Shown here: piece after piece, positions 1 through 40,164 of the stretch
Numbering within the stretch: the first letter of the stretch is position 1
Layout: every line of letters starts with the position of its first letter
Source of the DNA: Candidatus Polarisedimenticolia bacterium
Lineage (GTDB): Bacteria > Acidobacteriota > Polarisedimenticolia > Gp22-AA2 > AA152
Reading direction: 5' to 3'
Length of the DNA: 40,164 nucleotides
Assembly (NCBI GenBank): GCA_035764505.1
Contig: DASTZC010000058.1
Coordinates: 1-40,164 of the forward strand
The notes under the pieces: generated by a model
What the model was told of the DNA's origin: nothing
The model's input: the letters and a program-made list of their open reading frames with translations, nothing else
Database searches by the model: none
Position numbers and translations under genes: made by a program

Positions 1-56
1 GAGCGATTCCTGGCTCTGCGCACGGACGGAGTTTTCGTGTAGACTTCCGGCCCCGC

Positions 57-134
57 GTCCCCATCGTCTAGTCTGGCCTAGGACGCCGCCCTTTCAAGGC
101 GGCAACACGGGTTCAAATCCCGTTGGGGACGCCA
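57..134 (+). tRNA. tRNA-Glu (anticodon TTC)
   Basis: A complete cloverleaf is visible. The acceptor arm GTCCCCA pairs with TGGGGAC, followed by discriminator G and an encoded CCA at 132-134. The anticodon stem CCGCC/GGCGG closes the loop CTTTCAA, giving anticodon TTC, which reads GAA/GAG. The T-arm carries GGTTCAAATCC. A weak -10-like TAGACT lies at 40-45, but no good -35 is visible in the short upstream sequence. Confidence 0.96.
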
Positions 135-162
135 TACCTGCCGGACAAACGTCTCCCCCCGC

Positions 163-672
163 TCACTCGTCGAGCCGGAGATACTCCAGGGATTCCGCAG
201 ATACCTTGTTCCTCTGGGATCGGCATTTCGTCCGGTACTTCCGGCCGGAGGTGCTGCGGTACAGGATCTCATGCTCGACCGCCGGATAGTGGCCATCGGC
301 GGTCTTCGAGGCTCCTCCATAGACCTTTTTCACGTCCATGCGGCAGTGCAGGGTCTGCCCGGCAGGAATGGGAGGCAGGACGGCGCCGTGAAGTGCCGTT
401 CGCAAGGCGGCGCCTTTTCCATAGTTCCTGATCGTGAAGGATATGGCGTCCCCCACGTGCACGGGATCGAAAAAGGTCGCATCCTCTTCTGGCCGCGGTT
501 TCTCGATCGACAGGACGAGCAATGGGGCCATCGAGGCTTCCAGCTGGTCCTTGGCGATGCGCCGCAGCCGGATCGTTTCGTGCGTGTACTTGAGGACAAC
601 GATGGCCGCGGCAATGGTCGCGAGCGAGCTGATGGCCGCCCAACCAGGCCAAGTCCAGAATTGATCCAGCAT
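163..672 (-). CDS. Hypothetical membrane-anchored protein
   Basis: A protein of about 169 residues of unknown function. One hydrophobic segment near residues 12-28 (around SLATIAAAIVVLKY) is followed by a basic stretch and a soluble domain rich in beta-strand-like sequence. This suggests a single N-terminal membrane anchor. The start is ATG at 672; a GTG one codon upstream (675) is also possible, and AAGGAG lies 8-11 bases before them. It is divergent from the secreted protein gene at 830, with about 155 bases between. I recognise no catalytic motif. Coding status is supported by the good ribosome site and by the anchor-plus-domain architecture; competing frames here look like shadows. Confidence 0.65.
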   Translation of the reverse strand: MLDQFWTWPGWAAISSLATIAAAIVVLKYTHETIRLRRIAKDQLEASMAPLLVLSIEKPRPEEDATFFDPVHVGDAISFTIRNYGKGAALRTALHGAVLPPIPAGQTLHCRMDVKKVYGGASKTADGHYPAVEHEILYRSTSGRKYRTKCRSQRNKVSAESLEYLRLDE

Positions 673-782
673 CACCGATGCGCTCCTTCCGTCTCGTGGC
701 TGTCTCGCCGACCCTGGCCCGGGCTATGGTAACTCTCTTCGTCATCCGGCACGGCGATGAAAAAACGCACCCCTCATTGTTC

Positions 783-810
783 TTGACACCCGGCTCTTTC
801 GGGGTACTGT
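783..810 (+). promoter_or_regulatory. Sigma70-type promoter candidate for the gene at 830
   Basis: A perfect -35 TTGACA at 783-788 is followed by a 16-base spacer and TACTGT at 805-810. The -10 matches consensus at only three positions. It sits 20 bases before the start codon, immediately upstream of a strong AGGAGGG ribosome site. Confidence 0.45.
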
Positions 811-829
811 CCCACCAGGAGGGATGAAC

Positions 830-1312
830 ATGAGGAAATCAGCGCTGCTCCTTTTCCTGCTCGCGGGGGGTGTGTGCGCAGCCGAGAAGCCTGGATTGCC
901 GACTGCGGGAATCCCGGGGCTGGGCACCGGATTCTGTGTCGCCGTCAAGGGTGCCCCGAAGGGGTTTTGCACTCCCTTGAATCCCGCGGAGCTCGATCTC
1001 GATTACTTCAAGACGGTCGTCAGGAACGGAGTCAAAGCGGTCGCGACTGTTTCGCAAAGCCTGATTATCATGCAGGCCTCCGGCTCGTGCATTTTCCCCG
1101 AGCTCGGGGATGCGCCCGATCCCAAGGCAAGTTGCTCCTGCATCTGTGCGGGCGATTCCCAGGCGGCATCCCTCCAGGAGGGTCTGATCAACGAGTCCAC
1201 GAACAGCGGGAAGGGATCGTGCACCTACTGGGAAGTCTGTTACATCAAGGGATATCCCTCTGAAAAATATGAAGTCCCGGAATTGCCTCCGCCTCCATAC
1301 CAAGGACCGTAG
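830..1312 (+). CDS. Secreted cysteine-rich hypothetical protein
   Basis: About 160 residues. The N-terminus (MRKSALLLFLLAGG...) is a typical Sec signal peptide, with a likely cleavage near VCA|AEK. The mature part has eight cysteines, including a CSCIC cluster in its second half, and ends in a proline-rich tail. An even number of cysteines in an exported protein suggests disulfides. ATG 830 is preferred over ATG 824 because the AGGAGGG ribosome site (817-823) abuts 824 but lies six bases before 830. I do not recognise the family. It is transcribed alone from the promoter candidate at 783-810. Confidence 0.72.
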   Translation: MRKSALLLFLLAGGVCAAEKPGLPTAGIPGLGTGFCVAVKGAPKGFCTPLNPAELDLDYFKTVVRNGVKAVATVSQSLIIMQASGSCIFPELGDAPDPKASCSCICAGDSQAASLQEGLINESTNSGKGSCTYWEVCYIKGYPSEKYEVPELPPPPYQGP

Positions 1313-1456
1313 CAGAACTCCAGCTCGTTTCTTATATCTCCAGAGCGGCTTGCGGAGACGGGAAGTCCTCGCTTAATCTTCGGAGGGTTTGGTCTTCAGT
1401 AGAAACAGAGGCGCGCCTTTCCGAATGCGGCATGGAGCCACCTTCTCGGTGGATCG

Positions 1457-2170
1457 ATGGATTCGAACCCTCCGACTCCGACGCCGGGCGACTCGTTCGA
1501 GAGCTTTCCCCTCACACGCCCCGAGTACATCAGCGCCATGGTGCATTTCTACCGGGGGGAGATGTACCGCAGCCAGATCTGGCGCAGCCGGCTGGACACG
1601 ACGACCAACTGGGCGGTGGTCACGGCGGCTGGAATCGTCTCCTTCGCCTTCTCCTCGCCCGAGCACAGCGCCTTCACCATCATTCTCGGGACGATCCTGA
1701 TCACCAATTTCCTGGCCGTCGAGGCGCGGCGCTATCGTTACTTCTCCGTCTATCGAGCGCGCGTGCGGATGATCGAGGAGAACTTCTACCTGCCGCTCAT
1801 CCGGCGCAATCTGATGAGTCCTCTCGGGGACTGGGCCGATCGGGTGGCGCGGGACCTCGACTGTCCCACGTTCAAGACGACCTACCTCGAGGCCTTCCTG
1901 TTCCGGCTGCGCCGCAATTACATCGCGCTGTACTGGATCCTGTTTGTCGTCTGGCTGGTGAAGCTCTACATGCACCCCGTGCCGGCGGATTCGCTGCACG
2001 AGGTCTACGCCAGAATGGGGGCCGGCCGCATCTCGCCCGCCGTCGCTTTGAGCCTGGTGCTCCTTCTCTACGCGCTGTTCACCTTGCCGCTTTTCACCCA
2101 GACGGCCAAGCGTGCCGCCATGGACGAGATCCACGGCCTCGAAAGGGACATGGACCGCTGGACCTTCTGA
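1457..2170 (+). CDS. DUF2270 family integral membrane protein
   Basis: 237 residues. The segment MYRSQIWRSRLDTTTNWAVV is characteristic of DUF2270 proteins. Four hydrophobic segments are visible: two close together at roughly residues 52-90, one near 155-172, and one near 194-214 just before a charged C-terminus. The first 25 residues are Pro/Thr-rich and probably cytoplasmic. The family has no established function. The gene converges on the M16 peptidase genes, with 25 bases between the stop codons. ATG 1457 gives the family-length protein. Overlapping frames over the same interval lack the membrane-protein pattern and are rejected. Confidence 0.88.
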   Translation: MDSNPPTPTPGDSFESFPLTRPEYISAMVHFYRGEMYRSQIWRSRLDTTTNWAVVTAAGIVSFAFSSPEHSAFTIILGTILITNFLAVEARRYRYFSVYRARVRMIEENFYLPLIRRNLMSPLGDWADRVARDLDCPTFKTTYLEAFLFRLRRNYIALYWILFVVWLVKLYMHPVPADSLHEVYARMGAGRISPAVALSLVLLLYALFTLPLFTQTAKRAAMDEIHGLERDMDRWTF

Positions 2171-2195
2171 TCCATCCATGGCCCGCATTCGTTGG

Positions 2196-3637
2196 TCAGG
2201 TCTCGAAGAGCTCCTCGGGCGTGACCTTCCGGCTCTTCTCCCGGCTTACCTGCAGCGGAAATCTCTCGATCGCGCGGTCTTCCTGCAGGACCTCCGGGAG
2301 AGTGCCCTCGGTGTCGTAGGTGACGGACGTCGGCGCGCCGGCGAGCAGCGGGTCGAGAAAGGCGTCGGCATCCTGGGTCACTGCCGCCACGACCAGATCG
2401 GTGGCGCGCAGGTGGCGGCGCATCGCGGCATTCACCTCCTCGCAGGTCAGCTCCGGCAAGCGCCGCTGAATCGTCTCGAGGTAGTCGGCGATTCCGTAGA
2501 TCTTCGAGTCCTGCAGATAGCCGAGGCGCTGGTCCAGGCTCTGGGCCCAGAGCCGGCTGTAGGTCTTCAGGAACGACCGGGTCGCTTCGAAATCGGCCTC
2601 GGGAATTCCCTGGCGCAGCGTGCGGTCGAGGAAATAGAGGGCGCCGCGCAGGGCGAAAGGCGCGTTGCGGTGTGGCACGGGACGCAGCCAGATGGAAAAG
2701 TATTGACGGCGGCGCGGAATGTTGGTCACCGGGAAGGTGGACCCGCCTTCCTGGATGAAGTGCTCCAGGTAGGAGTAATCGCCGTAGTTCAGCCCGCGTT
2801 TTCCGCGCAGCTCGTTCATCAGGACGCCGTTGAAGGTGCGGTGCTCGCCCAGGCAGGAGTTGGCCACGAGCAGGGGAATCCAGTCTTCGTGCGCGCGGGT
2901 GAGTGAGGTCGCGAAGCCGATCGACAAGGCGGTGGCGATGCAGGGCTTTTCGACGGCGACAATTTCGATTCCCCGCGGAAGCCGGGGCTCGGAGACGGTC
3001 ACGCGCTCGGTGGACCGTGACGGCAATCCGGCCGCGAGCTCCTTCGCAAGATCCACGGCCAGCTGTTCCGGGTAACCTCCCGCAATCCCCAGATCGACGC
3101 TCTCCCGGGTGAAATGCGCCTTGAAATGAGCGATTACCTCATCCAGCTTCAGCGCCTTGAGCCCCTGGACCGTTCCGACGTTGGGCTTACCGTAAGGATG
3201 CGCTTCATAGAGGGCCGATTGCAGGACCGCCTTCCCGAGGGCCTCGTCGTCGTTGGCCCGCAGCTGCTTTTCCAGATAGTTGACCGCTTCGTCGCGCAGC
3301 CGAGCGAAATCGGCCGGATCGAAGCGGGGCCGCAGAAGGATGTCGCGCAGCAAGGGTACGAACCGTTGCAGGTGATCCCGGTGGCATTCCCCGAGAAGGA
3401 CCACCACCTCCTTGTCGGCCTGTGCGTCGATTCGCGCCGCCATCGGATAGAGCGCTTCGAGAAGCTCCGCATAGGTGAGCGAGCGCGTTCCTCCCTGCGC
3501 CAGCATGGCGGTGGTGAGATAGGTCATCCCCTCGCGGCCGCGGGGGTCGTCCACGGAGCCGGCGCGGAACAGGATCCGGAAGCTCACGATGGGAGAAAGA
3601 GAAGAAGGGAGAAGGGTCGTCGAGATGGGGGAGCCCA

Positions 3638-3638
<1 letters not shown>
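2196..3638 (-). CDS. M16 family peptidase, non-catalytic partner subunit
   Basis: 480 residues with the M16 (insulinase-like) fold but no HxxEH zinc motif. The equivalent region reads REGMTYLTTAMLAQGG. The Arg/Tyr-bearing segment typical of the non-catalytic partner is present (ELRGKRGLNYGDYSYLEHF). In two-subunit bacterial M16 proteases such a partner contributes substrate-binding residues while its neighbour supplies the zinc site. The start codon overlaps the upstream stop by one base (TGATG at 3640-3636 on the minus strand), so translation is probably coupled and the two products made together. No signal peptide is visible, so a periplasmic site cannot be claimed. Confidence 0.9.
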
Positions 3639-4927
<1,289 letters not shown>

Positions 4928-4943
4928 GGAAGGCTCCTCGAGG

Positions 4944-5948
4944 ATGCGCCGGGAGCGCGGCGCGGGCGAAAGCCCGCGAGGCGAGCGGCGTGATCTTAGC
5001 CGCCGTCGTCGGGGGCGTCAACGGGAGGATAAGAGGCAGTCTGGCGCCCCGATAAGCCGTCTAAAGGTTCCATCCGATTTCAGCCTTGAGCAGACCGTCG
5101 CTTCGCACGGCTGGTCCGGCGTCGAGCCCTTCCGGTGGGATAGGCGCCTGAAGCGGCTATCAAGAGCCGAGGAGCTGCCCGACGGGAGCCTTCATTATTT
5201 CGTGTTGGCACAGCCTGGAGGAAAGGGAAAACCCGTCCAGATACGCTGGCTGGCAGGCGGAGAGGCGGCGCGGCGGCCGGTTCTGCGCGCCAGGATCCGG
5301 CGGATGCTGAGCCTGGATGTCGATCTGCGTGGCTTCCACGCGCTTTGCCGGGGCGAGCCTCGAATCCGCTATGTGCCGCGGGCGGGAGCGGGGCGGTTCC
5401 TGCGCTGCGGCAACGTCTTCGAGGAAGTGTTCAAGGCAATTTGCGCCACCAATATCGCCTGGCGCCAGGCGGTCCTGGCGATGAACCGAATTGCCACGCT
5501 GGGGAACAGGGTTCCCGGGGTCGACGCGCGGGCTTTCCCTTCCGCTTCGGCGATCCTTCGGGTGAGCGAGGCGAAGCTGCGCGATGTATCGCGCCTTGGT
5601 TACCGGGTCCGGTTCCTACGGAGCTGGGCGCGGTGCGCCACGGAGGGGTCGGCGGAAATCGCCTTGATCGAGGCAGGTGCGCTCGATCGGGAGGCCATGC
5701 GCGCGTATCTTCTGTCTATCCCGGGCGTAGGAAAGGCAACCACCCGCTACCTGATGATGGTCTGGGGTGATGGGCGCGAGATCCCCGTGGACAGCTCGGT
5801 ATACCTCTACTTTCGCAAGAACCGCTTCGGGGGAAGGAATCCCAGCGAGAAGGAGATCCTTTCTCTCTATGAGCCTTTCGGGGAGTGGCAGGCCCATTCC
5901 TACTGGTTCGAGTTTCTGCCATGGGCCAGGAAGCACTACAAGCTGTAA
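4944..5948 (+). CDS. HhH-GPD superfamily DNA glycosylase (AlkA-like)
   Basis: A base-excision repair glycosylase. The helix-hairpin-helix is LLSIPGVGKATTRYL, and the catalytic Asp follows in IPVDSSVYLYF (residue about 283 from this start). The position occupied by a catalytic Lys in bifunctional Nth/OGG enzymes is Ala here, so a monofunctional alkyl-base enzyme is more likely. An AlkA-like N-terminal domain begins near 5070 (DFSLEQTVASHGW). The start is unsure: the only ATG reasonably close in frame is at 4944, which would add about 40 Arg-rich residues of dubious reality, and no in-frame GTG or TTG exists between it and the conserved domain. It is divergent from the M16 genes. Confidence 0.82.
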   Translation: MRRERGAGESPRGERRDLSRRRRGRQREDKRQSGAPISRLKVPSDFSLEQTVASHGWSGVEPFRWDRRLKRLSRAEELPDGSLHYFVLAQPGGKGKPVQIRWLAGGEAARRPVLRARIRRMLSLDVDLRGFHALCRGEPRIRYVPRAGAGRFLRCGNVFEEVFKAICATNIAWRQAVLAMNRIATLGNRVPGVDARAFPSASAILRVSEAKLRDVSRLGYRVRFLRSWARCATEGSAEIALIEAGALDREAMRAYLLSIPGVGKATTRYLMMVWGDGREIPVDSSVYLYFRKNRFGGRNPSEKEILSLYEPFGEWQAHSYWFEFLPWARKHYKL

Positions 5949-5966
5949 TAGGGATAGGTGAATAGA

Positions 5967-6063
5967 GGGGGTGTAGCAAGGGCCGCTGGGTAGGGAGGGA
6001 GAGGGGTCCTCCCCAATCAGGGGTTACCAGGTTATAGGTCCCTCGCCCGCTTGCCACACCCCC
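5967..6063. repeat. Imperfect inverted repeat, 14-base arms
   Basis: GGGGGTGTAGCAAG at 5967-5980 pairs with CTTGCCACACCCCC at 6050-6063, with one mismatch and 69 bases between. The enclosed part can fold further (GAGGGGTCCTCCCC). It starts 18 bases after the glycosylase stop codon, so it may be a 3' transcript structure, but there is no U-tract. Confidence 0.55.
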
Positions 6064-6233
6064 ACATCGAGACCGGCCGGGATCCGCGAGCGCTTTTGTC
6101 CTTGCTTCGGAGGTTCAGCCGCCCGCCACATAACTGTCACTTAAATACTCCGAGTCAGAGATGGCGTCAAGAGAATTCTTAAAAATTATTTGAAATCATA
6201 TTATGATGCAGGATGCCGTCGAAAGTCTTTGTA

Positions 6234-6273
6234 GACAAGCATTTCCATGCTGTTCTTCGATGAAATGCTTGTC
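6234..6273. repeat. Perfect 12-base inverted repeat (hairpin)
   Basis: GACAAGCATTTC at 6234-6245 and its exact reverse complement at 6262-6273 enclose a 16-base loop. On the minus strand it begins about 20 bases past the fabI stop, so it may define or protect the fabI transcript end. No run of T follows, so it is not a classical intrinsic terminator. Confidence 0.65.
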
Positions 6274-6293
6274 AGTCTTGGCAATTCCGGGAA

Positions 6294-7061
6294 TCAAGTA
6301 CCGGCAATATGATAACCGGCATCCACGAAAAGGATTTCCCCGGTAATACCCCTCGAATGGGGGCTCAGGAGGAAGGCGGCCGTATCCCCGACTTCGGACG
6401 CCTCGGTGTTGCGGCGCAGCGGGGACTTCTCGCGGTATTGTTCCAGGATGCTGGTGAATCCGGGAATGCCGCGTGCCGCCAGGGTGCTGATGGGCCCGGC
6501 TGAAATGCCATTGACCCGGATGTTGCGCGGCCCCAGATCGCTGGCCAGGTAGCGGATGCTCGCCTCCAGCGAAGCCTTGGCGACTCCCATCACGTTGTAG
6601 CGCGGAATGGCGCGCTCGCTCCCGAGATAGGTCAAGGCCAGGATGCTCCCTCCTTCAGGAGGGAAGAGTCCCAAGGCCCCGCGGGTCAACCCGACCAGCG
6701 AATAGCTGCTGATGTCGTGGGCCAGCAGGAAGCCGGCACGCGAGGTTTGGACGAACTCCCTCTCGAGGTCCTCGCGATTCGCGAAAGCGATGCAATGGAC
6801 CAGGAAATCGAGGCTGCCGAAATCGCGGCGCACCGATTCGAAGAGCGCCTCGATCTGCGCGTCGTTGCTCACGTCGCAGGGATACACGGCGGAATCCGGG
6901 AGCGTGGCGGCAAGCTCGCGAACGTTTCCCTCCAGACGCTCGCCCTGGAAGGTGAAGGCGAGGCGCGCGCCTTCCCGCGAGGCCGATTGGGCGATGGCCC
7001 AGGCGATGCTGCGCTTGTTGGCGACGCCGAGGATGAGACCCTTGCGCTTTTCGAGCAGCAT
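6294..7061 (-). CDS. fabI: Enoyl-[acyl-carrier-protein] reductase (NADH), FabI
   Basis: 255 residues, the normal FabI length. It reduces trans-2-enoyl-ACP in the last step of each fatty-acid elongation cycle, in the cytoplasm. The N-terminal segment LILGVANKRSIAWAIA is the FabI cofactor loop. The catalytic triad pattern is Tyr145, Tyr155 and Lys162 (TYLGSE... RYNVMGVAK), matching the Tyr146/Tyr156/Lys163 arrangement of the E. coli enzyme. The C-terminus has the usual GITGEILFVDAGYHI. GAGGAGGAAGC precedes the ATG. A small CxxC protein gene lies 13 bases upstream on the same strand and probably shares the transcript. Triclosan-type inhibitors target this family; nothing here predicts altered sensitivity. 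Confidence 0.96.
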   Translation of the reverse strand: MLLEKRKGLILGVANKRSIAWAIAQSASREGARLAFTFQGERLEGNVRELAATLPDSAVYPCDVSNDAQIEALFESVRRDFGSLDFLVHCIAFANREDLEREFVQTSRAGFLLAHDISSYSLVGLTRGALGLFPPEGGSILALTYLGSERAIPRYNVMGVAKASLEASIRYLASDLGPRNIRVNGISAGPISTLAARGIPGFTSILEQYREKSPLRRNTEASEVGDTAAFLLSPHSRGITGEILFVDAGYHIAGT

Positions 7062-7074
7062 GCTTCCTCCTCTT

Positions 7075-7437
7075 TCAAGCCGGCGGCGGACCGGCCGGTG
7101 AGGGCGCGGCGACTTCCTCGACCTTGAAGAACTCCTTCTCGCCGATCCCCTCGTAGATCTTTCCCAGGACCTCCCACGCCATGACCGCCGCGATGCCCCC
7201 TTCCTTGACGAGGGCGGCCCACGTACGGCGCATCTCGTCCGGCTTCTCCTGAAAATCCGGCAGAGGTCGGGAATGGGGCGCCTGCCCTTTCCAGGGATCG
7301 CACTTGACCCGATGCACGACTTTGATCGAGGGAGCGCCCGGCTTGTCCTTGGTGGTGCACCAGACGACCAGCCCCTCGGAGAGATTCTCGATGTCGCGGT
7401 TGCAGGTCTGGCAGGGGATGATTTCCCGCACCTTCAT
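7075..7437 (-). CDS. Small CxxC-motif hypothetical protein
   Basis: 120 residues, function not recognised. It starts MKVREIIPCQTCNRDIENL, so a CxxC pair sits at residues 9-12. Further cysteines at about 27 and 46 could complete a small zinc site, but spacing alone does not prove it. The middle is basic and soluble, and the C-terminus ends in an Ala/Pro tail. There is no signal peptide or membrane segment. AAGGAG lies seven bases before the ATG on the minus strand. It precedes fabI by 13 bases, so the two are probably co-transcribed, although nothing in the sequence ties it to lipid synthesis. Confidence 0.68.
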   Translation of the reverse strand: MKVREIIPCQTCNRDIENLSEGLVVWCTTKDKPGAPSIKVVHRVKCDPWKGQAPHSRPLPDFQEKPDEMRRTWAALVKEGGIAAVMAWEVLGKIYEGIGEKEFFKVEEVAAPSPAGPPPA

Positions 7438-7519
7438 TGACGGCTCCTTCGTGATGGCCGGATGGTAGATGAGAGGTCGGTCGATTGCAAACGCCGCCTT
7501 GCGGTGCGCGGCGGCCCGG

Positions 7520-7549
7520 TTGACCGGGAAAATCGTGACTGTCTATAGT
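7520..7549 (+). promoter_or_regulatory. Sigma70-type promoter for the RlmD-like gene
   Basis: TTGACC (7520-7525), an 18-base spacer, then TATAGT (7544-7549). Each box has five of six consensus bases. It predicts a leader of roughly 90 bases before the ATG at 7644. Confidence 0.58.
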
Positions 7550-7643
7550 AGCGCCGCTTCCATCCTTGCGAGTCGGGAGAGTCGCATGATTGCACGCAGC
7601 TGTCAGATCTTCATCGCCGTCTGGCTTCTCGTCGTATTGAGCC

Positions 7644-8990
7644 ATGGCTGGGTCCGAGCCGGACGAAGGACCTGACGCCTCCGCCGCGCCGGTCGAGCTG
7701 ACGATTCAGTCGCTCGCCTTCGGGGGAGAGGCGATCGCCCGCGCTGGAGGCATGGTCGTCCTGGTGGACCGGGCGGTGCCCGGCGACCGCATCCTGGCGC
7801 GCATCACCCAGCGCTCCCGCCGCTTCGCCCGCGCCGCCCTGCTGGAGGTTCTTTCGGCCTCCCCCGACCGGGTGCCGGCGCCTTGCGTCCACTATCAGGC
7901 CTGCAACGGCTGCAGCTATCAGGAAGCCGCTCCGCCGCTCCAGCGCGAGGCCAAGCGCCGGCAGGTGGCGGATCTCCTGTCACGCATCGGCAAGGTCGAA
8001 TCGCCCAGGGTCTCCGAAATCCTCGCTTCGTCCCACGATTTCCACTACCGCCGGCGAATGAGCTACACCTTTCCACGCCAGCGGAGCGCCGGACCCGGAT
8101 TGCACCAGCGCCGGTCGCCCGAGAGGATCCTCGAAGTCCCTGACTGTCTCCTGCCCGAAGAACGCGTGCAGAAAGCTTATCGCCTCCTCCTGCCGGAGCT
8201 GTCCGCGCTTCCACCTTCAGACCATCCTGGTCGGCTGGAGCTGTACGCCGGGGATGCCGGTCCTCCGGTTGCGGTCCTTCGCGCGGCGGGACAGCCTCAT
8301 CCGCTGCTGCGCCGGCGCGCAGAGACCTGGGTCGAGAAGGAGGTTCTTCTGGGGACTGTATGGATCGCCACGACGGGGCGCTTGCGACGCCGCGGCGGGG
8401 GCGAAAAAATCACCCTTGCCGGCCAGGCGTCGATCCAGTCCTCCCTGGGGCGATTCCGGTTCAATGTTCCGGCGGGCAGCTTCTTCCAGGCCAATCCAAT
8501 GCTCGCGGCGCAAGTCTTCGAGCGGATGGCTCAAAAGCTACCGAGGAGCTGCGAGGAAGTTCTCGAGCTTTACGCCGGGGTCGGCGCCCTGTCGCTGTTT
8601 CTGTCGGGCCCAGGGCGGCGCATCCTGGCAGTGGAAGGGGATCCCGACGCGGTGCGAGCCGCGGAAGCCAATGCAACGGAGAACGGGTGCGGGGGGATCG
8701 AATGGCGGAACCTGGACGTGCGCCAGGCGCTGGAGGGAGCGATCGGAAACACCTTCGATGCCGTGGTGGCCGATCCACCACGCACCGGCCTTCCGCCCGG
8801 CTGCGCCGCAAAGCTGGCCGGTCTGGCGCGGCGCAAGATCCTCTATCTGTCGTGTAATCCGGCGACCATGGCCAGGGACCTGGCGGAGATTATGGCGGGA
8901 GGGGAATGGGAGCTGAAGGATGCGCTGCCTGCCGACTTCTTCCCGCATACCGCGGAAATCGAATGCCTGGTGGAGCTGCAGCGTCGCTGA
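7644..8990 (+). CDS. rlmD: 23S rRNA (uracil-C5)-methyltransferase, RlmD/TrmA family
   Basis: 448 residues. An N-terminal TRAM domain (about residues 15-72) is followed by a [4Fe-4S] cysteine set: Cys81, Cys87, Cys90 (CVHYQACNGC) and Cys168. The C-terminal Rossmann methyltransferase domain has the SAM motif VLELYAGVGALSLFL, the DPPRTGL motif, and the catalytic Cys404 in LYLSCNPATMARDL. Members methylate C5 of a specific uridine in 23S rRNA (U1939 for RlmD, U747 for RlmC) or tRNA. The cluster and length fit RlmD best, but the exact position is inferred. It converges on the DUF4388 gene, with seven bases between stops. Confidence 0.88.
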   Translation: MAGSEPDEGPDASAAPVELTIQSLAFGGEAIARAGGMVVLVDRAVPGDRILARITQRSRRFARAALLEVLSASPDRVPAPCVHYQACNGCSYQEAAPPLQREAKRRQVADLLSRIGKVESPRVSEILASSHDFHYRRRMSYTFPRQRSAGPGLHQRRSPERILEVPDCLLPEERVQKAYRLLLPELSALPPSDHPGRLELYAGDAGPPVAVLRAAGQPHPLLRRRAETWVEKEVLLGTVWIATTGRLRRRGGGEKITLAGQASIQSSLGRFRFNVPAGSFFQANPMLAAQVFERMAQKLPRSCEEVLELYAGVGALSLFLSGPGRRILAVEGDPDAVRAAEANATENGCGGIEWRNLDVRQALEGAIGNTFDAVVADPPRTGLPPGCAAKLAGLARRKILYLSCNPATMARDLAEIMAGGEWELKDALPADFFPHTAEIECLVELQRR

Positions 8991-8997
8991 GCGAACC

Positions 8998-9720
8998 TCA
9001 GACGCCGCGCTCGCGGATTTCCCCTGCCTGCATCGCCTCGTAAAGGGCCGAGTAGGTCTCGAATTCCCCCTGACCCGACAGCCGCGAGATTTCGGATACG
9101 GTGCGGATGCCATTCACCAGGGAGAGGACCTTGCGCTCTTCGGGAGAGGCGTCCTGGTCCCTGCCCGTCCCGGGGACCTTTCCGGGAACCGGCTCGAGGA
9201 GCATTCCGGTGTCGCGGATGCGGGTGGAGAACTTGTTCCATTCGTCGAGCCGGCGAATCCCTTCCATCACGATCTTGGTGGTGGGCAGGGCCAGGGTAAT
9301 CTTCTCGCGCGCCTCGATCGGCCCCTCGATGAACTCGAAATAGCCGCTGGTCCAGTGGAACAGCCCGTAGACGATATCCAGGACCTGGTTCTTTACCGCC
9401 CACCATAGCTGCTCGGTGGTCAGGTATCCCAGACGGACGAGCACCTTGCCGTGGCGCGTCTCGGGATCGATGCGGCGCGCCGATTCGGCGTTCTGCTCCT
9501 CGGTGATCAGGCCTCGCCGCACCAGGAAGCAGCCCAGGTTGTCGCGTACCGAATTGGAGCGGGCAAAGACCACCTCCCCTTGCTCCCAGAAGACGGAGCG
9601 CGAGTCGGCCCCTCGCGAGCAGCGCAGCACGCCGGTCTTCTTGGAGAGGTTGAGCAGGGAGACGATATCGGCCAGAGGGACAGAGCTCAAATCACCGGTC
9701 AGAACGGGCTTGCTGGACAT
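8998..9720 (-). CDS. DUF4388 domain protein
   Basis: 240 residues. The N-terminal part (LTGDLSSVPLADIVSLLNLSKKTGVLRC...) is a DUF4388 (PATAN-like) domain, seen in gliding, cell-polarity and signalling proteins of Deltaproteobacteria, Cyanobacteria and Acidobacteria. The central segment (FLVRRGLITEEQNAES... LVRLGYLTTEQLWWAV) resembles the repeat that often follows it. There is no transmembrane segment or catalytic motif, so a protein-interaction role is likely. It starts with ATG at 9720 after a G-rich stretch. It stands alone on its strand, and the upstream 290 bases carry promoters directed the other way. Confidence 0.85.
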   Translation of the reverse strand: MSSKPVLTGDLSSVPLADIVSLLNLSKKTGVLRCSRGADSRSVFWEQGEVVFARSNSVRDNLGCFLVRRGLITEEQNAESARRIDPETRHGKVLVRLGYLTTEQLWWAVKNQVLDIVYGLFHWTSGYFEFIEGPIEAREKITLALPTTKIVMEGIRRLDEWNKFSTRIRDTGMLLEPVPGKVPGTGRDQDASPEERKVLSLVNGIRTVSEISRLSGQGEFETYSALYEAMQAGEIRERGV

Positions 9721-9821
9721 ACGACCCCCCGGGAGGTGGGGGCATTCTAGGGAGGAGGCCCTGGGGTGTCAACGCTCCGGACGCTTGCGGCACTTATGCA
9801 GCGGGCGCGCCGGGGTTGTGC

Positions 9822-9850
9822 TTGACCCGTCCCGGATCTGCTCGTACTGT
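9822..9850 (+). promoter_or_regulatory. Upstream promoter candidate for the Cys-rich lipoprotein gene
   Basis: TTGACC (9822-9827), a 17-base spacer, TACTGT (9845-9850). The -10 is poor but identical to the -10 at 805-810 before the other Cys-rich secreted gene. Confidence 0.38.
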
Positions 9851-9900
9851 CAAGGCGCATGGCCCGCCCCCGATGGCGGGCGGCTGAGTCACGGATCCGG

Positions 9901-9929
9901 TTGACATAGGCGCCATCCATTTCTAGAAT
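9901..9929 (+). promoter_or_regulatory. Strong sigma70-type promoter for the lipoprotein gene
   Basis: TTGACA (9901-9906), exactly 17 bases, then TAGAAT (9924-9929): 11 of 12 consensus positions. It predicts transcription from about 9936 and a leader of about 75 bases before the GTG at 10013. Confidence 0.75.
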
Positions 9930-10012
9930 AACGGTTTCGAGAAACCCTTCGAACTCCTGAAGCCATCAGGTAACGACGCCGTCGCGGCTCTCGCGCCGGC
10001 CGGGGAGAACGA

Positions 10013-10792
10013 GTGCTCAAACGACCCTTCCTGCTGCTCCTGTCGTTTCTTTTCAGCGCGCCGCTGCTGGTGGGCTGCAACAAGTCGGAAGGAAGCAAGT
10101 CGCCGAACCTCTTCGGCCCTCCTCCTACCGTCAGCGCCGTCAGCGTCACCAAGGAGCGCAAGCACTTCGACTGCTCCTCGTCGACCGATCTCTGCTGCGT
10201 GGATCCTCCGACCTGCTCCTGCTGCTGCGTTTCCGACCAGGTGAACCAGACGTCTTCCGACTTGGATCTCGTGACGATGACGGCGGACGTGGCCGATCCC
10301 GACGGATTGAGCGACATTCTGGTGGTCCTGGCGCGCTTCCTGGATCCGCCGCGCGACGGAACGCCGGCGGGAACGACGCTCAATCAGATCAGTCTCGAGA
10401 TGTTCGACGTAGGCGGGACCGCGGTAGGAACGTTGACCATCGGCGGAACCGGGATTCCCGTTTTCACGGGGGACGTGGCGGCCGGGGACGGAACCTACAG
10501 CCGGAAGTTCTATATGCATACCACCACGGGCCAGAACCTCGGGTGCATCGAGACGAGCGATTTCGCCGCGATTCAGGGCACTTACAGCACCTTCGGAACG
10601 GTGTCGAGCTACGCCGGCACCACGACGCGCAACTTCGAGTACTCGGCGCAGGCGATTGATCGAGCCGGCAACATCGACACCTCCGCCGGCACCGTCCTGG
10701 CCATCGAGCAGTCTTCGGACGTTTCTTCCTTCGTGGAGCGAGCCTGCGGGCCGCCTAGCGGAGCCGGCGGCTGTTTGCCGGGTACCCCCTAG
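10013..10792 (+). CDS. Cysteine-rich lipoprotein, function unknown
   Basis: 259 residues from a GTG start preceded by GGGGAG. A type II signal peptide ends in the lipobox LVGC, giving lipidated Cys22. Residues 54-72 carry seven cysteines in 19 positions (CSSSTDLCC then TCSCCC). The remaining domain is Gly/Thr/Asp-rich and beta-like, resembling an extracellular immunoglobulin-like fold, and contains IQGTYSTFGTVSSYAG and RNFEYSAQAIDRAGN. More cysteines lie near the C-terminus. I do not recognise the family. Its stop codon shares the four bases CTAG with the stop of the convergent DUF2520 gene. Surface or periplasmic exposure is inferred from the lipobox. Confidence 0.78.
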   Translation: MLKRPFLLLLSFLFSAPLLVGCNKSEGSKSPNLFGPPPTVSAVSVTKERKHFDCSSSTDLCCVDPPTCSCCCVSDQVNQTSSDLDLVTMTADVADPDGLSDILVVLARFLDPPRDGTPAGTTLNQISLEMFDVGGTAVGTLTIGGTGIPVFTGDVAAGDGTYSRKFYMHTTTGQNLGCIETSDFAAIQGTYSTFGTVSSYAGTTTRNFEYSAQAIDRAGNIDTSAGTVLAIEQSSDVSSFVERACGPPSGAGGCLPGTP

Positions 10793-11649
10793 GGCTTCTG
10801 ACTCCTGGACTTCAGCACCCTCCGTGCTTCCGACGCGTCGCGCGGCCCAATCCGTCCCGCCCGCCTCAACATCTCAGCCATCTGCAGCGCCAGAATCCTG
10901 TGGAGAACGGCTCGATCCCGCCGCATCTGACGCAGGACCTGGAGATGTTTTCTCACCGTCGACAGGTCGCGCCGGACCAGGGGGCCGGTAAGGGCCTCCT
11001 CGAGGCCGGCGCGCTCGGCGTTCTCCAGCGTCACGCGCGCCAGCGCCAGGGCGCTACGGCGACTGTCAGGCTTCCGCAGCGAGCCTCCCCGGGCCATCAT
11101 CTCGGCGGCGATCGATACCAGCGCCAGGAGATACCCCGACGCGAAACAGGCTCCCAGATGGTAGGCCGCCCGGCTGCGGCCGCGCAGGGCCAGGGGCCAC
11201 CCGCCGATTTCCCTCACCAGCTCGAAGGCGAGTCGCCTTGTCGTGACATCTCCCTCGATTCCGAAGCCGATGTCTCGCAGCGCCGTGGATTTCGCGGACC
11301 CGCGCGGCAGGCTGGTCAGAGGATGCAACGTGCCGGTGAGCGCCCCGCGCCGTGCCAGCGGGGCGAGAACCGAGGAGCCCAGGGCGCCGCTGGTATGAAA
11401 GACGAACTTGCCGCGCCAGCCCTGCCGCTTCGCCCATCGGCGCGCCAGCGGCGCGATTTCCCGATCCGGCACGGCAATCAACAGAAGGTCGAAAGGCTCG
11501 TCGAGATCAGCCCACCCTGCACGGGTCCCGCGGCGGCCGCCGCGCCCGTAGCGCGCCACCTCCCGATGGCCGCGACGCCTGAGGGCCGACGAAAGCGCGG
11601 AGCCGACGGCCCCCGGTCCGACAAGCACGAAGCGGAGCCGCTTCTTCAT
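10789..11649 (-). CDS. Rossmann-fold DUF2520 domain protein
   Basis: 286 residues. The N-terminus is a dinucleotide-binding fold with VLVGPGAVGSALSSAL (GxGxxG class). The middle has IGFGIEG and AAYHLGACFASGYLLAL, typical of DUF2520 proteins, a relative of the NADP-dependent oxidoreductase/6-phosphogluconate dehydrogenase group. The substrate is unknown. The ATG overlaps the rluD stop as ATGA on the minus strand, so it is the last member of the ileS-lspA-lgt-rluD run. The C-terminal 30 residues are Arg/Lys-rich. Confidence 0.86.
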   Translation of the reverse strand: MKKRLRFVLVGPGAVGSALSSALRRRGHREVARYGRGGRRGTRAGWADLDEPFDLLLIAVPDREIAPLARRWAKRQGWRGKFVFHTSGALGSSVLAPLARRGALTGTLHPLTSLPRGSAKSTALRDIGFGIEGDVTTRRLAFELVREIGGWPLALRGRSRAAYHLGACFASGYLLALVSIAAEMMARGGSLRKPDSRRSALALARVTLENAERAGLEEALTGPLVRRDLSTVRKHLQVLRQMRRDRAVLHRILALQMAEMLRRAGRIGPRDASEARRVLKSRSQKP

Positions 11650-12593
11650 CGCCGTCCCCGCAGAGCTTCGAGCAGGTCCGCGAAGTCGCCGGGAAGCGGC
11701 GCTTCGAAGCGCAGCGGCTCACCGGTTTCAGGGTGCGCGAACTCCAGGCGCCGGGCGTGCAGCGCGAGCCGACCGAAACGCTCCACCTCCTCACGCAGCG
11801 CCGCGTCGCGCAGGCTCGAGGTGCGCGCACCGCCATACTCGGTGTCCCCGACGATCGGATGTCCCAGGTGCTTCATATGCACCCGGATCTGGTGCGTCCT
11901 GCCGGTGAGAATCCGCACCTCCAGCAGCGTGAACGCCGAAAAAGCTTCCTTCGACGCATATTCCGTGATTGCCGCACGTCCCGTGGCGCGCACCGCCATC
12001 CGGGTCCGCGCGACCGGGTGTCGGCCCAGCGGCGCGTCGATGCGGCCGCGCGCCGGGGCTATCCGGCCCCATACCAGGGCATCGTAGAGCTTCAGCACCT
12101 TGCGCGCCTCGAACTGGGCCGCCAGGCTGCGGTGGGCCGCATCGGTCCTGGCCACCACCAGCAGTCCCGAAGTCTCCCGATCCAGACGATGGACGATCCC
12201 GGGCCGGCCGGCGCCGCCCGCGGTCGACAGCTCTCCTCCCAGCGAGAGAAGGGCGTGCACGAGCGTCCCGGTCCTGCGTCCCGCACCCGGATGGACCACC
12301 AGGCCGGCCGGTTTGGAGATGACGAAGAAGGCCGGATCTTCGTGCACGACCTGCAGAGGGATTGGCTCGGGAACCAGCACCTCGGGCGGAGGATCGGGAA
12401 ACTCGATCACGATAGGATCCCCGGCGCGCACCCGCGTGGCCGCGCGGGCCGGCTTGCCGGAGAGAAGGACGTGCCCGCCGGCGATCAGGCGCTGAATGGC
12501 GGCACGGCTCTGTTCGGGCAGTCGCACCTGTAAATACCGATCGAGGCGGAGATCTTTGGGATCCTCCACCACCAGCTCCAGGCGCCGGGCCAT
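11646..12593 (-). CDS. rluD: RluA-family 23S rRNA pseudouridine synthase (RluD-like)
   Basis: 315 residues. An N-terminal S4 RNA-binding domain (about residues 15-75, LDRYLQVRLPEQSRAAIQRLI) precedes the RluA catalytic domain. The catalytic Asp is in HRLDRETSGLLVVA. Other family motifs are FFVISKPAGLVVHP, RTHQIRVHMKHLGHPIVGD and LHARRLEFAHPETGE. RluD makes pseudouridines in helix 69 of 23S rRNA; assignment to RluD rather than another RluA subtype rests on the S4 domain and the gene position next to the lspA/lgt group. The frame stays open upstream to 12890, but the extra part is Ser/Arg-rich antisense-like sequence across lgt. MARRLELVVEDPKD at 12593 is the natural start. Confidence 0.9.
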   Translation of the reverse strand: MARRLELVVEDPKDLRLDRYLQVRLPEQSRAAIQRLIAGGHVLLSGKPARAATRVRAGDPIVIEFPDPPPEVLVPEPIPLQVVHEDPAFFVISKPAGLVVHPGAGRRTGTLVHALLSLGGELSTAGGAGRPGIVHRLDRETSGLLVVARTDAAHRSLAAQFEARKVLKLYDALVWGRIAPARGRIDAPLGRHPVARTRMAVRATGRAAITEYASKEAFSAFTLLEVRILTGRTHQIRVHMKHLGHPIVGDTEYGGARTSSLRDAALREEVERFGRLALHARRLEFAHPETGEPLRFEAPLPGDFADLLEALRGRR

Positions 12594-12603
12594 GCCCGCC
12601 GGT

Positions 12604-13398
12604 TCAGGAGGTTCGGGCCGCGCCGCGCAGCCTGAGGAGGAAGAAGATCGAGGTTGCGGCGGCCAGAATGGCGATGACCTGCGAGGTGGAGAGGAGGCCG
12701 CCGAGGACCTCGCCGCGATAATCGCCGCGGTAGAACTCGATGGCGAAGCGGAGGATGGCGTAACACAGCACGTAGATCCAGAAGATGCTGCCGTGGCGCT
12801 TCTTGCGCGGGTAGAGCCAGACCAGGAACAGGAAGACGGCGAAATCCGCCACGCCGTGGTAGATCTGGGTCGGATGCAGCGGCACCGCAAGCGGCACGCC
12901 GGTCAGATCGTGCGCCCGCGGATCCACGAAGGTCACCGCCCACTTCACGTCGGTCGGCTTGCCGTAGCAGCACCCCGCCGACAGGCAGCCGATCCTTCCG
13001 ATCGCCTGGGCCAGGGCGATCCCCGGCGCGGCGGCGTCGGCCGTACGGGCAAGCGGCATGCGATTGCGCCGGACATAGATCAGCCCGACCAGGCAGGCCG
13101 CCACGAAGCCGCCGTAGAAGACTCCCGCCGACCGCCAGTTCGAGAGGATCTCCGACTTGTGCCGCCAGTAATAGGGGAACTCCACCAGGACCAGCATCAG
13201 CTTGGCCCCGACGATTCCGGAGAGGAGCGTCCAGATGCCCAGGTCGATCATGCGCGTCGGATCGATGGCTTCCCGCCGGGCGTAGTTCATGGCGACCCGC
13301 ACCGCGATCAGGAAGGCGATGGCGTAGAACAGACCGTAGGTCCCCAGGGTGAAGGGACCGAAGCTACCGAGGTTGATCTCCCACAAGACCGGATGCAT
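12604..13398 (-). CDS. lgt: Prolipoprotein diacylglyceryl transferase
   Basis: 264 residues with about seven membrane segments. Lgt moves diacylglycerol from phosphatidylglycerol to the lipobox cysteine of prelipoproteins in the inner membrane. The signature region is present as GRIGCLSAGCCYGKPT, a Cys-rich version common outside Proteobacteria, and LHPTQIYHGV and RFAIEFYRGD follow. It begins three bases after the lspA stop, and rluD follows after 10 bases. Having lspA and lgt side by side places the first two lipoprotein maturation steps in one transcript. Several lipoproteins in this window (10013, 28858, 35637) are likely substrates. Confidence 0.95.
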   Translation of the reverse strand: MHPVLWEINLGSFGPFTLGTYGLFYAIAFLIAVRVAMNYARREAIDPTRMIDLGIWTLLSGIVGAKLMLVLVEFPYYWRHKSEILSNWRSAGVFYGGFVAACLVGLIYVRRNRMPLARTADAAAPGIALAQAIGRIGCLSAGCCYGKPTDVKWAVTFVDPRAHDLTGVPLAVPLHPTQIYHGVADFAVFLFLVWLYPRKKRHGSIFWIYVLCYAILRFAIEFYRGDYRGEVLGGLLSTSQVIAILAAATSIFFLLRLRGAARTS

Positions 13399-13401
13399 AG
13401 G

Positions 13402-13914
13402 TCAGGAGGGGGACAGCGACGCCCGGCGATCGCGGCGGAACAGGTCGAGGATCAAGGTGAACACCCCCAGACAAATCGTCGAATCGGCCAGGTTGAAGGC
13501 GGGCCAGTGGTGGCCCGCCAGGGAGAAATCGAGGAAATCAACGACATGGCCATAGGCAATCCGGTCGTACAGGTTTCCCATCGCCCCCCCCAGGATCAAG
13601 GCGAGCCCCGATTGCGCCAGGAAGTCTGCTTCGCTGGTCCGGAACTGGAAGGTCAGGATCAGCAGAATCGCCAGCACCGGAATCGTAATGAAGACCAGCG
13701 CGCGCATGGGGGCGGCCAGTCCGGCCATCAGACCGAACAGCGCCCCGGTGTTGGCCACGTGGGTCAGATGGAAGAAATCGGGGATGATCGGCACCGACTC
13801 GTACAGCGGCAGGCGCGACACCACGATCGATTTCGACAGCCGATCCATGCCGAAAAGCAGAAGACTCAGGCCGAGGTAAAGGGCTCGGAAGACCGTGCCG
13901 CGCGAACGGGTCAC
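13402..13914 (-). CDS. lspA: Lipoprotein signal peptidase (signal peptidase II)
   Basis: 170 residues from a GTG at 13914 that overlaps the ileS stop as GTGA, so translation is coupled. The enzyme is an inner-membrane aspartic peptidase that removes the signal peptide of diacylglyceryl-prolipoproteins. Family blocks are visible: [36 protein letters not shown] and [11 protein letters not shown], which contain the two catalytic Asp residues. Four membrane segments are apparent. The frame extends further upstream to 14025, but that part is Arg-rich shadow sequence inside ileS. The order ileS-lspA matches many bacteria. Confidence 0.93.
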
Positions 13915-16856
13915 GTCGTCCCTTCCCGCGGCAGCTCGCGCATCACGGCGGCGCAGCGCGCGCACAGGCCCGGGTAGCCGGGATCGGCGCCACGATCCTC
14001 CTTGAAGTTCCAGCAGCGCTCGCACTTCTCTCCCGCGGCGCGGCGGACTTCGATTCTCAGGCCGGGAAGCTCCACGGAAGCGTGCGCCGCAGCCCCGGTC
14101 CCGCCCAGCTCGACCTGGGACACGATGAACAGCGAGGCAAGATCGACGCGGTAATCCTCAAGCAGCTTGTGCAGATCACCGGGGGCATCCAGCACCACGC
14201 GCGCCTCGAGCGAGTTGCCGATGAGCTGATCGGCGCGCGCGATCTCGAGGACCTTGAGGACCTCCTCGCGCACCCGGCCCAGCTTCTCCCAGCGCTCCAG
14301 CAGCTGCGGCTCGTCTTGCAAGGAAACGGGCGCGGGGAACTCCTGCCAGTGGATCGAAGAGGCGTCCTTGCCGCCGCCGGGCCTGTGCCGCCAGATCTCC
14401 TCGGCGGTGAAGCTGAGCACCGGAGCCATGAGCCGGCACAGCATGTCCAGAATCCGAGCCAGCGCCGTCTGCGCCGAGCGGCGCGCGGACGACGACGGGG
14501 CCGAGGTGTAGAGACGATCCTTGAGGATGTCGAGGTAGAAGGCGCTCAAGGTGACGGCGCAGAACTGGTTCAAGGCGTGATAGACGCGATGGAACTCGTA
14601 GGCCTCGTACGAGCGCCGCACCCGCTCGAGCAGATCGTTCGCCTGATGCAGGGCCCAGCGGTCCAGCTCCTGGAGGCTTTCCGGCGCCAGCGCATCGCGT
14701 GAAGGATCGAAATCATAGAGGTTTCCGAGCAGGTACCGGCAGGTGTTGCGGATTTTCCGATAAGTCTCGACGTTGCGCGCCAGGATCTCCTCGGAGAGGC
14801 GCATGTCGTCGAGGTAGTCGACCATGCAGACCCACAGCCTGAGCAGGTCGGCGCCGTAGCGCTTCACGATGTCCTGCGGGGAGATAACATTTCCCAGCGA
14901 TTTGGACATCTTCTTGCCGGCGCCGTCCAGGGTGAAGCCGTGCGTCACCACGCCGCGGTAGGGGGCGGTACCGCGCGACTGCACCGCGATCAGGAGCGAC
15001 GACTGGAACCAGCCGCGGTACTGGTCGGTCCCCTCCAGGTAGAGATCGGCGGGCCAGCTTTGCGGATCCAGCGCGGCGAAGCTCGAGACTCCCGACTCGA
15101 ACCAGACGTCGACGATGAAATGCTGCGGGCGCAGGAAATCGCGGCTCCCGCAGGCGGGACAGGCTGTCTGCGGCGGCAGGAAATGGTCCGCCATGCCCGC
15201 GGGGCTGCCGTAATCGGCGAACCAGGCATCCGAGCCCTCTCGCCGGAAGACCTCGGCGATCTGCGCGAAGCTGTGCTCGTCGCGGATGAAAGCGGTGGGG
15301 ACGGCGGGGAAGCAGCGCTCGCAGGCGAAGATCGGAATCGGTACGCCCCAGCTTCGCTGCCGCGAGATGCACCAGTCGGGGCGGTGCTCCACCATGTTGC
15401 CGATGCGGATGCGACCCGCCTCCGGCAGCCATGCCACCCGATCGATCGCTTCCCGGGTGCGCTGCCGCAGGCCGGTCGAATCCATCGAGATGAACCACTG
15501 ATCGGTGGCGCGGAAGATCACCGGGTTGCGGCACCGCCAGCAGTGGGGATAGGAATGGGTCACCGATTCGCGGTGCGCCAGCAGTCCGCGTTTCTCCAGA
15601 TCCTCCTGGATCCAGGCGTTGGCGTCCCATACTTTCATGCCCGCGAGGGCTGCGGCATACGGCTCGTCGGAGTCGAACGCAGCCTGCACGAACCTGCCGT
15701 GGTCATCCAGCGGCGCATAAGGAGGAAGCCCGTAGCGCGCGCCGATGTCGAAATCCTCTTGCCCATGGCCGGGGGCGGTGTGGACGCATCCCGTTCCCTG
15801 ATCCAGCGTCACGTGCTCGCCCAGGACCAGGATCGACTCGGCTCGCGAGCGCTGTGGATAGGGGCGCTTTGCCGGTCCCAAGCCGGTCAGCTCGCGACCC
15901 GTCAGGCTTCCCACGGATCCTTTGATTTTCAAGCCGCAGACCCGCGCCACCTCGGCGACGCGATCGTGCGCCAGGATGACGATCGATTCCCCGAGATCGA
16001 CCAGGTCGTAGAGAAAATCGGGGTGGAAGGCGATCGCCTGGTTGGACGGAAGCGTCCAGGGTGTCGTGGTCCAGATCAATATGTCGACCCGCCGGCCCGA
16101 GACGGCAGGGAAGTGCTCGGCCAGCTTCGAGCCCTCGAGCGGAAAGCGAACGTAGACCGAAGGGGAGGTGTGGTCTTCGTACTCGACTTCGGCCTCGGCG
16201 AGCGCCGTCTGATCCACGATGCACCAGTGGACCGGCTTCTTGCCGAAGTAAGCGGTGCCCGAGACGAAGAAGTGCGCCAGCTGCTCGACGATTGCCGCTT
16301 CGTAAACCGGATCGATCGTGAGGTAAGGGTGGCTCCACTCCCCGAAGACGCCCAGGCGCTTGAACTCCTCCCTCTGGATGCCGATGTACTTTTCGGCATA
16401 TTCCCGGCAGGCCTTGCGGATCTGCAGGGCGCTCATCCCCTTTTTCTTGCCGCCCAGATCCCGGTCGACGCGGTTCTCGATGGGCAGGCCGTGGCAGTCC
16501 CAGCCGGGACGGTAGGCGGCGTCGAATCCCATCATGTTGCGGGACTTGACCACCATGTCCTTGAGGATCTTGTTGAGGGACTGTCCGAGATGGATGTTGC
16601 CGTTGGCGTAGGGAGGCCCGTCATGCAGCAGGAAGACCGGCCGGCCGCGGCGCTGCTCGCGCAGCTTCCCATAAACTTGGACCTGGTCCCACCAGCGCAG
16701 CAGCTCCGGCTCCCGCTCCTGGAGGTTGGCTTTCATCGGAAAGTCGGTGCGCGGGAGGTTGACCGACTGCTTGACGTCGGCGACGGGCTTCAACGATACC
16801 CCACTTGAGGGAGGCCAATCCGGATGGCCCGAGGGGGGCCGGGCGAAAGGCCGCAT
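13911..16856 (-). CDS. ileS: Isoleucyl-tRNA synthetase
   Basis: 981 residues from ATG 16856. It charges tRNA-Ile in the cytoplasm. Class I signatures are HLGQ at residues 89-92 (within [16 protein letters not shown]) and KMSKS at about 649-653. The editing (CP1) domain lies between, with [10 protein letters not shown] and [13 protein letters not shown]. The C-terminus has a zinc knuckle, CERCWNFKE...CARC, as in bacterial type 1 enzymes, and an internal CxxC pair set is present near ACERC/CPACG. The usual family N-terminus ([15 protein letters not shown]) begins about 30 residues in, so a TTG at 16793 is a credible alternative start. The last His of HIGH is replaced by Gln. Confidence 0.95.
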
Positions 16857-16874
16857 GGTGCAGGCGAACGGCGC

Positions 16875-16903
16875 AATCTAGCATCACCTCCGGCAAAGAT
16901 CAA
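16875..16903 (-). promoter_or_regulatory. Promoter candidate for the ileS-lspA-lgt-rluD-DUF2520 run
   Basis: On the minus strand TTGATC (16903-16898), a 17-base spacer, then TAGATT (16880-16875). Each box matches at four of six positions. The predicted start near 16868 would leave only about 12 bases before ATG 16856 but about 75 before TTG 16793, which slightly favours the latter start. Confidence 0.48.
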
Positions 16904-16919
16904 GAAGGAGAGGAGTTCG

Positions 16920-16948
16920 TTGACGCTGCCGATGCCCTGTGGTAAGTT
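16920..16948 (+). promoter_or_regulatory. Promoter candidate for the cysteine desulfurase-mnmA pair
   Basis: TTGACG (16920-16925), a 17-base spacer ending in TGG, then TAAGTT (16943-16948). The -10 is weak but carries an extended TGn. It lies back to back with the ileS promoter candidate, 16 bases apart. Confidence 0.42.
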
Positions 16949-16996
16949 GCGACCTTCCAATCGATTACGGAGCACACCGCGTCTCACGCGGACCGG

Positions 16997-18175
16997 ATGA
17001 TGCGCGCCTACCTCGACTACAACGCCAACGCCCCGATCCGTCGCGAGGCGTCTCGCAGCATCGCCGCAACGCTCGACGACCGGCTCGGCAACCCTTCCAG
17101 CGCGCACCGCTGGGGACACCGGGCCAAGGTCGTCCTCGAGCAGGCCAGGCGGCAGGTGGCGGCGCTCCTGTCGGCGCTTCCCGAGGAGATTGTGTTTACG
17201 AGCGGGGCGACCGAGGCGAACAACCTGGCTCTGTATGGCGCGGCCCACGCCCAGGATTCGCCCCGTCATCTGATCGTGTCGCGGATCGAGCACTCCTCGG
17301 TGCTCGAGCCGGCGGCCGATCTTGAGCGTCGCGGCTGGAAGGTGAGCCGCATCCTCCCGGATGAAGAGGGGTGGGTCGATCCCGAGCGGGTGCTGGAGGC
17401 TCTCACAGCGGAGACCATCCTGGTGTCCCTCATGCACTCCAACCACGAGGTCGGTACGCTGCAGAGCGTCTCCGATCTGGCCCCGGAGCTGCGCCGGCGG
17501 GGGATTCTGCTGCATTGCGACGCCGCGCAGAGCGCCGGCAAAGTGGCGCTGTCGGCGCAGCGTGTGGGCGCGGATCTGATCTCGCTGTCGTCGGGAAAGC
17601 TTGGCGGGGCCTGTGGGTCGGGCTGCCTGTGGGTGCGCGGGGATGTGCCGCTGGCTCCACTGCTGCGGGGCGGCAGCCAGGAAGGGAACCGCCGGGCCGG
17701 CACCCAGCCGCTCGCCTTGATTGCCGGCTTCGGCGCGGCGGCCGAAGCCGCCGCCGGAGAGCTCGAGGAAGCAGCGTCCCGGCTCCAGGCGCTGCGCGAT
17801 CATCTGGAGATGAGTCTCGTGCAGCGCTTTCCGTCGGCGCGACTGCACGGCGCGCGCCGTCCGCGGCTGCCCGGCACGACCAACTTCTCACTGAAGGAAG
17901 CACGCGGCGAGGACCTGGTGCTGGCGCTCGATCTCGAGGGGATCGCCGTCTCGGCGGGCTCGGCGTGCGACGCCGGCACCATGCAGGCGTCTCACGTCCT
18001 CCAGGCGATGGGGATCCCCTCCTCCCAGGCGGCTTCCGCGGTGCGCGTCAGTCTCGGGCATGGCAGCCGCCCCGAAGAGATCGACGCCCTGATGGAAGCA
18101 CTGGCGCGCATCCTCGATCGGGTGGCAGGGCGGGCGGGCGCGCGCGACGTCACCCGGGCCACGGCCGTTCCATGA
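16997..18175 (+). CDS. Cysteine desulfurase family protein (NifS/IscS-like)
   Basis: 392 residues. A PLP enzyme that takes sulfur from cysteine as an enzyme-bound persulfide. The N-terminus AYLDYNANAPI, TSGATEANNLAL, and the PLP-contacting HCDAAQSAGK are conserved. The PLP Lys is probably Lys201 in SLSSGKLGG; most relatives have His-Lys here, and the following GPKG loop reads GACG. The persulfide loop SAGSACDAG holds Cys324. Its stop overlaps the mnmA start as ATGA, so the likely role is sulfur supply for tRNA 2-thiolation. ATG 16997 is followed by a second ATG at 17000; either could be used. The missing His makes activity likely but not certain. Confidence 0.9.
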   Translation: MMRAYLDYNANAPIRREASRSIAATLDDRLGNPSSAHRWGHRAKVVLEQARRQVAALLSALPEEIVFTSGATEANNLALYGAAHAQDSPRHLIVSRIEHSSVLEPAADLERRGWKVSRILPDEEGWVDPERVLEALTAETILVSLMHSNHEVGTLQSVSDLAPELRRRGILLHCDAAQSAGKVALSAQRVGADLISLSSGKLGGACGSGCLWVRGDVPLAPLLRGGSQEGNRRAGTQPLALIAGFGAAAEAAAGELEEAASRLQALRDHLEMSLVQRFPSARLHGARRPRLPGTTNFSLKEARGEDLVLALDLEGIAVSAGSACDAGTMQASHVLQAMGIPSSQAASAVRVSLGHGSRPEEIDALMEALARILDRVAGRAGARDVTRATAVP

Positions 18176-19269
18176 GCGGCATGGCGCAAGCAGACAGCTC
18201 GGCGCGCATCGCCATGGCCATGAGCGGCGGCGTCGACAGCTCGGTGGCGGCGCTCCTGCTGCGCCGGCAGGGCGCTGCCCTGGTGGGAATCTCGCTTCAT
18301 CTCACGGACGTCTCGGGCGGCGGGCGGTGCTGCTCGCCGCGCGATTTCCTCGACGCCCGGATGGTCGCCGAAAAGCTCGACTTTCCTTATTACGTGCTCA
18401 ACATGGAGCGCGAGTTTCGCGCGGCGGTCATCGAGGACTTCATCCGTGAGTACCGCTCGGGACGCACCCCCGTGCCTTGCGCCCACTGCAACACTCAGGT
18501 GAAGTTCGGTGACCTCTTGAAGCGCGCCGAGCTGCTGGGGTGCGACCGTGTAGCCACCGGGCACTATGCTCGTCTGAGCTGGGACGGCGCCGCGGGGCGC
18601 ACGCGCCTGTGGCGTGCCCGCGACCGGGAGAAGGACCAGTCCTATTTCCTGTTCGGCCTCGACGATCGCCAGCGCGATTGCGCCCTGTTTCCGCTGGGGG
18701 ATCTTTCCAAGGGAGCGGTGCGTGCCCTGGCCCGGGAGGCCGGCCTGCCGGTCGCAGACAAGCCGGAAAGCATGGATCTCTGCTTCCTTCCCCACGGAGG
18801 GCATGGAGAGCTCGTGGCGCGTGAAACCGGACTCGACGAGGAGGCTGCGGCAGGAGATTTCCTCGATCGCGACGGCAAGATCCTGGGGCGCCATCGCGGC
18901 GTCCACCACTACACCGTGGGGCAGAGGCGTGGTCTGGGAATCAGCGGCTCCGGGCCGTATTACGTCGTCGAGATCCGGGCCTCGGACAATTCCGTGGTGC
19001 TCGGGACGGAGCAGGAGCAGCTGAGCCGCGAGTGCCACGTCCCGCGGCCCAACTGGATCGGTGTACTGCCGCCCGGCGCTTCCCTCGAAGCCCTGGTGCA
19101 GATCCGGCATCGCCATCCCGGGGGCGCGGCGACGCTCCATCCCGATCCGGGCGGGGGAGTCAGAGTCCGCTTCCGCGATCCGCAGCGCGCCATAGCACCC
19201 GGACAGGCGGCCGTCTTCTACCGCGACGACGAAGTTCTGGGCGGAGGCTTCATCGCCGCCGCGCATTGA
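18172..19269 (+). CDS. mnmA: tRNA-specific 2-thiouridylase MnmA
   Basis: 365 residues. It activates U34 of tRNA-Lys, -Glu and -Gln with ATP and inserts sulfur to form 2-thiouridine. The PP-loop SGGVDSS lies at residues 18-24. The catalytic cysteine is Cys106 in PCAHCNTQVKFG and the persulfide cysteine is Cys204 in SMDLCFL. RDREKDQSYFLFGL, HHYTVGQRRGLGI and the C-terminal beta-barrel are present. ATG 18172 overlaps the stop of the cysteine desulfurase gene, giving a coupled sulfur donor-acceptor pair. The same frame is open far upstream through the desulfurase gene, but that part is a shadow. Confidence 0.95.
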   Translation: MSGMAQADSSARIAMAMSGGVDSSVAALLLRRQGAALVGISLHLTDVSGGGRCCSPRDFLDARMVAEKLDFPYYVLNMEREFRAAVIEDFIREYRSGRTPVPCAHCNTQVKFGDLLKRAELLGCDRVATGHYARLSWDGAAGRTRLWRARDREKDQSYFLFGLDDRQRDCALFPLGDLSKGAVRALAREAGLPVADKPESMDLCFLPHGGHGELVARETGLDEEAAAGDFLDRDGKILGRHRGVHHYTVGQRRGLGISGSGPYYVVEIRASDNSVVLGTEQEQLSRECHVPRPNWIGVLPPGASLEALVQIRHRHPGGAATLHPDPGGGVRVRFRDPQRAIAPGQAAVFYRDDEVLGGGFIAAAH

Positions 19270-19295
19270 CACTCTTTTCGGCGAGGCGGTATAGT
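19266..19295 (+). promoter_or_regulatory. Strong promoter for tRNA-Gly
   Basis: TTGACA (19266-19271), an 18-base spacer and TATAGT (19290-19295): 11 of 12 consensus positions. The -35 overlaps the mnmA stop codon. The predicted start is about 12 bases before the mature tRNA. Confidence 0.75.
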
Positions 19296-19314
19296 CGGAT
19301 TCGGCGCTCAGCGG

Positions 19315-19390
19315 GCGGGCATAGCTCAGTTGGTAGAGCGCGAGCTTCCCAAGCTTGAGGTCGCGGGTTCGAACCCCGTTGCCCGCTCCA
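19315..19390 (+). tRNA. tRNA-Gly (anticodon CCC)
   Basis: The acceptor GCGGGCA pairs with TGCCCGC, followed by discriminator T and encoded CCA. The D-arm is GCTCAGTTGGTAGAGC. The anticodon stem CGAGC/GCTTG (one G-T pair) closes the loop TTCCCAA, giving anticodon CCC for GGG codons. The T-loop TTCGAAC is canonical. A U discriminator is normal for bacterial tRNA-Gly. Confidence 0.95.
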
Positions 19391-19424
19391 TTCCGACCCT
19401 GCCCCACCTCTTGTCGGAGTCGGC

Positions 19425-19847
19425 ATGCTGTTTCGCAAGCTGAGCTTCCCCGGATCGGGCGCGCCGGGGCGATCCCAAAGCTTGCGCGGCGACGCGACTG
19501 CCTCCACCATCATCGGTCAGCACACCCGCTTCCGGGGTGAGGTCCGCGGGCGAGGAGCGCTGGAGATCCGCGGGCAGATGGAGGGCTCGCTGAGCGTCGA
19601 CGACCGCGTCTCGATCGCCCGCGACGGAAGGATCAGCGCCGAGGTCTCGGCCCTGGAAATGGTCGTCGAAGGATTTCTCGAAGGGGAGATCCGGGTCCAG
19701 GACCGGCTGGTGCTCCTGAGCACCGGCAGCGTCCACGGGCACGTCGAGAGCGGCCGCATGGAAGTGGAGGAAGGCGCCATCCTGAAAGGCACCGTGCTGC
19801 GCCGAAACGAATCGCCCGACCCGGAGCCCGGGCAGTCAACCCCCTGA
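19425..19847 (+). CDS. Bactofilin (polymer-forming cytoskeletal protein)
   Basis: 140 residues. The core from about residue 28 (STIIGQHTRFRGEVRGRGALEIRG) through GHVESGRMEVEEGAILKGTV is the bactofilin (DUF583) right-handed beta-helix, with regularly spaced Gly and Val/Ile. Such proteins polymerise without nucleotide and scaffold cell-shape or polar structures. The N-terminal 25 residues are basic and disordered, and the C-terminus is Pro/Glu-rich, as usual. It starts with ATG 19425, 35 bases after tRNA-Gly, so it may be expressed partly by readthrough; no separate promoter is evident. No M23 peptidase gene, a frequent bactofilin neighbour, is adjacent. Confidence 0.92.
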   Translation: MLFRKLSFPGSGAPGRSQSLRGDATASTIIGQHTRFRGEVRGRGALEIRGQMEGSLSVDDRVSIARDGRISAEVSALEMVVEGFLEGEIRVQDRLVLLSTGSVHGHVESGRMEVEEGAILKGTVLRRNESPDPEPGQSTP

Positions 19848-20042
19848 CGTTAATTAGCATCCTCCTGACACTCCACGTCACTCGCTTGACGCTGCGCCGC
19901 AGCGCCAGCATTCCAAATGCTTTGCCTTCATGGGGATGGTCCGGCCGCCCGGCCGCCGGAGCGTGGCACAGCTCTTGCCTTTCTCACGCGCTACCCGGAG
20001 GAATCCGGGTGGGACGAAACGCGCGACAAGGAGGAGAGCGAC

Positions 20043-21509
20043 GTGAAGGAATCAATTCTGATCATCGACGATGACGCGGGCGTGCGACAGGTCCTCGCGG
20101 ATTCGCTCACCTCGATGGGATACGAGGCGCGCTCCCTGGATTCCGGCGACCGCGTCCTGGGAGCCGTCCGGGATGCGTCCTGCGATCTGCTGATTCTCGA
20201 CATGGTCCTGCCGCGCACCGACGGCATGGAGGTGCTCCAGGAGGTCCACCGCCACCATCCCGACCTGCCGGTCATCATGATCACCGGTTATGCCTCGGTC
20301 GAGACCGCCATCAAGGCGATGAAGATGGGGGCCTTCGATTACGTGGTGAAGCCTTTCCGCATGGAAGAGGTGGAGCTGGTGGTGGGCAAGGCGCTCGAGC
20401 GCAGCCGGCTGAAGCGCGAGAACCTGATGCTGAGGCGGCAGATCGAGAGCCAGCACGGCATGGGCTCGCTGGCCGGCAACAGCCCGGCGATGAAGAAGGT
20501 CCTGTCGCTGCTGGAGCAGGTCGCCCCGACCCGCAGCACCATCCTCATCTCCGGCGCGGTGGGGACGGGCAAGGAAATCGTGGCGCGCGTCCTGCACGGC
20601 AACAGCGATCGCAAGGAGGAGCCTTTCGTCACGGTGGCCTGCGGCGGTATCCCCGAAGGGCTCCTGGAAGACGATCTCTTCGGCCACGTCAAGGGCGCCA
20701 GTCCCGACGCCGCCGCCGACCGTCAGGGGCGGATCGAGATGGCCGCCGGAGGCACTCTGTTCCTCGACGACGTCGACGCTCTCAGCCCGGCGCTGCAGTC
20801 CAAGATCCTCCGGGTGCTGGTGGACCGTGAGGTCTACCCGCTCGGATCGAAGGAGAAGGTGCAGATCGATGTGCGCGTCATCGCCGCCACGCGACACGAC
20901 CTCAAGGCGCTGGTGGCGCAGGGCCAGTTCCGCGAGGACCTCTACTACCGGCTGAACGTGATCGCCATCCATCTTCCCGAGCTGCACGATCGCCCCGAGG
21001 ACATCCCGATGCTGATTACCCATTTCGCCCACAAGTACAGCCGCGAGATGGGCTCGCCCGTGCCGGGCTTCTCCTCCGAATCGCTGCGCGCCCTGGCGGA
21101 GTTCCCGTGGCCGGGAAACGTCCGGCAGCTGGAGAACGTGATCGAGAGGGCGGTGGCGCTGTCGCGAGGGCGGGAGGAGATCACGCTGGAGGACCTGCCG
21201 CGCGAGGTGCAGGAGGCGGTGGCCACCCCGATGCCGCTGATCCGGGTCGGCGGCGAAGGCGTTTCGCTGGACGCCATCATGGCCGACTACGAGGAGAAGA
21301 TGCTCCTGCAGGCGCTGGACAACGCCGGCTGGGTCAAGACCCGTGCCGCCGAGCTGCTGCGCATCAAGCGGACCACCCTGATCGAGAAGATGAAGCGGCT
21401 GGGGATCCCCCTCAAGCGCAACGGGCACGGACGCGGCCCGCGCGAGATTGAGGAGGCCGCCGCGGAGAGCGCGGAGGCCCCGCTTTCGGGGAAGCTCCGC
21501 ACCGCCTGA
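20043..21509 (+). CDS. NtrC-like response regulator with degenerate AAA+ domain
   Basis: 488 residues from GTG 20043, nine or so bases after AAGGAGG. The order is a receiver domain (phospho-acceptor Asp53 in LLILDMVLPRTDG), an AAA+ domain, and a Fis-type helix-turn-helix (AGWVKTRAAELLRIKRTTLIEKM). Walker A is GAVGTGKE (171-178). The GAFTGA loop that contacts sigma54 is replaced by GASPDA (218-223), and Walker B LDE is LDD (Asp243). Arginine-finger segment FREDLYYR and FPWPGNVRQLENVIE are intact. It may therefore bind DNA and nucleotide but fail to open sigma54 promoters. The frame is open upstream to 19917, but the receiver fold begins at the GTG. First gene of the signalling cluster. Confidence 0.9.
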   Translation: MKESILIIDDDAGVRQVLADSLTSMGYEARSLDSGDRVLGAVRDASCDLLILDMVLPRTDGMEVLQEVHRHHPDLPVIMITGYASVETAIKAMKMGAFDYVVKPFRMEEVELVVGKALERSRLKRENLMLRRQIESQHGMGSLAGNSPAMKKVLSLLEQVAPTRSTILISGAVGTGKEIVARVLHGNSDRKEEPFVTVACGGIPEGLLEDDLFGHVKGASPDAAADRQGRIEMAAGGTLFLDDVDALSPALQSKILRVLVDREVYPLGSKEKVQIDVRVIAATRHDLKALVAQGQFREDLYYRLNVIAIHLPELHDRPEDIPMLITHFAHKYSREMGSPVPGFSSESLRALAEFPWPGNVRQLENVIERAVALSRGREEITLEDLPREVQEAVATPMPLIRVGGEGVSLDAIMADYEEKMLLQALDNAGWVKTRAAELLRIKRTTLIEKMKRLGIPLKRNGHGRGPREIEEAAAESAEAPLSGKLRTA

Positions 21510-21754
21510 GCCGCACGGCATGCTTGATCGCCGCGAGACGGGTGTGGTACCTTGCGGCGATTTTGCCGATCGGCGCGCCACCCCGGGGGCCGGAGGGTCC
21601 GCATCCGCCGGCCCGAGCCGCGGGAAGGCTGGATGGCGAAGAGGCTCCCCGACATTCACAGCTCCCTTCACGATGCGTGGTCGTGCGCCCCGTCCCGCCC
21701 GGCGCAGGCCATCCCCGATTCCATGAGATCCGGGCCGTTGGAGAGCTCCCGTCG

Positions 21755-22159
21755 ATGAGCGAGACCGCCGAGGGACGCAAGGTCCTGGTGGTCGACGACG
21801 ACGCCGAGATCGTCGACATGACCCGCATGATCCTGGAGAGCGGCGGGTACCGGGTGCACTCCGCCTGCTCCGGCCAGGAGGCAATCCGCTCGGCCGGCGA
21901 GCACCTTCCCGATCTGATCCTGCTCGACATCAACATGCCAGGCATGGACGGGTGGGAGACTTTGCGGATCCTCAAGGTGGATGAGATGACCCGCGCCATT
22001 CCGGTGGCCATGTTCTCGATCAAGCTGGAGCTGCGCGACAAGGTGCAGGGCCTCAAGCAGGGGGCCCTCGACTACATCACCAAGCCCTTTTCCTACGACG
22101 GCATTCTGGAGCGGGTGCGGCGCATCTTCGAGAAGCTCGACGATTTGGGAGGGCATTGA
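21755..22159 (+). CDS. Single-domain response regulator (CheY-like receiver)
   Basis: 134 residues, one receiver domain and nothing else. Acidic pocket VLVVDDDAEIVDM, phospho-acceptor Asp in LILLDINMPGMDG, and Lys in YITKPFSYDG are all present. The usual conserved Thr/Ser position reads AMFSIK. ATG 21755 is preceded by GGAGAG. About 245 bases without a convincing gene separate it from the NtrC-like gene upstream. Its stop TGA is directly followed by the ATG of the EAL-domain gene, so the two are surely co-translated, and it is a natural phospho-relay partner for the kinase at 23499. Confidence 0.92.
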   Translation: MSETAEGRKVLVVDDDAEIVDMTRMILESGGYRVHSACSGQEAIRSAGEHLPDLILLDINMPGMDGWETLRILKVDEMTRAIPVAMFSIKLELRDKVQGLKQGALDYITKPFSYDGILERVRRIFEKLDDLGGH

Positions 22160-23473
22160 ATGGCGGGCGAGGACGGGCGCGACCTGCGCTCGATGCTGCT
22201 GGGATACAAGAGCGCCCTGTACGATCCGAACACCTCGCTGTACGCCTATCCTTTCCACTTCGACGACCTCCAGCGCATGGTGGAGTACCGTCCCGCCCTC
22301 GGGCTGATTTACCTGCGCGTGTTCGATCTCGACCGCATCGAATGGCTGTGCGGCTGGGAGGTGTTCGACACCATCTTGCGCGAGATGGCGCAGGAGGCGG
22401 CGCGGCTGCGCGGCTCGACCTATCCGAACGGCACCTTGCTGGCATCCATCGGGATCCACGGCGGCGGCTTCGTCCTCTTCCTCCCGGAGAACTTCCTGGG
22501 TTCGGAGCCCAGCCTGGCGGACCTGGAGGCGATCGCCGCCGCCCTGGCGCGCAAGCTGCACGGCGCCGTGTGCCACCGGATCCCGGAGGAGATCTCCGCC
22601 GAGGTGGAGATCAACGCCGGCTTCTCCCTGCTGCGCTGCGATCCGATGTTCCGGCTGGAGAGGCTGGTCTACCGCGCGGTCGACGAGGCCCGTGTCATGG
22701 CCGAGAAGGCGGCGCATCGGGACGATGCCCGGCGCGGCGCCGAGCTGCGCCAGATCATCCGCGCCGGCCTCGTGGAGACCTACTTCCAGCCGATCGTGCA
22801 CGTCCACTCGGGGGAAGTCTTCGGCTACGAGGCGCTCACCCGCGGACCGCGCGGCACGATGTTCGAGACGCCCAAGGCGCTGTTCGGGCTGTCCGACCGG
22901 CTGCGCATCTCGCCGCTGCTCGATGGAGTCTGCCGGCGCCGCGCCCTGGCGGCGGCCCGCGGCCTGGACGCCGGAGTGAAGCTTTTCCTCAACCTGCTTC
23001 CCTCGGCGCTCGCCGATCCCCGCTTCGCGGTGGAGGAGGACGGCGTGCGGGAAGGAGAGATGGCCGCCTCCGACGTCGTGCTGGAGATCACGGAGCGGTC
23101 GGGAATCGAGGACTTCGACGCCTTCGGGCGGCGGCTGGAGCGCCTGCGCTCGCGCGGCTTCCAGGTCGCCATCGACGACGTGGGGACCGGTTATTCCAGC
23201 CTGCAGACGATCTCGGAGGTGCGCCCCGAGTTCCTGAAGATCGATCATTCGCTGGTCAAGGAGGTCGATCGCACCCTGATCAAGCAGGAGATCGTCGCCT
23301 CCATCCTGCAGCTCGGCGAGCGCATCGGCTCGCGCGTGATCGCCGAAGGGATCGAGACGGAGCAGGAATACGAGATGGTGCGCGGCTTCGGAGTGCAGCT
23401 CGGTCAGGGTTATTTTTTTGGAGCGCCCGGGCCGCCCCCGGCCGGCGCCGGAAGGCCTGCGGCGGGCGTCTGA
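22160..23473 (+). CDS. Degenerate GGDEF plus EAL domain protein (c-di-GMP phosphodiesterase)
   Basis: 437 residues. The N-terminal half has a GGDEF-like fold whose active-site motif is reduced to GGGFV, so it should not synthesise c-di-GMP. The C-terminal EAL domain keeps the catalytic features: Glu224 in GYEALTRGP, LFLNLLPS, EITERSG, AIDDVGTGYSSL, FLKIDHSLV and AEGIETEQE. It is therefore a likely c-di-GMP-hydrolysing enzyme with a sensory or regulatory first domain. No membrane segment or signal is present. It follows the receiver gene without a gap and precedes the histidine kinase by 25 bases, which ties c-di-GMP turnover to this two-component set. Confidence 0.92.
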   Translation: MAGEDGRDLRSMLLGYKSALYDPNTSLYAYPFHFDDLQRMVEYRPALGLIYLRVFDLDRIEWLCGWEVFDTILREMAQEAARLRGSTYPNGTLLASIGIHGGGFVLFLPENFLGSEPSLADLEAIAAALARKLHGAVCHRIPEEISAEVEINAGFSLLRCDPMFRLERLVYRAVDEARVMAEKAAHRDDARRGAELRQIIRAGLVETYFQPIVHVHSGEVFGYEALTRGPRGTMFETPKALFGLSDRLRISPLLDGVCRRRALAAARGLDAGVKLFLNLLPSALADPRFAVEEDGVREGEMAASDVVLEITERSGIEDFDAFGRRLERLRSRGFQVAIDDVGTGYSSLQTISEVRPEFLKIDHSLVKEVDRTLIKQEIVASILQLGERIGSRVIAEGIETEQEYEMVRGFGVQLGQGYFFGAPGPPPAGAGRPAAGV

Positions 23474-23498
23474 TCCTGCCGCCACGAGGGAGCTCGAC

Positions 23499-25838
23499 AT
23501 GTTCCCGCTGGCGCTGGCCGATCTCCTCCCGTGCGGCGCGGTAATCGCCGGGTTCCTGGGAACCTGGCTGCAGACGCCATGGGGCCGCTTCATGCTGTTG
23601 CTCGCCTTGCTGGCACTGCTGTCGGTCGCCCTCCTCCTCATCCTGATTCCGCTGGCGCGTCGATCTTCCACCCTGCTGCTGCACTCTCTGGCGGTGCGCC
23701 TGGAAGGGGCGCGGCTCGGCGTGCCCGCCGCGATCCATCCGCGCGAAGACTCGAGCGAGGCGAAGGGGCTGGTGGAAAGCGTCAACCGGCTGGTCGAAGG
23801 GGCCGCAGGCCGCGAGCGCGACCTGCGCGGCCGCATCGGCCATCTCGAAGCCCTGCTCGATCTGCCGCGCGACGTCGGGCTGCTGGCCACCGATGCGGAG
23901 GGGCGCATCACGACCTTCGGACCCGGAGCCGTCGCCCTGCTCGGTTACTCCGCCGCGGAAGTGACCGGCCGCCACATCGAGGCGCTTTTCCCCGATGCCG
24001 CCTGGAAGGAGCTTCTGCCGAAGCTGACGCGACGATCCCGGCGCGAAGAAGGGCTACGCGTCGGCACCGTCATGATCCGGCGCGACCTGTCCGAGATGCC
24101 GGTGACGATCTCGATCGGCCCCGAGCCGGCCGCGCGGGAGCCGTACCGCTTCGTGGCCGTGCTCCAGGATGCCGGCGCGCAGCAGCAGGAAGCACGGCGC
24201 CTGCAGCAGCTGCAGCGACAGGCTTCGATTCTTCTGGAAACCGTGCAGGACGCCGTGCTGGTCTGCCGGGACGGCCGGATCGCCGAGGCGAACTCCGCAA
24301 GCGAGGGGCTGCTCGGAGCGCGCCGTGAAGAGCTGATCGGCCGCAGCTTCAAAGAGCTTCTGGCTCCCGAGGATCTCCTTTCGGGACTGCACTATCTCGA
24401 CGCGGCCCAGGATCGGGAAGAAAGCCTGGAATTCAGCGCGCGGCTGGCGGTCCCTGGCGGAGCGCCACGGCGCGTTCGGATCCGTCTCAAGCGCTTCCCG
24501 AGCGGCGCCGGCTTCTCGATCCTGGCGGCGGTGCGCGGCGAGGCGACCGCCGCGGTGGGCCCGGTGGAGGAAGCCTCGATCCGCCAGTTGCTGGATGCCG
24601 CGCTCGATTCCGTTTCCGAGGGGATCCTGGTGCAGGAAGCCGATCCTGCCGGAGCCGCGGGCTTCCTGCTGGTGAACCGGCGGCTGGAGGAGTTCCTGGG
24701 CGCTCCCGGGCGCGAGGTGCTTGCCTGGTCGCCCACCCGGCTCATCGAAGAGCTGCGCGCGCGCGGCGCTGCTCCGGAAGGCCTGGCCCTGCCCCAAGGT
24801 CCCGAGGATCCGCCCCTTGTCATCACCTTGCGCATCCCCTCCGACCGGACGCTGGAGGTGCGCTCCGGACCCTTGCGTGATGGGGCGGGCGGCATGCAGG
24901 GACGTATCCTGTCCTTCCGGGACGTCAGCGCCAGCCGTGCCGCGGAGCAGGCTCTGCGCCAAGGGCACGACGAACTGGCGGCGGCTCGCGGCCGGCTGGA
25001 GGAGGCGGTTGCGGCGCTGCAGGCCGCGAAAGCCGATCTGGCGGCGCGCAACGAGCAGCTGGAGAGGCTGAACCGCGACCTGCGCTCGGTCGACGAGATG
25101 AAATCGGGGCTGCTGGCGAACGTGTCGCACGAGCTGCAGACGCCGCTCGTGCTGATCAAGGGCTACACCGAGATGATCCTGAAGCGCAAGATCGGTCCGC
25201 TGACCGGCGAGCAGGAGAAGGGGCTGGGCGTGGCGTTGCGAAACATCGACCGGCTGGTCGAGATGATCGACAACCTGCTCGACTTCTCCCGCATGGAGCG
25301 CGGCGAGTCGCCGCTCGATCTCGAGGAGTTCCCCCTCCGGCAGGTGATCGACGAGGCGGTGGAGCTGCTGCGCGGCAAGCTCGAGACGGCGGGGCTCTCT
25401 CTCACGACCGAATACGAGACCGACGACTTGATGGTGCGCGCCGACCGGGGGAAGATCTCGCAGGTCTTCATCAACCTTCTCTCCAATGCCGTCAAGTTCA
25501 ACCGCCCGCAGGGGAGCATCGAGATCCGCGTCGGCGCCCCGGAAGGCGGGAATGTGGCGGTGGAGATCAGCGACACCGGCATCGGGATTCCGCCCGCCGA
25601 GCGGGAACGGATCTTCGATCGCTTCTACCAGGTCGAGTCGATTCCGCAGCGCCACGAGGGGACCGGCATCGGGCTGTCGATCGTCAAGGAGATTCTGGCC
25701 CTGCACCATTGCGAGATCGCCGTCGAAAGCGTCGAGGGGGAGGGGAGCCGGTTCCGCTTCACCCTGCCGCGCGGCGCCTCACCGGCGCCGCCGCGCCCGC
25801 GTCCGGGAGCGCGCCAGGGTCATCCGCAACCCCGCTGA
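23499..25838 (+). CDS. PAS-domain sensor histidine kinase
   Basis: 779 residues. Hydrophobic N-terminal segments (about residues 10-54) anchor it in the inner membrane. Three PAS-like domains follow (about 115-220, 240-340, 365-490), then an Ala/Glu-rich coiled coil, HisKA, and HATPase_c. Phospho-acceptor His544 lies in NVSHELQTPLVLIKGY. The N box FINLLSNAVKFN, DTGIGIPP, FDRFYQV and GTGIGLSIVKEI are intact, so the kinase should be active. No periplasmic sensor loop is evident; sensing is probably cytoplasmic through the PAS domains. ATG 23499 follows GAGGGAG; the frame is open further upstream within the EAL gene. Probable partners are the two regulators upstream. Confidence 0.92.
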   Translation: MFPLALADLLPCGAVIAGFLGTWLQTPWGRFMLLLALLALLSVALLLILIPLARRSSTLLLHSLAVRLEGARLGVPAAIHPREDSSEAKGLVESVNRLVEGAAGRERDLRGRIGHLEALLDLPRDVGLLATDAEGRITTFGPGAVALLGYSAAEVTGRHIEALFPDAAWKELLPKLTRRSRREEGLRVGTVMIRRDLSEMPVTISIGPEPAAREPYRFVAVLQDAGAQQQEARRLQQLQRQASILLETVQDAVLVCRDGRIAEANSASEGLLGARREELIGRSFKELLAPEDLLSGLHYLDAAQDREESLEFSARLAVPGGAPRRVRIRLKRFPSGAGFSILAAVRGEATAAVGPVEEASIRQLLDAALDSVSEGILVQEADPAGAAGFLLVNRRLEEFLGAPGREVLAWSPTRLIEELRARGAAPEGLALPQGPEDPPLVITLRIPSDRTLEVRSGPLRDGAGGMQGRILSFRDVSASRAAEQALRQGHDELAAARGRLEEAVAALQAAKADLAARNEQLERLNRDLRSVDEMKSGLLANVSHELQTPLVLIKGYTEMILKRKIGPLTGEQEKGLGVALRNIDRLVEMIDNLLDFSRMERGESPLDLEEFPLRQVIDEAVELLRGKLETAGLSLTTEYETDDLMVRADRGKISQVFINLLSNAVKFNRPQGSIEIRVGAPEGGNVAVEISDTGIGIPPAERERIFDRFYQVESIPQRHEGTGIGLSIVKEILALHHCEIAVESVEGEGSRFRFTLPRGASPAPPRPRPGARQGHPQPR

Positions 25839-25853
25839 GCCTACCCCCTTTGG

Positions 25854-26666
25854 TTATTTCGCCGCGCGCTGGCGGTAGGCTTCGTACAGGAGGATGGCCG
25901 CCGCTGCGGCGACATTCAGCGATTCGACGCTTCCTCCCATCTGGATGGTGACCCGCGTGTCGCACGCGGCGACGAGCTCCGGCGAGACACCATCTCCTTC
26001 ATTTCCGAACACCAGCGCCAGCGGCCCCTTCAAATCGGCGCGCGCCGGTGGCACGCCCCCGTCGGAGAGCGTCACGACCTGCCGGATCCGCCGCGCTTCG
26101 GCGAGACGTCTCCACTCGACGGACGAGGCGGGATGCAGCAGCGGCACGCGCAGCACCGAGCCGGCGGAAGCGCGGCCGGCGCGAGTCTGGTAGGGATCGG
26201 CTGTCCCCGGCAGGAGGACCACCGCGCGCACTCCCGCCGCCTCTCCGAGGCGCAGCAGCGTCCCGAGGTTGCCCGGGTCGCGGACCCGATCCAGGACCAG
26301 CAGGAGCGGATCGCGCCCTTTTTCGAGGAGGTCGGCCGGATCGGGCTCCTGGATCCGCACCAGCGCCAGGATCCCCTGATCGGAAGAACCCGCCGCCAGG
26401 TCTTCCAGCAGACCGTCGGCGAGGACCGACACCGGAATGCCGTGGCGCATGGCCAGCCTTGCCAGCGCTCTGGGGTGGGTCTGTCCGGCCGCGCCCTGCG
26501 CCAGGATCAGATGGGCGACGCGCTCGGGAGCCGCCATGGCCTCCGGCACCAGGCGGGATCCCCAAAGAAGGAACATTCCCTGGCGCCGCCGCTCCCGCGG
26601 CTCGGATTCGAGCTTGCGCAGCCTGCGGAAGAGGGGATTCTTGCGGCTGAGGATCGGTTCCGTCAT
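25854..26666 (-). CDS. TrmH/SpoU family RNA 2'-O-methyltransferase
   Basis: 270 residues. An N-terminal substrate-binding region (ILSRKNPLFRRLRKLESEPRERRRQGMFLLWG) is followed by the SPOUT domain with its three motifs: LDRVRDPGNLGTLLR, LVFGNEGDGVSPELV and IQMGGSVESLNVAAAAAILLYEA. Family members methylate ribose in 23S rRNA (such as RlmB) or tRNA; which base is modified here cannot be told. The start MTEPILSRKNP at 26666 is chosen over an upstream ATG at 26744. It converges on the histidine kinase (15-base gap) and is divergent from the TsaC-like gene. Confidence 0.9.
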   Translation of the reverse strand: MTEPILSRKNPLFRRLRKLESEPRERRRQGMFLLWGSRLVPEAMAAPERVAHLILAQGAAGQTHPRALARLAMRHGIPVSVLADGLLEDLAAGSSDQGILALVRIQEPDPADLLEKGRDPLLLVLDRVRDPGNLGTLLRLGEAAGVRAVVLLPGTADPYQTRAGRASAGSVLRVPLLHPASSVEWRRLAEARRIRQVVTLSDGGVPPARADLKGPLALVFGNEGDGVSPELVAACDTRVTIQMGGSVESLNVAAAAAILLYEAYRQRAAK

Positions 26667-26694
26667 GCTAGACCTTCTTCGAGGGACGAGGGGC

Positions 26695-27357
26695 ATGCAG
26701 AGAATCGTGCTGACACACTCGGAATCGGACGCTCCCGCCGGCATCGAGCGGGCGGCTGAGATTCTCCACGGCGGCGGACTGGTGATCTACCCCACCGACA
26801 CGCTGTACGCCATCGGCTGCGACCCGCGCTCGGCCACGGCGCTCGAGCGGCTCGTGGATATGAAGCGGCGTCCGGCGACGCTGCGCTTGCCGATGGTGGC
26901 TGCAGACCGGGACCAGGTGGAGCGGGTGGCGCGCCTGCGGACCTACCGCGAGCGCGCCCTGGCCGATCGCTTCTGGCCGGGACCGTTGACGCTGGTGCTT
27001 CCTCGGCGGATTGAGGCCCCCCTCGCCCCCTGGTCCTGGGGAGATACTCTCGCCGTGCGCGTCCCCGGGAGCCCGCCGGCGCGCGCGCTGGCTCGCGCGC
27101 TCGGATCACCTCTTCCATCCACCAGCGCCAACCTGTCGGGTCAAGCGGCCCCCTGCGACAGCGCAGCGATTGCCTCCGACCTGCTCGACGGAGTCGATCT
27201 CCTGATCGACGCCGGCGCGCTGGCGCCCAGCCCCCCTTCCAGCATCGTGCAGGTGACGGAAGACTCCTGGCGCCTCCTGCGCGCCGGAGCCGTATCCGTT
27301 GAGGAACTGATCGCGTTGCTCGGCCCGCCCGAGGCCGTTATCACCGGGCGAGACTGA
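26695..27357 (+). CDS. L-threonylcarbamoyladenylate synthase, TsaC/Sua5 family
   Basis: 220 residues. It makes threonylcarbamoyl-AMP for the universal t6A37 modification of tRNAs that read ANN codons. The YrdC fold is clear: GGGLVIYPTDTLYAIGCDPRS, KRRPATLRLPMVAAD, DRFWPGPLTLVLP, and LPSTSANLSG. The Lys often found before PLxV is Arg here. ATG 26695 follows GAGGGACGAGGGG. An ATG at 26665, sharing its bases with the divergent start codon, would add ten residues. Its 3' end overlaps the convergent binding-protein gene by 17 bases. Confidence 0.92.
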   Translation: MQRIVLTHSESDAPAGIERAAEILHGGGLVIYPTDTLYAIGCDPRSATALERLVDMKRRPATLRLPMVAADRDQVERVARLRTYRERALADRFWPGPLTLVLPRRIEAPLAPWSWGDTLAVRVPGSPPARALARALGSPLPSTSANLSGQAAPCDSAAIASDLLDGVDLLIDAGALAPSPPSSIVQVTEDSWRLLRAGAVSVEELIALLGPPEAVITGRD

Positions 27358-28858
27358 CTCTCTCCAGCACGTGGAAGTCGGCCGCCGCCGTCAGCTCGAA
27401 GCCCACCACGCGATTGCGCACCACCGCCAGATTCGACTTGTGCCACAGGTTCACATAAGGAAGCTCTTCCGCCAGGATCTGCTGGATCCTTCCATAGATC
27501 TTCTTGCGTTCCGCAGGATCGCTTGCGCGGGTTCCCTCCTCCAGCAGCCGATCCACCTCCGAGTTGCGGTAGCGCACCCGATTGAACCCTTTCGGCGGAA
27601 GATAGGCGGAGCCGAAGCGCATGCGGAAAACATCGGGGTCCAGAAGCTGGGTCCACTGCAGCGAGAAGACCTGAAAGCGCCCGGCCTTGATGTCGTCGTA
27701 GAAGGTGCCCCACTCGAAGCTACGGATCTCCAGCTCGATGCCGACCTGCGCCAGCTGCTCCTGGAAGACGCTGGCCTGCACCCGCGCCAGCTCGGCGGTC
27801 GTCGTCTTGTAAGTGAGGCGGAAGCGCGGCTGTGGTCCATCGCCGTCGGGGTCGCGGTAGCCGGCCTCGTCCAGGAGCGCAGCGGCGCGCTTCGGGTCGT
27901 AGTCGTGACGCGTCACGTTTCCCTCGAAAGCCCAGTTGTCGGGAGGCAGCAGCCCCACCGCCTCGCGCGCCAGCCCGTGCAGCAGGATGTCGATGATCCT
28001 CCGGCGATCCAGTGCGAAGGCGATCGCCTGGCGGACCTTCACGTTGCGCAGCACCGGATCGTCCAGGTTGAACCCCAGGTAGGTGGTGCTGTTGCTCGGG
28101 CCGGAGAGGATCTTGAGATTCGGCGAGGATCGAAGGGCCCAGACCTGGTCCGGAGTCAGGTCGTTGACCACCAGGTCGGTGCTTCCTTTCATGAGCTCCT
28201 GCTGCCGCGAGACCGCCTCGGGGACGATCTTCAGCCGGATCCTCGGGCAGGGCGGCTTGCCGCGGAAATAGCCGTCGAAGGCCTGCAGGACGATTTCCTG
28301 ATCGCGGCGCGATTCCACAAACCGGAAAGGACCGGTGCCGACGGGGCGGGTGGCGGGAGAATCGCCTGCTCCCTGCGGCAGGATGCCGACTCCCAGGTTG
28401 GCGAGGAAAGGGGAGAAGGGCTCGCGCAGGCGGAGCACCACCGTGGCGTCGTCGGGCGTTGCGATTTCCTCGAGCACCTGCATGTCGCCCTTGCGGAACG
28501 AGACCACCTCGTCGTGGAGGATCGACTCGAAGGTGTAGCGCACGTCGCGCGAAGTCAGGGGCCGGCCGTCATGGAAGCGTACGTTGGGCCTGAGGTGGAA
28601 CACGTAATGGAGCGCGTCGGGTTGCTCCCAGGAGACCGCCAGGTCGGGCAGCACCTCGCCGGAAGGACCGAAGCGCACCAGGCCGTTGTAGAGGAGCTGA
28701 TGGACGCGGCGCGACGACTCGTCGCTCCCCAGACGAGGATCCAGGCTGGAGGGCCCGACGTCGATGGCCAGTGTCAGGAGATCCGCGGGAATGGTGCGGG
28801 CCCGCGGGCAGCCGAGGAGGAAGACGGCAACCAGGGCCGAAAGCAGGCATCGCTTCAT
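27341..28858 (-). CDS. Oligopeptide-type ABC transporter substrate-binding lipoprotein
   Basis: 505 residues. The lipobox LLGC gives lipidated Cys17. The rest is a family 5 solute-binding protein (DppA/OppA class): LTLAIDVGPSSLDPRLGSDESS, LLYNGLVRFGPSGEVLPDLAVSWE, LRPNVRFHDGRPLTSRDVRYTFE, VGTGPFRFV, and VRQAIAFALDRRRI. Such proteins capture peptides or other solutes outside the inner membrane and hand them to an ABC permease. No permease or ATPase gene is adjacent, so the partner must lie elsewhere. The gene is divergent from the phosphatase-like gene and has its own promoter candidate. Confidence 0.92.
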   Translation of the reverse strand: MKRCLLSALVAVFLLGCPRARTIPADLLTLAIDVGPSSLDPRLGSDESSRRVHQLLYNGLVRFGPSGEVLPDLAVSWEQPDALHYVFHLRPNVRFHDGRPLTSRDVRYTFESILHDEVVSFRKGDMQVLEEIATPDDATVVLRLREPFSPFLANLGVGILPQGAGDSPATRPVGTGPFRFVESRRDQEIVLQAFDGYFRGKPPCPRIRLKIVPEAVSRQQELMKGSTDLVVNDLTPDQVWALRSSPNLKILSGPSNSTTYLGFNLDDPVLRNVKVRQAIAFALDRRRIIDILLHGLAREAVGLLPPDNWAFEGNVTRHDYDPKRAAALLDEAGYRDPDGDGPQPRFRLTYKTTTAELARVQASVFQEQLAQVGIELEIRSFEWGTFYDDIKAGRFQVFSLQWTQLLDPDVFRMRFGSAYLPPKGFNRVRYRNSEVDRLLEEGTRASDPAERKKIYGRIQQILAEELPYVNLWHKSNLAVVRNRVVGFELTAAADFHVLERVSLAR

Positions 28859-28888
28859 CGCGGGGCCCCCGAGGTCGAACCGGCGCGG

Positions 28889-28918
28889 ATTCTAGCGAAA
28901 GGAGGAATACGCCGGCAA
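28889..28918 (-). promoter_or_regulatory. Promoter candidate for the binding-protein gene
   Basis: On the minus strand TTGCCG (28918-28913), an 18-base spacer, TAGAAT (28894-28889). The predicted start would be about 25 bases before the ATG at 28858. Confidence 0.42.
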
Positions 28919-28948
28919 GGCAAGGGAGGCAAAAGATAGCTCCGCCGG

Positions 28949-28977
28949 TTGTTGGAGGCACGCGGCAGCACTATAAT
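28949..28977 (+). promoter_or_regulatory. Promoter candidate for the 29037 envelope operon
   Basis: A perfect TATAAT at 28972-28977 lies 17 bases after TTGTTG (28949-28954). Its predicted start near 28984 is about 50 bases before the GTG at 29037. Confidence 0.55.
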
Positions 28978-29036
28978 TTCTCCCGTTCGTAAGCGGCTGC
29001 CCGATCCTGAACCCCTCTTCCTCGGTCCACACAAGC

Positions 29037-31277
29037 GTGCGTCTCACCATCATTCTTATAGTTGCCGGATTGGCTGCGTCGCTGTGCGCGGCGGCGCCGG
29101 CCGGGAAGCCGCGGGTCGTCATTCTGGGCTTCGACGGGGCCGACCCCAAGCTGGTGGAGCAGCTGATGGGGGAGGGGAAGCTGCCCAACCTTTCGAAGCT
29201 GTCCCAGGAAGGGAGCTATACGCGTCTGGCGACCACCAATCCGCCGCAGACTCCGGTCTCCTGGTCCACCTTCTCCACCGGCATCAACCCGGGCAGGACC
29301 GAGATTTTCGACTTCCTCAAGCGCATCGACGGCACCTATGTGCCGGAATTCGCCATGGCGACGGAGAGCCGCAAGCCCTTCATGCTGGGAGCTCGGACAC
29401 CCGTGGCGGCAGGGTGCGCCGTCGGATTGGCGCTGCTGCTCCTCGGAGGCGCCGTCGCCTGGCTGGCCCGGCCGGCGCGCCGGTGGGTGGCCATCGGCAC
29501 GGTGCTGCTCGCGGTGGCGGGGGGCTCGGGAGCGGGATGGGTCGCAAAGACCAAGCTGCCGGCCGAGGTGCCGAACGCCATCAACCATCGCAAAGGGACG
29601 ACGATGTGGGGCTGGGCCTCGCAGCACGGCGTTCGCAGCCGCGTCCTGCACGTCCCCAATACCTTTCCCGCCGAGCCGATGCATGGCGGCGCCATGCTTT
29701 CGGGGCTGGGCGTTCCCGACCTGCGCGGCCGCATCGGCTCGCCCGCTTTCTACAGCTCCGACGCCGCGCTGAAGAGCCGCCTGGAAGAGAACCAGTTCAG
29801 CATCGAGTTCGTGCAGCTCGACTCCGATCGCGGGCATCTCGAGACGCACGTGGTGGGACCCTACAACAAGCCGTTCTTCGACTACCGGGTGGACGACGCG
29901 CTGGCGGCCCTGCCGCAGGGGGCCGACCGCTCGGCGGCGCGCAAGAAGGCGGAGAAGGACCTCGAGGACCGCGGAATCGCCCGCCGGATCGATCTGCCCA
30001 TGGATCTGGAGGTGGGAGACAGCTCGCTCAAGGTGCGCGTGTCGGGCCATGAGCAGACACTGGCGCCGGGGGAGTGGAGCGACTGGTTCGTCCTCGATTT
30101 CCCGGTGAACTGGCTGGTGGATCACGTCGGTGGGATCCGCGGCATGGCGCGCTTCAAGCTGCTTTCCCTGAAGCCGCACGTGCAGCTCTACCTGTCGCCG
30201 ATCAACTTCCATCCCGATTTCGAGCCGATCCCGTTTTCCTCTCCGAAGGGGTTTGCCGCCTCGCTGGTCCCGTCGATCGGACTGTTCAAGACGCTGGGCT
30301 GGCCGATCGACACCTGGACCCCGAGCGCGGGGCTGGGAGACGACACCCTGTTCCTGGAGGACATGGACTTCACGGTGCGCAAGCAGGAGGCGATGATGGA
30401 CCGCTTCCTGAAATCGGGAGAGGACCGCCTCTACGTGCAGGTCTACGACTTTCCCGATCGCATCGGACATCTCTGGTGGCGGATGCTGGATCCGAAGCAC
30501 CCCCTCTACGACCCGGTGGAGGCGGCGCGCTTCGGCTCCGAGATGGAGAAGGCCTATATCCGGATGGACTCGATTGTGGGCAAGGCGCGCGCCATGCTGC
30601 CTCCCGAGACGCTGCTGATGGTCTGCTCGGACCACGGCTTCGCCTCGTTCCGGCGCGGGATGAACTACAACACCTGGCTGGTGCGCAACGGCTGGATGAT
30701 CCTCAAGGAAGGACCCGGCGGCACGCGCAGCCTGGAGGACCTGTTCGATCGCGGGGAGACGGGGGAGTTCTTCAAGTTCGTCGACTGGTCCCGGACGCGC
30801 GCCTATGCCATGGGGCTGGGGAGCATTTACGTGAACCTCGCGGGACGCGAGCCGCGCGGCAGCGTCGCGCCGGGGCAGGAATACGAAGCAGTGCGCCAGG
30901 GGATTATCGACGGGCTGCAGGCCTACGTCGATCCCGACACCGGAGAGCACCCCGTGCTGCGGGTCTACCGGCGCGAAGATATGTATAAGGGATTCGATCC
31001 GGCGCTCATCCCCGACCTGCGGGCGGCCAACAGCGAGCACTACCGCGTGGGATGGCAGACGGCCCTGGGCGAGGTGCCGCCGAACACGGTGGAGGACAAC
31101 CGCAAGCTGTGGAGCGGCGATCACTGCTCGGTGGATCCGAGCCTGGTTCCGGGGATCCTCTTCTCGTCGCGCAAGCTGGTGCGTGAGAATCCCGGCATCC
31201 AGGATGTCTTCCCGAGCGTCCTGCAGGTCCTGGATTTGCCGCCGGTGGAAGGAATCGACGGCCGGAGCTTCTTCTGA
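29037..31277 (+). CDS. Alkaline phosphatase-superfamily phosphodiesterase-like protein
   Basis: 746 residues from a GTG start, with an N-terminal signal peptide (LTIILIVAGLAASLCAAA). The two-metal site of the nucleotide pyrophosphatase/phosphodiesterase group is visible: Asp in ILGFDGADP, nucleophile Thr in NPPQTPVSWSTFSTG, Asp and His in YDFPDRIGHLWW, SDHGF, and His in WSGDHCSVDPSLVPG. Two adjacent hydrophobic segments at about residues 123-144 and 150-170 form a membrane hairpin inside the catalytic domain, which is unusual. The substrate is unknown; lipid- or nucleotide-linked phosphodiesters are family possibilities. It heads a coupled run with the LytM and S41 genes (TGATG overlap). Confidence 0.88.
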   Translation: MRLTIILIVAGLAASLCAAAPAGKPRVVILGFDGADPKLVEQLMGEGKLPNLSKLSQEGSYTRLATTNPPQTPVSWSTFSTGINPGRTEIFDFLKRIDGTYVPEFAMATESRKPFMLGARTPVAAGCAVGLALLLLGGAVAWLARPARRWVAIGTVLLAVAGGSGAGWVAKTKLPAEVPNAINHRKGTTMWGWASQHGVRSRVLHVPNTFPAEPMHGGAMLSGLGVPDLRGRIGSPAFYSSDAALKSRLEENQFSIEFVQLDSDRGHLETHVVGPYNKPFFDYRVDDALAALPQGADRSAARKKAEKDLEDRGIARRIDLPMDLEVGDSSLKVRVSGHEQTLAPGEWSDWFVLDFPVNWLVDHVGGIRGMARFKLLSLKPHVQLYLSPINFHPDFEPIPFSSPKGFAASLVPSIGLFKTLGWPIDTWTPSAGLGDDTLFLEDMDFTVRKQEAMMDRFLKSGEDRLYVQVYDFPDRIGHLWWRMLDPKHPLYDPVEAARFGSEMEKAYIRMDSIVGKARAMLPPETLLMVCSDHGFASFRRGMNYNTWLVRNGWMILKEGPGGTRSLEDLFDRGETGEFFKFVDWSRTRAYAMGLGSIYVNLAGREPRGSVAPGQEYEAVRQGIIDGLQAYVDPDTGEHPVLRVYRREDMYKGFDPALIPDLRAANSEHYRVGWQTALGEVPPNTVEDNRKLWSGDHCSVDPSLVPGILFSSRKLVRENPGIQDVFPSVLQVLDLPPVEGIDGRSFF

Positions 31278-32446
31278 TGCGCCGCGGGGCGCGCGCCGCC
31301 GCACGGATCGGCGTGGCCCTGGCGCTCGTGAGCCTGGCGGCCATGGCGCGCGCGGACGACCCGGACGCGCGCGCGGAGGAGAGTCGCCGTCTGGATCGGG
31401 TCCGGGAAGAGATCGCCCGCCTCCAGGCGATGGTCGGCAGGGCGCGGGACGAGGAGAAGGGATTGCTGGGAGATCTGCATCGCATGGATCTGGAGATGGC
31501 GCTGCACGAGCGGCAGATCGCGCTGACCGGCGCGGAGCTGGTGCGCTGCCGCGCCGAGCTCAAGGAAGCCACCCGCCGGGCGGAGGAGAGTCAGGCGAAG
31601 CTGGAGAGCGGCCGCCGGCAGCTCGCCGAGAGGATTCGGGCGATGTACCGGGCCGGTCCGGTGCGGGCCGAGCGTGTGCTCCTGACCTCCGACAATCCGG
31701 CCGAAGTGGTCAGCGCCTATCGACTCGCGGAGCGCTCGGCCGCCGCCGATCAGGAGCGGGTGGCGGAGTTTCGCAGTCTGGAGGCGCAGTGGCGTGCCAC
31801 CCAGGCGCAGCTCGAAACGCAGCGGCGCACCTTATCGACCCTGCGGGCGCGCGAGATGGAGCGCCGGCAGGAGCTGGGATCGGTGAAGCAAGAGCGCTCG
31901 CGGATGCTCTCGGGGCTGCAGCAGGAGACCTCGAAGCAACAGGAGCTCCTGGATGAGATGATGGAGACGGAGAAGGCGCTGGCGAGCCTGGTCAAGACCT
32001 TGGCGGAGGGAGGATCTCCCGCCGCCGGGATGGCGCTGGGGTTCGGCCGATTTCGCGGGCTCCTCCCCTGGCCGGTCCCGGGGAAGATGCTGGTGCCGTT
32101 CGGCGCCCAGAAGAGCACCAGGTTCGAGACGCTGGTGCCGCATCCCGGCATCGAGATTGCCGTGTCCACCGGAGAGCCTGTGCATGCCGTGCACGAGGGG
32201 CAGGTGGCTTTCAGCGACTGGTTCAAGGGGTACGGGAACCTTATCGTGCTGGATCATGGCGACGGCTACATGTCGGTTTACGCCCATGCCTCCGAGCGCA
32301 AGGTGGCCGCGGGGGATCACGTGGCGGCGGGACAGGTGATCGCGAGTGCCGGCGATACCGGCTCCCTGGAGGGACCGAGGCTTTTTTTCGAAATCCTGAA
32401 GGATGGCAAACCTGAGAATCCGGTGATCTGGCTGACCCGGAGATAG
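31277..32446 (+). CDS. EnvC-like murein hydrolase activator, degenerate LytM/M23 domain
   Basis: 389 residues: a signal peptide, about 230 residues of charged coiled coil, then a C-terminal M23 (LytM) domain. The zinc-site residues are eroded. The HxxxD motif reads HPGIE (His289, Glu293), and the closing HxH is RLF within GPRLFFEIL; only the YAH His (337) remains. E. coli EnvC is eroded in a similar way and works by activating cell-wall amidases at division, so an activator rather than a hydrolase is likely. The ATG overlaps the upstream stop by one base. An S41-family gene follows after 10 bases, an arrangement common beside envC homologues. Confidence 0.9.
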   Translation: MRRGARAAARIGVALALVSLAAMARADDPDARAEESRRLDRVREEIARLQAMVGRARDEEKGLLGDLHRMDLEMALHERQIALTGAELVRCRAELKEATRRAEESQAKLESGRRQLAERIRAMYRAGPVRAERVLLTSDNPAEVVSAYRLAERSAAADQERVAEFRSLEAQWRATQAQLETQRRTLSTLRAREMERRQELGSVKQERSRMLSGLQQETSKQQELLDEMMETEKALASLVKTLAEGGSPAAGMALGFGRFRGLLPWPVPGKMLVPFGAQKSTRFETLVPHPGIEIAVSTGEPVHAVHEGQVAFSDWFKGYGNLIVLDHGDGYMSVYAHASERKVAAGDHVAAGQVIASAGDTGSLEGPRLFFEILKDGKPENPVIWLTRR

Positions 32447-32456
32447 GAGGCGGTGG

Positions 32457-33629
32457 ATGATGCCCATGGATCGCGGGCGCAAAGCGATGCTGGCCGTGTC
32501 GAGCGCTCTGGTCGCCTTCGTCCTGCTGGGAGGCGTGCTGGGGCGCTCGCTGGCCGTGGAAGGGACCTATTCCTTCCTCAAGCTGTTCAACGAGGTCCTG
32601 TACCTGGTACGCAACAATTACGTCGAGCCGGTCAAGGACGACGCCCTGATGGAAGGAGCCTACCGGGGGATGCTCGAGGCTCTGGATCCGCAGAGCGAAT
32701 ACCTGTCGGCCGCGGAGGTGCATCTCGCCGCGAGCGGCGGCAGGAGCGGTCCGGCCGATCTGGGCCTGGTCCTGTCGAAGCGCCGTGGGTATGCCGTCGT
32801 GGTCTCGGCCATGGAGGACTCGCCGGGGCGCAAGGCCGGCCTTTCCACGGGAGACGTCATCCTCACGGTCGACGGGAAGTCGACGATGAAGATGGGAGCC
32901 TGGGAAGCGACGCAGGCGCTGCAGGGAAAGCCCGGGTCCACCGTGCGCCTGAACGTCCTGCGGGGCACCGAGGCGCGCAGCGAGGACATGAGCCTGGTGC
33001 GCAAGACTCCGGCGCGGGCCGCGGTGGTTGCCACGCTCCCCGAGCCGGGCACCGGAGTGCTGAAGGTCAGCTCCCTGCTGGAGGGAGACGCCGAGCGGGT
33101 CCGTAAGAGTCTGGCTTCCCTCAAGACCCAGGGTGCCCGCAAGCTCATCATCGATCTTCGCGCCAACGCCGGATCGCGCATGGAAGAAGCGGTGAAGGTT
33201 GCCGGGTTCTTTGCCGGCGCCGGGGTCGTGGCCCAGGTCGCCGATCGCAAGGCGGGAAATTCCGAACTGACGGCGCCGGCTTCACCCGCCGTCTGGAAAG
33301 GACCCCTGGTGGCGATCGTGGACGGCGGCACCGCCGGTGCCGCCGAGGTTCTCGCCGCGGCGCTTAGGGACCGGGCCGGGGCGTCGCTGGTGGGCGAGAA
33401 GACCTGGGGGATGGGAACGCTCCAGAAGGTCATCACTCTCCCGGCCGGAGACGGCATCCGGCTGTCGGTCGCGAAGTACCTGTCGCCCGCCGGCAAGGAC
33501 TGGAACGGGACAGGGCTTTCGCCCGACGTGGCGCAGGCCAAAGACGCCGAATCGGGCACCGAGGACGTCCAGATGAAGAAAGCACTCGAGGTCCTCCGGC
33601 AGGACGGCCCGCAACGCCAGGCCGCCTGA
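32457..33629 (+). CDS. S41 (CtpA-like) protease homologue lacking the catalytic dyad
   Basis: 390 residues. A signal anchor (AVSSALVAFVLLGGVLG), a short N-terminal helical region (YLVRNNYVEPVKDDALMEGA), a PDZ domain (about residues 100-180) and the S41 core are present. In active CtpA/Prc enzymes the core reads SASAS-E, with a Lys 25 residues later in FGKGT. Here it is TAGAAE, with Gly294 at the nucleophile position, and WGMGT, with Met319 at the Lys position. The 25-residue spacing is preserved, so this is a pseudoprotease rather than a misalignment. The IDLRNNPGG loop is also changed (IDLRANAGSRM). A binding or regulatory role next to the LytM protein is inferred. AGGAGG lies six bases before ATG 32457; a second ATG follows at once. 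Confidence 0.9.
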   Translation: MMPMDRGRKAMLAVSSALVAFVLLGGVLGRSLAVEGTYSFLKLFNEVLYLVRNNYVEPVKDDALMEGAYRGMLEALDPQSEYLSAAEVHLAASGGRSGPADLGLVLSKRRGYAVVVSAMEDSPGRKAGLSTGDVILTVDGKSTMKMGAWEATQALQGKPGSTVRLNVLRGTEARSEDMSLVRKTPARAAVVATLPEPGTGVLKVSSLLEGDAERVRKSLASLKTQGARKLIIDLRANAGSRMEEAVKVAGFFAGAGVVAQVADRKAGNSELTAPASPAVWKGPLVAIVDGGTAGAAEVLAAALRDRAGASLVGEKTWGMGTLQKVITLPAGDGIRLSVAKYLSPAGKDWNGTGLSPDVAQAKDAESGTEDVQMKKALEVLRQDGPQRQAA

Positions 33630-33648
33630 GATCTGCCGAGGAGACCCT

Positions 33649-35640
33649 TTGAATCATCCGTCTGCAGCTTCTCTCCGCCAAACGCGGCTTCGCCGCGCCG
33701 GCGGAGCCTTTCGCCCGCTCGCGGGGGGGATCCTTTCGTTGGTTCTCGCCGGTGCCGCCCAGGGGGCTGCCGAATCCTCGGCCGACCGCGCCCGCGCCTA
33801 CTACCTGTTCAGCCTCTCCCAGCAGGCGCAGTTCAAAAACGAGATGCCGGACGCCATCCGCTATCTCAACGAGGCGATTCAGACCTCCGATTCCACCGAC
33901 TTGCGGCTCGAGCTGGCCTCCTTGTACTCGAACATGAACCGGGTCGACGACGCCGAGCTGGAGGCGCGAGAGGCGGTCAAGAAGGACCCCGCCTCGGCCG
34001 CGGCCCGGCGCACGCTGGCGCAGATACTCTTCCGCAGGGCGGCTTCGGGGGAGGACGTCGAGTCGCGCATGAAAGAGTCGGAGGCACTCTACCAGGAGCT
34101 CGTCGACGGCAATCAGGCGGATGAGGATTCCGCCATCGCCCTGGCCGATCTGCAGCGTGGCCGCGGCGACACCGCCGCGGCGGTCGCCACTCTGGAGTCG
34201 TTCCGCCAGAAGCAGTCTTTCTCGACGGCGCTGGACGTCAGGCTGTCGCGCCTCTATCTGGAGATGGGACGCAACGAGGAGGCGAGGAAGCTGCTCGAAG
34301 GGGCGATCGACAAGGCGGGGGACGATCGCGAAGCGCGCGAGCTGCTCGCGGAGGTCCTGGACGATGCGGGGAAGCCGCAGGAAGCGATCGACATCTACCA
34401 GCCGCTGGTCGATGCCCATCCCGATAATGCCTTCGCCCAGTACCGCCTGGGAGCGCTGCTGAACTCCGCCGGCAAGTTCAGCGAGGCAAAGGAGCACCTG
34501 CAGATTGCCCTCGATTCCGACCCGGCCAACGTGCGCGTCCTGCTGGCGCTCGGGCAATCGATGCTCGGGGACGGGGAGCCGCGCCAGGCGGAGGAGATCT
34601 ACAGCCGCGCCCTCAACCAGGACCCCGGCTCGCTGGAGGCGCGCTTCTTCCTGGGGAGGATCGCGCAGGCGCGTGCCGAGGACGATCGGGCCCTCGCCCT
34701 GTACGAGCAGATCCTGACGCAGACGGCGCAGCGCGGCTCCACGCAGGAAAAGGCGTTCTACGGCCTGGCCTCGTTCCAGGTGGGCGTCATCCATTACCTG
34801 CAGAAGGATTATCTGGAAGCCTCCAAGGACGTGCGCCGCGCCATCGACGCCGCCTCGCGCCCCTCCGAGGAGCTCTACACGCTGCTGGCCCGCATCGAGC
34901 TGGACTCGGGAAACCTGGAGAAGGCGAGCCAGGTCCTGGAGGAAGGGGCCGCGAAGCTCCCCGGGAACGTCGAGATCAAGGCCTTCGAGGCCGAGGTGCT
35001 GCTGCGCCAGAGGGAGCGCACCGCGGCACGTGCCATCTTCCAGGAGATCCTGAAGGATGAAAAGGAGTCGGTCGACTCGTACCTTCTGATCGTCCAGGCC
35101 TGCGTGCGCGCCGAGCAGCCGAAGGAAGGAGAGGCGTGGATGCGGCGGGCGGCGCAGAAGCACCCCGACTCGCGGGAGATCTCCTTCCAGAGCGCCGCCC
35201 TGATGGAGCAGTCGGGCCGGTTCCGGGACGCGGAGGCGGCTTTCCGCAAGCACCTGGAGCGCTTTCCGGACCATGCCGAGGCGTTGAACTACCTCGGGTA
35301 CATGCTCGCGGATCGTGGCGAGAAGCTCGAGGAGGCGCTGAGCCTCATCGAGCGCGCGGTGGCGCTGCAGCCTGAGAACGCCGCCTTTCTGGACAGCCTC
35401 GGATGGGTGACCTTCCGCCTGGGACATCCGCGCGAGGCGGAGGCGCAGCTGGTGCGCGCCGTGGAAGGATCGCGCGATGACGCCACGGTCCTGGAACACC
35501 TCGGCGACGTCCTGGATGCGCTCGGCCGTCCTTCCGAGGCGCTGGACAAGTACAAGAAAGCGATGGATCGCAATCCGGAGAAGCCCGAACAGCTGCGCAA
35601 GAAAATGCGCAAGCTCGGCGCCAAGCTGGGCGCCCCTTGA
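33649..35640 (+). CDS. Exported tetratricopeptide repeat protein
   Basis: 663 residues from a TTG start with GAGGAG eight or so bases upstream. A basic N-terminus is followed by a hydrophobic signal-like segment (AGGILSLVLAGAAQGAA). From about residue 47 to 640 the protein is tandem TPR units of about 34 residues, for example FAQYRLGALLNSAGKFSEA and LEARFFLGRIAQARAEDDRA. It ends Lys-rich (KKMRKLGAKLGAP). TPR arrays mediate protein-protein contacts; the partner cannot be told. It is co-oriented with the S41 gene upstream, and its stop overlaps the LolB-like start as TTGA, suggesting a role in outer-envelope assembly. Confidence 0.88.
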   Translation: MNHPSAASLRQTRLRRAGGAFRPLAGGILSLVLAGAAQGAAESSADRARAYYLFSLSQQAQFKNEMPDAIRYLNEAIQTSDSTDLRLELASLYSNMNRVDDAELEAREAVKKDPASAAARRTLAQILFRRAASGEDVESRMKESEALYQELVDGNQADEDSAIALADLQRGRGDTAAAVATLESFRQKQSFSTALDVRLSRLYLEMGRNEEARKLLEGAIDKAGDDREARELLAEVLDDAGKPQEAIDIYQPLVDAHPDNAFAQYRLGALLNSAGKFSEAKEHLQIALDSDPANVRVLLALGQSMLGDGEPRQAEEIYSRALNQDPGSLEARFFLGRIAQARAEDDRALALYEQILTQTAQRGSTQEKAFYGLASFQVGVIHYLQKDYLEASKDVRRAIDAASRPSEELYTLLARIELDSGNLEKASQVLEEGAAKLPGNVEIKAFEAEVLLRQRERTAARAIFQEILKDEKESVDSYLLIVQACVRAEQPKEGEAWMRRAAQKHPDSREISFQSAALMEQSGRFRDAEAAFRKHLERFPDHAEALNYLGYMLADRGEKLEEALSLIERAVALQPENAAFLDSLGWVTFRLGHPREAEAQLVRAVEGSRDDATVLEHLGDVLDALGRPSEALDKYKKAMDRNPEKPEQLRKKMRKLGAKLGAP

Positions 35641-36350
35641 TCCGTCCTTCCATCGCGGCCGTCCTGCCGGCGGGCCTGCTGCTGTTCTCGGGCTGCGCCC
35701 ATCCGAAGGCGCTGCCCCGGCTCCCGGAGCCGCCCGCCGAAATCCCGGGCTACGTCGCGCTGCTGGGCGCACGGTCCTCCGGAACGGAAGGAACCTCGCG
35801 CGCCAGGGTCGCCGCCGCTTTCCTCGCCCCATCCAGTCTGAGGCTCGAGATCCTGGATCCCGCCGGCAGCACGCGGGCCGTGCTCATCTCCTCGGAAGAG
35901 GGGGCGCTCTACCTGGATCCCGCGGCACGCTCCTATCGCACTTTTCCGGATGGCGCCGGCGCGCTCGATGCCCTGGTAGGGATCGAGGCCCCCTCCGATC
36001 TGCTGGCGCGACTGGTTCTCGGACCGGCGGCAGCGATGCAGGGGCTGGTCTGTGCCGGAGAGGCACCGACGACCTGCAAGCTCCCGGGAGGAGGGGAGCT
36101 TCATCTCCTTCACGCCAGCCCTTCTTCCGCCGAGATCGTCGATCCTCGGACCGGCACCGTGGAGGTCCGCTGGGACCGTAGCGTGGCGGCTTCCGGCGAG
36201 ATACCTCGCGCCACCGAGCTGCGCCTTCCGGCGCGCGGCGCGATGCTGCGCCTGGAGATGCGCGAGCTGCGCTTCACCGCCCCCGAGACTTCTCTTTTCT
36301 CGCTGCTTCCTCCCGTCGGCTTCCATCCGGCGGAGCCGTCCGGACGATGA
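35637..36350 (+). CDS. LolB-like outer membrane lipoprotein
   Basis: 237 residues from a TTG overlapping the TPR stop codon (TTGA). The lipobox FSGC ends the signal peptide (GLLLFSGCAHPKAL). The mature protein has the pattern of the LolB/DUF4292 half-barrel (GTSRARVAAAFLAPSSLRLEILDPAGSTRA; ALYLDPAARSYRTF). LolB receives lipoproteins from LolA and inserts them in the outer membrane. Sequence identity looks low, so the call rests on the lipobox, the fold-like pattern and the position directly before ispE and prs, as lolB is in Proteobacteria. Its stop overlaps the ispE start as ATGA. Confidence 0.72.
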   Translation: MIRPSIAAVLPAGLLLFSGCAHPKALPRLPEPPAEIPGYVALLGARSSGTEGTSRARVAAAFLAPSSLRLEILDPAGSTRAVLISSEEGALYLDPAARSYRTFPDGAGALDALVGIEAPSDLLARLVLGPAAAMQGLVCAGEAPTTCKLPGGGELHLLHASPSSAEIVDPRTGTVEVRWDRSVAASGEIPRATELRLPARGAMLRLEMRELRFTAPETSLFSLLPPVGFHPAEPSGR

Positions 36351-37240
36351 GAAGCCTGCACATTGCTCCGCACGCGAAGGTGAATCTGGGACTGCGCATT
36401 TTGGGGCGCCGGCCGGATGGCTATCACGATCTGGAAACCCGCTTCCAGACCATCGACCTGTGCGACGAGCTGGAGCTGCGCGAACACCCGCGCACCCTTC
36501 GCCTGCGGGTGGAAGGCACCGATCTGCCGTCCGATGACAGCAACCTGGTGATGCAGGCAGCGCGGCGTCTGCGCGACTCGAATCCGGGACTCCCGGGGGC
36601 CACCATCGTCTTGAGGAAGCGAATTCCAATCGCCGCGGGGCTCGGAGGGGGAAGCTCCAATGCCGGTGCCACACTGATGGGTCTGAACCACCTGTGGGAC
36701 CTCAGGCTGCCGGAGGAGGAGCTGCGTGGGTTGGCGGCATCGCTGGGGGCCGACGTCCCTTTCTTCCTGGTGGGAGGATGCGCGCTGGGCTCGGGCCGCG
36801 GCGATATCCTCGCGGCGCTCGAGGATCTTCCGAGCTGCTGGCTGGCCCTGGTGCTGCCCGGGTTTCACTCTTCGACCCCGGAGGCTTTCAGGCTCTGGGA
36901 CGCCCGTGCCGCAGTCGCTCCGGACCGCGAGGAGAGGGAGGGGTCACTCGTATCGGCGGCAGGGGACCTCTCGAGCGCGGCGCTGCACAACGATTTCGAG
37001 GCGGTCCTGTTCGAGCGCTTCCCGGTCCTCGCCGAGCACCGCGATCGGCTGCTGCGCTTGGGCGCCACGGCGGCGGCGCTGTCGGGCAGCGGCCCATCGC
37101 TTTACGGGGTTTTCGACTCCGAAGACACTCTCCGGCGCGCCCTCAACGATCCAGGCTGGGGAGCGGTGCAGCGACATGCCGCCGCGCCGGTGGGGCGCGC
37201 GGCATATCGGCGACGCCTGGGCATCCCTCTATCTGATTGA
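36347..37240 (+). CDS. ispE: 4-diphosphocytidyl-2-C-methyl-D-erythritol kinase
   Basis: 297 residues, a GHMP kinase of the methylerythritol phosphate isoprenoid pathway that phosphorylates the 2-OH of CDP-methylerythritol. Motif 1 is APHAKVNLGLRILGRRPDGYHDL. The ATP loop is IPIAAGLGGGSSNAGATL, at about residues 93-110. LGADVPFFLVGGCALGSGRGD and the C-terminal GATAAALSGSGPSLYGVF are all present. ATG 36347 overlaps the LolB-like stop. The C-terminus is Arg-rich. Confidence 0.95.
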   Translation: MRSLHIAPHAKVNLGLRILGRRPDGYHDLETRFQTIDLCDELELREHPRTLRLRVEGTDLPSDDSNLVMQAARRLRDSNPGLPGATIVLRKRIPIAAGLGGGSSNAGATLMGLNHLWDLRLPEEELRGLAASLGADVPFFLVGGCALGSGRGDILAALEDLPSCWLALVLPGFHSSTPEAFRLWDARAAVAPDREEREGSLVSAAGDLSSAALHNDFEAVLFERFPVLAEHRDRLLRLGATAAALSGSGPSLYGVFDSEDTLRRALNDPGWGAVQRHAAAPVGRAAYRRRLGIPLSD

Positions 37241-37251
37241 GCCGTGGAGTC

Positions 37252-37281
37252 TTGACAGCGCGCTGCGCGCGGTGCTAGGGT
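37252..37281 (+). promoter_or_regulatory. Promoter candidate upstream of tRNA-Gln
   Basis: A perfect TTGACA (37252-37257), an 18-base spacer ending in TGC, then TAGGGT (37276-37281). The -10 is weak but has an extended TGn. It implies about 165 bases of leader before the tRNA. Confidence 0.4.
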
Positions 37282-37452
37282 ATACGCCCGCTTCGACAGG
37301 ATCGGCGCGTGTGGGCGATCCGGTTCCGGCGGATCTCGCTGCATCCGGCTGGAATCGGTCCGCGGGGTACGCCCGCCCGCGGCGCCTTCCCGGCGAAGCT
37401 CCCATCGTTTCCTCGCGCGCAGTGAGTTTCGTTCTCGGGTGCAAGGAGCCAC

Positions 37453-37527
37453 TGGGGCGTCGTCAAGCGGTAAGACACTGGACTTTGGATCCAGCATCCG
37501 GAGGTTCGAATCCTCCCGCCCCAGCCA
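37453..37527 (+). tRNA. tRNA-Gln (anticodon TTG)
   Basis: The acceptor TGGGGCG pairs with CGCCCCA; discriminator G and encoded CCA follow. The anticodon stem CTGGA/TCCAG closes the loop CTTTGGA, giving anticodon TTG for CAA/CAG. The T-arm carries GGTTCGAATCC. The prs gene begins 50 bases later and may share its transcript. As a Gln tRNA with U34 it is a probable substrate of the MnmA enzyme encoded at 18172. Confidence 0.96.
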
Positions 37528-37577
37528 TTTGTCCGCGGGAGAGCCTATCGCGCCCGGTGCGCCGAGGGTGAGAGCCG

Positions 37578-38540
37578 ATGAAGCAACGCGAGACGCAGGT
37601 CGACAGTACCCTCAAGGTCTTCGCGGGAAACGCCCATCCGCAGCTGACGCGCGAGATTTGCGACTACCTGCACGTCCCGCAGGGAATGCTGAACCTCACG
37701 CGCTTCAGCGACGGCGAGATCTACTGCCAGGTGCTGGAGAATGTCCGCGGCACCGACGTCTTCGCGCTGCAGCCGCTGGGACCTCCGGTCAACGAGAACC
37801 TGATGGAGCTGCTCATCCTGATGGACGCGTTGAAGCGATCCTCGGCACAGCGGATCACCGCCGTGATTCCTTATTACGGCTACGCGCGGCAGGACCGCAA
37901 GGACAAGCCGCGGGTGCCCATCTCGGCGAAGCTGGTCTCCGATCTGATTACTGCCGCCGGAGCGGACCGGGTCCTCACCATGGACCTGCATGCCCCGGCG
38001 ATTCAGGGCTTTTTCGACATCCCGGTGGACCACCTGTTCGCGGCGCCGGTGATTATCGAGCACGTGGCCAAGCTGAAGATCCCGGACCTGGTGATCATCT
38101 CGCCCGACGCCGGCGGGGTCGAGCGCGCCCGCGCCTACGCCAAGCGGCTGCACGCCTCCCTGGCGATCATCGACAAGCGGCGGGTGGAGAAGAACGTCGC
38201 CGAGATCCTGCACGTCATCGGAGACGTCAAGGGAATGAACGCCCTGATCGTCGACGACATCGTGGACACGGCCGGGACCCTCACCGGCACCGTGAAAGCG
38301 CTCAAGCAGGAAGGGGCCAGGAAGATCTATGCCTGCTTCACGCATGCGGTCCTCTCCGGGCCGGCCCAGGAGCGCCTCAAGGCCTCCGAGCTGGAGAAGG
38401 TGGTCGTGACCAATACCATCCCCGTGGATGCGACGCGCCAGAGCGAAGGACGTGTCGAGGTGCTGTCGATCGCCTCTCTGCTGGGCGAGGCGATCAAGAG
38501 GATCCACAACAATTCATCGGTGAGCTCGCTGTTTGTTTGA
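37578..38540 (+). CDS. prs: Ribose-phosphate pyrophosphokinase
   Basis: 320 residues. It makes PRPP from ribose 5-phosphate and ATP for nucleotide, His and Trp synthesis. Conserved blocks are KVFAGNAHPQLTREI, RFSDGEIYCQVLENVRG, ITAVIPYYGYARQDRKDKPR, VLTMDLHAPAIQGFFDIP, VIISPDAGGVERAR, and the PRPP loop LIVDDIVDTAGTL. Length is normal for the family. The stop codon is followed by AAGGAGAAGGA and the rplY ATG after 10 bases, so the two are co-transcribed, as in many bacteria. Confidence 0.97.
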   Translation: MKQRETQVDSTLKVFAGNAHPQLTREICDYLHVPQGMLNLTRFSDGEIYCQVLENVRGTDVFALQPLGPPVNENLMELLILMDALKRSSAQRITAVIPYYGYARQDRKDKPRVPISAKLVSDLITAAGADRVLTMDLHAPAIQGFFDIPVDHLFAAPVIIEHVAKLKIPDLVIISPDAGGVERARAYAKRLHASLAIIDKRRVEKNVAEILHVIGDVKGMNALIVDDIVDTAGTLTGTVKALKQEGARKIYACFTHAVLSGPAQERLKASELEKVVVTNTIPVDATRQSEGRVEVLSIASLLGEAIKRIHNNSSVSSLFV

Positions 38541-38550
38541 AGGAGAAGGA

Positions 38551-39258
38551 ATGGAAGAGATTGTGATCGATGTGACTCCGCGGACCGAGTTCGGGAAGAA
38601 CCCCTCGCGCCGCCTGCGCCGCTCGGGGATGATCCCGGGAATCGTCTACGGCTCGCAGAAGCCTCCCGTGCCGATCTCGGTGGATCCCAAGCAGGTGGAG
38701 CGCATCCTGCACCTCGAGAGCGGCGTCAACACCATCTTCACGCTGCACCTGGTCGGCAAGGACCAGCGCCGCTACGCCATGATCAAGGACTTCCAGACCG
38801 ACCCGGTGAGCAACCGGCTGCAGCACGCCGATTTCATCCGCATCCAGATGGACGAAGCGATCCAGGTGAACGTGCCGATCCAGACGGTGGGCGAGGCCCC
38901 CGGAGTGAAGCTCGATCTCGGCATCTTGGACATTCCGCTGCGCGAGATCCGGATCGAGTCGCTGCCGGCGGACATCCCGGACTACGTCCAGGCAGACATC
39001 TCGGCCCTGAAGATTGGCGACAACCTCAGGGTCGCCGATCTGAAGGTGCCGGCGCGCGTGAAGGTCCTCACCGATCCCGATCAGGTCGTCGCGGTCGTCA
39101 CTCCGCCGGCGAAGGAAGAGGAGGCGGCCGCCGCGCCGGTGGCGGAGGTGAGCGAGCCCGAGGTCATCAAGAAGGGCAAGGCGGCGACGGAAGAGGCGGA
39201 AGGTGCCTCCGAGGCCCCGGCGAAGCCCGAGAAGAAGGAATCGAAGAAGGAAGGGTGA
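38551..39258 (+). CDS. rplY: 50S ribosomal protein L25/TL5 (CTC form)
   Basis: 235 residues. The N-terminal L25 domain binds 5S rRNA (EFGKNPSRRLRRSGMIPGIVYG). The C-terminal TL5/CTC domain follows (IQVNVPIQTVGEAPGVKLDLGILD, LREIRIESLPADIPDYVQADISALKIGD). The last 40 residues are an acidic-basic low-complexity tail (KEEEAAAAPVAEV... KKESKKEG), longer than in many relatives. ATG 38551 follows AAGGAGAAGGA; an in-frame start at 38533 overlaps prs and is less likely. Confidence 0.94.
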   Translation: MEEIVIDVTPRTEFGKNPSRRLRRSGMIPGIVYGSQKPPVPISVDPKQVERILHLESGVNTIFTLHLVGKDQRRYAMIKDFQTDPVSNRLQHADFIRIQMDEAIQVNVPIQTVGEAPGVKLDLGILDIPLREIRIESLPADIPDYVQADISALKIGDNLRVADLKVPARVKVLTDPDQVVAVVTPPAKEEEAAAAPVAEVSEPEVIKKGKAATEEAEGASEAPAKPEKKESKKEG

Positions 39259-39271
39259 GCCGCAGCCGGCC

Positions 39272-39874
39272 GTGGCCTTGAAGATCGTGGTGGGCTTGGG
39301 CAACCCCGGAGCAAAATACCGGGGCACCCGCCACAACCTGGGCTTCTGGGCGTTGGAGGAGCTGGGACGGCGGCAGGGGTGGCCCTTCCGTTCCGAGGAG
39401 TGCGACTCACGGGTGGCGCGTGGGAGCCTGCGGGAGATCGAGGTCCTGCTCGCCGAGCCGCAGACCTACATGAACGCCAGCGGCGGCGCCGTCGCCTGCC
39501 TGCTGGAGACATACGGCAGCGGACCGGAAGATCTCCTGGTGGTTTGCGACGACGTGGCCCTGCCGCTGGGAATGATGCGGCTGCGGGCGGCGGGAAGCGA
39601 CGGGGGCCACCGGGGGCTGCGCTCCATCACCGAAGTCCTCGGGACGGAGTCGTTCGCGAGACTGCGCCTGGGAATCGGGGCGGGGGACGAGCCGCTTGCC
39701 GAGCACGTGCTGGCTGAGTTCGACTCGGATCAGCGGGCGCTGGCGGTGGAAGCCGCGGCGCGCGCCGCCGAGTGTCTGGGGACGGCTCTCAGCGAAGGGT
39801 TGGAAGCCGCCATGAACCGATACAATCGGAAGCCCGAATCAGGGCCTCCGGAGCCTGCCCGCGGGCAGGCCTGA
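39272..39874 (+). CDS. pth: Peptidyl-tRNA hydrolase
   Basis: 200 residues. It frees tRNA from peptidyl-tRNA that drops off ribosomes. The start KIVVGLGNPGAKYRGTRHNLGFWAL contains the catalytic His and family Asn. LAEPQTYMNASGGAV, the Asp in LVVCDDVALPLGMMRLR, and GSDGGHRGLRSI are all present. GTG 39272 (VALKIVVGLG) is preferred, with TTG 39278 as an alternative. It lies 13 bases after rplY and 38 before rpsF, the usual order in many genomes. The C-terminal 15 residues lie over an 18-base palindrome. Confidence 0.94.
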   Translation: MALKIVVGLGNPGAKYRGTRHNLGFWALEELGRRQGWPFRSEECDSRVARGSLREIEVLLAEPQTYMNASGGAVACLLETYGSGPEDLLVVCDDVALPLGMMRLRAAGSDGGHRGLRSITEVLGTESFARLRLGIGAGDEPLAEHVLAEFDSDQRALAVEAAARAAECLGTALSEGLEAAMNRYNRKPESGPPEPARGQA

Positions 39875-39899
39875 TCAACGAGCCCGCCCCGCGGCGGGC
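39853..39899 (+). repeat. Two GC-rich hairpins at the pth end and in the rpsF leader
   Basis: GCCTGCCCGCGGGCAGGC at 39853-39870 is a perfect palindrome inside the last codons of pth. A second hairpin at 39882-39899 has arms GCCCGCC/GGCGGGC around a CCGC loop and lies just before the rpsF ribosome site GAGGGAG. Neither has a T-run, so they look like transcript structures, possibly regulatory, rather than terminators. Confidence 0.55.
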
Positions 39900-39912
39900 C
39901 GAGGGAGAACGA

Positions 39913-40164
39913 ATGGTAAAATACGAGTCCATCTTCATTGTCGACCCCGGAGCCACCGACGACGAAGTCGGCGGGTGGGTGAAAGGGTTCGAGGAAGCCA
40001 TCCAGGGTGCCGGCGGGACCGTCCGCAAGGTGGAGCGCTGGGGCAAGCGCCGCCTGGCCTACCGCGTCGGCCGCCATGAGGACGGGAACTACACGCTGCT
40101 GCAGATGGAATGCGCTCCGCCGACCGCCAAGGAGCTCGAGCGCCGCTACCGGATGAACGATCGC
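39913..40164 (+). CDS. rpsF: 30S ribosomal protein S6 (partial, cut by window end)
   Basis: 84 residues are visible; the gene runs off the end of the window. The start MVKYESIFIVDPGATDDEVGG, the RNA-binding strand VERWGKRRLAYRVGRHEDGNY, and the helix KELERRYRMNDR are classic S6. S6 binds 16S rRNA with S18 in the small-subunit platform. ATG 39913 follows GAGGGAG. rpsR and rplI would be expected downstream, but they are outside the window. Confidence 0.95.
   Translation, partial: MVKYESIFIVDPGATDDEVGGWVKGFEEAIQGAGGTVRKVERWGKRRLAYRVGRHEDGNYTLLQMECAPPTAKELERRYRMNDR

Follow-up and report, generated by a model that had tools for sequence, protein, structure and literature searches.

Bacterial C-terminal processing peptidases have been studied as proteases that restrict cell-wall hydrolases. 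The CtpA fold is also found without protease activity in vertebrate IRBP (RBP3), an extracellular retinoid carrier built from repeated modules. CspC and CspA are subtilisin-like. In C. difficile these two bacterial pseudoproteases are kept as regulators of spore germination (PMC12880746). In P. aeruginosa, ctpA belongs to an envC-ctpA-PA5135 operon, with PA5135 as the orthologue of the SddA/YibQ deacetylase (PMC12569750), while lbcA shares an operon with lolB and ipk, in the order lbcA-lolB-ipk (PMC6050968). The CtpA-LbcA complex of this species has one active subunit per CtpA dimer, and His84 has been proposed from cryo-EM as the third catalytic residue (PMC11021448).

The window analysed here is a stretch of 40,164 nucleotides from a Candidatus Polarisedimenticolia bacterium (Acidobacteriota), and it contains a gene for a CtpA-like protein, here called ctpA* (Table 1). 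The envC-like gene, ctpA*, the LbcA-like TPR gene, a lipoprotein gene and ispE form one compact predicted operon in which the last three genes overlap end to start.

Table 1. Features of the window; nucleotide positions refer to the window and residues to ctpA*
Feature	Position	Strand	Residues	Remarks
Type I phosphodiesterase/alkaline phosphatase superfamily protein (PF01663)	29037..31277	+		Upstream neighbour, conserved in the window's class
EnvC-like protein	31277..32446	+		Coiled coil and degenerate M23 (LytM); ends 10 bp before ctpA*
ctpA*	32457..33629	+	390 aa	Predicted S41A-type pseudoprotease
N-terminal TM or signal segment			~9-32	
NDR helices			~37-84	
LDPQS (LDPHS in active CtpA)	32682..32696	+	76-80	His84 equivalent is Gln79
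PDZ			~100-175	
S41 core			~199-358	
LRANAG (LRxNPGG in active CtpA)	33156..33173	+	234-239	
Former active-site block (DGGTAGAAE...TWGM)	33321..33413	+	289-319	From alignment to P. aeruginosa CtpA
Ser to Gly	33336-33338	+	294	Codon
Lys to Met	33411-33413	+	319	Codon
C-terminal end				Short helix
TPR protein, LbcA-like C-terminal half	33649..35640	+		Starts 19 bp after ctpA*
Small lipoprotein	35637..36350	+		Lipobox LFSGC; lolB position, after the lbcA-like gene and before ispE
ispE (GHMP kinase)	36347..37240	+		Last gene of the tightly packed run
prs, L25, pth	37578..39874	+		Downstream of ispE, conserved in the window's class

An earlier note on this DNA had recognised an S41 (CtpA-like) protein with a retained PDZ domain, and both the Pfam matches and the alignment to P. 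aeruginosa CtpA (PaCtpA) agree. Peptidase_S41 (PF03572) is matched with 128 bits, PDZ_2 with 45 bits and the CtpB N-terminal domain with 32 bits, and the score against TIGR00225 is 216.3 bits, slightly below the cut-off of 218.6. In fold and sequence the S41 domain is that of the S41A C-terminal processing peptidases, and the PDZ is placed, as in that group, after the N-terminal helices and before the S41 core. PaCtpA (PDB 7rpq) aligns to residues 41-361 with an E value of 1e-51, ungapped across the active-site block. The residues Leu46, Phe49 and Leu53 in helix H1 of PaCtpA, which bind LbcA (PMC11021448), correspond to Leu41, Phe44 and Leu48. The C-terminal dimerisation region, which is long in PaCtpA, has a shorter equivalent here. 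The genome is an acidobacterial MAG, and the closest named relative is 'Acidobacteria bacterium AA152' (L039, 69% identity).

P. aeruginosa CtpA (MEROPS S41A) is an active protease with a Ser302-Lys327 dyad and His84, whereas all three residues are replaced in ctpA* across the phylum. Active CtpA has the dyad plus His84 or Gln; in ctpA* the first three are replaced by Gly294, Met319 and Gln79, and Gln323 is kept. The PaCtpA segments GGSASAAE and SFGKGSVQ align without gaps with GGTAGAAE and TWGMGTLQ, so that Gly294 takes the position of Ser302 and Met319 that of Lys327. This is the assignment made previously for positions 33321-33413 (residues 289-319), and a script confirmed the numbering along with the 25-residue spacing between Gly294 and Met319. 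The exchange of His for Gln79, the change of the NPGG motif of active CtpA to NAGS and the loss of the dyad throughout the phylum go beyond what had been noted.

The distribution of these replacements was followed through 60 relatives and then 297 genomes of the phylum. Active-site columns were read in 164 copies from 163 Acidobacteriota genomes representing about 65 families, as tallied by hand from codes; some of the families searched, for example those of G041, G043 and G070, gave no ctpA*. A scan of viral contigs for further sequences gave nothing useful. Ser and Lys do not occur together in any of the 164 copies, and the few that retain one of the two have it singly. The Ser position holds Gly in 134 copies. 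At the Lys position at least 17 different residues are found, mostly Leu, Arg, Ala, Glu, Met or Asp, and Lys remains in only two copies, neither of which has Ser. Thus, when relatives were surveyed for the Gly/Met pair of the window as the earlier note proposed, Gly proved to be the usual residue, while some 17 residues, Met among them, occur at the other position.

The control group comprised 26 active-type CtpAs, including those of P. aeruginosa and H. pylori, and Ser, Lys, His and Gln are present in all 26. As an unbiased test, all 35 columns that are invariant in the controls were ranked by their retention in the operon clade. The three least retained are Lys (1%), His (4%) and Ser (4%), which together are the proposed catalytic triad of CtpA. 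Gln323 is found in 62% of the dead clade, and Asp233, Arg235, Glu297, Gly313 and Gly318, which lie in the same motifs, are retained at 98-100%. In the dead clade some positions that vary among active CtpAs have become fixed, namely Tyr55 (99%), Gly67 (96%) and Gly331 (92%).

The invariance or near-invariance of Asp233, Arg235 and Glu297 could be taken as a sign that ctpA* is still a protease, either through different catalytic residues or through a rearrangement of its active site. However, these three residues are nearly invariant in active enzymes too and therefore are probably structural. A ranking of every conserved S, K, H, C, D or E column over the clade gave no replacement for the catalytic Ser or Lys; the best-conserved Ser (80%, in the PDZ) and the best-conserved Lys (61%, in the C-terminal helix) are not universal, and the NPGG motif is gone. 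Continued proteolysis by ctpA* is thus highly improbable. An AlphaFold model based on three sequences (the window, L039 and L040) reached a mean pLDDT of 55, which is too weak for an overlay of the active site, and in Foldseek this low-confidence model ranks chains of the CtpA-LbcA complex first. The absence of a Ser/Lys catalytic geometry is deduced from the alignment and from the lack of an alternative conserved Ser or Lys. That ctpA* is catalytically dead is well supported by these comparisons, which show a predicted protein whose fold, PDZ and N-terminal helix for dimerisation and LbcA binding are kept while Ser, Lys and His are lost phylum-wide.

In an unrooted tree built without the motif columns, dead and active copies are separated by one split with a support of 100/100. 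Given this split, a single ancient loss that predates most of the diversification of the phylum fits best. The loss could be older still, since the root was not inferred and the sampling covers Acidobacteriota only.

The frame is open through all 390 amino acids with zero stops, and it is open in essentially every genome with ctpA*. Compared with two congeners, dN/dS is estimated at about 0.18, a rough figure since dS is near saturation. Amino acid identity to the same congeners is 68-69% for ctpA* and 40-59% for the neighbouring EnvC-like, TPR, lipoprotein and IspE proteins. Judged from these values, the dead copies are evolving under purifying selection. A decaying pseudogene, an assembly error or an alignment slip might have been suspected while the active site alone had been inspected, as in the earlier note, but the chance of this is now negligible with open frames in essentially every genome, the low dN/dS, 164 of 164 copies without the dyad and an ungapped active-site alignment. 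Sequencing error, assembly error, recent decay and alignment slip are ruled out by the dyad-less copies, dN/dS and the open frames. The earlier claims that the substitutions are genuine and that the intact frame encodes a retained pseudoprotease have held, the latter also in view of the conserved operon, and dN/dS was estimated as that note had recommended.

In the majority of the genomes studied closely, an intact CtpA is present in addition to the dead one. The intact paralogue in the genome of the window (L001, G000 contig 288) is likewise an S41A protein with a PDZ, but it has 540 amino acids and the full motifs LDPH, NPGG, SASASE and GKG. It is encoded elsewhere in the genome and falls opposite ctpA* across the 100/100 split. 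The same genome has a further S41 copy (L002, G000 contig 209) in which both residues of the dyad, Ser and Lys, are retained (TGSAAE...GKG); its frame is open and starts with TPR-like sequence.

The coexistence of dead and intact copies, the conserved NDR helix residues of ctpA* and the PaCtpA dimer with one active and one inactive subunit (PMC11021448) would be compatible with a heteromeric regulator, in which ctpA* joins the intact paralogue through the NDR as a permanently inactive protomer. This is unlikely considering that ctpA* has diverged strongly from the intact paralogue (about 33% identity), which is longer and has its gene elsewhere.

The surroundings of ctpA* point to the cell wall at most loci. 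An EnvC-like gene adjoins it in 80 of the 164 loci. A divergent polysaccharide deacetylase of the SddA/YibQ type follows on the same strand in 39 loci, including L206 (G090) and L047 (G049), and the complete order envC-ctpA*-sddA-like is seen in 31. A further large group of the phylum has a transglycosylase (PF00912) downstream instead (20 loci, L117 among them). YceG/MltG lies upstream in 34 loci, and ctpA* is divergent from it in about 35. Altogether 130 loci have at least one of these peptidoglycan-related neighbours (EnvC-like, deacetylase, transglycosylase or YceG/MltG). The gene ctpA* occupies the genomic position of CtpA itself, with envC upstream and an lbcA-like or sddA-like gene downstream. 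The link between ctpA* and LbcA is not universal because only the class of the window has the LbcA-like neighbour, while other classes have the deacetylase, transglycosylase or YceG beside ctpA*.

Within the window, the EnvC-like neighbour has the coiled coil and the degenerate LytM domain of EnvC. Its best NCBIfam match is EnvC with 119 bits, below the cut-off of 270. The HxH motif with the last His ligand is replaced (RLF in the window) and is absent from all 33 copies aligned; such a loss of a zinc ligand is expected if the protein is an amidase activator. Two adjacent genes, the EnvC-like gene and ctpA*, thus both encode dead catalytic centres. The genome also encodes AmiC-type amidases and FtsX alongside the intact CtpA.

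For the TPR gene the best natural match in PDB is PA4667/LbcA (7rqf/8sxe, E 1e-26), with designed TPRs ranking higher. When the genome was searched with the C-terminal fragment of LbcA, this gene came first with 74 bits and the next hit had 30 bits. LbcA itself is a lipoprotein of the outer membrane that binds CtpA by an adaptor domain at its N terminus. The window protein contains the C-terminal TPR block of the LbcA type and has a signal-like N terminus in which a lipobox is not evident; the N-terminal region is too diverged for alignment to LbcA. The small lipoprotein that follows evolves fast, had no match in a Pfam search and is possibly a diverged LolB.

Fold, PDZ, NDR and the position after envC are shared with the CtpA of P. 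aeruginosa, as is an sddA-like gene downstream in many relatives and an adjoining LbcA-like TPR gene in the class of the window. With its LbcA match and gene order, the run in the window looks like the envC-ctpA and lbcA-lolB-ipk operons of P. aeruginosa joined together. The difference is that lbcA follows directly after ctpA* here but is part of a separate operon in P. aeruginosa.

The loss of all cutting residues together with the phylum-wide keeping of the gene beside cell-wall genes suggests that ctpA* probably binds proteins instead of cutting them. IRBP, which shares the S41/CtpA fold without protease activity, matches ctpA* at E 5e-14, best across the former active-site half. This match, with Gly294 and other positions newly fixed, might indicate that the fold has taken on the binding of a lipid or small molecule in the manner of IRBP. 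Such a role appears quite improbable: there is no sign of a pocket, and the retained PDZ, together with an operon that forms a module for control of cell-wall proteins, favours peptide binding. The PDZ-EnvC context is absent in IRBP.

On balance, ctpA* seems to be an ancient member of the CtpA (S41A) family that is functional but not proteolytic, and this reading, in which it acts as a PDZ adaptor in the control of peptidoglycan hydrolases, is held with reasonable though far from full confidence. The protein would dimerise or oligomerise in the periplasm, with helix H1 as its contact to a TPR partner of the LbcA type. Cell-wall hydrolases, or the proteins that activate them, would be recognised at their C-terminal tails by the PDZ and substrate groove of ctpA* and would be captured and positioned, or restrained, with no cleavage. 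As a PDZ scaffold of this kind, ctpA* may serve as an adaptor in the regulation of the EnvC-amidase or endopeptidase pathway, and any cutting would be left to the separate intact CtpA of the same genome. The retention of a dead protease as a regulator would be a likeness to CspC and CspA, which differ in fold and pathway. More tentatively, and with somewhat less than even expectation, the phylum may have turned the envC-linked CtpA from a protease into an adaptor that does not cut; control of peptidoglycan hydrolases by a complex of the LbcA-CtpA type would then proceed by capture and not by degradation.

No description of this dead clade was found in the open-access literature on inactive or non-peptidase S41 proteins. 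The annotation 'S41 family peptidase' for ctpA* in Acidobacteriota is probably wrong about activity, which affects peptidase censuses of metagenomes. A dead CtpA that is under selection in the operon of CtpA itself, beside EnvC and LbcA-type genes, suggests that a non-proteolytic function of the complex is valuable enough to be retained by itself. Its presence throughout a phylum poses a question that can be approached in non-pathogenic soil bacteria, namely which roles CtpA may have beyond cutting.
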